From Epilithonimonas hungarica (lineage in GTDB: Bacteria > Bacteroidota > Bacteroidia > Flavobacteriales > Weeksellaceae), in NCBI RefSeq assembly GCF_900102265.1, contig NZ_FNBH01000003.1, positions 124,001-188,000 of the forward strand: 64,000 bases of DNA, read 5' to 3'. Positions 1 through 64,000 of the stretch are shown here, in pieces. The notes beneath the pieces are model-generated. The model did no database searches, had not been told where the DNA came from, and was given only the letters and a program-made list of their open reading frames with translations. Numbering within the stretch: position 1 is the first letter of the stretch; every line of letters begins with the position of its first letter. The translations under genes and the position numbers were made by a program.

Positions 1-220
1 CTGCGCCTCCTGAAATCAATCCAGGTCTTCCGCCGAGAATTGCTGTCACCAATCCCATTATGAAAGCGGCGTACAACCCCGTCAATGGAGAAAATCCTGC
101 AAGAATCGCAAACGACAAAGATTCCGGGATCATCGTCATTGCAACGGTCAATCCAGCGAATATTTCGTTTCTGTAATTTACTTTTTGGGAGAAATCAAAA
201 AGATTGAGAACTTTCTGCAT
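1..220 (-). CDS. SulP-type anion permease, N-terminal fragment
   Basis: The reverse strand opens with ATG at 220 and runs off the window edge, giving 73 residues of the N-terminus. The translation contains AGLTVAMTMIPESLSFAILA followed by PLTGLYAAF, the first membrane segments typical of SulP (SLC26-like) sulfate or bicarbonate permeases. The family moves inorganic anions across the inner membrane. Substrate and the C-terminal STAS domain cannot be judged because the gene is truncated by the window. Family assignment is fairly secure. Confidence 0.75.
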   Translation of the reverse strand, partial: MQKVLNLFDFSQKVNYRNEIFAGLTVAMTMIPESLSFAILAGFSPLTGLYAAFIMGLVTAILGGRPGLISGGA

Positions 221-264
221 ATCAATTTAAAATGCGAAAATAGGAAGAATTTGGATGAGAAATC

Positions 265-1455
265 TTATTTCGATTGATTCATTTTCAGATAATAAGCCAA
301 GGCTAAACCTAGCATCACAATCCCAATACTGAAAGGGAAAATATAAGGCAAGCCAAATGCATCTGCAACACCGCCAATCAAAGGGCCTGTCACACCAAGA
401 GAAATATCGATAAATAATCCATAACCAGCCAATGCCGAGCCTTGATTGGAAGAAGGAACCGTTTTCATTGCCATAACTCCCAAAGCCGGGAAAATCAATG
501 AAAATCCTAATCCTGTGATTCCGGCACCAATTAATGCGAAATAAGGATGATAAGACAAACTGATAATTGTTAATCCAAGTGCTTCAACTGCTAAACTTAC
601 TATTGCAACGTTGATTCCGCCAAAGCGATTGATCGCATTACTGAAAACTAATCTTGCTGCAACAAATAGAACTCCAAAAACAGATAAGCACATTGCACCG
701 TTTTGCCAATGGTAATAATCATAATAAAGTGTTATGAAAGTAGAGATCGTTGCAAATCCTAAACCTCCCAAAGCCAGACAAAGTCCAAAAGGTGCGACTT
801 TTCCAAGAACATTCCAGAAGGATTTTTGTTCTTCTTCAATCGCGGACCTTTTGTTTGACATATTTTCCTTTGTTCTAGCGAACAGGTAACCAAGAATTCC
901 TAAAATGAAGATCAAGATCCCCAATCCATAAAAACTGAAGTTCTTTATAATCGTAACACCTAAAGAAGCACCTAATGCTAAAGCGCCATAACAAGCAACG
1001 CCATTATAAGAAATGATCTTTGCCGTATGTTTTTCCCCCAGCGCCATAATCGCCCAATTAATGGGACTTGCACCTATCATTCCTTCCGCAGAACCGGTGA
1101 ATAATCTTGTTAGTACCAGAAATCCTAAGCTGACGATCGGTGAAAATTTAAAGTAATATGCCACAATCAGAATAATGCCTGTCAAAGAAAAACTTAGCAT
1201 ACTCGTAAGAACAGCAGATTTAGGCCCTTGATTATCAATGATTTTCCCAGAATAAGCCCGCATCACAAAAGTCATCACATATTGTAAGCTAATTACAATT
1301 CCGGCAACCAACATACTGAATCCAAGACCTTTATTAATGAAAATCGGTAAAATTGAAAGAGACAATCCGATGATGAAGTAACCTATAAAAGTAAAAAATA
1401 CATAGGAAATAATGGAATATGAGAAGTTTTTGCTTTGTCCAATCGCTGCATCCAT
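265..1455 (-). CDS. MFS transporter
   Basis: A 396-residue integral membrane protein with about twelve hydrophobic segments, the size and layout of a major facilitator superfamily permease. A loop between segments 2 and 3 (SGKIIDNQGPKSAVL) resembles the MFS motif A region, and RFGGINVA marks the equivalent loop in the second half. A charged central loop (residues about 195-212) separates the two six-helix halves. The start ATG at 1455 gives a short cytoplasmic N-terminus. Substrate is unknown; the sequence resembles YfcJ/arabinose-efflux-like carriers. It lies 44 bp downstream of the SulP gene start on the same strand and is probably a separate unit. Confidence 0.85.
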   Translation of the reverse strand: MDAAIGQSKNFSYSIISYVFFTFIGYFIIGLSLSILPIFINKGLGFSMLVAGIVISLQYVMTFVMRAYSGKIIDNQGPKSAVLTSMLSFSLTGIILIVAYYFKFSPIVSLGFLVLTRLFTGSAEGMIGASPINWAIMALGEKHTAKIISYNGVACYGALALGASLGVTIIKNFSFYGLGILIFILGILGYLFARTKENMSNKRSAIEEEQKSFWNVLGKVAPFGLCLALGGLGFATISTFITLYYDYYHWQNGAMCLSVFGVLFVAARLVFSNAINRFGGINVAIVSLAVEALGLTIISLSYHPYFALIGAGITGLGFSLIFPALGVMAMKTVPSSNQGSALAGYGLFIDISLGVTGPLIGGVADAFGLPYIFPFSIGIVMLGLALAYYLKMNQSK

Positions 1456-1559
1456 GACATTAAAATCAAAGGTGCAAAATTACCTCTTATAAACTTCTCA
1501 ATAAGAAAGATTACGGTTAATTAATCAATAAATTTTTATAGATGAAATCGATAATTTTA

Positions 1560-2657
1560 TTAATTACTCAAATAATTTGTCATAAATTCTTTGATAACAT
1601 CTAATTCTCCATAAGCCCTTTTAACAATATTACCTTCAGAATCTACCAAAATCTGCAAAGGATAACCAGAAGCATTTAGTTTTTTCGGAAAATCTTTATT
1701 TTTATCAAAATAACTTTCCCAAGTTATATTATTTTTCTTCAGAATTTCGGCTGCTTTGACCATTCTTTCTGGCGTTTGTTCATCAGCAATAGAAATAAAA
1801 TTTACACCTAGATTTTTATATTGATTGTAAAGTTCAACTAACCTAGGCATATCTTCTATACAAGGCTTGCAAAACGTTGCCCAATAATCGATTAAAGTTA
1901 ATTTATAGTTTTTAAATGTTTCTTTTGATAAATGTTTACTGTTATCAAGGTTAACATCAGGAAAAATCTTTTCTGCTTCCAATTTCAAAAGTTTACCGAA
2001 TTCTAAATAAGTGTAAGTTTTTTTGACAGTCATATCAAATAGTTTCAAATTTTCAAAATAAACTGGGTGATAGCCATATCTAGAAAAATCATTAATAATT
2101 TCCCAAAGAGCAACAAAAGATTTAGGGTTCTTCCTGATGTATTTTTGAAGTTCTAGTTCTTTACCTTCCAGATTTTCAGCATCATTACTTTCGTAAGGTT
2201 TTAATCTGCTCTCATAAGGTTTCAGTATTGCACTCAGTTTATCATATTCGAAATTAGCAGGAGATGAAGACAAAAGTTCAAAATTCAATTTGTCATCTTT
2301 AAGTAACAATTTCAAAGTCCCGCTCTCAACAAAAAAAGGCTGCGATTGCATTCCGGAATTTTTAACCGTATCATAATAAGAAATTGCTGCTGGTTGAGGA
2401 TAATCAAAGTTTGTTATTATTTTTACAGTTCCTTTTGCTGACAATTTCATATCGCCTTGCTCCGCCAGTTTTTTCGAACCTTCAACTGTGAATTTATAGT
2501 GGTGCAAGAGATGAGTATTTCTAGCAGCAGAAGGGTAAGTTACAAAGATGGTGTCAAGTTTTAAATTTGGTGCAACAATTTCCAAGCTTGAACTTTTTTG
2601 TGAATAATATAATTGAAATGATAGTGAGATCAATAAAAGGATAAGATGTTTTTTCAT
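1560..2657 (-). CDS. TlpA-like thioredoxin-fold thiol oxidoreductase, exported
   Basis: The open frame extends further upstream, but ATG at 2657 is preferred because it places a signal peptide (MKKHLILLLISLSFQLYYS) at the N-terminus; the protein is then 365 residues. The C-terminal third is a thioredoxin/AhpC-TSA domain with the active site FCKPC near residue 262 and the cis-Pro region (SGYPLQILVD). The N-terminal 200 residues are a Bacteroidota-type extension without clear motif. The family reduces or exchanges disulfides in the periplasm. It is transcribed away from the glycosyltransferase gene at 2752. Confidence 0.8.
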   Translation of the reverse strand: MKKHLILLLISLSFQLYYSQKSSSLEIVAPNLKLDTIFVTYPSAARNTHLLHHYKFTVEGSKKLAEQGDMKLSAKGTVKIITNFDYPQPAAISYYDTVKNSGMQSQPFFVESGTLKLLLKDDKLNFELLSSSPANFEYDKLSAILKPYESRLKPYESNDAENLEGKELELQKYIRKNPKSFVALWEIINDFSRYGYHPVYFENLKLFDMTVKKTYTYLEFGKLLKLEAEKIFPDVNLDNSKHLSKETFKNYKLTLIDYWATFCKPCIEDMPRLVELYNQYKNLGVNFISIADEQTPERMVKAAEILKKNNITWESYFDKNKDFPKKLNASGYPLQILVDSEGNIVKRAYGELDVIKEFMTNYLSN

Positions 2658-2751
2658 TGGAATTTTAATTGATTTTAAAAATACATTTTTTTTGTAAAAG
2701 AAAATATTAGAAAATCTGTAACTTTCGGCTTCTAAATTTTTTGAATTCGAT

Positions 2752-3663
2752 TTGAAATTCCTCATTATCATTCCAACTCACAACGAAGAAAATAACATTC
2801 TTCCCTGTCTCGAATCTCTGAAAAACCAGAGTTTTCAGGATTTTATTTGTGTCGTCGTGAATGATGGTTCGACTGATAGGACTCAACAAATTATAATAAA
2901 CTTCAAGCTTTCAACTTCCAATTTCCAACTTTTAGATCTCGAAAGGTCCCAACACGAGCCGGGAGCCAAGGTTGTGAGAACCTTTAACAAAGGTTTGGAA
3001 TCTGTTGATTGGAAAAGCTTTGATGTGATTTGTAAGTATGATGCGGACATTGTCTTTCCTCAGAATTATCTGGAGAAAATTAATCAAGTCTTCGAAACAA
3101 ATCCGAAAACGGGAATCGCTTCAGGCTTGGTGTATATCAGGAATTACAAACAAAATCCTGAGATCAAAAACCTCAGAAATCCGAATGAAAACTGGGCAGA
3201 TTTCAGTAATAAAAATCAGGAATGGATCTTCGAAAATCTGTCTTCCAAAAATCACGTTCGCGGTCCGATAAAAGCCTACAGGAAAGAGTGCTTTGAAGAT
3301 ATGGATGGTTTGCGGGCTGTTCTGGGCTGGGACAATCTCGATATTTTACTGGCTAAAAAAAGTAATTGGGAAGTTGTTACTGTCAAAGAACTTTGGGTAA
3401 AACATCTTCGCCCGACGGCTTACAAATACAAATCTCAAAAGGCGGAAAAACTCGGTCAGTATTTTTATAACATCGGTTTGAATTTGCCTTTGGCAATGAT
3501 CTCTTCAGCAAAATCCAGTTTTAAAAACCGTTCTGTAAAAGAATTTTTCATTACCATCAATTCTTTTCTGAAACAAAAAGAAAAACGAGATCTCAGCAAA
3601 GAAGAGATACAATTCATCCGAAATCTGCGCTGGAAAGAGTTTTTCAGAAATTTTGGTTTATGA
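2752..3663 (+). CDS. Glycosyltransferase family 2
   Basis: This 303-residue protein starts at a TTG codon; the first residues (MKFLIIIPTHNEENN) are the standard beginning of a GT-A fold GT2 enzyme, so no upstream ATG is needed. VVNDGSTDRT binds the nucleotide sugar and YDADIVFP near residue 97 carries the metal-binding DxD-like motif. A region around residue 195 (GWDNLDILLAKK) fits the acceptor-side catalytic segment. It overlaps the next gene by 4 bp (ATGA), so the two are translationally coupled. Likely role is cell-surface glycan or lipid glycosylation; donor and acceptor are not predictable. Confidence 0.85.
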   Translation: MKFLIIIPTHNEENNILPCLESLKNQSFQDFICVVVNDGSTDRTQQIIINFKLSTSNFQLLDLERSQHEPGAKVVRTFNKGLESVDWKSFDVICKYDADIVFPQNYLEKINQVFETNPKTGIASGLVYIRNYKQNPEIKNLRNPNENWADFSNKNQEWIFENLSSKNHVRGPIKAYRKECFEDMDGLRAVLGWDNLDILLAKKSNWEVVTVKELWVKHLRPTAYKYKSQKAEKLGQYFYNIGLNLPLAMISSAKSSFKNRSVKEFFITINSFLKQKEKRDLSKEEIQFIRNLRWKEFFRNFGL

Positions 3664-4718
3664 AAAAAATCGCTTACATAGAACTCGATACGCATGCAGA
3701 ATTAGCAACCAATTTTTATGAATTGACCAAAGATTCTGATGAGATTTCTGTGGATTTCTACTTCTCCGAAAAGATTTTTAAATTCCTGAATATTAATGAG
3801 AAAAATGTTTTCCTAACCGATTATTCTCAACTCTTGGAAGTCTTGGAAAAGGAAAAATATGGTTTGATCATCATTGGAACCGTTCATCGCCATTTTATTT
3901 TCTATAAAGCGATCGTGCAGAAATTCAACACAGCGATTATTGTTCATAATCTGAATTTTACCAAAGCTTCAAAATGGGAATTATGTAAAAGTATTTTCAA
4001 AAAAGATTTTAAATATCGTCTGAAATTATTCCTGAAAGAAGGACTTTTGGAAGCTCCGGAAGTTTATCGGAAAGCAAAATATCTTTTGGGAATTGATGAA
4101 TTGATGTCGAATAATAGTAATCTGAGATTTTTACCGATTTTTTTCAATCAATTTGATACTCAAAGCCCTCAACAAGAAACAATTAGAATTGTGATTCCCG
4201 GAGCTGTTTCCCAAAGCAGAAGAGATTATGATTCATTTTTTGAAAAATTGAAACAGTTCAAAAATACAGGGATCAATTATAAAATTATCTTACTTGGAAA
4301 AGCTTCTGAAAAAGAATTGAAAAAGTTAAAGCTACTTTCGGATAATATTCCAAAATTTATTGCAATTCAATATTTTGAAGAAAAAATAAAACAAGATGTT
4401 TTTGATGATTGGATGAGAAAGGCAAACGTTTTGTATTGTCCGGTTCAAAATGAAACTGAGTTCTTTTCAATCAAAGAAATCTATGGAAAAACAAAGATTA
4501 GTGGCAATATTGGTGATGCTATCAAATATGGAAAACCAGCAATTTTTCCTTCAACTTATGATTCAGATCTAGAATTTATTATCAAAGAAAAACAGGATTT
4601 GCAAACGCAGCTTTCAGAAGTGAGGAATCTGAAATTCGATTTCCGATCATACTCATTAGAAAATGTTTCAAAAAAAATAACGATATTAGTTGATACATTG
4701 ATCAACAAAAATATTTAG
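3660..4718 (+). CDS. Putative glycosyltransferase-like protein
   Basis: A 352-residue soluble protein without signal peptide. The layout suggests two Rossmann-like halves: an N-terminal half ending near IIVHNLNF and a C-terminal half beginning with RIVIPGAVSQSRRDY, similar in style to GT4 enzymes, with an acidic pocket segment (YGKTKISGNIGDAIKYGKP) near residue 280 that could hold the nucleotide. ATGA overlap with the preceding GT2 gene supports a shared role in surface glycan synthesis. I do not recognise a specific family; the GT-B reading is an inference. Confidence 0.55.
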   Translation: MKKIAYIELDTHAELATNFYELTKDSDEISVDFYFSEKIFKFLNINEKNVFLTDYSQLLEVLEKEKYGLIIIGTVHRHFIFYKAIVQKFNTAIIVHNLNFTKASKWELCKSIFKKDFKYRLKLFLKEGLLEAPEVYRKAKYLLGIDELMSNNSNLRFLPIFFNQFDTQSPQQETIRIVIPGAVSQSRRDYDSFFEKLKQFKNTGINYKIILLGKASEKELKKLKLLSDNIPKFIAIQYFEEKIKQDVFDDWMRKANVLYCPVQNETEFFSIKEIYGKTKISGNIGDAIKYGKPAIFPSTYDSDLEFIIKEKQDLQTQLSEVRNLKFDFRSYSLENVSKKITILVDTLINKNI

Positions 4719-4901
4719 ATGAAAAATCATACACTAATTGCAATTATTTCTTTGGTGACCCTCACATTAACCCATTTGTTTTATCTATTTCCTCAGATAG
4801 GTTTTTCTCAAAATACTTACATGATAACCAATATGTTACAGGTTTTGAGTTATGCCGGATTAACCGCTTTTTTCATTAAATTGTATCAAAAACAGAAATA
4901 A
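4719..4901 (+). CDS. Small two-segment membrane protein
   Basis: A 60-residue ORF whose ATG follows the upstream stop codon without a gap. It has two hydrophobic stretches, roughly residues 5-27 and 35-55, and a basic C-terminus (KLYQKQK). The immediate junctions on both sides indicate cotranscription with the glycosyltransferase genes and the next membrane protein. No recognised family. Confidence 0.6.
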   Translation: MKNHTLIAIISLVTLTLTHLFYLFPQIGFSQNTYMITNMLQVLSYAGLTAFFIKLYQKQK

Positions 4902-4902
4902 T

Positions 4903-5247
4903 ATGAACGAAGAATTTAATAAGTTATTTGATATTAAGGAAGATAAGGAGGATAGACCAACCGTTCAAATTACCAATCAAAAAATAATAGTTCATGCATT
5001 GATAAGAACTATCATTCTGTTAGTTGCAGGAGTTGCGAGTTGTTTACTTTTATTTGTGGCTGCTTACGATTCGCAAGTCGGTCTTGGAGTTTTAGCACTT
5101 ATGATCGTTATTGGTTGGTTTGTTCTTATGATAATGGAAGCGATCAGATTAAGCAGAAGCAATAAAACGCAACTTTCTACAGCTAATGCAATTTTAATTG
5201 GATTGGCAATATTGTTGATTCTTATGCTGGTCTCAAATATTAAATAG
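4903..5247 (+). CDS. Small membrane protein of unknown function
   Basis: A 114-residue protein one base downstream of the previous stop. An acidic N-terminal 35 residues (NKLFDIKEDKED) precedes three hydrophobic segments at about 37-55, 60-80 and 93-112. No catalytic motif is visible. Tight spacing places it as the last gene of the glycosyltransferase operon; it ends 17 bp before the convergent FUSC gene. Confidence 0.65.
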   Translation: MNEEFNKLFDIKEDKEDRPTVQITNQKIIVHALIRTIILLVAGVASCLLLFVAAYDSQVGLGVLALMIVIGWFVLMIMEAIRLSRSNKTQLSTANAILIGLAILLILMLVSNIK

Positions 5248-5264
5248 GTTTGATCCTGAACTTT

Positions 5265-6344
5265 TCATTTTTGAAAGCTCTTTCTCAAAACAACTTTTGA
5301 CTTTCTCAAATGTTTTATAGAATTGAACCTAATTCTTTCATTATACAAAAACCATCCACCAACACAACCAATCGCACTTCCGATTAAAATCTCCAATAAT
5401 CTCATTTTTAGAAGATAATCAGGATTAAGTGAAGTGGAACTTCCGGTTTCAGCAAGCAGGATTCCCATTGGTGTCAGAAACATTACCGCCAAAGCATAAT
5501 GTCTTGTGATCAGCATTTCCACAATGATTTGAAGACAGATAATAGCCACGCAGATCCATAAAATATCATTCACGTAAGAGAAGATAAACCATGCAATTCC
5601 GAGTCCTATAATGGTTCCAATGATCCTGTGCAAGCCTCTTTTCCAGATATGATATTGATTCACACCTTGTAAGACCGCTAAGCTGGAAATTGGAATCCAA
5701 TAAGGATATTCGAGTTTAAAGATCTGCCCAACCAAAACCGAAGCAAACATACAAATTCCAATAATAAAAGATTCTACAAGATTTACGTAAGGATTGATCT
5801 GGAAAGTTGTTAAAACAGACTTTGATTCTTTCTTGTTTTTTAATAAGCTATAGATCAAACAAATAAGGCAAGCGTTCAAAGTCCCGATAGTAAAAATCCC
5901 GATTTTTTGAGGAATTGCCTCGGGATGATGTGGAAGTCCAATCGCCATTGAAGCCATCATTATGAAGAAAAAACTTCCTGGCGATTTCAGATTGAAATAC
6001 CTCACTATATAATAAGCAATTGCCGAAAAAATACCGAAAGCAAAAGGCGCAATCCACATATTAAAACTAAAGACCAATCCAAAAATATAAGAAATAATCA
6101 TCCCGAAAGAACAAACAAACATCTTCATCATTATCTCAAAAATGTCTTTGCTATTCGGAATGTAAAGGATGACCAATCCGGCTAAACTTGCTGTAAGAGC
6201 GGACCTGACATCAGCAAAAAAATATCCGAATAATAACGGAATTCCCACTGCAAGTCCTGCAAGAAAAGGAATGTGCCAACTTCTGGGTGAAGGTTTCAGT
6301 ACAAAAAAAGAACTGATTTCTTTTTTGATATAATTGATTTTCAA
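5265..6344 (-). CDS. FUSC family membrane protein (YccS/aromatic acid exporter-like)
   Basis: A 359-residue protein with two blocks of hydrophobic helices separated by a basic loop (LKNKKESKS near residue 170). The segment YWIPISSLAVLQG followed by HRIIGTIIGLGIAWF in the second block is the fusaric-acid-resistance (FUSC) signature, and residues 300-340 repeat the pattern. The family is linked to export of aromatic acids or envelope integrity. It lacks the large soluble domain of full-length YccS. It is divergent from the helicase gene at 6501. Confidence 0.75.
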   Translation of the reverse strand: MKINYIKKEISSFFVLKPSPRSWHIPFLAGLAVGIPLLFGYFFADVRSALTASLAGLVILYIPNSKDIFEIMMKMFVCSFGMIISYIFGLVFSFNMWIAPFAFGIFSAIAYYIVRYFNLKSPGSFFFIMMASMAIGLPHHPEAIPQKIGIFTIGTLNACLICLIYSLLKNKKESKSVLTTFQINPYVNLVESFIIGICMFASVLVGQIFKLEYPYWIPISSLAVLQGVNQYHIWKRGLHRIIGTIIGLGIAWFIFSYVNDILWICVAIICLQIIVEMLITRHYALAVMFLTPMGILLAETGSSTSLNPDYLLKMRLLEILIGSAIGCVGGWFLYNERIRFNSIKHLRKSKVVLRKSFQK

Positions 6345-6391
6345 TGGATTGATTTTTACTTTAGAATTAGATTTTGGCAGTCATAACTTGT

Positions 6392-6476
6392 TATTTTTGC
6401 CAATGCAAAATTACTAATAATCATCCAATATCAACTTCTGAGGCAATGATAAATTGTTTAAAAATCGCTATTTTTG
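6392..6476 (+). promoter_or_regulatory. Candidate -7 promoter boxes before the helicase gene
   Basis: Two matches to the Bacteroidota -7 consensus TAnnTTTG read TATTTTTG at 6392-6399 and 6469-6476, the second 24 bp before the helicase ATG. Neither has a well-spaced TTTG -33 box, so these are weak predictions. Confidence 0.3.
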
Positions 6477-6500
6477 TTACCTTAAAATTTTGAAACCAAA

Positions 6501-8831
6501 ATGGATTATCTGAAAGGATTGAATGAGCCACAGTTTGAAGCAGTTACAACATTAGAAGGACCTTTGATGGTTTTGGCAGGCGCAGGTTCCGGCAAAACAC
6601 GAGTTCTGACGATGAGGATTGCTCACCTTATTACCAATGGAATTGACCCTTTCAATATTTTGGCTTTGACCTTTACCAACAAAGCGGCGAAGGAAATGAA
6701 AGAACGTATCGCAAAACTTGTAGGAGACAGCAATGCGCGTTCGCTTTGGATGGGAACTTTTCACTCGGTTTTTGCGAGAATTCTTAGAATCGAAGGTCAT
6801 TATCTTGGTTATCCGTCCAATTTTACGATTTATGATACGCAAGATGCTCTCAATGTTCTGAAAAAGGTCATCAAGGATTTGGGAATAGACGCTGAAATCT
6901 ACAAAGCGAAAAAAGTAATGTCCAGAATTTCTCAATATAAAAACAATCTCATTACGGTTAATGCTTATTTCAACAATCCGGAATTGATGGAAGCTGACGA
7001 AAGAGCCAATATGAAACACATGGGAGAAGTTTACAGAAAATATGTGGAAGCTTGTTTCAAAAATGGCGCAATGGATTTTGATGATTTGTTATTGAAAACC
7101 AACGAATTACTGACTCGTTTCCCTGAGGTTTTAGCCAAATATCAGGACAGATTCCGATATATTTTGGTGGATGAGTATCAAGATACAAACCATTCTCAAT
7201 ATTTGATTGTCAAAGCTTTAGCTTCGAAGTTTGAAAATATTTGTGTCGTTGGAGATGATGCACAATCGATTTATTCTTTCCGTGGTGCGAATATTTATAA
7301 CATCTTGAATTTCAAAAAGGATTATCCTGATGCAGTTACAGTTTCTTTGGAACAGAATTATCGTTCTACGCAGAATATTGTAGATGCAGCGAATGTTGTG
7401 ATTTCTAAAAACTTACAACAATTCAAGAAAAATGTTTTCAGTGAGAATGAAGTTGGGGAAAAAATAAAAATTTACCGAAGTCTTTCTGATGCTGACGAAG
7501 CCAATTTCGTTTCTGCTAATATTTACGAATTGCACAATACGCAACAGCGCCATTTCTCGGATTTTGCGATTCTTTACAGAACCAATTCTCAGACGAGAGC
7601 ATTTGAAGATGCACTTAGAAAAAAGAATATTCCGTACAAAGTTTATGGCGGATTGTCTTTCTATCAAAGGAAAGAAGTTAAAGATTTACTGGCTTATTTG
7701 AGGATTTTGGTTAATGAAAATGATTCTGAAGCGTTGTCAAGAATCATCAATTATCCGGCAAGAGGAATTGGTGAAACCACTCAAAATAAATTGGTTGTTT
7801 TTGCAGATTCTCAGAATCTATCAGTTTCTCAAGTTCTTGATAATCTTGGTTTTTATGCACCACAATTAGGTCTTAATAATGGGATTCTTACCAAATTGGG
7901 CGATTTTTGGGCGATGATAAAAGCGTTCCAAGTAATGTTGAAAACAGATAATGTTTACGATGTTGCAATGGAAGTTGCTAAACGAAGTGGTTTGATTAAG
8001 TTCTTGAAAGAAGACGCAACTCCGGAAGGGATTTCCAGAGTAGAGAATATTCAGGAATTACTGAACTCGATGCAAGGTTTTATTGATGAACAGATTCAGA
8101 TTGAAGATGGCGACCCGAGTTTATCCAACTTTATGGAGAATATTGCACTTTCGGCTGACACTCAAACTGACAAAGATGATGATACGAACAAAGTTTCATT
8201 GATGACGATTCACTTGTCCAAAGGCTTGGAATTTCCAATCGTTCATCTAGTTGGACTCGAGGAAAATCTTTTCCCAAGTTTTATGAGTTCTGCGACCAGA
8301 GAGGATTTGGAAGAGGAAAGACGTTTGTTTTATGTAGCATTGACCAGAGCAGAAAAACAAGTATTTTTCAGTTACGCCGTTTCCAGATTTCAATGGGGTA
8401 AAATCACTGATGCTGAACCTTCAAGATTTTTAAGCGAAATTGATTCTCACTACCTAGAAATGATAAATCCTGTTGCAGAACTGAAATTTATCAATCGTTC
8501 CGGACTTGATTCTAGTATTTTTGACGAAACACCTTCAGAACCTCGATTTTATAAAAAGAAAGAGGAGAAAAAAACGCTGGAAAGAAATACCAATGTTCCA
8601 CCTCCGAAAAAAACATTGAAACCTGTTGCAACTGCAAGAATTATCAATCCTGCAGGACAATCTTCACAAGATATAGAAGTAGGAGATATGGTAAGACACG
8701 ACCGTTTTGGAGTCGGCAAAGTGGAGTTTTTGGACGGAACAGACCCACAAAATATCAAAGCTAAAGTAATTTTTGCCAACGAAGGCGAGAAAAACCTTAT
8801 TCTGAAATTTGCTAAATTGACGAAGATATAA
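6501..8831 (+). CDS. pcrA: UvrD/PcrA-type superfamily 1A DNA helicase
   Basis: A 776-residue 3'-5' DNA helicase for nucleotide excision repair, mismatch repair or replication restart. Motif I (AGAGSGKT) is at residues 26-33, motif Ia at TFTNKAAKEM, motif II (VDEYQDTN) near 223, motif III (DDAQSIYSFRGA) near 252, QNYRS motif IV, motif V (TIHLSKGLEF) near 568 and motif VI (YVALTRAE) near 612. The C-terminal 45 residues (VGDMVRHDRFGVGKV) form the Tudor-like RNA-polymerase-contact domain typical of PcrA/UvrD and absent from Rep. It is monocistronic or leads lolD, 73 bp downstream. Confidence 0.95.
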   Translation: MDYLKGLNEPQFEAVTTLEGPLMVLAGAGSGKTRVLTMRIAHLITNGIDPFNILALTFTNKAAKEMKERIAKLVGDSNARSLWMGTFHSVFARILRIEGHYLGYPSNFTIYDTQDALNVLKKVIKDLGIDAEIYKAKKVMSRISQYKNNLITVNAYFNNPELMEADERANMKHMGEVYRKYVEACFKNGAMDFDDLLLKTNELLTRFPEVLAKYQDRFRYILVDEYQDTNHSQYLIVKALASKFENICVVGDDAQSIYSFRGANIYNILNFKKDYPDAVTVSLEQNYRSTQNIVDAANVVISKNLQQFKKNVFSENEVGEKIKIYRSLSDADEANFVSANIYELHNTQQRHFSDFAILYRTNSQTRAFEDALRKKNIPYKVYGGLSFYQRKEVKDLLAYLRILVNENDSEALSRIINYPARGIGETTQNKLVVFADSQNLSVSQVLDNLGFYAPQLGLNNGILTKLGDFWAMIKAFQVMLKTDNVYDVAMEVAKRSGLIKFLKEDATPEGISRVENIQELLNSMQGFIDEQIQIEDGDPSLSNFMENIALSADTQTDKDDDTNKVSLMTIHLSKGLEFPIVHLVGLEENLFPSFMSSATREDLEEERRLFYVALTRAEKQVFFSYAVSRFQWGKITDAEPSRFLSEIDSHYLEMINPVAELKFINRSGLDSSIFDETPSEPRFYKKKEEKKTLERNTNVPPPKKTLKPVATARIINPAGQSSQDIEVGDMVRHDRFGVGKVEFLDGTDPQNIKAKVIFANEGEKNLILKFAKLTKI

Positions 8832-8848
8832 ATGAGATGATTTGATAA

Positions 8849-8872
8849 TTCGATAATGAGCTGATTATCGAA
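8849..8872. repeat. Inverted repeat in the helicase-lolD spacer
   Basis: TTCGATAAT (8849-8857) and ATTATCGAA (8864-8872) form a 9-bp perfect stem with a 6-nt loop inside a spacer built from variations on GATAATTTG-type phrases. No T-run follows, so it is not a standard terminator. Confidence 0.5.
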
Positions 8873-8904
8873 TCAACAAATTCTCAAATTAACACATTAA
8901 ATAA

Positions 8905-9573
8905 ATGATTCGAGCAAAAAACATACATAAATTCTACGGAACTCTGGAAGTTCTGAAAGGTGTGGATATCCATATAAAACCAAGCGAAGTGGTTTCTATC
9001 GTTGGCGAATCCGGAGCTGGAAAATCGACATTGCTTCAGATCTTGGGAACTTTGGACAAACCTTCGGATATCGATAAATATAAGACAGAAATAACTTTGG
9101 ATGGGAATTCTTATCTGAAAATGAAAGATAAGGAATTATCCAAATTCCGAAATAAAAACATTGGTTTCGTTTTCCAAAATCATCAGCTTTTACCAGAGTT
9201 CACAGCTTTGGAAAATGTTTTGTTACCGTCAAGGATAGGCGGGATCTCTGAAAAGGAAGTGATTGAAAAGGCACATTCGTTATTTGAAGACCTTAATATT
9301 GCAAGCCGATTGCATCACAAACCTTCAGAATTGTCCGGAGGAGAAGCACAAAGAGTTGCGGTTGCCAGAGCGCTGATCAATTCTCCAAAAATCATTTTTG
9401 CTGATGAACCAACAGGAAACCTCGATTCTAAAAATGCAGATGCGCTTCATCAATTATTTTTTGATTTGAGAGACAAATATCAGCAGACATTTGTGATTGT
9501 CACACATAATTCTGTCTTGGCAGAAAGCACGGACAGAAAACTGGTAATGAAAGATGGGCAGATCGTTTTGTAA
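8905..9573 (+). CDS. lolD: LolD-type ABC transporter ATPase
   Basis: A 222-residue ATPase of the LolCDE/MacB group, which powers lipoprotein release from the inner membrane. Walker A (GESGAGKST) is at residues 34-42, the Q-loop at [12 protein letters not shown], signature LSGGEAQRV near 144, Walker B (IIFADEPTG) near 165 and the switch His in VTHN near 200. Length and the [11 protein letters not shown] segment match LolD. The permease partner is not in this window, which is common in Bacteroidota. Confidence 0.88.
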
Positions 9574-9642
9574 CTAAAATAATAATTGAAATTCATATTA
9601 TTTTTTATAATTATTCGTTTTGAATCATAAACTAATATTTTC

Positions 9643-10242
9643 TTGAAACCATTTCTATTTTTTATTTTTTCAATTCTTTTAATTTCCTGCGAAGTCAAAT
9701 CTCAGGAAAACCAGGCATTTGGTTTTGTAAAATCAGAACATGATCTTTCTCAAAAAATATTGGATTTAAAAACATTCACAAAAGATTTAGATTATAATCA
9801 GGATAAAGCTTTTTTGATCGATTTTTCAATTCCGTCTTCTCAATTCCGTTTTTTTGTCATCGATTTGAAAACAGGAAAAGTTATCCAAAAAGCTTTGGTT
9901 GCGCACGGGTCTGGTTCTGAAGCTGGAAAACAAAAAGGAGGACTAAAATTCAGTAATCAAAATAATTCCCGGTGTTCATCCCTTGGGAAATATGCGATTT
10001 CAGAAAAATATAAAGGTCAATTTGGTTTGTCTTACAGATTGGACGGGTTGGATGAAACCAATAACAATGCTAGAAAACGAGCAATCGTTCTTCACAGATT
10101 AGATTGTGTTCCAGATATGGAACAAAAAAATGAAATCTGTCTAAGTTGGGGTTGCCCAATGGTTTCAGATAATTTCTTCAAGATTTTGGAGCAACATATT
10201 GATAAGTCGGATAAAAAAATAATTCTTTACGCTTATAACTGA
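9643..10242 (+). CDS. L,D-transpeptidase-like (YkuD_2) lipoprotein
   Basis: A 199-residue protein starting at TTG; this start gives a lipoprotein signal (KPFLFFIFSILLISC, Cys at about 16). The mature part has the murein L,D-transpeptidase-like catalytic family features: VAHGSGSEAG, SSLGKYAI, VLHRLDCVP and LSWGCPMVS, whose Cys near residue 171 is the predicted nucleophile. Proteins of this family modify or crosslink peptidoglycan stem peptides from the periplasmic face. The stop overlaps the radC ATG by one base. Confidence 0.8.
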   Translation: MKPFLFFIFSILLISCEVKSQENQAFGFVKSEHDLSQKILDLKTFTKDLDYNQDKAFLIDFSIPSSQFRFFVIDLKTGKVIQKALVAHGSGSEAGKQKGGLKFSNQNNSRCSSLGKYAISEKYKGQFGLSYRLDGLDETNNNARKRAIVLHRLDCVPDMEQKNEICLSWGCPMVSDNFFKILEQHIDKSDKKIILYAYN

Positions 10243-10919
10243 TGAGTATCAAGTCCCTTGCGGAAGACGACCGCCCAAGAGAAAAATTCCTGTTGAAGGG
10301 AAAAGCCGCAGTTTCGGATTCTGAACTGTTGGCCATCATCATGGGAAGTGGAAACCGTGAAGAATCTGCTGTGGAATTGGCAAGGAGAATTTTAAATTCA
10401 GTAGAGAATAATTGGCATAGACTCAGTCAGCTTTCTATAAAAGATCTGATGAAATTCAAAGGAGTAGGCGAAGCAAAAGCGATTTCTATAGCAACAGCTC
10501 TGGAAATCGGGAACAGAAGATCTCAGCAGGAAGTTTTGGAGCGGCAACAAATCTCCAACAGCAAAGATGTTTTCGAAGTTTTACAACCACATTTGTCAGA
10601 TCTGCCAACAGAAGAATTTTGGGCAGTTTTTCTGAATCATCAGAACAAAATTTTGTACAAAACCTGCCTTTTTCGAGGTGGGATTGCCAGCTCTGTGGCG
10701 GATGTAAGGGTGATTTTTAAAATGGCCTTGGAACATTTTTCCACAAGAATCATTGTGGCCCACAATCATCCAGCAGGAAGTCTGAAACCAAGTCGAGAAG
10801 ATATTAATATCACAAAAAAAATAAACGAAGCTGGTAAACTATTGGAAATAGAATTGCTCGACCATATCATCATTACGCAAAACAAATTTTACAGTTTCAA
10901 AGAAGAAGGGATTTTATAA
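10242..10919 (+). CDS. radC: RadC family JAB-domain protein
   Basis: A 225-residue chromosomal RadC. The N-terminal third contains a helix-hairpin-helix-like segment (LMKFKGVGEAKAISIATALE). The C-terminal JAB/MPN metalloprotease-like domain has E (TEEFWAVFLN), HNHPAGSLKPSRED near residue 174 and the final acidic ligand. The family is annotated as DNA repair, but its biochemical role is unsettled. It overlaps its neighbours by one base on each side, so three genes from 9643 to 11824 are cotranscribed. Confidence 0.92.
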   Translation: MSIKSLAEDDRPREKFLLKGKAAVSDSELLAIIMGSGNREESAVELARRILNSVENNWHRLSQLSIKDLMKFKGVGEAKAISIATALEIGNRRSQQEVLERQQISNSKDVFEVLQPHLSDLPTEEFWAVFLNHQNKILYKTCLFRGGIASSVADVRVIFKMALEHFSTRIIVAHNHPAGSLKPSREDINITKKINEAGKLLEIELLDHIIITQNKFYSFKEEGIL

Positions 10920-11824
10920 TGATAAAGCGACTTAAATATCAAGATATTGATTTTGATAAATATAACCGATGTATAGAAAATTCTGTTCAGAAAAAATTCT
11001 ATGCAGAACGTTTTTTTTTGGACATTAGCACAGATAAAAATTGGGAATTATTGATCTATAATGATTATGAAGCGGTAATGCCTGTCCCATTCGTGAAAAA
11101 GATGGGGATGAAAATTGTCCACAATCCGAAACTTTGCCAGCAATTGGGTGTTTTTTCTGAAACCGATTTACGAGATGTCAATGACAAGCTACACGATTAT
11201 CTTACTAAGAATTATGTCATCAGATATTATACTTACAACGACGCCAATTCTTTTTCAAAACCACTGAAAAGAAGAAATAATTTTTTGATATTTCCTGACA
11301 AGTATGAAACCGTAAGACAAAAATATTCTCCTAAAAGAAAAAGAAAACTGAGACTTGATCAGGAGGTTTTGGATAATTCAGAAATTGTTAAAAATTTTGA
11401 TTTACAATCTATTAAAGAATTCATAAGAAGCACAGGTTTAGGCGCTGACACAAAAGATATGGAGCAGTTTATTAATCTTTTTTCAAAATTTTATTTAAAT
11501 GACAAGTTGGATTTTTATGGTTTTTTCTATCATCAAAAATTGATCAATATGATTGCCGTTTACAGGGAAAAGTATTCTTTGGCATTGCTGGGCACTTATA
11601 ATGAAAGAGAATATGTCAAGTTGAGCGGATCTTCTTATTTGATAGATAAAGTGATATCTGAAAATATAGAGACCAAGATCTTCGATTTTGAAGGCAGCGA
11701 AATTCCTGCTGTAGAAGAATTTTTCCGTGGTTTTCGTCCGGAGCTAAGACCTTATCCGTGTATTCAGAATAGTAAAAAAGAAGTGTTGAAGCAGATCATT
11801 AAGAAAATACTGTTTCTTAATTAA
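10919..11824 (+). CDS. GNAT/FemAB-like acyltransferase family protein
   Basis: A 301-residue soluble protein. The C-terminal half has the order of a GNAT-type fold as seen in FemAB-like enzymes: KLDFYGFFYHQKLINMIAVY, LLGTYNEREY, then SSYLIDKVI and FDFEGSEIPAVEEFFRGF. A basic segment (SPKRKRKLRLDQE) lies before it. Related flavobacterial proteins are annotated as GNAT N-acetyltransferases. The substrate is unknown; cotranscription with the L,D-transpeptidase gene may point to peptidoglycan or envelope modification, but this is inference. Confidence 0.55.
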   Translation: MIKRLKYQDIDFDKYNRCIENSVQKKFYAERFFLDISTDKNWELLIYNDYEAVMPVPFVKKMGMKIVHNPKLCQQLGVFSETDLRDVNDKLHDYLTKNYVIRYYTYNDANSFSKPLKRRNNFLIFPDKYETVRQKYSPKRKRKLRLDQEVLDNSEIVKNFDLQSIKEFIRSTGLGADTKDMEQFINLFSKFYLNDKLDFYGFFYHQKLINMIAVYREKYSLALLGTYNEREYVKLSGSSYLIDKVISENIETKIFDFEGSEIPAVEEFFRGFRPELRPYPCIQNSKKEVLKQIIKKILFLN

Positions 11825-11874
11825 AAATTCTTTTTTAGCTCAAAAAGTCTTAGTTTTGCAAACCGATTTCAGAT

Positions 11875-12384
11875 ATGTTTGATTCAGATTATTTACCTTA
11901 CGCTGTTGCAGTTATCATCGCATTGCCTTTCTTGGTTTTTGCAAAACAATTTGTGAACAGTTTCATCAGACTTAAAAAACAGGAAATCAATTTCCTGGCA
12001 ACCAAATCTAATAGTGAAATAAAATTACAGGCCTTGGAAAGAATGACGTTGTTTTTGGAACGTCTGAAACCAGCAAACCTTGTAATGAAATTTGATAAAG
12101 ACCTTCAGCCTCACGAATTTGTTTTCCTTACTGAGAAGAATATCACCGAGGAATTTGAATACAATTCTTCTCAGCAATTATATATTTCCAGATCATCTTG
12201 GCAAGATATTCTGACGAGTAAGAGCAATGTACTTCAATTACTTCACAAGACTTATGAAGAGTTGAACGAAAACTCAAGGTTAGAGGATTTCAAAACTATT
12301 TTCTTAATGAGTTACGTCAACTCAGAAGATTATATCTCAGATACGATCGAGAATCTTAGAAAAGAACTTAACAAAATAATATAA
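11875..12384 (+). CDS. Membrane-anchored protein of unknown function
   Basis: A 169-residue protein with one N-terminal membrane segment (YAVAVIIALPFLVFAKQFV, residues 8-26) followed by a mostly helical soluble part containing LQALERMTLFLERLKPANLV and SSWQDILTSK. It looks like the small family found beside ppa in Flavobacteriia. No catalytic motif is visible. It ends 8 bp before the pyrophosphatase start. Confidence 0.7.
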   Translation: MFDSDYLPYAVAVIIALPFLVFAKQFVNSFIRLKKQEINFLATKSNSEIKLQALERMTLFLERLKPANLVMKFDKDLQPHEFVFLTEKNITEEFEYNSSQQLYISRSSWQDILTSKSNVLQLLHKTYEELNENSRLEDFKTIFLMSYVNSEDYISDTIENLRKELNKII

Positions 12385-12392
12385 AAATAAAC

Positions 12393-13004
12393 ATGATTCC
12401 TAATTTTAAAGCACATCCTTGGCATGGGATTTCTGCTGGAGAAAAATCTCCAGAGGTTGTCAATGTCTTTGTAGAAATTGTTCCTACAGATACTATAAAA
12501 TATGAAGTAGATAAAGAAACCGGATATCTTAAAGTAGACCGTCCGCAGAAGTTCTCCAACATTATTCCTGCATTGTACGGTTTTGTTCCGAGAACGTATT
12601 GCGAAGAAGAAGTTAAAAATCTAGCGGTGGCAACCGGTGCTACAGATGTTACAGAAGGTGATCATGACCCGTTGGATATCTGTGTTCTCAGTTCGCATAA
12701 TATCACTTCCGGTAATATTCTTATGGAAGCTATTCCAATCGGAGGTTTCCAGATGATTGACAAAGGAGAAGCAGATGACAAGATCATTGCTGTTTTGGTA
12801 GAAGACCAGGTTTATGGTCATATCAGAGATATTTCTGAGTTACCAAAAGCAGAGATCAATCGTTTGTTGCACTATTTCTTAAGTTATAAAAACCTGCCGA
12901 CCGAGCCTGCAAAAGTTAAAATCGATTTGGTTTATGGCGCAGATCATGCTAAGAAAGTAATCGTAGCTTCACAAAAAGATTATACAGATAATTACGCAAA
13001 GTAA
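12393..13004 (+). CDS. ppa: Inorganic pyrophosphatase (family I)
   Basis: A 203-residue cytoplasmic enzyme that hydrolyses pyrophosphate to drive biosynthesis. The signature DHDPLDICVL near residues 90-99 supplies the Mg2+-binding aspartates, with YGFVPRTYC upstream and DKIIAVLVED downstream. KYEVDKETGYLKVDRP holds the substrate-binding Lys/Arg residues. It is somewhat longer than the roughly 175-residue E. coli enzyme. A strong terminator follows. Confidence 0.95.
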   Translation: MIPNFKAHPWHGISAGEKSPEVVNVFVEIVPTDTIKYEVDKETGYLKVDRPQKFSNIIPALYGFVPRTYCEEEVKNLAVATGATDVTEGDHDPLDICVLSSHNITSGNILMEAIPIGGFQMIDKGEADDKIIAVLVEDQVYGHIRDISELPKAEINRLLHYFLSYKNLPTEPAKVKIDLVYGADHAKKVIVASQKDYTDNYAK

Positions 13005-13024
13005 TTTGTTGAAAAATAAATAAA

Positions 13025-13055
13025 AAATACCGTCTTTTTAAGATGGTATTTTTTT
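13025..13055 (+). terminator. Intrinsic terminator after ppa
   Basis: AAATACCGTCTT and AAGATGGTATTT form a 12-bp stem (one G-U pair) around a 3-nt loop, followed by a run of Ts, 20 bp after the ppa stop. Confidence 0.85.
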
Positions 13056-13178
13056 ATGATACAATAACTATGGAATCTGGAATTTTGATTTTTTTTATTT
13101 CAAAGTTTTTTTCATAAATTTTCAAAATAATTCCAACCTTTTTTAAACTATTGCATCTTTTCTTATAAAAGCCAATGT

Positions 13179-13703
13179 ATGGAATACGAAATATACATAA
13201 GATGCAGAAATAAAGACCGCAATGCGCAGCGGAAACTTTATGAAGAATATGCAGGACGATTCTTCGCAACCTGCAAACGTTACCTGAAAAACGACGAAGA
13301 TGCGGAAGAAGTTTTGGCAGATTCTTTCTACATTATTTTCACAAAGCTGGAACAACTCAAAGATTTTCAGGTTTTCGATGCCTGGGCAAAGAAGATTGTC
13401 GTGAATCAATGTCTCCAAAAGCTTCGCAAGAAACAGCCATTCTCAATTTCTATTGAAGAGAATTTTGTGGACCTACCAGATCCTGAACCGGAAAACGCTG
13501 GTGAGGAGAAAGGGATTTTGTCTCTTCTTAATTTCCTTCCGGAAGGCTGTCGCACGATTTTCAATCTGTTTGCAATGGAAGGTTACCCTCACAAAGAAAT
13601 TGCTCAGATGCTTTCCATCTCGGAAGGGACTTCCAAATCCCAAGTGAATTTTGCCCGCAAAAAATTGCAGGAACTAGTGAAGCTTCAAACGATTAATTCT
13701 TAA
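13179..13703 (+). CDS. ECF-type RNA polymerase sigma factor
   Basis: A 174-residue sigma-70 family factor. Region 2 spans about residues 10-80 (KDRNAQRKLYEEYAGRFF, then NDEDAEEVLADSFYIIF and FDAWAKKIVVNQC), and region 4 spans 118-168 with LPEGCRTIFNLFAMEGYPHKE and the recognition helix SEGTSKSQVNFARKKL. It directs RNA polymerase to a small regulon. The gene at 13715, 11 bp downstream, starts with an anti-sigma-like cytoplasmic segment and a membrane helix, so it is the likely partner. Confidence 0.92.
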   Translation: MEYEIYIRCRNKDRNAQRKLYEEYAGRFFATCKRYLKNDEDAEEVLADSFYIIFTKLEQLKDFQVFDAWAKKIVVNQCLQKLRKKQPFSISIEENFVDLPDPEPENAGEEKGILSLLNFLPEGCRTIFNLFAMEGYPHKEIAQMLSISEGTSKSQVNFARKKLQELVKLQTINS

Positions 13704-13714
13704 AGTTTAAAAAA

Positions 13715-15865
13715 ATGGAAAATCAAGATATCGATAAAATGTTCAACGATGCTGGGAAATCTGCAGAAGAAAATCCAACATTTCCTGCTTTTGAAAAAGT
13801 TTGGGAAAAAGTTGAAGAGAAATTAGATAAAAAAGAACAAAAGAAAAGAATCATCCCGATTTGGTTGCCTTACGGAATTGCTGCAGGATTGGCTTTGACA
13901 TTTGGTATTTTATATTTTATGAATGACGATAAAGCTAAAATAGAACCTCAAATTGCATCAAAAAATTATGGGAAACCAATCAATCCAAACCAATCAGAAA
14001 TCCCTAAGAAAGTTGAAGAAATCAATAAAACATTTGAAGAGAATTTGGTAAAAAATCCAATTAAACCAGCTGAGGAAAAAGAGATTATTGCTTATCACGA
14101 AGTTGATTCTAAGAAAGATAAAATAGACTTGGAAGTTCAAAAAAAGAGAAATGATGAGATTTTTATGCAGAAACAATCGGTCGCTATTTTTGACGAAAAA
14201 TATATTAAAAAGAAAGATTCAGAAACTCCGCCACCACCAATTTCGAAGAAATTGGAAACGTCTTCCGGAATTGCTGAGAATTATGCTTATGATGAAAGAA
14301 AAGTCGAAACTGTAAAAGCTAAATCGGCTTATTTTTCAGAAGTTAGTTCGGCATTAGAAGGAAAAGCTGCCGGCCTTGCAATTTCGCATGGTGTCAGAAC
14401 TTCAGGAAGTTCTTCAAAAAGTTATAATAAAGATATTGAAGAAGTAGTTGTAGTAGGTTACAAAAAAACTTTTTGGCAAAAACTATTCAAAAAATCACAA
14501 AACAAAGTTCCAATCACTGAAATCGAAAAAGAATTACCTGAAGCAGGAAAACTAACCGCAGGCGAAGTCAATGATTTTTCCAAATGGGATTATTGGCAGG
14601 ATATTGCAGTCCCAATTCTTGACCAATATAAAAATACCTGGAAATTTTTCCCAGATAGAAGAGTTTCTGTACAATTAACCAATTTTGATAACAATCCAAT
14701 TATCGGAAAGAAATTAAAATTAATCGATGATAAAAAAGAAGTGGTTTGGGAAAGCGTGACAGATAATCGTGGAAATGCAGAATTGTGGATTTCTTCATTA
14801 ATAGATCAAAAATTAAATTCACAACAATATTCTATTATTGATGAAGACGGAAATATTTTGTCAAATAATCCAAAAGAATTCCGAACCGGTCAGAATTTGA
14901 TCAAGATCAATGAAAGTTGCATAGGAAAAAGACCTTTGGATTTGGTTTTTGTGGTCGATGCAACGGGTTCTATGGGCGACGAAATCAATTATCTGAAGTC
15001 AGAATTACTGGATGTTTTGGAAAAAGTTGAATCTAATCTGAAGAATACCAATGTAAGATATGGCTCTGTTTTTTATCGTGATAACGGTGATGAGTATGTG
15101 ACCAGGAAATTTGATTTTTCTAATAATGCAGAAAACTTGATCAATTTCATTAAAAAACAAGATGCAGATGGAGGAGGAGACACACCGGAAGCAGTCGTGG
15201 AAGCTATGGAATCATCAATTGATCGATTGGATTGGAGCAACGAAAATTCAACAAAAATAATGTTCCTTCTTCTGGATGCTCCGCCACACTTGTCGGATGG
15301 GAACATTGAAAAACTCCATCAAAAAATTAAGTCAGCTTCCGAAAAAGGAATCACGATCATCCCAATTGCCGCAAGTGATACGGATAAACAAACGGAATAT
15401 CTGATGCGTACATTCGCCCTGCTTACGAACGGAACTTATACATTTTTAACCAATGACAGCGGAATTGGCAACAATCATATCAAGCCAACGGCGAGTGAAT
15501 ATGAGGTTGAAAAATTGAATGATCTGTTGTTGAGATTAATTCTTCAACGCTCAACAGTTCCTGATTGTAAAAATGGTGTTACGAAAGAGTATATCAATAA
15601 AAAATTGGAGATAGAAAGTTTGGATAAGAAGGGTTTTTCGACCAAAATCTATCCGAATCCGACAAAAGGTGTTTTCAAAATTGATGCAAATCGAGATATC
15701 GAAGAATTTGTTCTATATGATTATACAGGCAAGATATTATTAAGGAAAAATAATTTGGGCAAAGGCTCTAATTCATTTGATATTTCAGAGTATCCTCAAA
15801 GTGTTTATCTTGTACGATTGAAATATGGAACAGAATCAGAAACATTCAAATTGATAAAAAACTAA
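13715..15865 (+). CDS. Membrane vWA protein with T9SS-type C-terminal domain
   Basis: A 716-residue protein with an unusual architecture. Residues 1-43 are cytoplasmic and charged, like flavobacterial anti-sigma factors; 44-67 is a single membrane helix. Around 211 is SALEGKAAGLAI, like the plug of SusC-type receptors, and near 241 is IEEVVVVGYKK, like their TonB-box region. A vWA domain begins at LDLVFVVDATGSMGDE (near 408) with a DxTGS MIDAS and DADGGGDTPEA. The last 75 residues (YPNPTKGVFKI...LYDYTGKIL...VYLVRLKY) are a type A T9SS sorting-like domain. Coupling to the ECF sigma factor suggests envelope sensing. No cleavable signal peptide is seen, so secretion is doubtful. Confidence 0.75.
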   Translation: MENQDIDKMFNDAGKSAEENPTFPAFEKVWEKVEEKLDKKEQKKRIIPIWLPYGIAAGLALTFGILYFMNDDKAKIEPQIASKNYGKPINPNQSEIPKKVEEINKTFEENLVKNPIKPAEEKEIIAYHEVDSKKDKIDLEVQKKRNDEIFMQKQSVAIFDEKYIKKKDSETPPPPISKKLETSSGIAENYAYDERKVETVKAKSAYFSEVSSALEGKAAGLAISHGVRTSGSSSKSYNKDIEEVVVVGYKKTFWQKLFKKSQNKVPITEIEKELPEAGKLTAGEVNDFSKWDYWQDIAVPILDQYKNTWKFFPDRRVSVQLTNFDNNPIIGKKLKLIDDKKEVVWESVTDNRGNAELWISSLIDQKLNSQQYSIIDEDGNILSNNPKEFRTGQNLIKINESCIGKRPLDLVFVVDATGSMGDEINYLKSELLDVLEKVESNLKNTNVRYGSVFYRDNGDEYVTRKFDFSNNAENLINFIKKQDADGGGDTPEAVVEAMESSIDRLDWSNENSTKIMFLLLDAPPHLSDGNIEKLHQKIKSASEKGITIIPIAASDTDKQTEYLMRTFALLTNGTYTFLTNDSGIGNNHIKPTASEYEVEKLNDLLLRLILQRSTVPDCKNGVTKEYINKKLEIESLDKKGFSTKIYPNPTKGVFKIDANRDIEEFVLYDYTGKILLRKNNLGKGSNSFDISEYPQSVYLVRLKYGTESETFKLIKN

Positions 15866-15870
15866 ATTAC

Positions 15871-15896
15871 AAAAGCAACTCCAAGAGTTGCTTTTT
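15871..15896 (+). terminator. Intrinsic terminator after the vWA gene
   Basis: AAAAGCAACTC and GAGTTGCTTTT pair perfectly over a 3-nt loop and run into Ts, just after the stop at 15865. Confidence 0.85.
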
Positions 15897-15951
15897 GTCA
15901 TATTATGCTTTCAATAATTTTCCGTAAATTCGCTAAAATTTTTTAATCACA

Positions 15952-17343
15952 ATGAACTACGATATTATTGTTATTGGAAGTGGACCTGGCGGTTATGTGA
16001 CTGCAATCAGAGCTGCTCAATTGGGTTTCAAAACAGCCATCATCGAAAAAGAAAATCTTGGAGGGATCTGCCTTAACTGGGGTTGTATCCCTACAAAAGC
16101 ATTATTGAAATCTGCTCACGTTTTCAATTATTTGAAACACGCTGAGGATTATGGTCTTAATAAAGTGGAAAATCCAGGATTTGACTTTACTAAAGTTATC
16201 CAAAGAAGTAGAGGTGTAGCTTCTAAAATGAGCGGTGGAATTTCTTTCTTGATGAAGAAAAACAAAATCGATGTCATTATGGGGACTGCCACTGTGAAAG
16301 CTGGTAAAAAAGTAACTGTTGTAGATGCGGAAGGAAAATCAACAGAATATTCCGGAACTAATATCATCATTGCCACCGGGGCTCGTTCAAGAGAACTGCC
16401 AAACCTTCCTCAGGATGGTAAAAAAGTGATCGGATACAGACAGGCATTGTCTCTTCCTGAACAGCCAAAATCTATGATTGTTGTAGGTTCTGGTGCTATC
16501 GGAATTGAGTTTGCTGATTTTTATAATTCCATGGGAACCAAAGTTACTGTGGTGGAGTTTTTACCAAACATTGTTCCTTTGGAGGATGAGGAAGTTTCAA
16601 AACATGTTGAGAAGTCTCTGAAAAAAGCAGGTATCGAAATAATGACCAACGCTTCTGTGGAATCTGTTGATACTTCAGGAAATGGTGTGAAGGCAAAAGT
16701 GAAAACTGCAACTGGAGAGATCATGCTTGAAGCTGATATTCTTCTTTCCGCTGTCGGAATTGCTGCAAACATAGAAGGAATCGGGCTGGAAGCAGTTGGA
16801 ATCAAAACTGAAAAAGGAAAAGTTTTGGTTAATGAATGGTATCAGACTTCTGTTCCTGGATATTACGCAATTGGAGATATCATCCCAACTCAGGCTTTGG
16901 CTCACGTGGCTTCTGCAGAAGGAATTACTTGTGTTGAGAAGATCAAAGGTCTTCATGTTGAAGCGATTGATTACGCAAATATCCCAGGTTGTACCTATTG
17001 CCATCCGGAAATTGCTTCTGTTGGTTTGACAGAAAAGCAGGCCAAAGAAAAAGGTTACGAGATCAAAGTTGGCAAATTCCCTTTTTCAGCATCTGGAAAA
17101 GCTACGGCTAATGGTGATGTTGACGGATTCATCAAAGTGATCTTCGATGCTAAATATGGTGAGTGGCTTGGTTGCCATATGGTTGGTGACGGCGTAACGG
17201 ATATGATTGCAGAAGCAGTTGTAGCAAGAAGATTAGAGACAACTGGTCATGATATCATCAAATCAATCCATCCACACCCGACATTGTCAGAATCTATTAT
17301 GGAGGCTGCTGCTGCTGCTTATGGAGAGGTGATCCATATCTAA
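15952..17343 (+). CDS. lpdA: Dihydrolipoyl dehydrogenase
   Basis: A 463-residue E3 subunit that reoxidises dihydrolipoamide for the pyruvate and 2-oxoacid dehydrogenase complexes. The FAD-binding GSGPGGY is at residues 9-15, the redox disulfide at C40 and C45 (GGICLNWGCIPTK), the NAD-binding GSGAIGIEFADFY near 183, and the C-terminal catalytic His-Glu pair in HPHPTLSE. Full length. The complex's other subunits are not adjacent; the gene is bounded by terminators and is probably monocistronic. Confidence 0.95.
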   Translation: MNYDIIVIGSGPGGYVTAIRAAQLGFKTAIIEKENLGGICLNWGCIPTKALLKSAHVFNYLKHAEDYGLNKVENPGFDFTKVIQRSRGVASKMSGGISFLMKKNKIDVIMGTATVKAGKKVTVVDAEGKSTEYSGTNIIIATGARSRELPNLPQDGKKVIGYRQALSLPEQPKSMIVVGSGAIGIEFADFYNSMGTKVTVVEFLPNIVPLEDEEVSKHVEKSLKKAGIEIMTNASVESVDTSGNGVKAKVKTATGEIMLEADILLSAVGIAANIEGIGLEAVGIKTEKGKVLVNEWYQTSVPGYYAIGDIIPTQALAHVASAEGITCVEKIKGLHVEAIDYANIPGCTYCHPEIASVGLTEKQAKEKGYEIKVGKFPFSASGKATANGDVDGFIKVIFDAKYGEWLGCHMVGDGVTDMIAEAVVARRLETTGHDIIKSIHPHPTLSESIMEAAAAAYGEVIHI

Positions 17344-17368
17344 TAAGAATAACATAATATTCATATAT

Positions 17369-17398
17369 AAAAACCGTAGAATTTTCTACGGTTTTTTT
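17369..17398 (+). terminator. Intrinsic terminator after lpdA
   Basis: AAACCGTAGA and TCTACGGTTT form a 10-bp stem with a short loop, followed by a T-run; 26 bp after the lpdA stop and 11 bp before the patatin ATG. Confidence 0.85.
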
Positions 17399-17409
17399 AA
17401 TTTTACTCA

Positions 17410-18213
17410 ATGGGAAATTCAAAGATAGGATTGGTACTTTCAGGAGGCGGAACACGTGGGTTGGCTCACGCCGGGGTTTTGAAGTTTCTTAAAGAGAAAA
17501 ATATTGAACCTGATATTCTTTCTTGTTGTAGTGCTGGTTCCATCGTAGGTTCTCTTTATGCTTTTGGAAAATCACCAGAAGAGATTTTAGATTTTTTTCA
17601 GTCGGTTTACTTTTTCAATTGGAAACATTTTACATTCAACCAACCAGGTTTGGTTTCCTCAGCAATTTTTTCAACCTACCTCAATCCCATTTTTGAGGAA
17701 ATGACTATAGGGGATTTGAGTAAAGACGTCAGAATTGTTGCTACGGAACTTATTACAGGACAGCAAAAAGTTTTTGAGAAAAATTATAAAGTGGTTGACG
17801 CTATCATTGCCTCGTCTTGCATTCCGGGGATTTCCACACCATATTTTATAGGCAAAGAAATGTACAGTGACGGAGGGGTTTTGAACAATTTTCCTGCGGA
17901 TGTCATTCATAACGAATGTGATAAGATGATTGGCGTTTATGTTACACCGCCGCAGGATGTGGAACTGAATGATCTCAGAAGTATCCGTTCTGTTACAACC
18001 CGTGCCTATGAACTGTTGTCTCACAGAACAGAGATATATAAATTTGCGTTTTGCGATTGGTTCATCACATCCAAAAAACTTTCAAAATATGGAACTTTTG
18101 AAAGAAAACCACAAAGGTTAGAAGAAATTTTCCAAATCGGTTATGAAGAAGCAAAACGGACTTTCTCCGAGAATGAAGAAGATTTTATTTCAATTTTTTC
18201 AAAAAAGGAATGA
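17410..18213 (+). CDS. Patatin-like phospholipase (RssA/NTE type)
   Basis: A 267-residue cytoplasmic esterase. The oxyanion-hole motif GGGTRGLAHAG is at residues 12-21, the nucleophile elbow CCSAGS at 39-44, and the catalytic Asp in DGGVLNNFP near 154. The usual GxSxG elbow begins with Cys in place of the first Gly (C-C-S-A-G), a mild deviation. The family hydrolyses lysophospholipids or other acyl esters. The 3' end overlaps the convergent hydrolase gene by 29 bp. Confidence 0.88.
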   Translation: MGNSKIGLVLSGGGTRGLAHAGVLKFLKEKNIEPDILSCCSAGSIVGSLYAFGKSPEEILDFFQSVYFFNWKHFTFNQPGLVSSAIFSTYLNPIFEEMTIGDLSKDVRIVATELITGQQKVFEKNYKVVDAIIASSCIPGISTPYFIGKEMYSDGGVLNNFPADVIHNECDKMIGVYVTPPQDVELNDLRSIRSVTTRAYELLSHRTEIYKFAFCDWFITSKKLSKYGTFERKPQRLEEIFQIGYEEAKRTFSENEEDFISIFSKKE

Positions 18214-18982
18214 TGGTTTGCCAATTCTCTTCAGCATCGTCATAAAAGGAAGAAAGTGTAAATGTACCGTGGTGCCCAGCAGTTTTTGAAGGAAGGTAGA
18301 AATCTTTTTTTGTTTCTAATGCATTGTATATGGGTCTCCAATTGGATTCTTCGTTTCTTGCAGAAGAGATATAAACCGGGATTTTGACATCTTTTGCAAA
18401 AGTAGAAATGCTCTTATTTTCAATTTTGAAATATTCCCCAGGAGAGTAAGCGATAAGGGCCTTGTAATCTGATGGGTGTTTTGCAGCCATGTAAAACCCT
18501 AACGATGCCGAATAAGAGCTACCCCAATAGATTATTTTCTTTGCTTTTAATTTGTTTTTAGCATAGTAGTAAGTTGCTTCCAGATCAGGGATGACATCTG
18601 TAAATGCGGTAGATTTTCCTTTTTTCAAAGCCTCCTTTTGGGTAAGATTAATAACATGATTTACCATATCCCCGGATCTAAGGTCGACAGCTAAAACATT
18701 GAAACCTAGCTCGACCAACCTGGGAGCGATATTCCTAAAAGCTCCTCTGCTGAAACCTGCCTGATGATAAAGGATGATCAATGGGCTTCGCTTTCCATTG
18801 CCTGAATAATAGTCAGCATAAACCGTCAACTCATCGGAAGTTGGAAAATTTATGGTTTTGTAAGTATGATGTTTTACATTAAGGATTTCAGAAGAATGAT
18901 TGACAGAAACTGATGCGGTCGATGAGCAACCACACAAACAATTTATAAGTAGGATCCAAAGTATGAAATTAAAACCTTTCAT
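18185..18982 (-). CDS. Alpha/beta hydrolase lipoprotein
   Basis: A 265-residue protein with a lipoprotein signal (ILWILLINCLCGCSS, Cys near 19). The body is an alpha/beta hydrolase of the dienelactone hydrolase/prolyl oligopeptidase type: LIILYHQAGFSRGAF (oxyanion region), LAVDLRSGD, the nucleophile elbow WGSSYSAS near residue 155 (the last Gly of GxSxG is Ser here), and the catalytic His in SKTAGHHGTF near 237. Substrate unknown. It is convergent with and overlaps the patatin gene. Confidence 0.75.
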   Translation of the reverse strand: MKGFNFILWILLINCLCGCSSTASVSVNHSSEILNVKHHTYKTINFPTSDELTVYADYYSGNGKRSPLIILYHQAGFSRGAFRNIAPRLVELGFNVLAVDLRSGDMVNHVINLTQKEALKKGKSTAFTDVIPDLEATYYYAKNKLKAKKIIYWGSSYSASLGFYMAAKHPSDYKALIAYSPGEYFKIENKSISTFAKDVKIPVYISSARNEESNWRPIYNALETKKDFYLPSKTAGHHGTFTLSSFYDDAEENWQTIIPFLKKLK

Positions 18983-19086
18983 CGGGACGTAATTAAATTG
19001 TTATCTGACTATTTTCAAATATTATTTTATATTATTCAAATGTAATTGTTTATTTTTAATTATTTGTAAAGTAAAATTAAATTATT

Positions 19087-19914
19087 TTAAATTATTTTTT
19101 CTCCACATGTTTTACAATATCTTGCATCCTCATCATTGTCTTGATTTCCGCATCTTTGACACTGAAAATTATTTTTTTTCTGCTTCCTAAATTCCGATGT
19201 CACGATCCCGGTCGGGACCGCAATGATGCTATATCCACAGAGCATAACGATTATTGAGAGGATTTTACCAACAGGCGTACCTGGAGAAATATCACCATAA
19301 CCAACAGTAGTGATAGTAACAACAGCCCAATACACGCTTTGCGGGATACTGCTAAAGCCATTTTTTCCTCCCTCTACAACGTACATCAATGAACCGATTA
19401 TGACAATGAAAATAATCATAAACAAAAGAAATATATAGATCTTTCTAGAGCTATGCTTCAATGCTGAAACAATAAATCTGCCGTCGTGCATATAATCTGC
19501 AAGGTTGAATATCCGGAAGATCCTAAGTATTCTTAACATTCTGATAATAGCGACAAAATGCCAGATTGGAAAAAATAAACTAATATAAAATGGGATTATG
19601 GAAAGAAAGTCAATGATTCCTAACGGACTAAAAATATATTCTTCCCGGTCTTTTATGCAAATGATTCTCAAAATATATTCTATTGTAAATATTAATGTAA
19701 TGAAAAACTCTGCGTAATAGAATTCTTTATAATATTGAAGCCTTATAATAGGAATTGTTTCTACCATTAATAAAATGGTGCTGAACAAAATCAAAATAAG
19801 CAAACTGATATCAAAGATCTTGCCTGCCTTTGTGTGGGACAAATAAACAATTTCGTAAATCTTCTTTCTCCAACCTTCTTCAGGAATGAGGTCGAATTCT
19901 GGTTTTATTCTCAT
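19087..19914 (-). CDS. Voltage-gated potassium channel-like ion transporter with zinc ribbon tail
   Basis: ATG at 19914 is chosen over a start 13 codons upstream because it begins the soluble N-terminus typical of the family; the protein is then 275 residues. It has six membrane segments, an S4-like helix with regular Arg residues (RMLRILRIFRIF), a pore helix and the K+ selectivity filter TTVGYGD near residue 205. The last 25 residues form a CxxC...CxxC zinc ribbon (CQRCGNQ...CKTCGEK), an unusual tail for a Kv-like subunit. The family passes K+ across the inner membrane. Confidence 0.85.
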   Translation of the reverse strand: MRIKPEFDLIPEEGWRKKIYEIVYLSHTKAGKIFDISLLILILFSTILLMVETIPIIRLQYYKEFYYAEFFITLIFTIEYILRIICIKDREEYIFSPLGIIDFLSIIPFYISLFFPIWHFVAIIRMLRILRIFRIFNLADYMHDGRFIVSALKHSSRKIYIFLLFMIIFIVIIGSLMYVVEGGKNGFSSIPQSVYWAVVTITTVGYGDISPGTPVGKILSIIVMLCGYSIIAVPTGIVTSEFRKQKKNNFQCQRCGNQDNDEDARYCKTCGEKII

Positions 19915-19977
19915 AACATGAAATAATAAATGAAAATAGCAAAAATAAACCATCTAACAATTTTATAACAATAAAAT

Positions 19978-20010
19978 AGACAAAAGTCTTTTTTATTAAG
20001 ACAAAAGTCG
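19978..20010 (+). promoter_or_regulatory. Twin operator AGACAAAAGTC before the RES-Xre pair
   Basis: AGACAAAAGTCT (19978-19989) and AGACAAAAGTCG (19999-20010) are direct repeats 21 bp apart, two helical turns, each with GAC/GTC dyad arms. They lie immediately upstream of the promoter box at 20011 and so are placed to control the toxin-antitoxin genes. Confidence 0.6.
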
Positions 20011-20018
20011 TATATTTG
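20011..20018 (+). promoter_or_regulatory. -7 promoter box TATATTTG of the RES-Xre operon
   Basis: A full match to TAnnTTTG, 18 bp before the antitoxin ATG. A start site 4-8 bp downstream would leave a leader of about 10 nt. Confidence 0.55.
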
Positions 20019-20036
20019 TGAAAAGAAAATTGCAAA

Positions 20037-20495
20037 ATGAAAAAATATAAAACTCCAGAGCCTTCTGTCATTGCTGTTAAGGAGCCTGTAATGGCTTATG
20101 GTTATCAAAATTTTGATGATGTTGGTGTTTTTGGTTTGATAGACATCGCTCAAAAAGGTATTTCTTTTAAAATATTTGATGGTCTTTCGAAAAAGTTCCC
20201 ATTTACGATGCAGGATTGGGCAGATTTTTTACATATTTCCGGAAAGACATTGTCCCGTTATCAAAAAGAAGACAAATCTTTTGATGTATTACAATCAGAA
20301 AAGATTTTACAAATAGAAATGCTTTACAAAAGAGGGGAGGAGGTTTTTGGTTCTTCCGATAATTTCCTGATATGGCTTCAGTCAGAGAATGTTGCTCTTG
20401 GAAAAACAAAACCACAGGATTTACTGGGTAGTGTTTTTGGGATATCGCTTCTTATGGATGAGTTGACTCGTATAGAACATGGCGTTTTAGCATAA
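20037..20495 (+). CDS. Xre/ParS-type antitoxin (DUF2384) of a RES-Xre module
   Basis: A 152-residue antitoxin. The central part (FTMQDWADFLHISGKTLSRYQ, residues 57-77) is the HTH-like Xre segment, and the C-terminus (VFGSSDNFLIWLQSENVALG, then KPQDLLGSVFGISLLMDELTRIEHG) is the toxin-binding MbcA/ParS domain. The family binds its toxin and represses its own promoter; the twin operators upstream fit this. The toxin gene starts 6 bp after its stop. Confidence 0.88.
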   Translation: MKKYKTPEPSVIAVKEPVMAYGYQNFDDVGVFGLIDIAQKGISFKIFDGLSKKFPFTMQDWADFLHISGKTLSRYQKEDKSFDVLQSEKILQIEMLYKRGEEVFGSSDNFLIWLQSENVALGKTKPQDLLGSVFGISLLMDELTRIEHGVLA

Positions 20496-20501
20496 CTTTG
20501 G

Positions 20502-20954
20502 ATGATTGTTTACAGACTTTCAAAAGAAATCTATGCCAGCGACCTCTCGGGAAAAGGAGCAGAGATTGCTGGCGGACGATGGAATAGCAAAGGAAACGCT
20601 GCATTATACACAGCACAATCTATTGCTTTGTGTGTGACGGAGATCGCTGTTCATATTCCTCTGGGGATTTTACCACGAGATTATTGCCTTGTGCATATAG
20701 AGATTCCGGATGTGGATCTCTTTGAACCGAAACGATTGCCGAAAGACTGGAATACTTTTCCACATCCGGACAGCACCCAGAAAATTGGAGATAAGTTCCT
20801 TAAAGAGAATAAGTTTCTTATAATGAAAGTTCCCTCCGCAGCAGTACAAGGAGAATTCAATTATGTCATTAATCCCAGAAATATTGGTTCCTCCGAAATC
20901 AAAGTTAAAAAAATAGAAAAGTTTACTTTTGATGACCGATTGTTTATCAGATAA
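20502..20954 (+). CDS. RES-domain toxin (NAD+ phosphorylase family)
   Basis: A 150-residue RES toxin. The Arg-Glu-Ser set is visible: Arg in YRLSKE/GGRWNSKG, Glu in CVTEIAVHI and Ser in IMKVPSAAVQGEFNYVIN. Characterised homologues (MbcT-type) consume NAD+ and stop growth unless bound by the Xre antitoxin. The gene is intact and follows its antitoxin by 6 bp. Its stop lies 10 bp before the preferred Nif3 start. Confidence 0.9.
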   Translation: MIVYRLSKEIYASDLSGKGAEIAGGRWNSKGNAALYTAQSIALCVTEIAVHIPLGILPRDYCLVHIEIPDVDLFEPKRLPKDWNTFPHPDSTQKIGDKFLKENKFLIMKVPSAAVQGEFNYVINPRNIGSSEIKVKKIEKFTFDDRLFIR

Positions 20955-20964
20955 AATATCGAAT

Positions 20965-22062
20965 ATGAAAATCAAAGAATTTATAAATGAATTTGAAAAA
21001 ATAATTCCGGCAAGACAAGCGGAGGATTTTGATAATGTTGGTCTGCTTTGTGGAAATCAAGAAAGAGAGATTTCAGGCATTCTGATTGCTCACGATGCTT
21101 TGGAATCTGTAGTTGATGAAGCAATTGAAAAGAATTTCAATGTGATTCTTTGTTTTCATCCAATCATTTTTTCCGGGTTAAAATCGATTACAGGAAAGAA
21201 TTATGTTGAGAGAGCAGTTCTGAAAGCTTTGGAGAATAAAATCGCCATTTATGCAATTCATACGGCGTTTGACAATGATTATTTTGGTGTTAATTATAAA
21301 ATCTGTGAAGCCCTTGATTTGAAGAATCAAAAGATCCTCATGCCAAAACAAAATCAATTGAAAAAGTTGGAAATTTACGTACCCGTTGATTCGGCTGAAA
21401 AATTAAAAGATGCACTTTTTGAAGCGGGAGCAGGAAATATTGGTTTCTATGACGAATGCAGTTTCTCTATTAGTGGAAACGGGACTTTTAGACCTTTGGA
21501 AGGCTCAAATCCAGTAACCGGAACTCAGAATGAAAGAGAAAATGCGAATGAAGTTCTACTTTCTGTGATATTTGAAGATTATAAAAAACATCAGATTCTC
21601 TTTGCGATGAAACAAAATCATCCTTATGAAGAAGTCGCTTATCAATTGATTTCTCTCGAAAATGAAAATCAATATACTGGCTTGGGAAGATTCGGAGATT
21701 TGGAAAGAGAAATGGATGTGGCTGATTTTCTGAAATCCGTAAAAGAAAAATTCAATCTTAATGTCATCAGGCACAATTCTTTAACTCAGAAAAAAATCAA
21801 AAGAGTAGGTGTTTTGGGAGGAAGCGGAGCAAGTGGGATCAAGTCTGCAATATCTGCTAAATGTGATGCTTATTTGACTGGCGATGTGAAATATCACGAT
21901 TTCTTTTCAGGCGAAGATAAAATGCTGATTTGCGATATTGGACATTTCGAGTCAGAACAATTTGTAACTCAACAATTATTTGAAATTTTGTCCGAAAAAT
22001 TCACTACATTTGCAATCGCTAAAACGACAATAAAAACAAATCCTGTTAATTATTTTATATAG
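20965..22062 (+). CDS. Nif3-like dinuclear metal centre protein
   Basis: ATG at 20965 (MKIKEFINEFEKIIP) is preferred to an in-frame ATG 12 codons earlier that overlaps the RES gene; length 365 residues. Typical Nif3/YbgI family features are PARQAEDFDNVGLL, CFHPIIFSGLKSI, YAIHTAFDN and, at the C-terminus, YLTGDVKYHDFF and DIGHFESE, which supply the metal ligands. A middle insertion (residues about 125-235) is the PII-like domain of the long form. Proposed roles include GTP cyclohydrolase-like activity, but the function is unsettled. The next gene starts 2 bp after the stop. Confidence 0.9.
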   Translation: MKIKEFINEFEKIIPARQAEDFDNVGLLCGNQEREISGILIAHDALESVVDEAIEKNFNVILCFHPIIFSGLKSITGKNYVERAVLKALENKIAIYAIHTAFDNDYFGVNYKICEALDLKNQKILMPKQNQLKKLEIYVPVDSAEKLKDALFEAGAGNIGFYDECSFSISGNGTFRPLEGSNPVTGTQNERENANEVLLSVIFEDYKKHQILFAMKQNHPYEEVAYQLISLENENQYTGLGRFGDLEREMDVADFLKSVKEKFNLNVIRHNSLTQKKIKRVGVLGGSGASGIKSAISAKCDAYLTGDVKYHDFFSGEDKMLICDIGHFESEQFVTQQLFEILSEKFTTFAIAKTTIKTNPVNYFI

Positions 22063-22064
22063 AT

Positions 22065-22841
22065 ATGGCTAAAGTAAACGAAATTTCTGTTGAAGAAAAA
22101 TTAAGAGCTCTTTACGATTTGCAAATCATCGATTCCCGTTTGGATGAGATCCGCAATACAAGAGGCGAGTTGCCGATTGAAGTAGAAGACCTTGAGATAG
22201 AAATTGAAGGTCTTGAAAAAAGAGCCCAAAAATTCGAATCTGAAATTGCTGAGCAAAATGCTGAGATCAACAGCAAAAAAGATTTGATGAAACAAGCTCA
22301 AACTCTTATTGATAAATATAAAACGCAGCAAGATAACGTTAGAAATAACAAAGAATTCGAAGCTTTGTCAAAAGAGGTAGAATATCAGGAATTGGAAATT
22401 CAGTTAGCTGAAAAAAGAATCAGAGAATTCGGTGGAAAAATCGATCACAAAAAAGAAACTTTGGCTGATTTGAACGCTAAAATCGATGAACTGAAAAACC
22501 ACTTGACCCACAAGAAGAATGAGTTGGATAATTTGGTTTCAGAAACTCAAAAAGAAGAAGATTACCTATTGGAAAAATCTAAAGAATTTGCTGAGAAAAT
22601 CGATGACAGATTGTTAGCTTCTTATCAAAGAATCCGTCAAGGTTCATCCACTGGTCTTGCAGTTGTAGGGTTGGAAAGAGGAGCACCAAAAGGTTCTTTC
22701 TTCACAATTCCGCCACAGAAACAAATGGAAATCGCTCAGAGAAAGAAAATCATTATTGATGAGCACTCTGGAAAGATCTTGGTAGATGACGAGTTGGTAA
22801 ATGAAGAAAATGCCAAAATGGAAGATATCATCAAGTTCTAA
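22065..22841 (+). CDS. Coiled-coil zf-RING_7-type protein lacking its zinc cysteines
   Basis: A 258-residue protein with a long coiled coil (residues about 30-190). The C-terminus follows the family pattern LAVVGLERGAPKGSFFTIPP ... IIIDEHSGKILVDDEL. In the standard family this segment is a C4 zinc ribbon with two CxxC knuckles; here the aligned positions are P/S and D/S, so no Cys remains. The family is commonly the downstream partner of Nif3, as here (2-bp gap). Function is unknown; loss of zinc suggests that the fold, not the metal, is retained. Confidence 0.8.
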   Translation: MAKVNEISVEEKLRALYDLQIIDSRLDEIRNTRGELPIEVEDLEIEIEGLEKRAQKFESEIAEQNAEINSKKDLMKQAQTLIDKYKTQQDNVRNNKEFEALSKEVEYQELEIQLAEKRIREFGGKIDHKKETLADLNAKIDELKNHLTHKKNELDNLVSETQKEEDYLLEKSKEFAEKIDDRLLASYQRIRQGSSTGLAVVGLERGAPKGSFFTIPPQKQMEIAQRKKIIIDEHSGKILVDDELVNEENAKMEDIIKF

Positions 22842-22865
22842 TCGGAATTTGATTTCAATAAATAC

Positions 22866-22894
22866 AAAAGAGACCTGAATTTCAGGTCTCTTTT
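22866..22894 (+). terminator. Intrinsic terminator
   Basis: AAAAGAGACCTGAA and TTCAGGTCTCTTTT form a long, nearly uninterrupted stem. It sits between convergent genes ending at 22841 and 22918 and can serve both strands. Confidence 0.85.
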
Positions 22895-22917
22895 CAGTTT
22901 GAGAAAATAATATATAA

Positions 22918-23733
22918 TTACCGGATATTAACAGAACCGGAACTGCTTTCGTTTTTGGTCACTTTATTCAGATCGCCTCTTTTCACGACGTTGATATCTC
23001 CGCTGGAAGATGCGCTAGCTGTCAGGCTTTGACGAACACCAATCGTAATATCGGCCGAAGAAGAAGTCGTGAGAACCGCACTGTCTGCAGTCAGATCTTC
23101 AGCTTTGATGTCTCCCGAAGAAGAAGCTTGCGCATTCACATTGTCTGCTTTTCCTTTGATGTTGATTCCGCCAGATGAAGAAGATTGCATATTAAGGCTT
23201 TTTGCAACGACATCTCCGTTGAAATCCCCACTGCTGGAAGCCTGGATATTCACATTATCTCCATTGATATTCCCTTTGATATTTCCTGAGCTGGAAACTT
23301 TCACATCAAGGTCAGAGAATTTGAAATCATCTTTCAAAACAATACTTGCGCTGGAATTTGCCGCTAATCTGTCAAAGTCTCTAGCATAAACTTTAATTTT
23401 AATTCTGTCAGTTGATATGTTCAGTTTTCCTTCAGATTGGATTTTCACCTGAACTTTTCTTCCTTCCTGTTTTACAACCACGTATTGCATCAGGTCAGAA
23501 GGTGCGTAAACAACAATTTTTTCTTCACTGGATTTATAAACTTCTGCGCTCAGAGAAGTCGAAATTTGCAATTCGTCAAAGTCAACCGAATAAGATTTTT
23601 CAATCACATCGCCTTTTCCGGAATCTGATAATAGGTGAGAAAACATCACATCATTTGAACCGTTTTTGGTTTGTATGCAAGAAAAATTGGTAACCGATGC
23701 CAAAAGAACTAGGGATAAAAGTTTTATTTTCAT
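22918..23733 (-). CDS. Head GIN domain (DUF2807) lipoprotein
   Basis: A 271-residue lipoprotein (signal LSLVLLASVTNFSC, Cys at about 19). The mature part is a repetitive right-handed beta-helix-like GIN domain: from residue about 115 the unit SSSGxI/N recurs roughly every 18-20 residues (NSSASI, SSSGNI, SSSGDF, SSSGGI, SSSGDI, TSSSADI, SSSGDI, SSSGSV). Proteins of this family sit in the periplasm or on the outer membrane of Bacteroidota; function unknown. A second member is at 32099. Confidence 0.85.
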   Translation of the reverse strand: MKIKLLSLVLLASVTNFSCIQTKNGSNDVMFSHLLSDSGKGDVIEKSYSVDFDELQISTSLSAEVYKSSEEKIVVYAPSDLMQYVVVKQEGRKVQVKIQSEGKLNISTDRIKIKVYARDFDRLAANSSASIVLKDDFKFSDLDVKVSSSGNIKGNINGDNVNIQASSSGDFNGDVVAKSLNMQSSSSGGINIKGKADNVNAQASSSGDIKAEDLTADSAVLTTSSSADITIGVRQSLTASASSSGDINVVKRGDLNKVTKNESSSGSVNIR

Positions 23734-23919
23734 AAGAATGATTTTTTATAGTTTCTTGTTTTAATATAGGTAAGACAATTGGAAAGTCTGTTTCGTTACA
23801 TCAAAAAATTATTTTTTTGCAATTAATTTAATTTTCTAAATTTACATCATAAAAAATAAATATTAAATTATGAAATCGTTTAGATTCCATATGACATTAA
23901 AATTAATAAATAACCTCAT

Positions 23920-24411
23920 ATGAAAAATATATTATTCGCATTCGTTTTGATTGGACTGTCTGTTTCTGCATTCGCACAATCTGGTCCGCCAGCTGGCGAT
24001 GCTAAAGTTGGAGAATTCTACGGTCAGGACGTTTCCGCGAAAGCAATTAAAAAAGCTATTTCTCCGGATGAGCTTAACAAAGAATTGAAATCAACACCTA
24101 AAATTGCTAAAACTTCTGTGAAAGGAAAAGTGACTGGCGTTTGTCCTAAAAAAGGATGCTGGGTAAGTCTGGCGACAGATTCCGGTGATACTTTCTTCGT
24201 TAAGATGAAAGATTATGCATTCTTTGTTCCAACAGCTTTGGAAGGCAAAACGGTTGTTTTGGAAGGCAGTGCGGAGAGCAAAACCACTTCTGTAAAAGAA
24301 TTGCAACATTACGCAGAAGACGCTAAAAAATCTCAGGCAGAAATCGATGCGATTAAAGAACCAAAAACTGAGACAAGATTTTTGGCAAGCGCAATCAAAG
24401 TTGTAGAATAA
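23920..24411 (+). CDS. DUF4920 domain exported protein
   Basis: A 163-residue protein with a signal peptide (MKNILFAFVLIGLSVSAFAQ). The mature domain contains GKVTGVCPKKGCWVSLATD near residues 70-88, with two Cys that could bind metal or form a disulfide, and FFVKMKDYAFFVP, as in the Bacteroidota DUF4920 family (an OB-like fold). Function is unknown. Divergent from the GIN lipoprotein; followed by a terminator. Confidence 0.8.
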   Translation: MKNILFAFVLIGLSVSAFAQSGPPAGDAKVGEFYGQDVSAKAIKKAISPDELNKELKSTPKIAKTSVKGKVTGVCPKKGCWVSLATDSGDTFFVKMKDYAFFVPTALEGKTVVLEGSAESKTTSVKELQHYAEDAKKSQAEIDAIKEPKTETRFLASAIKVVE

Positions 24412-24432
24412 TTTCATTACAATATAATTTAT

Positions 24433-24460
24433 AAGCTCTGGATTTTCCGGAGCTTTTTTA
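24433..24460 (+). terminator. Intrinsic terminator after the DUF4920 gene
   Basis: AAGCTCTGGA and TCCGGAGCTT pair (one G-U) over a 3-nt loop and run into TTTTTT. Confidence 0.8.
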
Positions 24461-24462
24461 TT

Positions 24463-24650
24463 GGGGCGTATCCCTTTGTTTCGTTTGCTTTTCACGCTCG
24501 GTCTGCAAAAGAAATTTTATCCAAGGCAAACAAAACAAGCGGGTCGGGCTATCCACTCATATCTTTTGTTTTTTTATAAACATTTGTCTTTCTGATAGAA
24601 CCCGAATCCCAAAAAAACAAAAGGATAACCGTTTCTATCCCTTACGCGGT
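24463..24650. repeat. Candidate flavobacterial intergenic repeat element
   Basis: In the 372-bp gap between 24411 and 24784 lies a more GC-rich block beginning GGGGCGTATCCC, with GGGTCGGGCTATCC near 24541 and ending TATCCCTTACGC near 24647. Inside it CTTTTGTTTTTTT (24563-24575) and AAAAAAACAAAAG (24611-24623) are a 13-bp perfect inverted repeat. The phrases match, from memory, a repeat scattered between genes in Chryseobacterium-type genomes; copy number cannot be checked here. No ORF is supported in this gap. Confidence 0.5.
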
Positions 24651-24783
24651 GGCGCAAGAATCACGATTTGTCACAGTTAGAAAATTTCTTCAAAAAAGAA
24701 GCTCTAGCATTTGTCAAACTACAACATAATTCTTTTGAAACCCCGTCAATTCTGCTTATATTTACACCCTAAATTTTCAAAAA

Positions 24784-25620
24784 ATGGCAGACTGGAAAAT
24801 CGTCAAAGAATACGAAGATATTACTTATAAAAAATCAAATGGCGTAGCAAGAATCGCTATCAACAGACCAGAAGTCAGAAATGCTTTCCGACCAAAAACA
24901 ACCTCAGAACTTTACGATGCTTTTTATGATGCTTATGAAGATTCTTCAATCGGTGTTGTGCTGTTGACAGGAGAAGGACCAAGTCCAAAAGACGGCGGAC
25001 ACGCTTTCTGTAGTGGAGGCGACCAGAAAGCGCGTGGCCATCAGGGCTATGTTGGCGAAGACGGGAGACATCGTCTTAATATCTTGGAAGTTCAGCGTTT
25101 GATTCGTTTTATGCCAAAAGCTGTGATTGCTGTGGTAAATGGTTGGGCAGTTGGAGGAGGACATTCGCTTCACGTGGTTTGCGATTTGACTTTGGCAAGT
25201 GAAGAACACGCTATCTTCAAACAAACCGATGCGGACGTTACAAGTTTTGACGGTGGATATGGTTCTGCTTATTTGGCGAAAATGGTTGGTCAGAAAAAAG
25301 CCAGAGAAATTTTCTTTTTAGGTAGAAATTATTCGGCTCAGGAAGCGGCTGATATGGGAATGGTAAATGCCGTAATTCCTCACGCTGAATTAGAAGACAC
25401 AGCCTACGAATGGGCTCAGGAAATCCTTGCAAAATCTCCAACTTCCATCAGAATGCTAAAATTCGCAATGAATTTGACAGACGACGGAATGGTTGGGCAA
25501 CAGATATTTGCGGGCGAAGCAACCCGTTTGGCTTATATGACAGAAGAAGCAAAAGAAGGCAGAAATGCATTCCTGGAGAAGCGTAAGCCGAACTTTGGTG
25601 ATGACCAATGGATTTCCTAA
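24784..25620 (+). CDS. menB: 1,4-dihydroxy-2-naphthoyl-CoA synthase
   Basis: A 278-residue crotonase-fold enzyme that closes the second ring of menaquinone from o-succinylbenzoyl-CoA. Diagnostic segments are NRPEVRNAFRPKT, CSGGDQKARG near residue 77, GWAVGGGHSLHVVCDLTLAS (oxyanion hole) and DVTSFDGGYGSAYLAKMVG, which is MenB-specific. Length matches the family. menA lies one gene downstream. Confidence 0.95.
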   Translation: MADWKIVKEYEDITYKKSNGVARIAINRPEVRNAFRPKTTSELYDAFYDAYEDSSIGVVLLTGEGPSPKDGGHAFCSGGDQKARGHQGYVGEDGRHRLNILEVQRLIRFMPKAVIAVVNGWAVGGGHSLHVVCDLTLASEEHAIFKQTDADVTSFDGGYGSAYLAKMVGQKKAREIFFLGRNYSAQEAADMGMVNAVIPHAELEDTAYEWAQEILAKSPTSIRMLKFAMNLTDDGMVGQQIFAGEATRLAYMTEEAKEGRNAFLEKRKPNFGDDQWIS

Positions 25621-25648
25621 ATAATTATTTATTTTAAATTTATTTCTA

Positions 25649-27190
25649 ATGTTCAATCCGTCTTTTATTTGCAGAAAAGCAGTTTTGCCACAAATGGCTT
25701 TTGCTTGTGCATTGTTTTCGGCTCAGAGTCCTTTACAAAAAAGTGTTCCTGAGAAAGAAGGGATTTCATCAGAAGCAATTGTCAAGTTTTTACAAGCTGC
25801 AAATAAATTGCAATCCACCGAGTTCAAAAGTTTTATGCTTCTGAGACACGGAAAAGTGATTTCGGATGTGCATTGGAATCCTTATCAGAAAGATTTAAAG
25901 AACAGATTATATTCTTGCAGTAAAAGTTTTACAGCAACTGCAATTGGTTTTGCCGTTCAGGAAAATAAGTTGAAAGTTACCGATAAAGTGATTTCATTTT
26001 TTCCTGATAAACAACCTTCTGAAATCAGTGATAATCTAAAAGAATTATCAATCCAAAATCTCTTGACAATGTCGTCTGGAATGGAAAAAGAACCTGATTT
26101 TATCCGTGGAAGCGAAAACGATTGGGTAAAAGCTTATCTGGCTGTTCCTATTGATAATAAACCAGGAAGTAAGTTCAATTATAGTTCGTTGGCCACATTT
26201 ATGCTTTCTGCGATTATGCAGAAAGTGACCGGTCAAACTGTTGCAGATTATTTGAAACCAAGATTATTCGACCCATTGGGAATCAAAGGTTACGATTGGG
26301 AAAGTAATCCGCAAGGAATTAATACAGGAGGTTGGGGATTGCGTGTGAAAACGGAAGATATGGCCAAATTTGCCCAGCTTTTTCTCCAAAAAGGAAAATG
26401 GAATGGCAAACAAATTATTTCTGAAGAATGGGTAAAAGAAGCCAGTTCAGCACACATTTTACAAAATCCAAATGCCGATGAAAAACTTAAAAGCGAAAAC
26501 GATTGGGTACAAGGTTACGGTTATCAGATGTGGAGAAATCGATTCAATTCTTTCCGTGGTGACGGCGCTTACGGACAATATATGTTGGTTTTGCCAGAAC
26601 AAGATGCAGTTGTGATTATAACGGCAGAAAGTAACAATCTTCAGGAAGAATTAAATCTCGTTTGGGAACATCTTTTACCAGCTTTTCAACCAAAAGCGAT
26701 TCCCGAAAATAAATCGGCTTACCAGAAACTCAAAGGCTTGGAGAACAATCTTTCCATTGAACCTCTGAAAAGTGACATCTTCCCGAAAATCAACAAAACG
26801 TTTAGTTTCGCTGAGAACAAAGATAAATATCAATCGGTCGAATTAAAATCGAATGGTCAAAAACTCGAAATGAAATTGACTATTAACGGAAAATCTTATC
26901 CATTCGAATTCACTTCAGGAAAATGGAATCAGCAGGAAACAATGTGGATTCAGCCAACTTCGGACAGAAAATCGATAACAGACAGCTACAAACTTTATCC
27001 TGCGAAAATCACAAATAGTTTTCGTTGGAAAGATGAAAAAACTTTGGAACTGAAAACGATTTATCTGGAAACGCCGCATTCACATTTAATGGAAATTACT
27101 TTCGATAATGATTCTCTCATTTTCGAACTAAAAAATAGCGCGGATTTTGGAAAAAAATCAACGATTTTAAAGGCCACAGAAATAAAATAA
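25649..27190 (+). CDS. Class C beta-lactamase-related serine hydrolase
   Basis: A 513-residue exported hydrolase; the N-terminal 27 residues form a poor signal peptide ending at ALFSAQ. The SxxK catalytic motif is SCSK near residues 89-92 and the YxN position is YSS (NYSSLATFM) near 175. The catalytic domain ends near residue 350 (YMLVLPEQDAVVIITAES) and a lipocalin-like C-terminal domain follows. The family includes esterases, peptidases and 6-aminohexanoate-dimer hydrolases. It sits between menB and menA with gaps of 28 and 0 bp, so it is probably cotranscribed with them although no menaquinone role is known. Confidence 0.85.
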   Translation: MFNPSFICRKAVLPQMAFACALFSAQSPLQKSVPEKEGISSEAIVKFLQAANKLQSTEFKSFMLLRHGKVISDVHWNPYQKDLKNRLYSCSKSFTATAIGFAVQENKLKVTDKVISFFPDKQPSEISDNLKELSIQNLLTMSSGMEKEPDFIRGSENDWVKAYLAVPIDNKPGSKFNYSSLATFMLSAIMQKVTGQTVADYLKPRLFDPLGIKGYDWESNPQGINTGGWGLRVKTEDMAKFAQLFLQKGKWNGKQIISEEWVKEASSAHILQNPNADEKLKSENDWVQGYGYQMWRNRFNSFRGDGAYGQYMLVLPEQDAVVIITAESNNLQEELNLVWEHLLPAFQPKAIPENKSAYQKLKGLENNLSIEPLKSDIFPKINKTFSFAENKDKYQSVELKSNGQKLEMKLTINGKSYPFEFTSGKWNQQETMWIQPTSDRKSITDSYKLYPAKITNSFRWKDEKTLELKTIYLETPHSHLMEITFDNDSLIFELKNSADFGKKSTILKATEIK

Positions 27191-28120
27191 ATGAAACATT
27201 GGATACAGGCTGCGAGGCTTAGAACATTACCACTTTCACTCAGTGGAATTATTATGGGAGCTTTCATTGCAAAATGGAGACTTTCTGAGAATGGAGGAAC
27301 TTGGGATTGGAGAATTTTCGCTTTAGCACTTCTCGTAACATTATTATATCAAATCCTTTCCAATTTTGCCAACGATTATGGCGACGGCGTAAAAGGAACG
27401 GACAAAAATAGGATAGGTGAAGCAGAAAGCAGAGCAGTAGCTTCTGGAAAAATTACAGCAATCCAAATGAGAAATGCAGTTATTCTGCTTTCGATTTTAT
27501 CTTTTGTAGCAACAATTGCATTATTGTACGTTGCTTTTTACCCAGCGAATATCAGAGAATTCTGGATTTTTATAGGATTAGGAATTGCTTGTATTTTGGC
27601 AGCAATTGGATATACAGTGGGTAAAAAACCCTACGGATATATGGGATTGGGCGATATTTTCGTGTTTGTATTTTTTGGATTGGTTTCGGTTTGCGGAAGT
27701 TATTTTCTGTTTACTAAATCATTCAGTTGGGACGTTTTATTTCCTGCAACAGCAGTCGGAATGTTGAGTATGGCTGTTCTTAATCTGAACAATATGAGAG
27801 ACATCGTTAATGATGAATTATCTGGCAAAAAAACGTTTGCATTGAAGCTTGGTTTTAAAAATGCTATGATTTACGAAATCATCTTATTGCAATTACCAAT
27901 TCTTTTGATGCTGGCTTTTCTAATGTACAACGGCTTCCAGGCACAGGGGAAATATTATCCTTTCATCGTGATGATTTTGATTTTCCCATTCATCAAATTA
28001 AGGAGAAGTATAATGGCTGTAAAAGAACCAAAATTACTCGACCCATTTCTAAAACAGGTCGGAATATTGACTTTTATGATGGCTATTTTGACAGCTTTCG
28101 GGCTTAATTTTGTTAATTAA
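27191..28120 (+). CDS. menA: 1,4-dihydroxy-2-naphthoate polyprenyltransferase
   Basis: A 309-residue UbiA-family membrane enzyme that prenylates DHNA in menaquinone synthesis. The prenyl-diphosphate motif NFANDYGDGVKGTD is near residue 57 and the second Asp-rich motif NMRDIVNDELSGKKT near 200, with about eight membrane helices. The start follows the serine hydrolase stop directly. With menB it forms part of the menaquinone pathway, consistent with a respiratory Bacteroidota. Confidence 0.95.
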   Translation: MKHWIQAARLRTLPLSLSGIIMGAFIAKWRLSENGGTWDWRIFALALLVTLLYQILSNFANDYGDGVKGTDKNRIGEAESRAVASGKITAIQMRNAVILLSILSFVATIALLYVAFYPANIREFWIFIGLGIACILAAIGYTVGKKPYGYMGLGDIFVFVFFGLVSVCGSYFLFTKSFSWDVLFPATAVGMLSMAVLNLNNMRDIVNDELSGKKTFALKLGFKNAMIYEIILLQLPILLMLAFLMYNGFQAQGKYYPFIVMILIFPFIKLRRSIMAVKEPKLLDPFLKQVGILTFMMAILTAFGLNFVN

Positions 28121-28148
28121 TTTTTTTCAAATTATTAACTTCGTGAGT

Positions 28149-29129
28149 ATGAAGAAAATTTCACTTTTGTTAGCATTTGTTATTTCAGGTTTGGCTTTCG
28201 CTTGTCTTAATTATTCGATTGTCGGAACAGATGTCAATGGCAAAAGAAAAACGACTCATGCAATGAAGGAACATCACCGAGGATTGCATATCTATGATTT
28301 TGACAAATCAATGATTGAAAAAAATGGAAAGTATGATTTGGAAGAATATAAGAAGACCAAAAATCTTGATAACTATTTAAATTATGCTACTTCTTTGGTT
28401 TATCTGGGTGATTATGATAAAGCAATTTCCATATTTAAAGAAATAGAAGAAAAGCAACCAGATAAATATGAACTCGCTTCTAACTTGGGAACAGCTTATG
28501 AATTAATTGGAGATAATAAAAATGCCCTGAAATATATCCAGAAAGCGTTACAACTCAACAAAGATTCTCATCACGGTTCTGAGTGGATTCACGTAAAAAT
28601 TTTAGAAAATAAATTAGGCAAAAGAACCCTCGAAAATCTTTTGGATATTGATTTTGGAAATGATAAAACTCCAACTTCAAAATATAAAAAAATAGAATTG
28701 ACAGAGTTCATAAATGATGTTTCTTACCAATTATCAGAAAGGACTCAATTTGTCAAACCAACAGATAAGATTGTTGGAAAATTGTATTTTGAATTGGGAA
28801 ACGCATTGTCTATAGTTTACGATTTAGAATCAGCTCAGAAAGCTTATAATCTTTCAAAAAAATATGGATACGAAAATCCGTTGTTAAATAAACGGGTTTC
28901 CTACTTTGCTCAGCTTATTAAAGATAACAAAGATTCCGGAAAAGAAGTAAAGGAGACAACTAATGAAGAATTATATTACCAAAATGAAGATAAAAATAAA
29001 ACTCCCGAATTCAAGAATGTCAAAATAGTTCCAGAAGTGGAAGTGGGTTTTCCATTTTGGATAATTTTACCAATAATTTTGATTGTAGCAATACTTTCAA
29101 TTTTTATAATTAAAAGAAAAAAAAGATAA
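28149..29129 (+). CDS. TPR-containing membrane protein
   Basis: ATG at 28149 gives a signal peptide (MKKISLLLAFVISGLAFA) and is preferred over an in-frame start 13 codons earlier inside menA; the protein is 326 residues. Residues about 70-160 form TPR-like helices (NYATSLVYLGDYDKAISIF, SNLGTAYELIGDNKNALKY). The C-terminus carries a membrane helix (FWIILPIILIVAILSIFII) and a basic tail. This Cout-anchored layout suggests a periplasmic scaffold. No specific function recognised. Confidence 0.7.
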   Translation: MKKISLLLAFVISGLAFACLNYSIVGTDVNGKRKTTHAMKEHHRGLHIYDFDKSMIEKNGKYDLEEYKKTKNLDNYLNYATSLVYLGDYDKAISIFKEIEEKQPDKYELASNLGTAYELIGDNKNALKYIQKALQLNKDSHHGSEWIHVKILENKLGKRTLENLLDIDFGNDKTPTSKYKKIELTEFINDVSYQLSERTQFVKPTDKIVGKLYFELGNALSIVYDLESAQKAYNLSKKYGYENPLLNKRVSYFAQLIKDNKDSGKEVKETTNEELYYQNEDKNKTPEFKNVKIVPEVEVGFPFWIILPIILIVAILSIFIIKRKKR

Positions 29130-29135
29130 TATAAA

Positions 29136-29819
29136 ATGAAAATAAAATTCTTAGGACAAAACTGTTTTTTGTTCACATATAACAGCATAATAATTCTTTC
29201 AGACCCTTTTTACAACTATCAGAAAGCGCAATCCGGATTTGATATCAAAGCTCAGAAAATCGATTATGTCTTGATTACACACGCGCACGGCGACCATATC
29301 GCAGACGTTAAAGAAGTTCTAGAAAACCATCCTGATGCAACTGTAATCAGTCAGCCGGAGATTTGTGGTTATTTCAAGCATTCAAATAACATAGATATTA
29401 ATTTCGGAGGTTCTGTTAAGCTTAACGGTTTGAAGATTTCTATGGTTCCTGCGTTGCATACAAGCTCTTTCCCGGATGGTTCTTATGGCGGATTGGCTTC
29501 TGGATATATTTTTAGATTTGCTGATGGAAGAAACCTTTATTTGGCCGGAGATACAGGTGTAACTGCCGAAATGAGCTTGTTTCCGCAAGTTTTCGGGAAA
29601 TTAGATTTATCCATTCTTCCGGTTGGTAAACATTATACAATGTGCCCTAGAAAAGCGGCTTTTGCAGCGTCAGAATTATTGAAAACTCCTAAAGTAATTG
29701 GATGTCATTTCGATACTTTTCCACCGATTGAAATCAATCACGAAGAGGCTAAAAAACTTTTCATAGATAAGAACATCGATTTTACTTTACCAAAACTAGG
29801 AGAGGAGTTCGAATTTTAA
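29136..29819 (+). CDS. UPF0173-type metal-dependent hydrolase
   Basis: A 227-residue metallo-beta-lactamase-fold protein of the YtkL/UPF0173 group. The metal motif THAHGDHIAD is near residues 48-57, with VPALHTSSF, LAGDTGVTAEM (metal Asp) and the C-terminal GCHFDTFPPIE completing the site. The physiological substrate is unknown. It begins 6 bp after the TPR gene. Confidence 0.9.
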   Translation: MKIKFLGQNCFLFTYNSIIILSDPFYNYQKAQSGFDIKAQKIDYVLITHAHGDHIADVKEVLENHPDATVISQPEICGYFKHSNNIDINFGGSVKLNGLKISMVPALHTSSFPDGSYGGLASGYIFRFADGRNLYLAGDTGVTAEMSLFPQVFGKLDLSILPVGKHYTMCPRKAAFAASELLKTPKVIGCHFDTFPPIEINHEEAKKLFIDKNIDFTLPKLGEEFEF

Positions 29820-29826
29820 ATAAAAA

Positions 29827-29895
29827 AAATTCTGAGATTAAATAATTTGACTTCGTCGAATCTTTCGATTTCTAAATCACTTAATCTCAGAATTT
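29827..29895. terminator. 15-bp perfect inverted repeat, likely bidirectional terminator
   Basis: AAATTCTGAGATTAA (29827-29841) and its exact complement (29881-29895) flank a 39-nt loop. The element lies between the 3' ends of the UPF0173 gene (plus) and the SRP RNA (minus), where a terminator for both would be expected. The long loop is unusual. Confidence 0.5.
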
Positions 29896-29914
29896 CTTAA
29901 TGTATAGATACAAA

Positions 29915-30015
29915 AAATGGCAAGCTACCTAAATCACACCGCTACAACCGATTACCTTTGCTGCGTTCCCACCCTGGAGGATTCTCAGGAGCTGGTTGTT
30001 TAGGACTTGCCGGTG
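29915..30015 (-). ncRNA. ffs: Bacterial signal recognition particle RNA (4.5S, small type)
   Basis: Reading the minus strand, GGCAAG and CCTAAA near the 5' end pair with TTTAGG and CTTGCC at the 3' end to close a long hairpin. The apical domain contains CCTCCAGGGTGGGAACGCAG, with a GGGA tetraloop and the asymmetric GCAGCA loop that binds Ffh. The RNA guides ribosomes making membrane proteins to the SRP receptor. Ends are estimated from the outer stem. No protein gene overlaps it. Confidence 0.9.
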
Positions 30016-30144
30016 CAAAGATAAAATTTAATATTGAATTAAAAAATGAGAAACACAGGATATTGAGATTATTAATCCAATTATGAATTTAAAAAACTGA
30101 TTCTCAGAATTAAAAATTTTCAATTTTTTTAGAAAAATAAAATT

Positions 30145-30732
30145 ATGACAAAAAATCCTGTAGCCGTTGGCTTTGGTTTATTTTTAGCGACAATGTTGAC
30201 TTTCTTCGTTGTTTATTACTTTTTCGCAGATGCCAATTATTTTGATACCAGTATGAAAGTCAATGCGTTTGGGATGACCTTCCTGTATGTTTTGGCTGGA
30301 TTTCTTTCCGTTCTTTGGCTGCGTGGAAACAACAAAATCACATATCCGCAAGCTTTCAAGCAATGTTTTGTGACTTTGTTCGTAGGTGGTGGACTTTCTA
30401 TGTTGTCCATTTTCGCTTTCCTGAATTATGTTGATACAGATGCCAGAGAAATGCTGAATCATCAATACATCCAAACAGAAATGAAAAATCTGGATGAGTC
30501 TTATGCAAAACTGAAAGTAGAAGCGGCAAATCAAAAAGACCGTACGAAAGCTAAAGAATTGGAAGATAATTACAACGATGCAAAATTAGCGAGAGAGATT
30601 GCTAGAAAGGAGAACAAAAATTATTTTTCTTTCCAATTTTTATCAGCCATCTTTGGTGGTTTTTTACTATTTTATTTACTTTTGTCTATTATCATCGCTG
30701 GCTTTTTGAAAAACAAGAAACGCTACGAATAA
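30145..30732 (+). CDS. DUF4199 family membrane protein
   Basis: A 195-residue protein with four membrane helices (residues about 7-28, 45-60, 74-92 and 163-188) and a charged coiled-coil segment (MKNLDESYAKLKVEAANQK) between the third and fourth. This matches the Bacteroidota DUF4199 family, which is frequently found directly before a GT2 glycosyltransferase, as here. Function unknown. Confidence 0.8.
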   Translation: MTKNPVAVGFGLFLATMLTFFVVYYFFADANYFDTSMKVNAFGMTFLYVLAGFLSVLWLRGNNKITYPQAFKQCFVTLFVGGGLSMLSIFAFLNYVDTDAREMLNHQYIQTEMKNLDESYAKLKVEAANQKDRTKAKELEDNYNDAKLAREIARKENKNYFSFQFLSAIFGGFLLFYLLLSIIIAGFLKNKKRYE

Positions 30733-30832
30733 GAGGTTGGATAATAAATAGTTAAATGGCTTTTGTTAAATAAATCATTTATCTTAAAATTTGAAAATCT
30801 AATATCAATATCTAACATCTTTTATAAAAAAA

Positions 30833-31786
30833 ATGAATCTTTCTATAATCGTTCCATTGCTTAACGAGCAAGACTCTCTGGAAGAGTTGTTCACAAGGAT
30901 TGACACTGTTTGTCGTTCCAATAAATTGTCTTACGAAGTTTGGTTCATAGACGACGGAAGTACAGATTTGTCCTGGTCTATCATAGAAAATATGAAAATT
31001 CAGAATCCACAGATTCACGGAATTAAATTCTCCAAAAACTACGGAAAATCTCAGGCACTTCACGCAGCTTTCGAAAAGGTGAATGGCGATGTTGTAATTA
31101 CAATGGATGCTGATTTACAGGATTTTCCGGAAGAGATTCCTGAATTGTACGAAATGCTGAAAGCTGGAAATTACGATATCGTTTCCGGATGGAAAAAGAA
31201 ACGTTTCGATAATGTAATGACCAAAAATATTCCGTCAAAATTGTTCAATTCGGCGGCTAGAAAAGTGTCTGGTGTTTCGCTTCACGATTTCAATTGCGGT
31301 TTGAAAGCTTACAGAAAACAAGTCGTAAAATCTATTGACGTTTACGGCGATATGCACAGATATATTCCTGTTCTGGCGGCTAATGCAGGTTTCAGAAATA
31401 TTACCGAAAAACCGGTTCAGCATCAGGCAAGACCTTACGGAACTTCGAAGTTTGGGACGGAACGTTTTGTTCGCGGATTTTTAGATTTGGTTACACTTTG
31501 GTTTGTGAGTAGATTTGGAGGAAGGCCTATGCATTTCTTTGGTGCTGCAGGAACTTTGATGTTCATCATCGGTTTCTTATCTGCGATATGGCTTGGCATT
31601 TCAAAACTGATTGATGTTTATATTTTCAAAATCTATGGAAATCTGATTGCCAACAATCCCTGGTTTTTCATTGCATTGACAATGATGATTCTCGGAAGTT
31701 TACTTTTCGTAGCTGGATTCTTAGGCGAATTGATCATCAGAACCAACCGTGAGCAGAAGAATTATCATATTGAGGAAATGATATAA
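30833..31786 (+). CDS. GT2 glycosyltransferase, polyprenyl-phosphate sugar synthase type
   Basis: A 317-residue enzyme of the DPM1/GtrB/ArnC group. The catalytic domain has SIIVPLLNEQDSL (4-16), WFIDDGSTD near 41, the DxD motif MDADLQDFPEEIPE near 92 and KAYRKQVV near 159. Two C-terminal membrane helices (residues about 230-260 and 270-297) anchor it. Such enzymes transfer a sugar from a nucleotide donor to undecaprenyl phosphate at the inner membrane. It follows the DUF4199 gene by 100 bp. Confidence 0.9.
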   Translation: MNLSIIVPLLNEQDSLEELFTRIDTVCRSNKLSYEVWFIDDGSTDLSWSIIENMKIQNPQIHGIKFSKNYGKSQALHAAFEKVNGDVVITMDADLQDFPEEIPELYEMLKAGNYDIVSGWKKKRFDNVMTKNIPSKLFNSAARKVSGVSLHDFNCGLKAYRKQVVKSIDVYGDMHRYIPVLAANAGFRNITEKPVQHQARPYGTSKFGTERFVRGFLDLVTLWFVSRFGGRPMHFFGAAGTLMFIIGFLSAIWLGISKLIDVYIFKIYGNLIANNPWFFIALTMMILGSLLFVAGFLGELIIRTNREQKNYHIEEMI

Positions 31787-31792
31787 TTATAA

Positions 31793-32092
31793 ATGAAATA
31801 TTGGCTATTAAAAATTGGATTGATTCTATTTAATATATTTTATTCATTGTATTTTGATTATCGTGTATTTAAAACTTTTAGAGTCAGAGAAGAATTTCCT
31901 ACAGCAGTCAAAGATGAAAGCTTTTGGTTTTTAGTATTGATTTTATTAATAATTTTCAATTTTATTTTTGAAAAGCAATTTTTAAAACATACGAAAAGAA
32001 AAATGTCAATTATTCTACTTTTTGTAAACTTTATAATTGTTTTGCCGATAATATATTTTACAATCAACGAACTAATAATAGAAGGTTTTTAA
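31793..32092 (+). CDS. Small membrane protein
   Basis: A 99-residue protein with three hydrophobic segments (residues about 5-22, 39-57 and 70-92). It starts 6 bp after the glycosyltransferase stop and ends 6 bp before the GIN lipoprotein, so it is part of that operon. No recognised family. Confidence 0.6.
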   Translation: MKYWLLKIGLILFNIFYSLYFDYRVFKTFRVREEFPTAVKDESFWFLVLILLIIFNFIFEKQFLKHTKRKMSIILLFVNFIIVLPIIYFTINELIIEGF

Positions 32093-32098
32093 ATTCAT

Positions 32099-32800
32099 AT
32101 GAAAAAACTATTATACTTACTTCTAATCTTAACAATCGTTTCCTGCGGAAAAGTAAAACCAAAAGGAGAAATCCAGTCCAAAGATGTTGAATTGGCTGAA
32201 TTTTCCAAACTGGATTTAAAAGGAAAATTCAGAGTGTTTTATGTGCAAAGTCCACACAATTTTGTGAATGTAGAAACTTATCCTAATTTCTTTGATAATC
32301 TTAATATTGAGGTTAAAGACAAAAATCTGTCAATCTCAGAGAAAAGTGAAACGGATAAAGTGGATTTCTATAATATTACAATTTATGGCAAAAATCCTTT
32401 TGATGTGATTAAAATAGCTGATTCTGTAGAACTTAACATCTCAAGTCAAATGAAAGTTGAAAATTTTGCACTTCATTTAAAAGATAATGCTAAATTTATC
32501 GGTTCAGTGATTTCAGAAAATGCTGAAATAGAAATGACGAACAAAAGCAGAGCTAATCTGTTGGGGAAAACGACTTTGGTCAAGCTTAATATCAAAGATA
32601 CTGCGAGCATTATTTCGCCATATTGGTATATCAAAGATTTGGAAATTGAGTCTCAGAACGGAAATTATGCAGAACTGAATGTAGATGAAGAAATCAAAGG
32701 TAAAATCGGTAATACTTCGAAGTTGATTTATTACGGAAATCCTTCGAAAAAACTGAAAGTAACTGAAAAAGCGACTTTGGAAAACAAGAAAATTAATTAA
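32099..32800 (+). CDS. GIN domain (DUF2807) lipoprotein
   Basis: A 233-residue lipoprotein (signal KLLYLLLILTIVSC, Cys near 16). After the signal the pattern ELAEFSKLDLKGKFRVFYVQ followed by repeated short beta-strands (VKIADSVELNISSQ, LKDNAKFIGSV, MTNKSRANLLGK, IKDTASIISPY) is that of the head GIN family, though far less regular than the paralogue at 22918. Likely envelope-located; function unknown. Confidence 0.75.
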   Translation: MKKLLYLLLILTIVSCGKVKPKGEIQSKDVELAEFSKLDLKGKFRVFYVQSPHNFVNVETYPNFFDNLNIEVKDKNLSISEKSETDKVDFYNITIYGKNPFDVIKIADSVELNISSQMKVENFALHLKDNAKFIGSVISENAEIEMTNKSRANLLGKTTLVKLNIKDTASIISPYWYIKDLEIESQNGNYAELNVDEEIKGKIGNTSKLIYYGNPSKKLKVTEKATLENKKIN

Positions 32801-32818
32801 AACAAAAAACTATAAATA

Positions 32819-34540
32819 ATGTCAGAATTATCAACATTAGATAAAGCAAAACTTTGGCTTTCTGAAACATTTGATGCGGAAACCAGAACTGCTGTTCAAA
32901 CTTTAATCGATTCCAATTCGCCGGATTTGGAAGATTCTTTTTATAGGGAATTAGAATTCGGAACAGGAGGAATGCGTGGTGTAATGGGCGTTGGAACCAA
33001 TCGTTTAAATAAATATACTTTAGGTCAAGCGACTCAAGGATTGGCTAATTATCTTCATCAGCAATTTTCCGGCGAAGAAATCAAAGTGGCAATTGCTTAT
33101 GATGTTCGTCACAACTCAAAAGAATTCGGGAAAATTGTTGCTGATGTTTTGACAGCGAACGGAATCAAAGTCCTGCTGTTCAAGCAACATCGCCCAACTC
33201 CGGAATTGTCTTTCACAGTGAGAGATAAAAAATGTAATGCGGGAATCGTTTTGACGGCTTCTCACAATCCACCGGAATATAACGGTTACAAAGTGTATTG
33301 GAATGATGGTGCACAAATTGTTCCGCCGGATGACGAAAATATCATCAGAGAAGTTTATTCAACCAAGTTTGAAGATATCAAATTCGATGGAAATGATGAC
33401 CTGATCGAATGGGTTGGAGAAGACCAGGATGATGTTTACATCGATGCTTGTATGGAAAATTCTCTTTACCAAAATGTTGGAAGAGATAATCTGAACATCG
33501 TTTTCACGTCGATTCACGGAACAACTTATACAACCGTTCCAAAAGCATTGAAAAAAGCTGGATTTACAAAATTAGATTTGGTTCAGGAACAAATGATTCC
33601 AAGCGGGAACTTCCCAACGGTAGATTCCCCGAATCCGGAAGAACCTGCGGCATTGTCAATGGCAATGGATTTGGCAAGAATAACCAATGCTGATATCGTT
33701 ATCGGAACTGACCCGGACGGTGACAGATTAGGAATCGCTGTAAGAAATCTTGAAGGAGAAATGCAGCTTCTTAATGGAAATCAAACCAATACAATCTTAA
33801 CTTATTATATCCTTGACCAATGGAAAAAAGCCGGAAAAATTACTGGAAAAGAGTTCATTGGTTCTACAATTGTAACTTCGGATGTGTTTTTTGATGTTGC
33901 AGAGAAATTCGGAGTGGACTGCAAAGTTGGATTGACTGGATTCAAATGGATTGGGAAGATGATTCGTGATTTTGAAGGTCAGGAAAAGTTCATTTGTGGA
34001 GGCGAAGAAAGTTTCGGTTTTATGACCGGAGATTTTGTTCGTGACAAAGATTCTTGTGGTTCAATCTTGACTGCTTGTGAAATCGCTGCGTGGTGTAAAG
34101 CCAATGGAACAACGGTTTACGAATATATGATTGACATCTACAAAGAAGTTGGATTCTATTACGAAGGCTTGATTAATGTCGTAAGAAAGGGTAGAACAGG
34201 TGCTGAAGAAATTACCCAAATGATGAGCGATTTCAGAAGTAATCCTCCAAAAGAAATTGCTGGTTCTCCTGTAGAAGAAGTGAAGGATTTCAAAGAGCAG
34301 ACTTGTTTCGTAGTTTCCAAGAACGAGAAAAAAGTAATGGACGATATTCCAAAGTCTAACGTATTGATTTTCTATACTCAAGACGGAACTAAAGTTTGCG
34401 TTCGTCCTTCCGGAACCGAGCCAAAAATCAAATTCTATGTTTCTGTGAAAGACAGCATCTCTTCCAAAGAAGATTTTGTTGAAAAACTTCCTAAGCTGGA
34501 AGAAAAGATTGCCAAGGTAAAACAGGACCTCAATTTGTAA
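32819..34540 (+). CDS. Phospho-sugar mutase (phosphoglucomutase/phosphomannomutase)
   Basis: A 573-residue alpha-D-phosphohexomutase. The phosphoserine loop TASHNPPEYNGYK is near residue 143, the metal loop DPDGDRLG near 299, the sugar loop GGEESFGF near 395, and the phosphate-binding loop RPSGTEPKIKFY near 523. It interconverts sugar 1- and 6-phosphates for glycan precursors or glycogen. Length fits the long PgcA/PGM2-like group. A strong terminator follows. Confidence 0.92.
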   Translation: MSELSTLDKAKLWLSETFDAETRTAVQTLIDSNSPDLEDSFYRELEFGTGGMRGVMGVGTNRLNKYTLGQATQGLANYLHQQFSGEEIKVAIAYDVRHNSKEFGKIVADVLTANGIKVLLFKQHRPTPELSFTVRDKKCNAGIVLTASHNPPEYNGYKVYWNDGAQIVPPDDENIIREVYSTKFEDIKFDGNDDLIEWVGEDQDDVYIDACMENSLYQNVGRDNLNIVFTSIHGTTYTTVPKALKKAGFTKLDLVQEQMIPSGNFPTVDSPNPEEPAALSMAMDLARITNADIVIGTDPDGDRLGIAVRNLEGEMQLLNGNQTNTILTYYILDQWKKAGKITGKEFIGSTIVTSDVFFDVAEKFGVDCKVGLTGFKWIGKMIRDFEGQEKFICGGEESFGFMTGDFVRDKDSCGSILTACEIAAWCKANGTTVYEYMIDIYKEVGFYYEGLINVVRKGRTGAEEITQMMSDFRSNPPKEIAGSPVEEVKDFKEQTCFVVSKNEKKVMDDIPKSNVLIFYTQDGTKVCVRPSGTEPKIKFYVSVKDSISSKEDFVEKLPKLEEKIAKVKQDLNL

Positions 34541-34588
34541 TTGAAAATTTTTATTTGATCAAAATATAACTCCAAATATTTTTAATAT

Positions 34589-34632
34589 AAAGTTCTCAAT
34601 TACTAAAGTGATTTAGTTTTGAGAACTTTTTT
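34589..34632 (+). terminator. Intrinsic terminator after the phospho-sugar mutase gene
   Basis: AAAGTTCTCAA (34589-34599) pairs with TTGAGAACTTT (34619-34629), and ACTAAA/TTTAGT extend the stem inside; a T-run follows. Confidence 0.85.
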
Positions 34633-34731
34633 GTTGTGTAATTTGAATTAGTCAGTTACATTTAAGACATTTGTAATCCTTAAAGAATAAAATCAGATTC
34701 TAAGTCTGAAATAATATCTAAAATTAAAAAA

Positions 34732-35985
34732 GTGAAAGTATCAAAACTCGCATCTAACCTTGTTGGTTCAGAAATCATCAAAATCGGAAATGAAGTAAAC
34801 GATTTGAAGGCCAAAGGTGCACAAATCTCAAATCTTACAATCGGCGACCTTAATTCTAATATCTATCCAATTCCACAAGAATTGAAACAGGGAATCGAGA
34901 AAGCCTATAAAAATAATCTTACTAACTATCCGCCAGCAAACGGTTTACAATCTTTGAGAGCATCTGTGAGCAACGACCTTAAAAAACGTTGGAATCTTGA
35001 TTATTCGGCAAATGACATTCTGATTACAGCTGGTTCCAGACCTTTGATTTATGCGGTTTTCAAAACGATTGTTGACGAAGGCGATAAAGTGATCTATCCG
35101 ATTCCTTCCTGGAATAACAATCATTATGCTTACTTGACAAGTGCGAATGCGGTTGAAGTTCAGACTCAGGAATCCAATAATTTCTTACCGACAGCGGATG
35201 ATTTGAGACCACATTTAGAAGGCGCAGTTTTGCTTTGTCTTTGTTCTCCACTCAATCCAACTGGAACAATGTTCACAAAAGAGCAATTGTCCGAGATTTG
35301 CGAATTGGTTTTGGAAGAAAATAAAAGAAGAGGAGCAGACGAAAAACCGCTTTACCTGATGTATGACCAAATCTACGCAATGCTGACTTTTGGTGCAGAC
35401 CATTACAATCCTGTAAGTCTTTTTCCGGAAATGAAAGATTACACGATCTATGTTGACGGAACGTCTAAATGTTTTGCGGCGACAGGTGTTAGAGTTGGTT
35501 GGGGATTCGGGCCGAGTTTGGTAATTGATAAAATGAAAGCTTTGTTGACACACGTTGGAGCTTGGGCACCAAAACCAGAACAGGAAGCCGTTGCAGAGTT
35601 TTTGGCTGACGATTCTGCAGTTGATACTTTCTTAGATGATTACAAACAAAAACTGAATACAAGTTTAAAAGAACTTCATGCAGGAATCCAGGATTTGAAA
35701 TCCAAAGGTTTTGACGTCGAAAGTATCTCACCAATGGGAGCACTTTATTTGACAATCAAACTCGATTACCTTGGAAAAACTGCACCAGACGGAAAAGTTT
35801 TGGAGGATTCTACAGATTTGGTTTTCTATCTGATTAATAATGCAGGAATGGCTTTGGTTCCTTTCTCAGCGTTTGGAAATGATAAGTCAGTTCCTTGGTT
35901 CAGAGCTTCTGTTGGAGGTTGTTCTCTGGATGATATTAAAGATTGTTTGCCGAAATTGGAGAAAGCTTTAAATGCTTTAAACTAA
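34732..35985 (+). CDS. PLP-dependent class I/II aminotransferase
   Basis: A 417-residue aminotransferase with a GTG start. The N-terminal segment (IGDLNSNIYPIPQEL), NYPPANGLQSLR, TAGSRPLIYAVFKT, LCSPLNPTGTMF (with the PLP-ring contact Asn) and YDQIYAML lead to the Schiff-base Lys in GTSKCFAATGVRVGW near residue 247, and the substrate-carboxylate Arg is in WFRASVGG near 388. The family includes aspartate aminotransferases; the amino donor is not settled. Flanked by terminators. Confidence 0.9.
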   Translation: MKVSKLASNLVGSEIIKIGNEVNDLKAKGAQISNLTIGDLNSNIYPIPQELKQGIEKAYKNNLTNYPPANGLQSLRASVSNDLKKRWNLDYSANDILITAGSRPLIYAVFKTIVDEGDKVIYPIPSWNNNHYAYLTSANAVEVQTQESNNFLPTADDLRPHLEGAVLLCLCSPLNPTGTMFTKEQLSEICELVLEENKRRGADEKPLYLMYDQIYAMLTFGADHYNPVSLFPEMKDYTIYVDGTSKCFAATGVRVGWGFGPSLVIDKMKALLTHVGAWAPKPEQEAVAEFLADDSAVDTFLDDYKQKLNTSLKELHAGIQDLKSKGFDVESISPMGALYLTIKLDYLGKTAPDGKVLEDSTDLVFYLINNAGMALVPFSAFGNDKSVPWFRASVGGCSLDDIKDCLPKLEKALNALN

Positions 35986-36004
35986 AGTCTTAATAATATA
36001 AATT

Positions 36005-36038
36005 AATGTAGCAATTGATTATGATTGCTACATTTTTA
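36005..36038 (+). terminator. Intrinsic terminator after the aminotransferase gene
   Basis: AATGTAGCAAT and ATTGCTACATT are an 11-bp perfect stem with an 8-nt loop followed by T-rich sequence. Confidence 0.85.
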
Positions 36039-36057
36039 TTTTTAAATTGATATCAAT

Positions 36058-36780
36058 ATGAAAGTTATCGCAGTCATTCCTGCACGCTATAATTCTACAA
36101 GATTTCCAGGTAAAATGATGGAGATTTTGGGGAACAGAACCATTATCACAACCACTTATCAGAATGTTGTGGAAACAGGTTTGTTTGATGAAGTATTTGT
36201 TGCTACAGATTCCGAATTGATTTTTGAGGAAATCTCCAAAAACGGTGGAAAAGCTGTAATGACAGGCGAACACGAAACAGGAAGCGATAGAATTGCAGAA
36301 GCTGTAAAAAATATCGATTGTGATATCGTCATCAATGTTCAGGGTGATGAACCTTTCCTTAAAAAAGAACCGTTGAAACAACTGATTGATGTTTTTTCTA
36401 ATGATGATAAAAAAGAGGTTTCCTTAGCTTCATTGAAAATTCAGTTGAAAGAATCTGAGGAAATCCTGAATCCAAATAATGTAAAAGTCGTTACTGATAA
36501 TAATGGATTTGCATTATATTTTAGCCGTTCTGTGATTCCTTTTCATCGAGAATTATCTTATAATGTCAAATATTACAAACATATTGGCGTTTACGCTTTC
36601 AGAAAAGAAGCTTTGATCAAATTCTCTTCTTTGGAAATGACACCGATGGAAATTTCTGAAAAACTAGAGCAATTACGCTATTTGGAAAATGGAATGAAAA
36701 TTAAGATGGTAGAAACTGATTTTGTTGGGATTGGGATTGATACTCCGGAAGATTTGGAGAAAGCAAAACTGCTGATATAA
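36058..36780 (+). CDS. kdsB: 3-deoxy-manno-octulosonate cytidylyltransferase
   Basis: A 240-residue enzyme that activates KDO as CMP-KDO for lipopolysaccharide inner core synthesis. The nucleotide loop [13 protein letters not shown] is at residues 7-19, with [21 protein letters not shown] and the metal Asp in NVQGDEPFL near 95. [14 protein letters not shown] closes the protein. Its presence confirms a Gram-negative envelope with KDO. Confidence 0.95.
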
Positions 36781-36869
36781 TGATTAATGTCTTTTTTAGT
36801 CAGATTTAATATGTCTAAAAAGTTCAAAACTTAATAAAAATCCTATCTTTGAAATCCTAAAATTTTTGA

Positions 36870-37532
36870 ATGAACAGAATAATCGTCCTTTTTGCTATTA
36901 TATTTTCACAAATAATTTTTGCACAAACCGCAAAGGAAATCATCGATAGAAATATCGAAAGTTCCGGAGGTCTTACCAATTGGAAACTTCTGAATACGGT
37001 TCAGATACAAGGACGGGTAACGCTTGGCGTGAATGATTCTTATCTGATGAAAATCTACCAGCAACGCCCAAATCTCACCAAAACGGCAATTGTAGTGGGT
37101 GGAAAGGAAACACCTGTTGAAGGCTATGACGGGACGAATGGTTACGCAATGAACTACGCTCAGAACAAGCTACAAAAGTATAACGATTACATTCCTGAGA
37201 GTTTTGACAATGACTTTATAGACTGGGAAAACAAAGGTTTTGAAGCAGAATTGTTAGGTAAAGAAAAAATCGGAGAACAAATCTATTTCAAAGTAGAATT
37301 GACAAAGAACGTCAATAAAACTATTTATTACTTTGATGTCAAAAATTACTCACTTTTCCGTGAGATCAAGAAAGATGAAACTTTAACTTATTCTGATTAC
37401 AGAAAAGTAGGAAACTTATTAATGCCTTACAGAATCGAGTCGTCTTCGCCTAAAAAAGACAGCGATTATGTAATGATGATCAATAAAATCGAAATCAATA
37501 AAGAGTTGCCGAAGAATACTTTTAAGTTTTAA
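36870..37532 (+). CDS. Exported LolA-like beta-structure protein
   Basis: A 220-residue protein with a signal peptide (MNRIIVLFAIIFSQIIFAQ). The pattern AKEIIDRNIESSGGLTNWKLLNTVQIQG at its start and KIYQQRPNLTKTAIVVGG is shared with Bacteroidota proteins having a LolA/LolB or outer-membrane-lipoprotein-sorting-like fold. It lacks an acylated Cys and so is probably periplasmic. Function unknown; monocistronic. Confidence 0.65.
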   Translation: MNRIIVLFAIIFSQIIFAQTAKEIIDRNIESSGGLTNWKLLNTVQIQGRVTLGVNDSYLMKIYQQRPNLTKTAIVVGGKETPVEGYDGTNGYAMNYAQNKLQKYNDYIPESFDNDFIDWENKGFEAELLGKEKIGEQIYFKVELTKNVNKTIYYFDVKNYSLFREIKKDETLTYSDYRKVGNLLMPYRIESSSPKKDSDYVMMINKIEINKELPKNTFKF

Positions 37533-37629
37533 AAGTGTAACAATGTATCAATGTAATAATGTAACAATTTTTTAGAAAAAGTTAAATTTATTGTTATACT
37601 GATAGGTTGCTAAAATGTTAATTAAAAAA

Positions 37630-37983
37630 ATGGAAATCGAGGAGATCCGAGAATATTGTCTATCCAAAAAAGCTGTAACAGAAGGTTTTCCTTTTGATAA
37701 CGAGACTTTGGTTTTCAAGGTTGGTGGAAAAATATTTCTGTTTCTGCCTTTGGAAAGTACTCAGCCAACATTTTCTGTGAAAACTGATCCGGCTTGGAGC
37801 GAGGAACTCAGAGAAAAATATTTTCAAATAAACGGCGCATTTCATTTAAATAAAACCCATTGGAATTCAGTTCTTTGTGAAGGTCTCAAAAAAGAATTGA
37901 TTCTGAAATTAATTGACCATTCTTACGATTTGGTCTTCAAATCTTTGACAAAAAAGCTGAAAGATGAGATCTTAAACAGTTGA
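37630..37983 (+). CDS. MmcQ/YjbR family protein
   Basis: ATG at 37630 (MEIEEIREYCLSKK) is the usual family start; an in-frame ATG five codons earlier is less likely. The protein is then 117 residues. The motifs VTEGFPFDNETLVFKVGGKIF and HLNKTHWNSVLC are characteristic of the MmcQ/YjbR (CyaY-like fold) family, annotated as DNA-binding on limited evidence. Isolated gene with an AT-rich leader. Confidence 0.85.
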   Translation: MEIEEIREYCLSKKAVTEGFPFDNETLVFKVGGKIFLFLPLESTQPTFSVKTDPAWSEELREKYFQINGAFHLNKTHWNSVLCEGLKKELILKLIDHSYDLVFKSLTKKLKDEILNS

Positions 37984-38156
37984 ATTCTCAAACGCTAATT
38001 TCATTAAAATTCAATTTACAAACAGATTCTAATTTATATTTTCAAACCTTATGAATGGTTATGGATTATAGTAAATTTTTATTTTCTCATTTTGGGATAA
38101 TAAAATAATTTGTATATTAGGCATTCGAAAATTTCTATTTGAAAAAAGTAAATTTT

Positions 38157-40415
38157 ATGATAAAAAAATTAATATTACTTTCTGTAATTGGCTGTATGAC
38201 ACAGTTTGGTTTTGCTCAGAAAAAAACACCCATTTATTTAGATGATTCCAAGCCTGTAGAACAACGCATAGAAGATGCATTGTCAAGGATGACTTTGGAG
38301 GAAAAAATCAACTTGATTCATGCTCAGTCCAAATTCAGTTCACACGGTGTTCCAAGATTAGGGATTCCTGAGTTGTGGACGGCAGATGGGCCTCACGGTG
38401 TACGTTCAGAAGTGCTTTGGGACGAGTGGGATCAGGCAGGTTGGACGAATGATTCTATTATCGCATATCCGGCTTTGACCGCATTATCCGCAACATGGAA
38501 CAGAAATATGTCTTCTATCTACGGGAAATCTTTGGGAGAAGAAGCGAGATATAGAGGTAAAGATGTAATTCTTGGACCTGGTGTCAACATCTATAGAACA
38601 CCGCTTAACGGCCGTAATTTCGAGTATATGGGAGAAGACCCATTTTTGACCTCTCAAATGGTTGTGCCTTACATTAAAAGTGTTCAATCTAATGGCGTTG
38701 CAACAAGTGTGAAACATTTTGCTTTGAACAATCAGGAAACTTTCCGTCACACAAGTAATGTGATCGTAGATGACAGAGCTTTGTATGAGATCTATTTACC
38801 ACCATTTAAAGCAGCTGTTCAGGAAGGTGATTCCTGGACGATCATGGGTGCTTATGATCTTTACAAAGGTCAGCACGCCAGTCACAATCAATATTTATTA
38901 AATGACATTTTGAAAGGTGAATGGGGTTATAAAGGTGTTGTTATTTCAGATTGGGGCGCTGTTTTGGACACCAATCAGGCGATTCATAATGGTTTGGATC
39001 TGGAATTTGGAACCTGGACAAACGGTTTATCAAAGGGAACGAGCAATGCCTATGAAAACTATTACTTAGCAAAACCCTACTTAGATCTGATCAAATCTGG
39101 AAAAGTCGGAACTAAGGAATTGGATGACAAAGTGAGACGGGTTTTAGGATTAGCTTACAAAACATCAATGAATAAGAATAAGCCATTTGGGTCGATTGCT
39201 TCAGAAGAACATATGGCTGCTGCAAAACAAATTGCATCAGAAGGGATTGTTTTGCTTCAAAATCAAAAAGCAACATTGCCGATCAATTTGTCTAAGACTA
39301 AGAAAATTGCAGTGATAGGAGAGAATGCTATCAAAATGATGACAGTTGGTGGGGGAAGTTCCTCTTTGAAAGTAAAATATGAGACTTTACCTCTTGAAGG
39401 AATCAAAGAACGTTTCGGAAAACAAACCGAAGTTGTCTATGCAAGAGGTTATGTTGGGGATGTTGGCGGCGATTATAATGGTGTGAAATCCGGCCAGAAT
39501 CTAAAAGAAACACGTTCTTCTGCAGAATTGATTGCTGAAGCGGTGAAATTAGCCAAAGAATCTGATTTTGTAGTATTTGTAGGAGGGCTTAACAAAAGTG
39601 ACCGTCAGGATGCAGAAGGAATGGACAGAGAAAGCTACGGTTTGCCTTATGATCAGGACAAATTGATCTCTGAATTATCAAAAGCAAATAAAAATCTTGC
39701 AGTTGTTTTGGTTTCCGGAAACGCAGTTGCAATGCCTTGGATCAAAGAAGTGCCTTCGGTTTTGCAATCTTGGTATTTGGGCTCGGAAGCTGGACATGCG
39801 ATTGCAGCAGTTTTGGCTGGTGATACAAATCCCTCCGGGAAATTGCCTTTCACTTTTCCTGTCAAGTTAGAGGATAATTCGGCGCACGCTTTGGGAGAAT
39901 ATCCTGGAAATAAAGAAGAATTGGCTGCAGGAAAAGGAAAAGATTTGAAAGACCCAATTAATATTACCTATAATGAAGGAATTTTAGTAGGTTACCGTTG
40001 GCATGATACAAAGAATATCAAACCATTATTCAGTTTTGGGCACGGTTTGAGTTACACGACTTTCGAATACGGAAAAGTAAAGTCAGACAAAACCGAGTTG
40101 ACTGCGAATGATAAAATTACTTTTACGGTTAATGTCAAAAATACTGGTAAGGTTGATGGAGCAGAAGTTGTACAATTGTACATTAGTGATTTGAAATCAT
40201 CACTGCCAAGACCATTGAAAGAACTGAAAGGTTTCGATAAAGTTTATTTGAAAGCAGGAGAATCCAAAGAAGTTTCTATCACTGTTGACAGATCGGCATT
40301 GAGTTTCTTTGATCCGGTAAAACACGATTGGGTTGCAGAACCAGGCGATTTCGAAGCTTTGGTGGGAAGTTCTTCTTCTGATATCAGAACTAAAATCAAA
40401 TTCACTTTGAAATAA
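38157..40415 (+). CDS. bglX: GH3 beta-glucosidase, exported
   Basis: ATG at 38157 gives a clear signal peptide (MIKKLILLSVIGCMTQFGFA); an in-frame TTG six codons earlier is possible. The 752-residue enzyme has the GH3 (beta/alpha)8 domain with the catalytic nucleophile Asp in VISDWGAV near residue 264 and KHFALNNQE substrate loop, the alpha/beta sandwich domain with the acid/base region (DAEGMDRE), and a C-terminal fibronectin III-like domain (SFGHGLSYTTF). It cleaves terminal beta-linked glucose from oligosaccharides and could finish the products of the beta-glucan locus at 57.9-64 kb, though it is not linked to it. Confidence 0.92.
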   Translation: MIKKLILLSVIGCMTQFGFAQKKTPIYLDDSKPVEQRIEDALSRMTLEEKINLIHAQSKFSSHGVPRLGIPELWTADGPHGVRSEVLWDEWDQAGWTNDSIIAYPALTALSATWNRNMSSIYGKSLGEEARYRGKDVILGPGVNIYRTPLNGRNFEYMGEDPFLTSQMVVPYIKSVQSNGVATSVKHFALNNQETFRHTSNVIVDDRALYEIYLPPFKAAVQEGDSWTIMGAYDLYKGQHASHNQYLLNDILKGEWGYKGVVISDWGAVLDTNQAIHNGLDLEFGTWTNGLSKGTSNAYENYYLAKPYLDLIKSGKVGTKELDDKVRRVLGLAYKTSMNKNKPFGSIASEEHMAAAKQIASEGIVLLQNQKATLPINLSKTKKIAVIGENAIKMMTVGGGSSSLKVKYETLPLEGIKERFGKQTEVVYARGYVGDVGGDYNGVKSGQNLKETRSSAELIAEAVKLAKESDFVVFVGGLNKSDRQDAEGMDRESYGLPYDQDKLISELSKANKNLAVVLVSGNAVAMPWIKEVPSVLQSWYLGSEAGHAIAAVLAGDTNPSGKLPFTFPVKLEDNSAHALGEYPGNKEELAAGKGKDLKDPINITYNEGILVGYRWHDTKNIKPLFSFGHGLSYTTFEYGKVKSDKTELTANDKITFTVNVKNTGKVDGAEVVQLYISDLKSSLPRPLKELKGFDKVYLKAGESKEVSITVDRSALSFFDPVKHDWVAEPGDFEALVGSSSSDIRTKIKFTLK

Positions 40416-40438
40416 TTTTCATAGGAAATATAAAAATT

Positions 40439-40464
40439 AAGGATAGCAATTGCTATCCTTTTTT
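40439..40464. terminator. Bidirectional terminator between bglX and ribF
   Basis: A 22-bp perfect palindrome (AAGGATAGCAA and its complement) followed by TTTTTT on the plus strand; it ends six bases before the convergent ribF stop. Confidence 0.8.
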
Positions 40465-40469
40465 GTTTC

Positions 40470-41396
40470 TTAAAACTGATATTCTTCCGTCAGTCTTTTG
40501 TCCTCATCCAGCTTTTCGATCAATTTCTCCAAACCATCAAATTTGATCTCATCGTGCAGGAAATCCCTGAATTTGATAGTGATCTCTTTATCGTAAATCT
40601 CTTTGTTAAAATCAAGAATGTAAACTTCTGTATGTAGAGATTCATTCTGATCATCAATGGTCGGATTGGTCCCGATGCTTAGCATTCCTTTATAGAATTG
40701 ATCGTCAATCCAAACTTCTACAATATAAGCGCCTTTTTTCGGAAGTAACTTATTGATAGGAACTTCAATATTTGCGGTTGGATAACCAATGGTCCTGCCC
40801 AATTTTTTTCCGTGGATCACTTTCCCGGTCAAAGGATAACTGTAGCCCAGCATTTCGTTGGCATCATTGATTCTTCCCTCCGAGAGAGCAATTCTGATTT
40901 TTGTAGAACTGATATTAAGGTCATTCGTTTGGACAGCTTCCAATTGGTTGACTTTGAAGCCTAGTTCATCAGAAATTGATTTCAATAATTCGAAATTTCC
41001 ACTTTTGTTTTTCCCGAATGTATGATCATGGCCAATAATAATATGTTTAACGTTTAGTTTATCAACCAAAACTTTTTCACAGAATTCAGTTCCTGTAAGA
41101 TTTCTGAATTCTTCATCAAATGTCTTTAGAAAGATATTTCTGATTCCACTTTTTTCCAGAAGTTCCAATTTTTCTTCCAGCGTATTCAGCATTTTGACAT
41201 CGTCATCCGGATTCAGGAATTTTCTCGGATGTGGCCAAAAGCTTAGTATTGCAGATTCCAAATTCTCTTTTTCTGCAATTTCATTTAATTTATTAATGAT
41301 GGATAAATGCCCGAGATGAACACCGTCAAACATACCTAAAGATAATGCTAATGGTGTTTCCGAGTGGTAATCTGTAAGGTCTCTGATGATTTTCAA
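40470..41396 (-). CDS. ribF: Bifunctional riboflavin kinase/FAD synthetase
   Basis: The open frame runs upstream into the atpD leader, but TTG at 41396 (KIIRDLTDYHSETPL) matches the usual RibF N-terminus and gives the normal length, 308 residues. The adenylyltransferase half has GMFDGVHLGHLSI near residue 20 and STKIRIALSEG near 152; the flavokinase half has GRTIGYPTANI and GMLSIGTNPTID near 215. It converts riboflavin to FMN and FAD. It is divergent from atpD. Confidence 0.92.
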   Translation of the reverse strand: MKIIRDLTDYHSETPLALSLGMFDGVHLGHLSIINKLNEIAEKENLESAILSFWPHPRKFLNPDDDVKMLNTLEEKLELLEKSGIRNIFLKTFDEEFRNLTGTEFCEKVLVDKLNVKHIIIGHDHTFGKNKSGNFELLKSISDELGFKVNQLEAVQTNDLNISSTKIRIALSEGRINDANEMLGYSYPLTGKVIHGKKLGRTIGYPTANIEVPINKLLPKKGAYIVEVWIDDQFYKGMLSIGTNPTIDDQNESLHTEVYILDFNKEIYDKEITIKFRDFLHDEIKFDGLEKLIEKLDEDKRLTEEYQF

Positions 41397-41487
41397 ATCC
41401 TGAATTTTATGGCAAGACAACAAAAATTCTGCCTGTGTAAAAATACACCTAAAAATGGTGTGTAAAATTGTCATGCAAATATGATAA

Positions 41488-43065
<1,578 letters not shown>

Positions 43066-43149
43066 TAATTAGACACAAGATATCAGATTATAGACATGAG
43101 AGACTTTAATGTCTGAAATCTGAAGTCTGAAATCTTTAAATCTAAAAGA

Positions 43150-43431
43150 ATGAATATAAAAATTTTAACTCCGGAATTTGTAATTTTTGAAGGTGAAGTA
43201 GAATCAGTTCTTCTTCCAGGAAAAAGTGGGCAGTTCCAGATATTCAAAAATCACGCTGCGATTGTATCTGCTTTGGTGGGTGGGAAAGTAAAGATCTATA
43301 CAGAAAAAGTAGGTTCTGCTTACCAAAAATACCTTATCAAGGAAACCGAGGCTAAGTCATCTTATTCTTATGAGATCAAGAGTGGTGTGTTAGAGTTCAA
43401 TAATGATAAAGGGATTATTCTTTGCGAATAA
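43150..43431 (+). CDS. atpC: F1 ATP synthase subunit epsilon (short form)
   Basis: A 93-residue epsilon subunit consisting only of the N-terminal beta-sandwich (LTPEFVIFEGEVESVLLPG, FQIFKNHAAIVSALVGGKV). The C-terminal helical hairpin that inhibits ATP hydrolysis in other bacteria is absent, as is usual in Bacteroidota. The 84-bp spacer after atpD contains repeated GTCTGAAATCTGAA-like phrases. Confidence 0.93.
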   Translation: MNIKILTPEFVIFEGEVESVLLPGKSGQFQIFKNHAAIVSALVGGKVKIYTEKVGSAYQKYLIKETEAKSSYSYEIKSGVLEFNNDKGIILCE

Positions 43432-43450
43432 GTCAAGACTATAACAATAT

Positions 43451-43483
43451 AAAAAAGCGAATCAGAGATGGTTCGCTTTTTAT
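43451..43483 (+). terminator. Intrinsic terminator after atpC
   Basis: AAAAGCGAA and TTCGCTTTT form a 9-bp stem around a 10-nt loop, followed by further Ts. Confidence 0.8.
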
Positions 43484-43560
43484 TTTGGAAATATTTTTTT
43501 ATATACCTTCATTCAACAGTTAGATAAACGCTGAAGGGAATAAAAAATAGAAATGCTTTT

Positions 43561-44247
43561 TTAACAGATCAAAAGTAATCGATATTTATCATTTTCTATC
43601 GGGGCACGATGAACACAGGGCAGAACTTTTTGTTCTGGATGATCTACGGACAGGCGCCAAAGGTTTCCCAATCCTAAATTTATGGGATGAGCATCGGGTT
43701 TTGGTTGATAGTGCAAGTCAAAATAATACTCTTTCAGGAAAGTTTCAAAATCTTCTTCTTCACCATTATGCAGTTTTTTTAGTTTTTCTCGGATTTCCGG
43801 AATTAAAATTTTCTGTATAGTCTGGTCATTAGGTAAAATATCGCTTGATGTACCATAATAAGTACATAAAAATGTACTTGTAGCAATAGGAGAACGATCT
43901 ACATGGTAAGAATATACATCTGTCGAAATAAAATCGAACTCATTGTCTCGCTCATAATTCTTAAGTAAATTGAGTGATGGGGATGCTCCAAAATCATTTA
44001 GTAAACGAAGGTCGTTCAAGATAATTTCTCTTGCAATATGTCCATTTTCTGAAAGTATTAGATTTTCTAGATCTTCAATATAAACTTCAGTGATATTTTC
44101 ATTTAATTCAAGTTTGGTAACAATTTCCTCAAAATCACCATCCAGATCTCGTTGCCAATTAATGGCATTTATTTTTCCTTCAAAATCAGAATTTATAAGT
44201 TCCGAAAAAGTTGAAACTATTTTTATTGAATTAGTTGTGGATAGCAT
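43561..44247 (-). CDS. DUF1826-like protein with an HxD...H pattern
   Basis: A 228-residue soluble protein resembling DUF1826 proteins: HVDRSPIATSTFLCTYYG near residues 115-132 and CVHRAPIENDKYRLLL near 211-226. H115, D117 and H213 with R223 could form the facial triad and 2-oxoglutarate contact of a cupin-like dioxygenase; this reading is my inference, not established for the family. It lies 35 bp downstream of the radical SAM gene on the same strand, and the pair is probably cotranscribed. Confidence 0.5.
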   Translation of the reverse strand: MLSTTNSIKIVSTFSELINSDFEGKINAINWQRDLDGDFEEIVTKLELNENITEVYIEDLENLILSENGHIAREIILNDLRLLNDFGASPSLNLLKNYERDNEFDFISTDVYSYHVDRSPIATSTFLCTYYGTSSDILPNDQTIQKILIPEIREKLKKLHNGEEEDFETFLKEYYFDLHYQPKPDAHPINLGLGNLWRLSVDHPEQKVLPCVHRAPIENDKYRLLLIC

Positions 44248-44282
44248 ATATTTACAGATTTAATTGTTGAATCGATTAATAC

Positions 44283-46478
44283 CTACAAAATTAATATAAT
44301 TCCATTTTCTTTCAATTGCTGTATTGGTTTTGAGAACCAGAACAATTCAAAATCTTCAAAACTTTCTTCAAATTGATCTTTAAGTTGTTGGAGACTTGGT
44401 TTTTTTGCACTTTCTATCGAATTTTCATTTAGGATCTTGATTAGCCAATGTGCTTGTTCTCTGGCCAATTCGATTTTCAAAATATTGGTTTTCAAATGAA
44501 AAGTTAGTTGTGAAAGTTCCCAGGAATTGCCTTTTTTAGTTTTAATAAAATCTTCAGCGATCACATTTTTCTCCAAGAAAACAACTTTCGAATTCGGCTT
44601 AAGACTAAAATTATCTTCCTCTAAAAGTGAGTCATGAATGTAATCAGGATGGACCGTTGTCCTAGGAATTTTAAAATCAAACCAACTTTGTAGAGGCATC
44701 TCAAAATTAATTCCGTGCATATAATTGAATAATGATTTCTTCAGTCCAAAGCTAAATTTAGAATGGTCAATCCCTGTTTTATCAATAAAATCAATATCAT
44801 TATTTGCAAATAAGATTTCTTGCTTTACTGGAATTACACCATATTCTTCAGGATTGATTCCGACAGGTGAGTGCGCTGTCATTGCAAACTGATGCCAAAA
44901 ACCACTTTGTAATATTCCCATTTCAAAAAGCTGGCGAACCATTTCCAAAGAATCTACCGTTTCCTGAACAGTTTGAGTGGGATAGCCATACATCAAATAG
45001 GCGTGAACCATAATTCCGGATTCGGTGAAATTTCTTGTGACTTTTGCTACTTGATCTACAGAAACACCTTTGTCTATCAATTTTAGTAATCGGTCACTAG
45101 CCACTTCCAGTCCTCCAGAAACTGCGACACATCCGGAATGTCTCAGTAGAAAGCAGAGATCTCTGGTAAAGCTTTTCTCGAAGCGGATATTCGTCCACCA
45201 AGTTACAACCAAATTACGTCTTAAGATCTCTAAGGCAACTTCGCGCATCAAAGCCGGGGGAGCGGCCTCATCCACAAAATGGAATCCTGTTTCGCCAGTT
45301 GTTGCGATCAACTCTTCCATTCGGTCAACCAAAATTTTGGCGGAAACAGGTTCATATATCCTAATATAATCTAAAGAAATATCGCAAAAAGTACATTTTC
45401 CCCAGTAACAGCCGTGTGCCATTGTGAGCTTGTTCCATCGGCCATCGCTCCACAAACTGTGCATCGGGTTGGCAATCTCGATAACGGAAATATATTTATC
45501 TAGCTTTAGATCAGAATAATCCGGCGTTCCGACTTGTGTTTGTTTATAATCGTGCTTTGTGGAGTTATTTTTGTAAGTGACTTTCTCGTTTTCAATTAGA
45601 AATGTGCGTTTCAATTGGGATTCTTCAATTTGTTCAGAATGAAAGACTCTTTCATAAACCAGTTCCAAAGGCAGTTCGCCATCATCCAAAGTGATAAAAT
45701 CAAAAAATTCAAATACTCTTTTATCATTCACCTCTCTGAGTTCGGTATTCGGGAAACCACCGCCCATCGCTGTTTTGATGTGAGGATAATTTTCTTTGAT
45801 GAATTTTGCACATCTGAAAGAAGAATATAAATTTCCTGGGAACGGAACCGAAAAACAAACCAGTTTTGGTTGGACAATGTCTAATTTTTCTTTTAGCACT
45901 CTTAAAGTGATATGATCGATGAAAGTTTCCTCAGAATTAATCTTAAAATATAACTCATCGAAAGAATTGGCACTTTTTCCTAAGCGTTCTGCATACCTGC
46001 TAAAACCAAAATCAGAATCGATATTTTCTACAATATAATCCGAAATATCTTCTAAATATAAGGTCGCCAAATGTTTCGCTTTGTCCTGCAAACCCATATT
46101 CCCAAAGGCAAATTCCATATCATCCAGCTGATTGAAGCGGGATGCTTCCGGAAGAAAATTCATAGAACATATCTGTCTCGCCAATGTCGGATTTTGGTTC
46201 TGTAAAAACAAAATCACCTGATCGATGGTCTTTATATATTCGTCTCGCAGAGAGAAGATACGCTGTGCGTTTTCGGAAATCGTTTTGATATCAATATCTT
46301 TTGCGAAAATCTTCCGGATCCCATCCTTCGAGAACAGCTCTAAAATCACCTCTATACCCAAATCTATCTGATAACTTGATATATTTTTGGTTTTCAGGAA
46401 ACCCTTAATATAAGCCGTGGCAGGATAAGGCGTATTCAATTGCGTGAAAGGAGGAGTGATAAGAAGGAGGTCTTTCAA
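44283..46478 (-). CDS. B12-binding-type radical SAM protein
   Basis: A 731-residue protein. The N-terminal domain (LLLITPPFTQLNTPYPATAYI and later FSVPFPGNLYSSFRCAKFI, AMGGGFPNTELREV) has the cobalamin-binding-like Rossmann fold but no evident DxHxxG lower ligand. The radical SAM core follows with HGCYWGKCTFCD near residues 354-364; the cluster cysteines are spaced CX4CX2C, one more than the classic CX3CX2C. The core continues with GFHFVDEAAPP, SGGLEVASDRLLKLIDKG and HAYLMYGYPTQT. It uses a 4Fe-4S cluster and SAM for radical chemistry; substrate unknown. It is divergent from the bpX operon. Confidence 0.85.
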   Translation of the reverse strand: MKDLLLITPPFTQLNTPYPATAYIKGFLKTKNISSYQIDLGIEVILELFSKDGIRKIFAKDIDIKTISENAQRIFSLRDEYIKTIDQVILFLQNQNPTLARQICSMNFLPEASRFNQLDDMEFAFGNMGLQDKAKHLATLYLEDISDYIVENIDSDFGFSRYAERLGKSANSFDELYFKINSEETFIDHITLRVLKEKLDIVQPKLVCFSVPFPGNLYSSFRCAKFIKENYPHIKTAMGGGFPNTELREVNDKRVFEFFDFITLDDGELPLELVYERVFHSEQIEESQLKRTFLIENEKVTYKNNSTKHDYKQTQVGTPDYSDLKLDKYISVIEIANPMHSLWSDGRWNKLTMAHGCYWGKCTFCDISLDYIRIYEPVSAKILVDRMEELIATTGETGFHFVDEAAPPALMREVALEILRRNLVVTWWTNIRFEKSFTRDLCFLLRHSGCVAVSGGLEVASDRLLKLIDKGVSVDQVAKVTRNFTESGIMVHAYLMYGYPTQTVQETVDSLEMVRQLFEMGILQSGFWHQFAMTAHSPVGINPEEYGVIPVKQEILFANNDIDFIDKTGIDHSKFSFGLKKSLFNYMHGINFEMPLQSWFDFKIPRTTVHPDYIHDSLLEEDNFSLKPNSKVVFLEKNVIAEDFIKTKKGNSWELSQLTFHLKTNILKIELAREQAHWLIKILNENSIESAKKPSLQQLKDQFEESFEDFELFWFSKPIQQLKENGIILIL

Positions 46479-46604
46479 AAGATTATTTTCGTCAAAGTTA
46501 AGGTTTTAAAATTTTTTGTAAAAAGTCTATTTTAAGGATTTGTGTATCATCAATGACTAAGTCAAAAAATTTTGTTCTCAGAAAAATAATTTTAATTTTG
46601 TTGA

Positions 46605-47246
46605 ATGATGGAAAATAAATTCCCGTTTCTAGATACTTTATTTCTGCTTCGGGAGGAAGAATGTATTACCATTTTCACAGATATCCAGAAAATTTCAAAA
46701 AAGGAAGAACAAGATGCTATAAGTTATCTTGAATCTGAATTTGAAAAGGAAAGATTAGATTTTTTGTCTGATCAGATCAATTGTGACCATGAAGCAGCAA
46801 TCTGGGCAGCCAACGTTCTTTATCACAGTGCACAACTATATTTGATCAGGAAAGATACGGATAAAAATCTAGAAAAATTAATTCCACCATTCAAAGGAAA
46901 AATTAATGTTTCATCTGCCTTATCGGCAGATTTGTCTTTAAGGTTTTTACCACAAATTATTTTGTCTTTGCAAAACGCAGATTCAGAGGACCCATTAATT
47001 AAGATATTGGAAAATATTTTAAAGCAATTCCATTATTCAGCAGTTGGATTTGATCTGGATTTGGGAAAAGTTAATTGGGAAGAAGAACTGAAAGACCATA
47101 CATACAGAAAGTTATACCTCGAAAGAGTCGTGGAAAAGAAAGCTTATAAATTGGCAGAAATTCCATACATCAATCAATTACTTATTGCAGAATTCGGGAT
47201 GTATAAAGATGTTTTTTGGAGGGAATTAAAAGTAATAGAAAATTAA
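46605..47246 (+). CDS. Helical protein opening the MoxR-vWA operon
   Basis: A 213-residue soluble, mostly helical, acidic protein. It could start at either of two adjacent ATGs (46605 or 46608). No known motif is visible; features are KISKKEEQDAISYLESEFEKE and CDHEAAIWAANVLYHSAQLYL. It is 15 bp before the MoxR ATPase gene, and everything downstream overlaps, so it belongs to the same operon. A TAATTTTG box at 46593-46600 is so close to the ATG that transcripts from it would be leaderless. Probably an accessory or adaptor subunit of the ternary system. Confidence 0.7.
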   Translation: MMENKFPFLDTLFLLREEECITIFTDIQKISKKEEQDAISYLESEFEKERLDFLSDQINCDHEAAIWAANVLYHSAQLYLIRKDTDKNLEKLIPPFKGKINVSSALSADLSLRFLPQIILSLQNADSEDPLIKILENILKQFHYSAVGFDLDLGKVNWEEELKDHTYRKLYLERVVEKKAYKLAEIPYINQLLIAEFGMYKDVFWRELKVIEN

Positions 47247-47261
47247 AAAACTAATAAGTAA

Positions 47262-48395
47262 ATGACTCAAAATATTGAAAAATTAAACTCGGTCCTCACG
47301 TACGTAAAAGACACATTTGTAGGGAAAAATGATGTAGTAGATTTATTAGGAATCTGCCTATTGGCAAGAGAAAATGCTTTTTTGTATGGTCCTCCCGGAA
47401 CAGCAAAATCTGCAATCGTGAGAACACTGGCGAAAACCGTAAAAGACGGGAAAAATTTCGAATATCTTCTGACAAGATTTACAGAGCCTAACGAGATCTT
47501 TGGACCATTCGACATCAGAAAATTAAAGGAAGGTGAGTTATTGACCAATACTGAAGGTATGATGCCGGAAGCATCAATGGTTTTCCTGGATGAGATCTTC
47601 AATGCAAATTCTGCGATCCTGAATTCACTCTTGATGGCTTTAAATGAAAAGATCTTCAAGCGAGGGAAAGAGACCAAGCATCTTCCTGCCCTTATGTTCG
47701 TGGGAGCAAGCAACGTTCTTCCAGAAGATGAAGCACTGAATGCATTGTTCGACCGTTTTCTGATCAGGATCAATGTGGACTATGTGAATCCTGATCTGCT
47801 TCAACAAGTACTTTTAGCTGGAAGAAAATTAGAAAATAATGTTGAAACAGAAATTCCTGAAATTCTTTCGCAAGAGATAAAAGAACTTCAAAATCTTTGT
47901 AAGGCGATAGACCTCAAACCAATTTACGAAGTCTATCTGAATACTATAATCAATCTTAGAAATACAGGAATTGCTATTTCTGACCGTAGAGCAGTGAAAC
48001 TTCAGAATCTTATTGCTGCAAGTGCATTGATATGCGGCAGAAACGAGGCTGTCCTTTCTGATCTGTGGGTATTGAAGCACATTTGGGATACTGAAGAACA
48101 GATTGAGATACTTGAGGGGATTATCAACAGGACCATTGAAAAAGATGATCATCCAAAATCCCATCCGCAGGCCTTACAAAATAAAACTCCTGATCCGGAA
48201 GAAGTCATGAAGGATGTAAAAATCCTGGTAGAAAAATGGGATCTAGGAAACTTGAGTTTTGAAGAACAAAATGTGATCAAAGACAAGCTGAGATATCTGC
48301 AAACCCGTTGCGACTGGATCAGAAATCCAGAACAAAAACAATACATCCAACAAGAAATAGAAAGTCTATGGCAAAAAATCCTTCAAACGGTTTAA
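47262..48395 (+). CDS. MoxR-family AAA+ ATPase
   Basis: A 377-residue AAA+ ATPase of the MoxR/RavA clade, the chaperone-like partner of vWA proteins. Walker A (GPPGTAKS) is at residues 43-50, the MoxR insert TEPNEIFGPFDI at 74-85, Walker B (MVFLDEIF) at 106-113, sensor 1 (FVGASN) at 146-151, the arginine finger region DRFLIRINVDY near 165, and sensor 2 in ISDRRAVKLQNLI near 238. The lid is extended by about 90 C-terminal residues. Its 3' end overlaps the next gene by 28 bp. It is expected to remodel or load its vWA partner with ATP. Confidence 0.92.
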   Translation: MTQNIEKLNSVLTYVKDTFVGKNDVVDLLGICLLARENAFLYGPPGTAKSAIVRTLAKTVKDGKNFEYLLTRFTEPNEIFGPFDIRKLKEGELLTNTEGMMPEASMVFLDEIFNANSAILNSLLMALNEKIFKRGKETKHLPALMFVGASNVLPEDEALNALFDRFLIRINVDYVNPDLLQQVLLAGRKLENNVETEIPEILSQEIKELQNLCKAIDLKPIYEVYLNTIINLRNTGIAISDRRAVKLQNLIAASALICGRNEAVLSDLWVLKHIWDTEEQIEILEGIINRTIEKDDHPKSHPQALQNKTPDPEEVMKDVKILVEKWDLGNLSFEEQNVIKDKLRYLQTRCDWIRNPEQKQYIQQEIESLWQKILQTV

Positions 48396-49111
48396 AAGAC
48401 TATTGGGCGGAACTTCCTCGTGCTGATGAAGGATTCTTGGGTTCGATGCGTGATTGGGGAAATATTCAGGTTGCATTGGACGAGGAGGTGATCTGGCTAA
48501 AGGGTTTTACCGATGAACAAGCTGTCTCGTCGGAGATTCAACAATTGCCTAATTTTTTATTGTATGAATTGAGAGAAGGTTTTCTGTTCCGAAAAGATGC
48601 TTTGGTTCCCAGCAAGAGAGTGAGGACGGCTTTGCTCTGGACACCAATCGATAAAGCTCTGAAGCTGACTTTTCCTATTTCAAATAATAATTTTTTTGGA
48701 ATCGATAAAAAAATTGAGATTAAATTAAAAGTCAGTGAAGAGGAACAACCGGCAGTTGTACTGTTAAGTCCTATAGCTGAAATTAAAGACATCATCATTA
48801 CTTTGCCAAAATTCAAATTGGAAAAATTGGATTGGATCGTCATTAATGATAAGGCATTGTTTGTTGGAACGCCATTATTAAGTTTTCCCGGAAAAACATA
48901 CTGGACGAAAGACGGACATCTTTTACCTGCGGGTTTCGATTTTGAATTTAAAAATCTGAGTTTCTTGCTACAGAAAAAATATAATGCAGATCAGGATCAA
49001 TGGCTTTTATGGAAAGAGGATGGAAGTTATTTGAACATCGATAAAAATGATCTTCAGAAATTGTCCGTAAGCTCATTTCGTCTCACTGAAAAAGCAAAAG
49101 AATGGATCTAG
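48368..49111 (+). CDS. Small soluble subunit of the MoxR-vWA-bpX system (bpX-like)
   Basis: ATG at 48368 (MAKNPSNGLKDYWAELPR) is chosen; an in-frame start 20 codons upstream lies deep inside the MoxR gene. The 247-residue protein has no membrane segment. It contains MRDWGNIQVALDEEVIWLKGF, then LREGFLFRKDALVPSKRVRTALLWTP and repeated beta-strand pairs, which fit one of the bpX accessory families defined for MoxR-vWA-beta-propeller systems. Its exact bpX number is uncertain. Overlaps of 28 bp upstream and 10 bp downstream show coupled translation. Confidence 0.6.
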   Translation: MAKNPSNGLKDYWAELPRADEGFLGSMRDWGNIQVALDEEVIWLKGFTDEQAVSSEIQQLPNFLLYELREGFLFRKDALVPSKRVRTALLWTPIDKALKLTFPISNNNFFGIDKKIEIKLKVSEEEQPAVVLLSPIAEIKDIIITLPKFKLEKLDWIVINDKALFVGTPLLSFPGKTYWTKDGHLLPAGFDFEFKNLSFLLQKKYNADQDQWLLWKEDGSYLNIDKNDLQKLSVSSFRLTEKAKEWI

Positions 49112-51492
49112 TATCATATTTTCAGTCTTATGATGATTATTTCTGGGAGTGGGGAACAGATGAAGATATTCAGGATAACACAGGATATTCTGAGAATAAT
49201 CTTCTATCAATTCCAAATGTAGGTGTGATTGCTTATCGGGCTTATGTCATTGAAATTTTAAAGGAACTGAAAGATCAGGGGTTCCCACCTTTTGGTTCTC
49301 TGCTTCTTGTTTTGTACGCTTTACAAGATGGATATTTGAATTTAAATGGTGCTTTTTTTCATTTGAAGAGACAAAAGAATATATATTTAAATGATTTCGA
49401 ACTTGCTGTTACTTTTTTAGAAAATTTGAGTCATTCTGGCCGCTCTTTTAAAAAGGGACAAAATAAAATTATTCTTTTAAAAACAATTTTCAAAGATTGT
49501 CATAATATTATTTCTTCTGGAGCCTCGGATTTGATTATTCGAAGATTTGAAAAAAGACCTCATAAAATCTCAGAATCAGCGCACAAAAGTGATTTGATGC
49601 AATCTGTCTTAAACAGAGATATCAAAGTTTTAGCATTACTTCAGAACAAATTTCCAACGACCGAATCTATCATCAATGCTATGAAAAACATAGTTGATGT
49701 TGACGATCTGGAGGACGAAATTATTGAAGAAGAAACGACTGTTGAAACAGATAAAGATTTCATCCAGGAATTGATGGAAGACCCAAAAACTTTTCAGGTC
49801 GGAAGTTTGATCAAAAGGATTTGGAGTGGCCTGAAAATTCCTATGCGTCATCTTTCGCCCGGTGAGCAACCAATTGGAGGTGTTTCTGATATGACAAATA
49901 AAGGCGATTTCAGTAGGATGCTTTTGTCCGAGTTTGCCAATGAAGATGAAGTCTTTATGAATCGTGTGGCAAATAATGAAGCGTTGTATATCCAAAGGGA
50001 GATTCCACCGGAGGAAAACATTTTTGAACGGATTATTTTGATTGATACTTCCATTCGGAATTGGGGAACTCCGAAAGTTTTGGCTTTTGCATCGGCAATT
50101 GCTGTGATCAAACATCCGAAAGCTAATTCTGAATGTAAGGTTTTCGCATTGGGACAAAATACGATTCCAATTTCTTTAGACAAAGTAGAGCAGGTTATTG
50201 ATAATCTGAATCAGGTAAGTCCTGTTTTAGAAGCATCAAATGCTCTTCAGAAATTTTTTGAGGAAGAGCATAAAGAAAAAGATCTGGAAGTATTCTTGAT
50301 CACAAATCAGGAAAATCTCTCAAATCAAAACCTTCAGAGAGTCATTCACGAAAACAGGGACCGACTGAAATTTCTGGTGACAACTTCCGCAAATGGGGAA
50401 CTTGATTTTTACAAACATCACAAAGGAGCGAGGAAACATATACAGAAAATTGTTCTACCACTTAAGGAGTTGTGGGCAAATCCACCTCAAATAAAATCTG
50501 AAGGACACAATGATAACAATTCCAAAAAAAACAAGAGAATAGATGTCCCAAAGAATTATCCGTTACTGTTCCCAACACCGAAAAACAAGATCGCCACATT
50601 TTTGTATGAAGGCGAATTCTATATTTTAAGCTCTAAAAAACAGTTGCTTAGGACTTATGTGTCCAGTAATTATTATAACAGAAATTATTACGAACAATAT
50701 AAGATCCATAGAGGCTGTGAAGTTTTGATAGAAAATATATCCGTAAAGCCAAAAGGGAAGTTTGCATTGGCAAGAAATAAACAACAGCAATTTATTCTTT
50801 GCCAATATCAGCCGGATAAGAAATTGGTCTCTAAGCTTAATCTTAATACGAAAGAATATTCTGAGCTTAATGTTACTGGTCATCATATTCCACTGAACTT
50901 TGAACCGATCTACTTCAACAGAGCTTTCTATCTTTACCAGGAAGATTTTCCTTCCGTTTTCAAATTAAATATAGATGGTGACCTTTCCATCGAAATGGTC
51001 AGGAATAATGATAATATCAGTAAAAATCTAAAAAAAGTTGAAGTTGAAATTAATAAACAAATTCATAATGAAACCAAAATATTAAGTAGTTTTAATAATA
51101 TCGGGATCAATACAGAAAATAATCTTGTAATTTCTAGTTATGAATTGGCAAAAAAATATGATAACTCGCTGACATTATATAAAAATAGATCTGGAATCAG
51201 GAGCTTGGCTCAGCAGGATAAAAATAAATTCATGTTTTCCGATGGTAGCGAGATTATTACAGATTCGCGAGGAATGCTGACTTTTACAAGTAGTAATAAA
51301 AATATTCCGGTTTTCTATATTCCTTCTTCGGAAGATGGCTTTTTAGCGCTCGCAACGGCCTATGAATTTGGTGGTTCAGAATATTATTTACCAGAGTCCT
51401 CCAAATTAAAAATAAGGGAAAGAGAAGAAATGTATTCGGAATATCTTGATGCTTATATTGATCAAATCTTGGCTTATGGAACTGATCATTAA
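49102..51492 (+). CDS. vWA-like and beta-propeller-like protein of the ternary system
   Basis: A 796-residue protein. Residues 1-290 are helical. A vWA-like domain follows with FERIILIDTSIRNWGTP near residue 310; the MIDAS reads DTSIR, so the last Ser of DxSxS is Arg. KVFALGQNTIPISL and EVFLITNQENL continue the fold. From about 480 to the end are repeated beta-strand blocks (ATFLYEGEFYILSSKK, FALARNKQQQFILCQY, FKLNIDGDLSIEM, KFMFSDGSEIITDSRGM) like a beta-propeller, the proposed sensor part of the system. It overlaps its neighbours by 10 and 17 bp. Confidence 0.65.
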   Translation: MDLVSYFQSYDDYFWEWGTDEDIQDNTGYSENNLLSIPNVGVIAYRAYVIEILKELKDQGFPPFGSLLLVLYALQDGYLNLNGAFFHLKRQKNIYLNDFELAVTFLENLSHSGRSFKKGQNKIILLKTIFKDCHNIISSGASDLIIRRFEKRPHKISESAHKSDLMQSVLNRDIKVLALLQNKFPTTESIINAMKNIVDVDDLEDEIIEEETTVETDKDFIQELMEDPKTFQVGSLIKRIWSGLKIPMRHLSPGEQPIGGVSDMTNKGDFSRMLLSEFANEDEVFMNRVANNEALYIQREIPPEENIFERIILIDTSIRNWGTPKVLAFASAIAVIKHPKANSECKVFALGQNTIPISLDKVEQVIDNLNQVSPVLEASNALQKFFEEEHKEKDLEVFLITNQENLSNQNLQRVIHENRDRLKFLVTTSANGELDFYKHHKGARKHIQKIVLPLKELWANPPQIKSEGHNDNNSKKNKRIDVPKNYPLLFPTPKNKIATFLYEGEFYILSSKKQLLRTYVSSNYYNRNYYEQYKIHRGCEVLIENISVKPKGKFALARNKQQQFILCQYQPDKKLVSKLNLNTKEYSELNVTGHHIPLNFEPIYFNRAFYLYQEDFPSVFKLNIDGDLSIEMVRNNDNISKNLKKVEVEINKQIHNETKILSSFNNIGINTENNLVISSYELAKKYDNSLTLYKNRSGIRSLAQQDKNKFMFSDGSEIITDSRGMLTFTSSNKNIPVFYIPSSEDGFLALATAYEFGGSEYYLPESSKLKIREREEMYSEYLDAYIDQILAYGTDH

Positions 51493-53185
51493 ACCTTTCT
51501 CCGAAAATAGCTATCCTAAAAAAGGAATTCTTATCAGGAGCTCTTCTCCTTTGGTATGGCTTTCTGAAATGGAGTTTTTAGGAATCAATATCAGTCTGAT
51601 AAGATCATATGCAATTCCTTCAAATGAACCAAATGTTTTGTACGGCTGCCTCTTGGTCTTTGACAATTTGGCTCCGACAGAAATTGGTAAAAATTCTTAT
51701 TTTCAATGTGTTAATAATAAACTGTTTATTCCGGAGAATACAATCTTTTATCCAAAAATAACCCGGGAAGATTGGCAAAATATCTATCACGATTTTATGA
51801 TCATGCATCCCGATTTCGGATTGGTAAAATTGGCACAGCAGATAGATTGGGTTGCATTACTTCAGGAATCGCAAAAAAGTAATGATATTATAATAAAAGC
51901 CTCGAAAGGTATTAGGATCCCTCAAAAAATCGAAAGCTTCACTGTCGAGATGAATGATGAGAAAATCCTCGAAACACTTCAGAAACCTCAGACCGAGGAA
52001 GAATGGATGAAAAATCTGCCTTTCGATCTAAAAAAGGTAATGGCGGGCAATAAAAAAGAGGTAGAAAAATATCTGCAGTATTTAGAAAAATATCCGGATA
52101 GAGTTGCAGATCTTGGTGTTCCTCTGGATGTTGCCGGAACCTCACGCGGAGACGGCTGGTCAAATTTCAAATTTGGAAATAATTGGTTTAGCGGTATTTT
52201 TGGCAACAATAGAGAATCATCTGGTAAAGGTACTTTTGGTCCTGTATGGATAATCTTTGCCGTACTGATCATCTTGTCAGTTATAAGGATCAACTTTAAT
52301 TCAAATAAACTTGAAGCGCCAAAACAATCTTCAGGTTCTTTACAGGATGTTTCTGAAACCTATACTGAATCGCCTCCTCCTCCCGCTGTTATGGCATATA
52401 GATCGGGTGTTACAGATATCGATATGAAAATTGATTCGATGTATGGCGATAAAAGGTTAAGGCTAAATGCTGAGCTTATGAATGCCTCGTTAAGCTTTAG
52501 TAATACCAATGAGAAAAGTTATAAAGATTATTTAAAAGAGGGCGGAAGACCAATCAATGAAATCCAGTCTGAAATTTTAGCGCTTAATGAAAAAACGAAT
52601 CTTGCCACAGATTCCTTGAAACTGGTTTACAGGAAAAAGATCGTGAAATTTCTAACTCAAAATGAAGCAAAATATAAAAAGAAAATCAAAGATTCTCTAA
52701 AGAAAGCAGATTCAGGAACACCTTCAGATCAAGGAATTGTGTCAACAATTTTAAAGAAAAAACAGGTTTTAATTGAGGATTCTTTAGGTCGTCTTTATGG
52801 AACAAAAGAATATAAGGAACCTGAAATGTATTCTAAAAAAGCTACAAAGGTCCAAACATTGGATCATGGGGTTTCTTCTCAGGAAAAAGATATTTCAATT
52901 TTTGAGATCATCTATTTGATATTAGGTATCGTTGGTGTTATTGGCATATATTCTTATTTTTTCAGAAAAAAATCCTTGAATATGGGTGGTGACAATATTC
53001 CTGTTGCAGTGAAGATTTCTTTGATGGTAATTCTTGTTGGTATGCTGGTCTATCTCTTTTATCCGGTCATAAAAATGTATGGATATAATTTGTTTACTTG
53101 GATCTTGATCATCTGCGTTGTGTTTTTGTTATACTATCTTTTCAGTGAAGATAAAACCATTTTAAGATCAGATAAAGATGAATAA
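51476..53185 (+). CDS. Membrane protein with N-terminal bpX6-like domain
   Basis: ATG at 51476 (MELIIKPFSENSYPKKGILI) is preferred to one ten codons upstream. The 569-residue protein begins with a roughly 140-residue domain (SSSPLVWLSEMEFLGINISL, PNVLYGCLLVF, IPENTIFYPKI) that I recall as the bpX6 domain. After a linker there is one membrane helix near residue 262 (WIIFAVLIILSVIRI), a charged helical region, and three more helices between 475 and 560. It likely ties the system to the inner membrane. The stop overlaps the next ATG by 8 bp. Confidence 0.6.
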   Translation: MELIIKPFSENSYPKKGILIRSSSPLVWLSEMEFLGINISLIRSYAIPSNEPNVLYGCLLVFDNLAPTEIGKNSYFQCVNNKLFIPENTIFYPKITREDWQNIYHDFMIMHPDFGLVKLAQQIDWVALLQESQKSNDIIIKASKGIRIPQKIESFTVEMNDEKILETLQKPQTEEEWMKNLPFDLKKVMAGNKKEVEKYLQYLEKYPDRVADLGVPLDVAGTSRGDGWSNFKFGNNWFSGIFGNNRESSGKGTFGPVWIIFAVLIILSVIRINFNSNKLEAPKQSSGSLQDVSETYTESPPPPAVMAYRSGVTDIDMKIDSMYGDKRLRLNAELMNASLSFSNTNEKSYKDYLKEGGRPINEIQSEILALNEKTNLATDSLKLVYRKKIVKFLTQNEAKYKKKIKDSLKKADSGTPSDQGIVSTILKKKQVLIEDSLGRLYGTKEYKEPEMYSKKATKVQTLDHGVSSQEKDISIFEIIYLILGIVGVIGIYSYFFRKKSLNMGGDNIPVAVKISLMVILVGMLVYLFYPVIKMYGYNLFTWILIICVVFLLYYLFSEDKTILRSDKDE

Positions 53186-54197
53186 GCAGAAGTTTATAGA
53201 TAAGTTTTTGGCTGCTTTTCTCATTTTGGCGATTATAAAGATCATCAGTGTGTTGGCCCAGGTTATTAAGGAGAGTTTTTGGGCAGCTATTGGAAGTTTA
53301 TTTCTTGTGATTGTCGTGGTCTTTATTTTATCTTTAGTCGTTGCTGCTTTGAAAAGTAAAGAAAATAATTGGGGAAATTCTGGAAGGCGAAATTCACGGG
53401 TAGGAAGTGCTTATGTGGAAGGTTCACTTTTTAATAGATTGCTCAATAAGTATGAAGAACTTGCACAAAAATATATTGATGAGAAGAATTATATCAAAGC
53501 AGCAAAGGTTTATATGAACTTATTAAAAGATAATTATCGGGGCGCTAAAACCTTGGAAAATGCAGGCCTATATAATGAGGCAGCTGTGATCTATCTTAAA
53601 AAATTGAACAATAGATCCGATGCAGCCAATTGTTACGAAAAAGCAAAACAATACAGAAAAGCAATTGATCTACATAAAGAGCTTGGAAACAAAGAGAAGG
53701 TAGGTGATCTGTATAAAGAGATCAATGATATTAAAAACTCAAATACCTATTACCAAATGGTTGTAGATGATTATACAAATAATAGCCAAATGGTAAAAGC
53801 TTCTCTCATCTATCGAAAAAAAATGGAAATGCCTGATGAAGCGCAGTCAATTTTGTTGAAAGGCTGGGAAGAAGACAGAGATGGATTTAATTGTCTTAAT
53901 AATTATTTTGCCAATATCTTTGATGTTAAAACTTTGGACCAAAAGATTCAGGAATTGTATCAGGATTTGGCTTCGGAGAAAAAGATGAATTATTTAAAGG
54001 CTATTAAAATTGAGTTTAACAAAAATCAGAAGCTCCAAGAAACAACAAGGAATATTGCATACGAAATAATTGCGGAAAAAGTGAATGCCCATTCCGAAAT
54101 CGTGAATGAATTGAAATTTTTCAATCCTAATGATGAGATTATTTTGAAGGATATTTCAAGATATAAAACTGGGAGGAATAAAATGTTTAGAAACTGA
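53178..54197 (+). CDS. Membrane-anchored TPR-like protein ending the operon
   Basis: A 339-residue protein. Two membrane helices (residues about 9-27 and 33-56) are followed by a solenoid of TPR-like helix pairs from residue 90 to 240: YIDEKNYIKAAKVYMNLL, ENAGLYNEAAVIYLKKL, YEKAKQYRKAIDLHKEL and ASLIYRKKMEMPDEA. It should scaffold partners on one face of the inner membrane. The ATG overlaps the previous gene by 8 bp. About 60 bp after its stop begins the structured RNA region. Confidence 0.75.
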   Translation: MNKQKFIDKFLAAFLILAIIKIISVLAQVIKESFWAAIGSLFLVIVVVFILSLVVAALKSKENNWGNSGRRNSRVGSAYVEGSLFNRLLNKYEELAQKYIDEKNYIKAAKVYMNLLKDNYRGAKTLENAGLYNEAAVIYLKKLNNRSDAANCYEKAKQYRKAIDLHKELGNKEKVGDLYKEINDIKNSNTYYQMVVDDYTNNSQMVKASLIYRKKMEMPDEAQSILLKGWEEDRDGFNCLNNYFANIFDVKTLDQKIQELYQDLASEKKMNYLKAIKIEFNKNQKLQETTRNIAYEIIAEKVNAHSEIVNELKFFNPNDEIILKDISRYKTGRNKMFRN

Positions 54198-54264
54198 TTT
54201 TATAAAAATTGAAATGGAAAAAAGACTACAAACTTTTTTATGTTTGTGTTATTGTTTGACTTTT

Positions 54265-54330
54265 CACCTTACTTATAATCGGTGCCGTAAGAAAGAGTTA
54301 CTTCGAATCCAAATTGTAAAGCCTCTTTCT
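54265..54330 (+). ncRNA. Structured domain upstream of the permuted tRNA-like RNA
   Basis: AGAAAGAG (54290-54297) pairs with CTCTTTCT (54323-54330), and inside it TTAC (54298-54301) pairs with GTAA (54316-54319). Just before, CACC (54265-54268)/GGTG (54281-54284) and TTAC (54269-54272)/GTAA (54287-54290) interleave, so a small pseudoknot is possible. A TATGTTTG promoter-like box lies at 54239-54246. Probably the 5' part of the same RNA as the next feature. Confidence 0.35.
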
Positions 54331-54362
54331 GCTTTTTTGCTCGATTTTAAAAAATATAAAAT

Positions 54363-54506
54363 AATCAAGTGTCGTCTTAGAATCATACTTCGAGATTGGA
54401 TAAACATTGTGTCGCAGGTTCAATTCCTGCCTTTTCCCTCGGAAAGGAAAAGTAGCTCAGAAGGTAGAGCAAATGCAAAGAAGATTCTATACTTTTTACC
54501 TTGATT
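54363..54506 (+). ncRNA. Circularly permuted tRNA-like cloverleaf
   Basis: The halves of a tRNA occur in reverse order. The 3' half comes first: CATT (54405-54408, anticodon stem), variable GTGTC, T-stem GCAGG/CCTGC around loop TTCAATT (54414-54430), acceptor CTTTTCC (54431-54437). After 8 nt the 5' half follows: acceptor GGAAAAG (54446-54452), TA, D-stem GCTC/GAGC (54455-54470), A, and AATG (54472-54475). All stems pair. Outside, CTTC/GAAG, TAGAAT/ATTCTA and AATCAAG/CTTGATT (54363-54369 with 54500-54506) pair to extend the anticodon stem. No CCA and no complete anticodon loop are encoded contiguously. Confidence 0.5.
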
Positions 54507-54541
54507 TAAAATATAAAATTTTGAAACTTAGTCAAATTTTG

Positions 54542-54613
54542 TAGCCTCACCAGGAATCGAACCTGGATCTAAAGTTTAGGAAACTTCTATTCTATCCGTT
54601 GAACTATGAGGCC
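54542..54613 (-). tRNA. tRNA-Arg (anticodon CCU)
   Basis: On the minus strand the acceptor GGCCTCA pairs with TGAGGCT (first pair G-U) and the discriminator is A. The D-stem is GTTC/GAAT, the anticodon stem GAAGT/ACTTT holds the loop TTCCTAA with anticodon CCT, and the T-stem CCAGG/CCTGG holds TTCGATT. CCA is not encoded. The gene is a normal, intact tRNA; it is 21 bp downstream of the XRE regulator stop on the same strand. Confidence 0.93.
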
Positions 54614-54634
54614 ATCAATAGATTGCAAAAATAA

Positions 54635-55150
54635 TCAATTTTCATAGGTTTCGAAAGTTCCGTCCTGATAAAAAAATACAATTCGTCTAATTTTTTTAGA
54701 TGAATTTTCTTGCTTTTTATCAAAATTCTCTAATGGCTGAGAATCCGTTAAAATATTTTTTTTTGACATTGGCTTAGGAATATCAGATTCTCGCGGTTTT
54801 GGTTTTTCGAGTTTATCTTCATTTTCAGTCATTCCAAAATTTTCATCATTGATCAAAGAAAACAGATCTGGTAAAGATGGCTTTTTCTTTTCGGCACTTT
54901 CAGATTTTTCTTCAGTAGGCTCAATTACTTTTTCAGACATAAGCATTTCACCTTCTCCATTTATTAACCAATCCCATTCTATTTTTGGAAAGGCAACTTT
55001 GATTTTTGTAATGAAATCTAAAGAAGGTTTGTTCCTCCCAGAAATAATATGAGAAATACTTGAACGCTGAACATTGATCTCTTCTGCAAATTCTGCAGGA
55101 GACAGCTCTGAGTATTCGATTACTTTTGTAATTCTATCATTAAAATCCAT
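54635..55150 (-). CDS. XRE-family transcriptional regulator
   Basis: ATG at 55150 (MDFNDRITKVIEYSELSP) is chosen over one 11 codons upstream because it starts the HTH domain and sits right after the promoter box; the protein is 171 residues. The N-terminal 70 residues are an HTH_3 domain (LSPAEFAEEINVQRSSISHIISGRN is the core, ending at IEWDWLINGEGEML). The rest is a charged, low-complexity tail with no ligand domain, ending RIVFFYQDGTFETYEN. Three operator-like sites in its promoter suggest autoregulation. Confidence 0.88.
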   Translation of the reverse strand: MDFNDRITKVIEYSELSPAEFAEEINVQRSSISHIISGRNKPSLDFITKIKVAFPKIEWDWLINGEGEMLMSEKVIEPTEEKSESAEKKKPSLPDLFSLINDENFGMTENEDKLEKPKPRESDIPKPMSKKNILTDSQPLENFDKKQENSSKKIRRIVFFYQDGTFETYEN

Positions 55151-55151
55151 A

Positions 55152-55219
55152 TTACAAATGTAACGAATTAAAATAGAATGCAAATTACATTTGTAACGTA
55201 TTTGAATTTACTTTTGTAA
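55152..55219 (-). promoter_or_regulatory. Autoregulatory promoter/operator region of the XRE gene
   Basis: Three related dyads lie upstream of the regulator: TTACAAATGTAA (55152-55163), TTACATTTGTAA (55185-55196) and TTACTTTTGTAA (55208-55219). On the minus strand the first contains the -7 box TACATTTG (55155-55162), and TTTG at 55181-55184 is a -33 box 18 bp away. The operators would cover both promoter elements. The ATG is only about 5 bp beyond the -7 box, so the message is probably leaderless. Confidence 0.6.
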
Positions 55220-55327
55220 CATTAATTAATTGAAAATAAATCATTGATATATAATTTATTATGAATATAAATGTTAGTAAAAAACAAATTATTTACTATT
55301 TATAATACTTGAGAAAAATGTATGTTG

Positions 55328-55381
55328 AAAACTAAACATTGGATAAGCACCAAATCCTTATCCGCATTGGCGATTAGTTTT
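55328..55381. other. Two-tier hairpin in non-coding DNA
   Basis: AAAACTAA (55328-55335) pairs with TTAGTTTT (55374-55381), and within it GGATAAG (55341-55347) pairs with CTTATCC (55357-55363). The internal loop is asymmetric (5 and 10 nt). No ORF is near; it may be a small RNA or a terminator-like structure. Confidence 0.45.
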
Positions 55382-55699
55382 AATATATATAAAATTAGAT
55401 TTAAATGGGAATAGATATATTATTTAAAATCAAGCATTTTACTATACAATAATTTTCGGTTTTAATTTTATGGTGATAAAAATAATAATTACTAACAATA
55501 CAATTATATAATTTTGACAACTTTGATTTATAATTCCAATTATTGATTCTCTTTTTTTTAGTTTTCGTTTGGTTTATCCGATATAAAAGTTCTTTATCGA
55601 GCTCATTAAGAAGTAAATACCTGATATTTTCCTTTCAAACATTATTATTTGTGAATGGGGCAGGGAAGTGTGGGATTAATTATGAGTAATTCTATTTAA

Positions 55700-55950
55700 C
55701 ATAAATCACTGATCCAGTTAAATCAAAATGTACTTATTGTAAATATAGTGTAGTAAATAGCATTTTGATTGTGGTTTAACTATTTATACATTTGTAAAAA
55801 TCAGTGATTTCATTTAAAAATAATGTTTAATGATTTGATGAACAGATGAAATCATTAAGGTTAAAACCACGTTAAAGCAATTTTACAAATAAACTTTAAT
55901 TAAATTATATAAATAACTGATATTTAATAATTTAAATATATGAAATATCA
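55700..55950. repeat. Non-coding stretch dense in nested inverted repeats
   Basis: Part of the 924-bp gap between 55150 and 56075, in which I see no gene. AAATCACTGAT (55703-55713) matches ATCAGTGATTT (55800-55810). AATCAAAATG (55721-55730) matches CATTTTGATT (55761-55770). TTAATGATTT (55827-55836) matches AAATCATTAA (55849-55858). TGATATTT (55918-55925) matches AAATATCA (55943-55950). The rest of the gap (55382-55699) is plain AT-rich sequence. Confidence 0.5.
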
Positions 55951-56009
55951 ATAATGTAGTCCACAAAAAAATCAACAGACAAACTGACAATGTGTTTTGT
56001 TTAATCATT

Positions 56010-56054
56010 TTACAAATGTAATTTGGTTTTATGTGTGATTAAATCTTATTTTTG
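56010..56054 (+). promoter_or_regulatory. Promoter with XRE-type operator before the M14 peptidase gene
   Basis: TTACAAATGTAA (56010-56021) is identical to the operator at 55152 and abuts a TTTG -33 box (56022-56025); TATTTTTG (56047-56054) is the -7 box 21 bp further on, and the ATG is 20 bp beyond. This is the best complete promoter in the window. Confidence 0.65.
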
Positions 56055-56074
56055 AACAAAATCAAAAAGTCAAA

Positions 56075-57178
56075 ATGAATTTCAGTTTTCCATATTTTAA
56101 AAATGTAAACTTCCCAAAACGCTATATTTTTCCTGAAAAATTATTTTCCTATCTACAGAGCAATTACAGCGATTATATAAAAGAGATCGGAAGATCCAGT
56201 TTTGGGAAACCTATCTATATGATGAGTCTTGGAAATGGTAAAACTAGAGTTGCTGCCTGGTCGCAAATGCACGGTAATGAATCTACTGCAACACTGGCAA
56301 TGCTGGACCTGCTATCAATTTGGGAAAAGCATCCCGAACTGAAAGAAAAACTTTTTGATTCGATCCAATTGGATTTCATTTTTATGCTAAATCCTGATGG
56401 TTCTGAAGTATGGACAAGAAGAAACGCTTTTGATATTGATATCAATCGAGATTATCTGAGAATGTCCAGCGTTGAAATGAAGATCCTGAAATCTGTCGTT
56501 CTAGAAGGGAATTACGATTATGCACTTAATCTCCACGACCAACGTACGATCTTCACGACTGATGGGAAACATCCGGCAACCTTATCATTTCTTGCACCAT
56601 CAGAAAATGTGGAAAGGACGGTTACGGAAAACAGGAAAAAAAGTATGGCTGTCATTGCAGCAATCTACCTGCAGATGAAACAAATCCTACCAAACAGGAT
56701 CGCCAAGTACACAGATGAGTTCTATCCGACATCAAGTGGTGATAATTTTATGAAGGCTGGCGTTACACCAATTTTATTTGAAGGCGGTTTTTATGAGAAT
56801 GATCTAAACAGAGAAAAAACAAGAGAGTTTTACACACATGCTTTATATTTTGCCTTGAAAGCGATCTCAGTGCTTAAAGGCGATACTTACAGCTATGAAA
56901 CTTATTTTGACATTCCGCAAAACAGGGAAACCCATTTTGATCTTATTTATAGAAATGTCAGGCTCAATACAGAGTTCGAATGTATTTTGGATATCGGTGT
57001 GCAGTACAGAGAAATTCTAGATGATAATAGAGATCTGACGTATCAACCATATGTCGTTGAAGTTGGCGATCTGAATCACAAAAAAGGCTGGACAGAAATC
57101 GATTGTACAGATAAGAAATTTATATCAGTTAAAAGATTTCCAAAACTTGATGCATTGGCAGATTTTAAAATCGAGTAA
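56075..57178 (+). CDS. M14-family zinc carboxypeptidase-like protein
   Basis: A 367-residue cytoplasmic protein of the zinc carboxypeptidase superfamily. The zinc motif HxxE is QMHGNEST near residues 66-73, the third ligand is the His in YALNLHDQRT near 155, the substrate Arg/Asn region is NRDYLRM near 127, and the catalytic Glu is likely in ILFEGGFY near 235. The last 100 residues are an extra domain. No signal peptide is present, so it acts inside the cell. The operator in its promoter links it to the XRE regulator 0.9 kb upstream. Confidence 0.85.
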   Translation: MNFSFPYFKNVNFPKRYIFPEKLFSYLQSNYSDYIKEIGRSSFGKPIYMMSLGNGKTRVAAWSQMHGNESTATLAMLDLLSIWEKHPELKEKLFDSIQLDFIFMLNPDGSEVWTRRNAFDIDINRDYLRMSSVEMKILKSVVLEGNYDYALNLHDQRTIFTTDGKHPATLSFLAPSENVERTVTENRKKSMAVIAAIYLQMKQILPNRIAKYTDEFYPTSSGDNFMKAGVTPILFEGGFYENDLNREKTREFYTHALYFALKAISVLKGDTYSYETYFDIPQNRETHFDLIYRNVRLNTEFECILDIGVQYREILDDNRDLTYQPYVVEVGDLNHKKGWTEIDCTDKKFISVKRFPKLDALADFKIE

Positions 57179-57355
57179 TTTGATTATTTTTTTAAATTAT
57201 AAATGACTGAAATTAAATGAAATAAATATCCAATTTAACATAATATAAATTATAGGACATTTTATAATTATTTAAAAGGGAGGGATGTAGCTCTATTTTC
57301 ATCGATTTTTTTGGTATAATATTTTCTAAATCAATTCTATTATAAATAAACTGTT

Positions 57356-57862
57356 ATGAAAAAATTATTTTTAATTATATGTGGAATAATGTTTTTGAAT
57401 TCCTGTGAAAAAAACGATGGTAAACAAACCAATGTAGAAAACCGAAAACCAGACACGTTGGCTATACCGAATCAAGAAAAAAATATTATCTCAAAAACTG
57501 AGAATGTTGATTATTGCTATCTGAATGTTCTGGCTAAGGATTCCATGTTTATGACTTACAAAGTTATTGATGGGATTGTTAACGGGAAACTGAAATACAA
57601 AAACTTTGAGAAGGATTCGTCTTCTGGCGAAATTACAGGAACTATTTCCGCAGATACGTTAAAAGTAAACTATAAGTTTGTTTCTGAAGGCGTTACAAGC
57701 GAACGAGAAATTTATTTCTTACAAGACAGCGGCGTTCTATTGGAAGGAATTGGAAATTATGCGGACAATAATTCCGGAAAACTTGTTTATCAATCGTCAA
57801 AAGCAATCAATTATTCCAAAGGACGTAGACTGAACCCGGTTGATTGTAAATCAGTTAAATAA
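57356..57862 (+). CDS. Lipoprotein of unknown function
   Basis: A 168-residue lipoprotein (KLFLIICGIMFLNSC, Cys near 17). The mature part has a hydrophilic Asn-rich linker, then a beta-rich domain (YCYLNVLAKDSMFMTYKVID, GEITGTISADTLKVNYKF, EIYFLQDSGVLLEGIG) seen in other Flavobacteriia lipoproteins. No catalytic motif. The 177 bp before it hold only AT-rich sequence. Confidence 0.75.
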   Translation: MKKLFLIICGIMFLNSCEKNDGKQTNVENRKPDTLAIPNQEKNIISKTENVDYCYLNVLAKDSMFMTYKVIDGIVNGKLKYKNFEKDSSSGEITGTISADTLKVNYKFVSEGVTSEREIYFLQDSGVLLEGIGNYADNNSGKLVYQSSKAINYSKGRRLNPVDCKSVK

Positions 57863-57889
57863 AAAAACAGCAGCTGATCAGCTGCTGTT
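57860..57889 (-). terminator. Perfect-palindrome terminator of the beta-glucan locus
   Basis: A 24-bp perfect palindrome (AACAGCAGCTGA plus its complement, 57866-57889) is followed, on the minus strand, by seven Ts. It is 22 bp after the GH30 stop at 57912 and overlaps the end of the convergent lipoprotein gene's trailer. Confidence 0.85.
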
Positions 57890-57911
57890 CGTACCCTTAA
57901 AAATATATAAT

Positions 57912-59351
57912 TTATAAAACTATAGTCTGTATAGAATGTGCCGGTGCAGACAGTTTGGAAGATTTTCCTTCGATCCAGAGATTAAAATCTGTATCTGCAT
58001 TACCTTCGTTCATCACAATTACCACCAGTTCCCCATTTTCATTCATAAAACTGGTTGACAAAAGAAAATCTTTGTTGGTCGAAGTTCCGATTCTTTGTGC
58101 ATTTGGTCTTACATACTTTGAAATGTGACCGATGTAATAATACTCATAAGTATAGTGTAACTCCCCTGTTCTGGTGTCCGCGATAATTGGCGCAAAACAT
58201 AGATTGTTAGCATGATTCGGGCCGCCTTTTTCGTCCAAGAGAATGTTCCAGTCTGTCCAGGCCGCGGTTCCTTTGTTGAAATCATTGATCATGTTTCTTC
58301 CATAAAGTTCACCCAGACTTACATCGTAAATTTTATTAAAATCGAATTGTTCTTTGCAACCTTCCGTAAAGATCAGGAATTTGTCAGGAAAAGCTCTTTG
58401 AGTTTCAGCAAGATTGTCGAACAATTGGGATTTATTATTCCATGTCTCATACCAGTGGTATCCAATTCCCGAAGCATATTTCGAAGTTTCTGCATCTTGT
58501 AGCGTTGTAGTTGCTCTTTGATAGATCAAATCTCTGTTGTGGTCCCAAATGATGACTTTTTTATCTTTGTAACCATTTTTCCAAAGTGTCGGGCCAAGAT
58601 TTTCTCTAAGGAATTTTCCTTCTTCGTCAGCTGTATAAATACAAGATTCCCAGGTCTGTGTTGCCATTGGCTCATTCTGAACCGTCAATCCCCAGATCGG
58701 AATATTTCTCTTTTCATATTCCTGAATGAATTTAACATAATAATTTGCCCAAACCTGGTAATAATTATCCAATAATCTTCCACCCTTCAGCATGCTGTTA
58801 TTCGATTTCATCCAGGCTGGCGGGCTCCACGGGCTGAAATAAAATCTGAAATCTTTCGGGTCAATTTCTTTCTGAGCCAATTTGATCAAAGGAATTTTGT
58901 ATTTTTCATCGTGTTTTATATCAAAGGAATTCAGAGATGTATCATTATCTTTTACATAAGTATAATTGTCGCTGGAGAAATCACACGAGTTCATATTGGT
59001 TCTCACAAGATTATAACCAATTCCGGATTTACCATAATAAGCTTCTATGAGTTCCTTTTGTTTGTTCTTCGGCAATTTGGCAAAAACCTCGGCAGATGCA
59101 TCGGTAATTGCGCCTCCGATTCCTATCAATTTCTGATATTTGAAATCAGGGTCAACAAAAACACAAACATCAGTTTCCTTCGGCTGAGGGAAATCTATGA
59201 ATTTTGCATTCTCTTTTTTAGCAAATTTTTCATTATTTTTCTGAGAAGTGATAATAACTCTCCCCTCTTTTATGCCATTTTTCCAGTAATTCTGCGCATT
59301 GCAATTAATGATAATTCCTGTCATAAAACAAGATATGATCAATCTTTTCAT
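57912..59351 (-). CDS. GH30 family glycoside hydrolase (last gene of the PUL)
   Basis: A 479-residue exported enzyme (signal MKRLIISCFMTGIIINCNA). The GH30 (beta/alpha)8 barrel shows KLIGIGGAITDASAEVFAKL, YNLVRTNMNSCDFS, PWSPPAWMKSN, the acid/base Glu in TVQNEPMATQTWES near 228 and the nucleophile Glu in LIFTEGCKEQ near 330. A beta-sandwich side domain closes it (LWIEGKSSKLSAPAHSIQTI). GH30_3-type members cleave beta-1,6-glucan or glucosylceramide. Downstream of GH16 by 36 bp. Confidence 0.88.
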   Translation of the reverse strand: MKRLIISCFMTGIIINCNAQNYWKNGIKEGRVIITSQKNNEKFAKKENAKFIDFPQPKETDVCVFVDPDFKYQKLIGIGGAITDASAEVFAKLPKNKQKELIEAYYGKSGIGYNLVRTNMNSCDFSSDNYTYVKDNDTSLNSFDIKHDEKYKIPLIKLAQKEIDPKDFRFYFSPWSPPAWMKSNNSMLKGGRLLDNYYQVWANYYVKFIQEYEKRNIPIWGLTVQNEPMATQTWESCIYTADEEGKFLRENLGPTLWKNGYKDKKVIIWDHNRDLIYQRATTTLQDAETSKYASGIGYHWYETWNNKSQLFDNLAETQRAFPDKFLIFTEGCKEQFDFNKIYDVSLGELYGRNMINDFNKGTAAWTDWNILLDEKGGPNHANNLCFAPIIADTRTGELHYTYEYYYIGHISKYVRPNAQRIGTSTNKDFLLSTSFMNENGELVVIVMNEGNADTDFNLWIEGKSSKLSAPAHSIQTIVL

Positions 59352-59387
59352 TCTTTGATATTCTAATTAAATAGAATTTTTTATTAG

Positions 59388-60176
59388 TTAATTGTTTAAT
59401 TTATAGACCCTTACGTAATCAATCAAGAACTTCTGAGGATAAATTCCAGAATCTACGCCTACTTTTCCGCCCCAATTTCCACCAACAGCCTGATTCAGGA
59501 TCAGGTAAAATGGTTGGTCAAATGGCCAGGCATCGTAGGTTTTTTCTGTATTGATGTAAGTAAAATATTTTTTGTTATCCACATACATCTCGATTTTCTC
59601 AGGTGTCCAATCTGCTCTGTAAACATGGAATTCACTTGTTGCATCCTTTACAATAATAGTATCAGTTTTCTGAGTTCCGATGATGTGATTATACTTTTTG
59701 GTGTGAACCGAAGCGTGGATAAAACCTTCGTTATAACCAACATGCTCCATAATATCGATCTCTCCATCATCCGGCCATTCTTTGATGTTCTCGCTCAGCA
59801 TCCATATTGCTGGCCAGGTTCCCTTCCCTTTTGGTAATTTTGCTCGTACTTCTACACTTCCGTATTTGAAAGGAAAAGTTTCCTTGGTTACCAATTTTGC
59901 AGAGGTGTAATCATTCTTTTCCCATTTTTCTTTTTTGGCTTCGATAACGAGTTTTCCATCTTCGATCCTTGCATTTTCCTTTCGGTCTTTGGTATAGTAC
60001 TGAAGTTCATTATTCCCGAAACCATCTCCTCCTGTTTCAAAAGTCCATTTAGATGGATCAATAGAATTTTCACTGAATTCATCCTGAAAGACCAAAACCC
60101 GCTTTTCCATTGCTGTAGAACAAGAAATAGCAATTGACAATAAAACGATACCAGAAATTGAAATGATACTTTTCAT
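59388..60176 (-). CDS. GH16 family endo-beta-glucanase (laminarinase-like) lipoprotein
   Basis: A 262-residue lipoprotein (SISGIVLLSIAISCSTAM, Cys near 19). The beta-jelly-roll catalytic domain has the GH16 motif GEIDIMEHVG near residues 138-147 with the catalytic nucleophile/acid Glu pair, plus WPAIWMLSEN before and FYLILNQAVGGNWGG near the end, typical of beta-1,3-glucanases. Lipid anchoring should display it on the outer membrane. It sits between two GH30 genes. Confidence 0.9.
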   Translation of the reverse strand: MKSIISISGIVLLSIAISCSTAMEKRVLVFQDEFSENSIDPSKWTFETGGDGFGNNELQYYTKDRKENARIEDGKLVIEAKKEKWEKNDYTSAKLVTKETFPFKYGSVEVRAKLPKGKGTWPAIWMLSENIKEWPDDGEIDIMEHVGYNEGFIHASVHTKKYNHIIGTQKTDTIIVKDATSEFHVYRADWTPEKIEMYVDNKKYFTYINTEKTYDAWPFDQPFYLILNQAVGGNWGGKVGVDSGIYPQKFLIDYVRVYKLNN

Positions 60177-60194
60177 TATAATTAATTTATCAGA

Positions 60195-61631
60195 TTAAAA
60201 AACGAAAGTCGCTACAGACCTTGGAGGCAAAGAAGTTGCTGCACTTTTATTGTTGTATCTGATATTGAAGTTTTCGGTATTGTTACCTTCATTCAGAACA
60301 ATAAGTGTGATTTTTCCGCCAGGTGTTACAAATCCTACAGAACTTAAACTTCCAGGCTGTGTAGATGCAATTCTTTGGGAATTCTGAGGAACAAACTTTG
60401 AAGCCTGGGCAATAATGTAATAAGCTACATTTTTTGTAAACATTTCACTGGAATTGACTGTAATTGCTCCTTTACATTCTGTACAACCACCAGGGGTATG
60501 AGGATTATAGGAAGCATCGTTGGCAACATTCCATTCAAGAGCTATTTTGCTCCAGTTTCTCATAGAACCGATAATGACGTTTTTTGTATGCCAGATCAGA
60601 TCATCTGAGAATGAAGAATTTGCTCCAGTCCATTGTTCGGTAAAATAAAGATTCTTAGTTGGATAAGCCAAATGAACATTACTTAGAACACCGATATTTC
60701 CAGCGTACAAATGAAATGCAGAACCGTCAACATACTTTGCCGCTTCAGCATCGGCTAAGATATCCATCGGATAATCCGGTTTGTCGCAGTTATGGTCATA
60801 AAGAACAATTTTGGTATTGATACCTGCATTCTGAAAAGCAGGACCCAAATGATTTTTTATAAAGTCGCCTTGCTGAGCAGATGTCATATACATACTTGGG
60901 TTATTACCAGGATGCAACGGCTCATTTTGAGGTGTAATGGCATCAATAGTAATTCCTTGTGCTTTCATCCCTTGAATATATTTAACAAAATATTGAGCAT
61001 AAACACCATAATATTGGGGTAAAAGACTTCCACCAATACTGCTTCCATTGTCTTTCATCCAAACAGGAGGTGACCAAGGTGTTGCAATGATCTTGATATT
61101 TGGATTGATGGCCAGAATTTTTTTCAGCATATCAATAACAGCCTGATCTTTGGCCATTGAAAATTGAGATAAGGATGTGTCTGTTTGACCAGCTGGAAGA
61201 TCATTATAAGAAAAAACCTCCCCATTGAGGTCTGATGCACCAATGCTCAATCTCAAATAACTGACAGCAATGGAATTATCACTACTTGAAAAAAGCTGTT
61301 GTAATAGTTCCTCTTTCTTAGCGGGAGATAATTGATTAATTACTTGAACGCTTCCACCAGTTAAAGTATATCCGAAGCCATCAATGGTCTGGTATCTTTG
61401 CCCGGCATCGATATCAATGGTCTGATAGTTATTGGAAGTATTTTTAAAAAAAATATCGCTTTGCTTCTGAAGCTTTACAGTTTCGTCTGCTTTTGTGAGC
61501 CAGACAGCTGCCGATTTAGGATTTTTCTTTGAAACAGATTTTTGTGCTGAAAAAAATAAAACTGAAAAAAGCGCTGCAAAAATTGCAGCACTTTTAAGAA
61601 AATAATAATTTGATATGTTAAAGAATACCAT
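60195..61631 (-). CDS. GH30 family glycoside hydrolase (first in the PUL)
   Basis: A 478-residue exported enzyme with a signal segment ending near residue 29 (AAIFAALFSVLFFSAQ). GH30 motifs are TIDGFGYTLTGGSVQVINQL, PWSPPVWMKDNGSS, acid/base Glu in ITPQNEPLHPGNNPS and nucleophile Glu in LYFTEQWTGANSS. It is only moderately similar to the 57912 enzyme, so the two paralogues may split linkage or chain-length preferences. Its start touches the SusD stop (one-base overlap). Confidence 0.88.
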   Translation of the reverse strand: MVFFNISNYYFLKSAAIFAALFSVLFFSAQKSVSKKNPKSAAVWLTKADETVKLQKQSDIFFKNTSNNYQTIDIDAGQRYQTIDGFGYTLTGGSVQVINQLSPAKKEELLQQLFSSSDNSIAVSYLRLSIGASDLNGEVFSYNDLPAGQTDTSLSQFSMAKDQAVIDMLKKILAINPNIKIIATPWSPPVWMKDNGSSIGGSLLPQYYGVYAQYFVKYIQGMKAQGITIDAITPQNEPLHPGNNPSMYMTSAQQGDFIKNHLGPAFQNAGINTKIVLYDHNCDKPDYPMDILADAEAAKYVDGSAFHLYAGNIGVLSNVHLAYPTKNLYFTEQWTGANSSFSDDLIWHTKNVIIGSMRNWSKIALEWNVANDASYNPHTPGGCTECKGAITVNSSEMFTKNVAYYIIAQASKFVPQNSQRIASTQPGSLSSVGFVTPGGKITLIVLNEGNNTENFNIRYNNKSAATSLPPRSVATFVF

Positions 61632-63166
61632 TAATAATTGGGATTTTGATGCATTGCAGTATTTGGTAATTCATTAAATGGGATAGGCATAATTTCATTT
61701 TTGCCTGCAACAAAACCCTTAGATGATAATTTAGAAGGAGCATCTCCCCATCTTACGAGATCAAACCAACGGTGGCCTTCACCAGCTAATTCTCTTCTTC
61801 TTTCATCTTTAACTGCTTGTAAAGAAACAGGAACTGAACCTAATCCAACTCTAGCTCTAACAGCATCTAATAAAGCTTGTGCCCTTGTTCCAGTTGCTCC
61901 TAATGCTTCAGCTTCCATTAGATATGTATCTGCTAATCTAATAGCAATATAGTTTTGACGGAAATTTAATTCAGCAGCTCCAGGTAATGTGGAAACTTCA
62001 TCTTTTGTTGGCATATACTTATTTAAAAAATATCCAGTATCAGAAAATGCGGATGAATATGTAACTTTATTGTCAGATTGGAGTTGCTTAATATTTAAAA
62101 TTGTAGCATCCAATCTAGGATCATTTTGCATAAAGTTGAATAAATCATTTGTAACTGGATTAAAAGCCCATCCTGATACTAAATCTGGAGCATTATTATT
62201 AGGAAAATTAGTATTCAAAGAATATGAACGAGGACCAACCATAATGTTTATAGAATTACCCTCATCATTACCTTGTCCCCAAAAGCCCCAATCTGAGTTT
62301 CCTTTATTTGTATGCATAATTTCCAGAATCGATTCAGTGGTGAATTTGTTGTCGACAACCCAAAGACTTGCATAATCAGAAACTAATTTGTAACCATATT
62401 GACTTGTTCCTCCAGGTGTCCCATTCACTTGTGCAAATTGTTCTGCTGCTTGTGGCATTTTTTTATCATAAAGATAAATCTTACCTAATATTGCTCTGGC
62501 AGTACCTTGAGTAATTCTCCCTTTATCACCAGCATCAGCAGTAAGCATTAGGTCTGGAATTGCAGCGACTATATCACTTTCTATTTGTGTGTATACTTCA
62601 CTTGGTTGCGCTTGCGGAATATTCCAATAATCATCTGTTGCATTGATGGGTTTTAGAATAAGTGGAATATTTCCAAACATTCTTAGTAATTCAAAATAAT
62701 ATAGAGAACGAAGAACTTTTGCTTCAGCAATAAATCTATTTTTAAGATTATCACTCATATTCGCTCCAGGCACTCTATCAATCAATAAATTAGCTCTTGC
62801 AATTCCTTGATAGTAATCTCTCCAATAGCTAGCAGGCATAGTATTAGTATTGATGGTATAGTTGTTAATGCCTTGAATTCCAGCTCCATCTGTAGAGCTA
62901 CCACCTCCGGAATAAAAATCGTCAGAACCAGCATTGAAAAATGTTACTGTATTCTCAAAACCTCCAGAATATTTTCTTAAAATATCATAAACAGAAACCA
63001 AGCTACTAAAACTTTGCTGTTCATTTTGATAATAATTTTCAGTATCAAACTGTCCTGAGTTCTGCACATCATTGATATAATCATCACCACAGGAGATGAT
63101 TCCCAAACCTAGTCCCGATAATAAAAATATCGAAAGACTTTTATATAAATTTTTTCTGTATTTCAT
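61631..63166 (-). CDS. SusD/RagB-like glycan-binding lipoprotein
   Basis: ATG at 63166 (MKYRKNLYKSLSIFLLSG) is chosen because it yields a lipoprotein signal (GLGIISC, Cys near 26); an in-frame start 24 codons upstream overlaps the SusC gene. The 511-residue protein has SusD family features: NYYQNEQQSFSSLVSVYDIL, the TPR-like IARANLLIDRVP, RSLYYFELLRMFGNIPLIL and the C-terminal DERRRELAGEGHRWFDLVRWG. It binds oligosaccharide on the cell surface and delivers it to its SusC transporter. Confidence 0.93.
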   Translation of the reverse strand: MKYRKNLYKSLSIFLLSGLGLGIISCGDDYINDVQNSGQFDTENYYQNEQQSFSSLVSVYDILRKYSGGFENTVTFFNAGSDDFYSGGGSSTDGAGIQGINNYTINTNTMPASYWRDYYQGIARANLLIDRVPGANMSDNLKNRFIAEAKVLRSLYYFELLRMFGNIPLILKPINATDDYWNIPQAQPSEVYTQIESDIVAAIPDLMLTADAGDKGRITQGTARAILGKIYLYDKKMPQAAEQFAQVNGTPGGTSQYGYKLVSDYASLWVVDNKFTTESILEIMHTNKGNSDWGFWGQGNDEGNSINIMVGPRSYSLNTNFPNNNAPDLVSGWAFNPVTNDLFNFMQNDPRLDATILNIKQLQSDNKVTYSSAFSDTGYFLNKYMPTKDEVSTLPGAAELNFRQNYIAIRLADTYLMEAEALGATGTRAQALLDAVRARVGLGSVPVSLQAVKDERRRELAGEGHRWFDLVRWGDAPSKLSSKGFVAGKNEIMPIPFNELPNTAMHQNPNY

Positions 63167-63176
63167 TTTTTTTAAA

Positions 63177-64000
63177 TTAAAATTGAATGTTGGCTCCAAA
63201 TAAAAAAGTTCTTGCTTGCGGATAATATGCTCTATCAATACCTATAGAATCTGAGTCAGAGTTATTTCTTCCTGCTATTTCTGGGTCATATCCTGTATAT
63301 TTCGTAAAAGTGAAAAGATTTTCACCTGTTATATAAAGTCTAACTTTACCCATTCCAAATTTTTCTGTAACATCTTTTGGAATTGTATATCCAACTTGAA
63401 TTAGCTTAATTCTTAAATAATCTCCTTTTTGCAAATAATAATTTGACATCCAAGAATAATTATGATTTGGATCATTTCTTGTTAGTCTTGGATTTTCGTT
63501 TGTAGAACCTTCGCCATTCCAACTATCCAAAATTTTGGTTTGATAATTAGCATCAAGCATATCTAACCTTCTTAATCCTTGGAAAATTTTGTTTCCACCT
63601 TGCCCTTGTGCAAACACCATAAAGTCAACATTTTTATAGTTTAAGTTGACTGTTAGTCCATAATTAAATTTTGGAATAGAACTTCCCAAATATTCTACAT
63701 CATCTTCATTGATTACACCATCACCATTTATATCTTTCCAAATAAAATCTCCTGGTTTGGCATTTGGTAACAACATATTTCCATTGCTATTGGTATAAGA
63801 ATTAATTTGCTCTTGATTTTGGAAAACACCTTCATATGAATGACCAAAGAAAACACCATAAGGTTGACCAACAGCAATTCTTGTAACCGACCCCATTGAT
63901 TGAAAACCATACAAATTTTGAAATTCAATGTCATTTTCAAGTCTTGTAACTTCGTTTTTAACAGCTGCAAAATTTCCATTGATTGAAATCCCGAAATCAT
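63177..64000 (-). CDS. SusC/RagA-type TonB-dependent receptor, C-terminal part
   Basis: The frame is open from the window end to the stop at 63177, giving 274 residues of the C-terminal beta-barrel. Typical segments are VGQPYGVFFGHSYEGVFQ, GDFIWKDINGDGVINEDD, the strand LTVNLNYKNVDFMVF, GDYLRIKLIQVGYTIP and LYITGENLFTFTKYTGYDPE, ending in the terminal-strand signature FLFGANIQF. It moves oligosaccharide across the outer membrane with SusD as its lid. The start lies outside the window. Confidence 0.93.
   Translation of the reverse strand, partial: DFGISINGNFAAVKNEVTRLENDIEFQNLYGFQSMGSVTRIAVGQPYGVFFGHSYEGVFQNQEQINSYTNSNGNMLLPNAKPGDFIWKDINGDGVINEDDVEYLGSSIPKFNYGLTVNLNYKNVDFMVFAQGQGGNKIFQGLRRLDMLDANYQTKILDSWNGEGSTNENPRLTRNDPNHNYSWMSNYYLQKGDYLRIKLIQVGYTIPKDVTEKFGMGKVRLYITGENLFTFTKYTGYDPEIAGRNNSDSDSIGIDRAYYPQARTFLFGANIQF

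Follow-up and report, generated by a model that had tools for sequence, protein, structure and literature searches.

The RNA at positions 54363-54506 of the window, by which we mean the whole 64-kb stretch of Epilithonimonas hungarica DNA that was analysed, is very probably a Ro60-type Y RNA, most likely orphaned in this genome and set in a tandem array context in its relatives. It has a two-part architecture, in which a conserved basal stem bears a circularly permuted tRNA-like module with a closed acceptor, and it is this anatomy, together with linkage to genes for TROVE-domain (Ro60) proteins in related genomes, that leads us to regard it as a Y RNA of the same working kind as YrlA. The lower part starts with a basal stem of 7 bp, one bulged base and 2 bp, followed by an inner stem and then by the invariant ATACTTCG; all 36 named pairs of the window copy (36/36) are standard pairs. 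The features are collected in Table 1.

Table 1 Features of the Y RNA locus in the window (positions counted from the first base of the window).
Feature	Position	Strand	Remarks
bpX operon (bpX4, bpMoxR, bpX2, bpX0/bpX1 protein, bpX3, TPR-like protein)	46605..54197	+	Pfam domains
Inferred deletion scar	54225..54252		Approximate limits, junction by alignment
3' tail of third, truncated element	54253..54274	+	Complete in G022, G016 and G005 (signature scan)
Second, short Y RNA-like element	54275..54346	+	72 nt, same 5' signature
Probable Y RNA with permuted tRNA-like module	54363..54506	+	The main finding, ~144 nt
P1 basal stem	54363-54369, bulged T54370 and 54371-54372, paired with 54498-54506	+	Y RNA part
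P2 inner stem	54378-54384 with 54483-54489	+	Y RNA part
tRNA-like module	54405..54475	+	Stub, T arm, closed acceptor stem, D arm
Anticodon-stem stub	54405-54408/54472-54475	+	4 bp
T arm	54414-54430	+	T stem 54414-54418/54426-54430, 5 bp
Acceptor stem	54431-54437/54446-54452	+	7 bp, 8-nt closing loop
D arm	54455-54470	+	D stem 54455-54458/54467-54470, 4 bp
tRNA-Arg(cct), ordinary, convergent	54541..54613	-	ARAGORN; adjoins the Y RNA in E. caeni too

The initial annotation of this stretch had described T, acceptor, D and anticodon stems of 5, 7, 4 and 4 bp and a joint of 8 nt between the acceptor strands; all four stems were found, and the joint is the loop that closes the acceptor. Among the flanking segments that it had paired with each other, AATCAAG/CTTGATT and TAGAAT(C)/(G)ATTCTA hold, with compensatory changes in relatives, but CTTC/GAAG does not: its 5' side is invariant in 56 aligned sequences while its 3' side varies, its outer pair is kept in 44/56, and it has one G in common with a better-supported stem. 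The suggested Ile-like anticodon (GATAA) lies in a region that is variable in both length and sequence and is not conserved. ARAGORN reported no tRNA gene over 54363-54506, and single-sequence folding of the element gave a modest stability gain (z -1.56; 17/200 shuffles folded equally well or better).

We searched 246 genomes of the family by BLAST with a 150-nt stretch and, at E <= 1e-7, found homologues of the permuted RNA in 70 of them; a cut of E <= 0.01 raises this number to 85, and the additional 15 genomes, each matching only 19-46 nt, were left out. Most of the 70 homologues are near full length with 78-92% identity, the weakest being 68-73% identical or of partial length, and the RNA of genome G222 is 92% identical to that of the window. 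A search of related genomes for compensatory changes had been proposed as a check, and a lack of conservation or covariation in the flanking stems had been named as grounds for abandoning the permuted structure; such changes are present, and the flanking stems covary. Across an alignment of 56 sequences (paralogues included), 96.6% of cells are paired over the 36 pairs, as against 36.2-47.6% when the partners are slid by 1-3 columns. Changes on both sides occur in 14/36 pairs, and the covariation score was reached by 0/500 shuffles, a comparison in which kin sequences may beat shuffles without structure and in which the structure was taken from one aligned row. Compensatory changes are found in five of the six helices (the basal, inner, anticodon stub, T and acceptor stems), whereas the D stem varies too little among the 56 sequences for covariation to be judged. 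Helices 1 and 2, which form the paired-end basal stem, have 97.2% and 95.1% of their cells paired, with 7/16 pairs changed on both sides. RNAalifold recovered the same helices unaided, two of them shorter by one pair and the anticodon stub missing. The aligned relatives share with the window copy the short loop at the end of the acceptor.

The Rfam model of YrlA (RF02553) gives positions 54406-54474 a score of 33.4 bits, where its gathering score is 69, and the Y RNAs in the scanned loci of relatives, with 29.6-44.6 bits, fall short of it as well; because the family's cut-off is not reached, the element is not filed in RF02553. Ordinary tandem tRNAs score alike with this model (34.0 bits for a tRNA pair elsewhere in this genome and 36.6 bits inside the tRNA array of locus L279), and matches at E <= 0.1 occur in 237/246 family genomes and 9/14 control genomes, none of them above the cut-off. 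Given that ordinary tandem tRNAs equal the score and that weak matches are near-universal in the family, we dropped the YrlA score alone as proof. The permuted T, closed acceptor and D arms that characterize a YrlA-type module are all present. Compared with ordinary tRNAs, the 5' half of the window module matches Gly(tcc) best, then Lys(ttt), and the 3' half matches Phe(gaa) best, then Arg(tct); since the halves match different tRNAs best, no imitated isoacceptor can be named.

A TROVE match is present in 77/246 family genomes and in 69/70 genomes that carry the RNA, the sole exception being the window genome itself (G000), in which a search for TROVE/Ro60 found none. This co-occurrence corresponds to a Fisher p of about 1e-50 over the 246 genomes with kinship ignored. 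In 69/69 genomes the RNA and TROVE share a contig and a strand, with the RNA 790-3987 bases downstream, measured from the matched domain rather than from the gene end, and the ORF upstream of the RNA in relatives matches both TROVE and the Ro60 vWA domain, the latter just below the Pfam cut-off in one of two proteins. Eight of the 77 TROVE genomes are without the RNA (G060, G089, G094, G104, G115, G124, G211 and G248). The RNA is thus encoded beside Ro60 in its orthologues and not in the window genome. In E. caeni (G015), the stretch from the bpX operon to the RNA holds five tRNA genes, genes for an RNaseH-like and an RNase T protein, and one for a 505-aa TROVE protein.

We also built a covariance model of the RNA (R1) and searched it over 395 genomes of the order, of which 178 passed E <= 1e-4. 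At 79 bits or more, a cut that was set after the gap was visible, 35/395 genomes remain; 34 of these together with G060 are the 35 TROVE genomes, and the next best genome below the cut (G344, 56.4 bits) has no TROVE match. The window's RNA was among the sequences used to build R1, so high scores for these sequences are built in, and 29 of the 35 genomes were already in the family sample. The other six come from a second family; in each of them TROVE and the RNA match share contig and strand, the match being about 0.7-0.85 kb downstream. In L318 and L319, the two loci of the second family that were read, a TROVE protein 70% identical to that of E. caeni is encoded directly upstream of 5 and 4 elements, respectively, that bear the array signature described below, and the R1 match there belongs to a sister permuted type, not to the type found in the window.

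Between the tRNA array and Ro60, the E. caeni interval carries RNaseH_like and RNase_T genes, and the G222 interval carries genes for a cREC_REC protein, an RLIG1-like ligase, a nucleoside hydrolase and a metallophosphoesterase; coordinates of these RNA-handling genes are L203:8766-9817 and L201:13247-15944.

YrlA RNAs, as described in parts of two papers (PMC8394870, PMC11472068), measure 90-150 nt, with a large end-joining stem that tethers Rsr and a domain that resembles the D, T and acceptor arms of tRNA; the structure of Salmonella YrlA (6CU1) superposes on tRNA in circularly permuted order, and Rsr and Y RNA genes are adjacent in some bacteria. The tRNA-like module of YrlA engages PNPase, DusA and TruB, according to a part of PMC8394870. 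Our RNA resembles YrlA (RF02553; 6CU1) in its basal stem joining the ends and in its permuted T, acceptor and D arms, but differs from it in that the scores here and in relatives are below the Rfam cut-off, that the basal-stem sequence is different, that the relatives' RNAs stand in tandem arrays of up to 8 elements with varied inserts, and that no Ro60 was found in the window genome. The Ro60/Rsr-RtcBA operon of Salmonella, as portrayed in part of PMC7790460, likewise has Ro60 and Y RNAs beside RNA-processing genes. The neighbours differ, however, being a tRNA array and RNaseH-like and RNase T proteins in E. caeni, and an RNA-ligase-like and a cREC_REC protein in G222, and the bpX operon adjoins.

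By analogy with the YrlA literature, the basal stem would serve as the handle that Ro60 (Rsr) binds, and the tRNA-like module may be an adapter or decoy for proteins that normally see tRNA; a decoy role is raised as a possibility for YrlA in a portion of PMC7790460. As several RNAs with different modules lie downstream of Ro60 in relatives, one Ro60 could load different adapters. It is plausible that these RNAs help the cell to cope with cut tRNA and rRNA, because G222, the one island that bears on this point, encodes an RNA-ligase-like protein and a cyclic-phosphate-processing receiver, and because a part of PMC7824862 presents TROVE with a tRNA-like partner as a platform for RNA repair.

Further elements with the same 5' signature were first seen downstream of the RNA in G222. 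The signature consists of RTGYYGT, 6-15 bases and TACTTCG, with a 3' end that carries UURCC. We found 300 signature elements in 70 loci (69 islands and the window), each locus holding between 1 and 8. No copy of the signature was found in 25 unrelated loci (172 kb, both strands counted), and the 64-kb window has just two, one at each Y RNA. Its Y and the R of the 3' end form C-G in 158, T-A in 129 and T-G in 13 of the 300 elements; these counts of pair types, like those of paired ends, are biased because the 3' ends were required to pair and were chosen to favour pairing, Watson-Crick first. The fair test for the outer stem is a swap of partners between types: a run of 5 or more pairs joins 268/300 elements to their own 3' end, as against 18.3% of 3000 swaps. 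The inner stem gives a weaker signal, with 250/291 for the element's own partner versus 34.5% when swapped (291/300 elements were kept for this comparison).

The inserts of these elements form 29 single-linkage clusters, of which 13 have at least three members. The largest (138) comprises two permuted types, that of the window RNA and its sister, both matched by R1, and a rough split on one base divides it into 84 elements in 65 loci and 54 elements in 50 loci; the strict scan, for example because of an insertion or a changed signature, misses the window's type in some BLAST-positive loci. Other inserts are T-arm hairpins, a GGGG...GCCCC module with a T arm, short hairpins, and additional permuted-tRNA-looking inserts judged by eye. 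The putative tRNA halves in clusters 2, 6 and 10 match tRNA 5' halves weakly (13-18 nt), and their permuted label was likewise given by eye. In 8 loci the insert reproduces the 23S rRNA segment TAACTATAACGGTCCTAAGGTAGCGAAATTC exactly or nearly so (0-8 changes of 31), and we take this segment to be helix 69-71 of 23S rRNA; of 32 rows picked as 23S-like, 24 were false and tRNA-like and 8 were real. In G222, the same 33 bases of the 23S-like insert recur at four further sites of the genome, and the one of these that was checked is LSU rRNA (Rfam), inside model positions 1724-2234.

The window appears to keep the remains of such an array. The ends of the short element at 54275-54346 pair as AATCG/CGATT and its inner stem as GAAAGAG/CTCTTTC; the element was aligned with eight relatives, and from 54253 onwards the window matches the G022 array with 89.7% identity over 116 positions (BLAST). 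Behind the TPR-like gene, similarity to E. caeni is weak past the stop codon at 54197 and gone by 54224, and similarity to the Y RNA array of G022/G005 begins at 54253; because one likeness ends before the other starts, the intervening parts were probably lost. The distance from the TPR-like gene to the permuted RNA is about 5.2 kb in E. caeni versus 0.17 kb in the window. From these alignments we infer that a deletion left the window's RNAs behind as orphans; in this lineage it would have removed the tRNA array, the RNases and Ro60 and left two complete Y RNAs and one tail. The loss would amount to about 5 kb if E. caeni represents the earlier state, and would be larger if that state resembled the longer islands seen in other relatives. 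The tRNA gene counts (42 in G000, 44 in G015, 50 in G014 and 74 in G222, with 150 candidates per genome scored) do not decide on the deletion, given that G014 has 50 although it is without an array behind bpX.

Since the inferred deletion would have taken Ro60, and no Ro60 was found in the window genome, the defining partner is missing for the window copy, and the RNA is most likely an orphan here, intact and protein-less, which would act, if at all, as a free tRNA mimic. Its intact structure and its identity to the G222 RNA could reflect a Ro60-independent role. That a job of this kind has been retained, for example as a free tRNA decoy or a PNPase adapter, is compatible with a Y RNA origin, and we regard it as possible but rather doubtful: the 36 intact pairs, the 92% identity and the survival of two complete members speak for it, but this is a single genome of such state among 246, and a recent loss of Ro60 would look alike.

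The position of the RNA behind the bpX operon, which had been noted at the outset, stands, but a partnership with that operon does not emerge, as the RNA co-occurs with Ro60 in 69/70 genomes and with bpX2 in 64/70. The operon resembles the MoxR-vWA-beta-propeller systems in having bpX4, bpMoxR, bpX2, bpX0, bpX1 and bpX3; TPR-like is our own label for a protein with weak SNAP and Clathrin-repeat matches in Pfam. A word search of the main text of PMC7159879, on beta-propeller ternary systems, returned no 'Y RNA', and 'tRNA' and 'trove' once each, in the reference list. That the RNA works within the bpX system, and not with Ro60, is improbable. It adjoins the operon here, bpX2 is present in most RNA genomes, and of the 65 genomes having both bpX2 and TROVE, 56 carry them on one contig and strand, 8.5-30.6 kb apart (the remaining 9/65 have them on separate contigs); however, 30/94 bpX2 genomes are without the RNA and 6/70 RNA genomes are without bpX2, whereas TROVE is missing from 1/70. 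On these co-occurrence counts bpX was dropped as the leading idea for the RNA's partner; it is a linked neighbour, not an evident partner.

We surveyed tRNA arrays in 80 loci of relatives (L031-L110), 75 of which include the TPR-like gene with 3 kb or more of sequence after it. There are 4-17 same-strand tRNA genes behind the TPR-like gene in 67/75 loci and none in 8. The arrays start at a median of 927 bases after the TPR-like gene and keep a largely constant order, with His(gtg) as the first tRNA in 57 loci (an example array is L034:17812-20144). Together with the frequent linkage of bpX2 and TROVE, these arrays indicate that bpX, the tRNA array, Ro60 and the Y RNA array frequently share a single neighbourhood. 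The interval from the TPR-like gene to the tRNA array contains two short, conserved units that bear terminator-like hairpins (L034:17100-17800, L084 and L112:16215-16880), with small reading frames that start MTIQRAHI-like and MKQLH-like. Odd tRNA-like genes also occur upstream of bpX (L036:79-463, L042:1998-2463 and L044:3656-6373), among them genes without a clear anticodon and genes read as SeC(tca) and Asp(atc).

Permuted tRNA genes of algae and archaea have the 3' half before the 5' half, and the order of halves here is alike. The initial annotation had left the choice between a permuted pre-tRNA and a tRNA mimic with a closed acceptor end, of which the mimic survives; the pre-tRNA does not fit because there is no conserved anticodon and because the aligned relatives, too, have the short loop that closes the acceptor. 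We therefore give very little credence to a genuine permuted tRNA gene, the transcript of which would be circularised and cut into a functional tRNA. The order of the halves and a CCACCA stretch after the acceptor strand in 5/54 sister-type elements would agree with it, but a conserved anticodon in a 7-nt loop after re-joining was looked for and not found in the aligned sequences, the stub runs into a long conserved stem, the aligned orthologues have the closed acceptor, and the genomic linkage is to Ro60.

Two ordinary tandem tRNA genes with a deletion had been named as an observation that would overturn the permuted RNA, and relatives do have ordinary tRNA arrays downstream of bpX, but in E. 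caeni, G222 and G219, the stretches of which were read whole, the RNA is a separate element beyond the array. Least credible of all is that the element is what remains of two tandem tRNA genes minus their outer halves, with the pairing a by-product of similar acceptor stems: we weighed this seriously once the relatives' tRNA arrays appeared, as neighbouring array tRNAs often pair permuted-like and tandem tRNAs reach YrlA scores of 34.0 or 36.6 bits, and dropped it after the homologue search, since homologues keep non-tRNA flanks in many of 70 genomes, the basal and inner stems show compensatory changes, and the RNA lies beyond the tRNA array and does not replace it.

Taking the element as a Ro60-type Y RNA, we tentatively suggest a wider scheme, which we consider possible rather than probable, in which one Ro60-binding handle carries exchangeable modules imitating tRNAs and a 23S segment, as a set of decoys or adapters of which the window would be a natural deletion. 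Such an array would let one Ro60 ring present varied RNA shapes, for example to toxins that cut RNA or to enzymes of repair and decay, and would sit beside a tRNA array replacing lost tRNAs and beside the bpX conflict system. A lone permuted tRNA mimic beside Ro60, of the YrlA type, is already known. What would be new is a modular array with one handle and varied RNA-like inserts, including a copy of a functional 23S rRNA stretch, and, if the scheme is true, its tie to the bpX conflict system and a tRNA array. The function of bacterial Ro60-Y RNA particles could then be tested directly in such a setting, with the window genome as a natural case without Ro60 in which Y RNAs persist. Among the matches listed by a literature word search (titles and the starts of abstracts, with the main Y RNA papers and reviews outside its scope), none concerned Y RNA arrays, rRNA-imitating Y RNAs or a link between bpX and Ro60.

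Several minor observations concern the same islands. At L215:5078-5305 and in seven other loci, the 23S-like stretch is followed by other structured-looking sequence. The T loops of permuted modules carry insertions at L217:5605, L250:5070 and L275:4519 and 4691, and three of these four have a ATTCGTGAA-like sequence in common, as if a small mobile element targeted a T-loop-like site. Lastly, a Flavo-1 RNA (RF01705) is present in the window at 24538-24658 (-) and also in L122, L131, L172, L215, L217, L261 and L274, in these loci on the strand opposite to the Y RNAs; the match in L279 is below the cut-off, and in L215 the Flavo-1 RNA lies just behind the TROVE gene.
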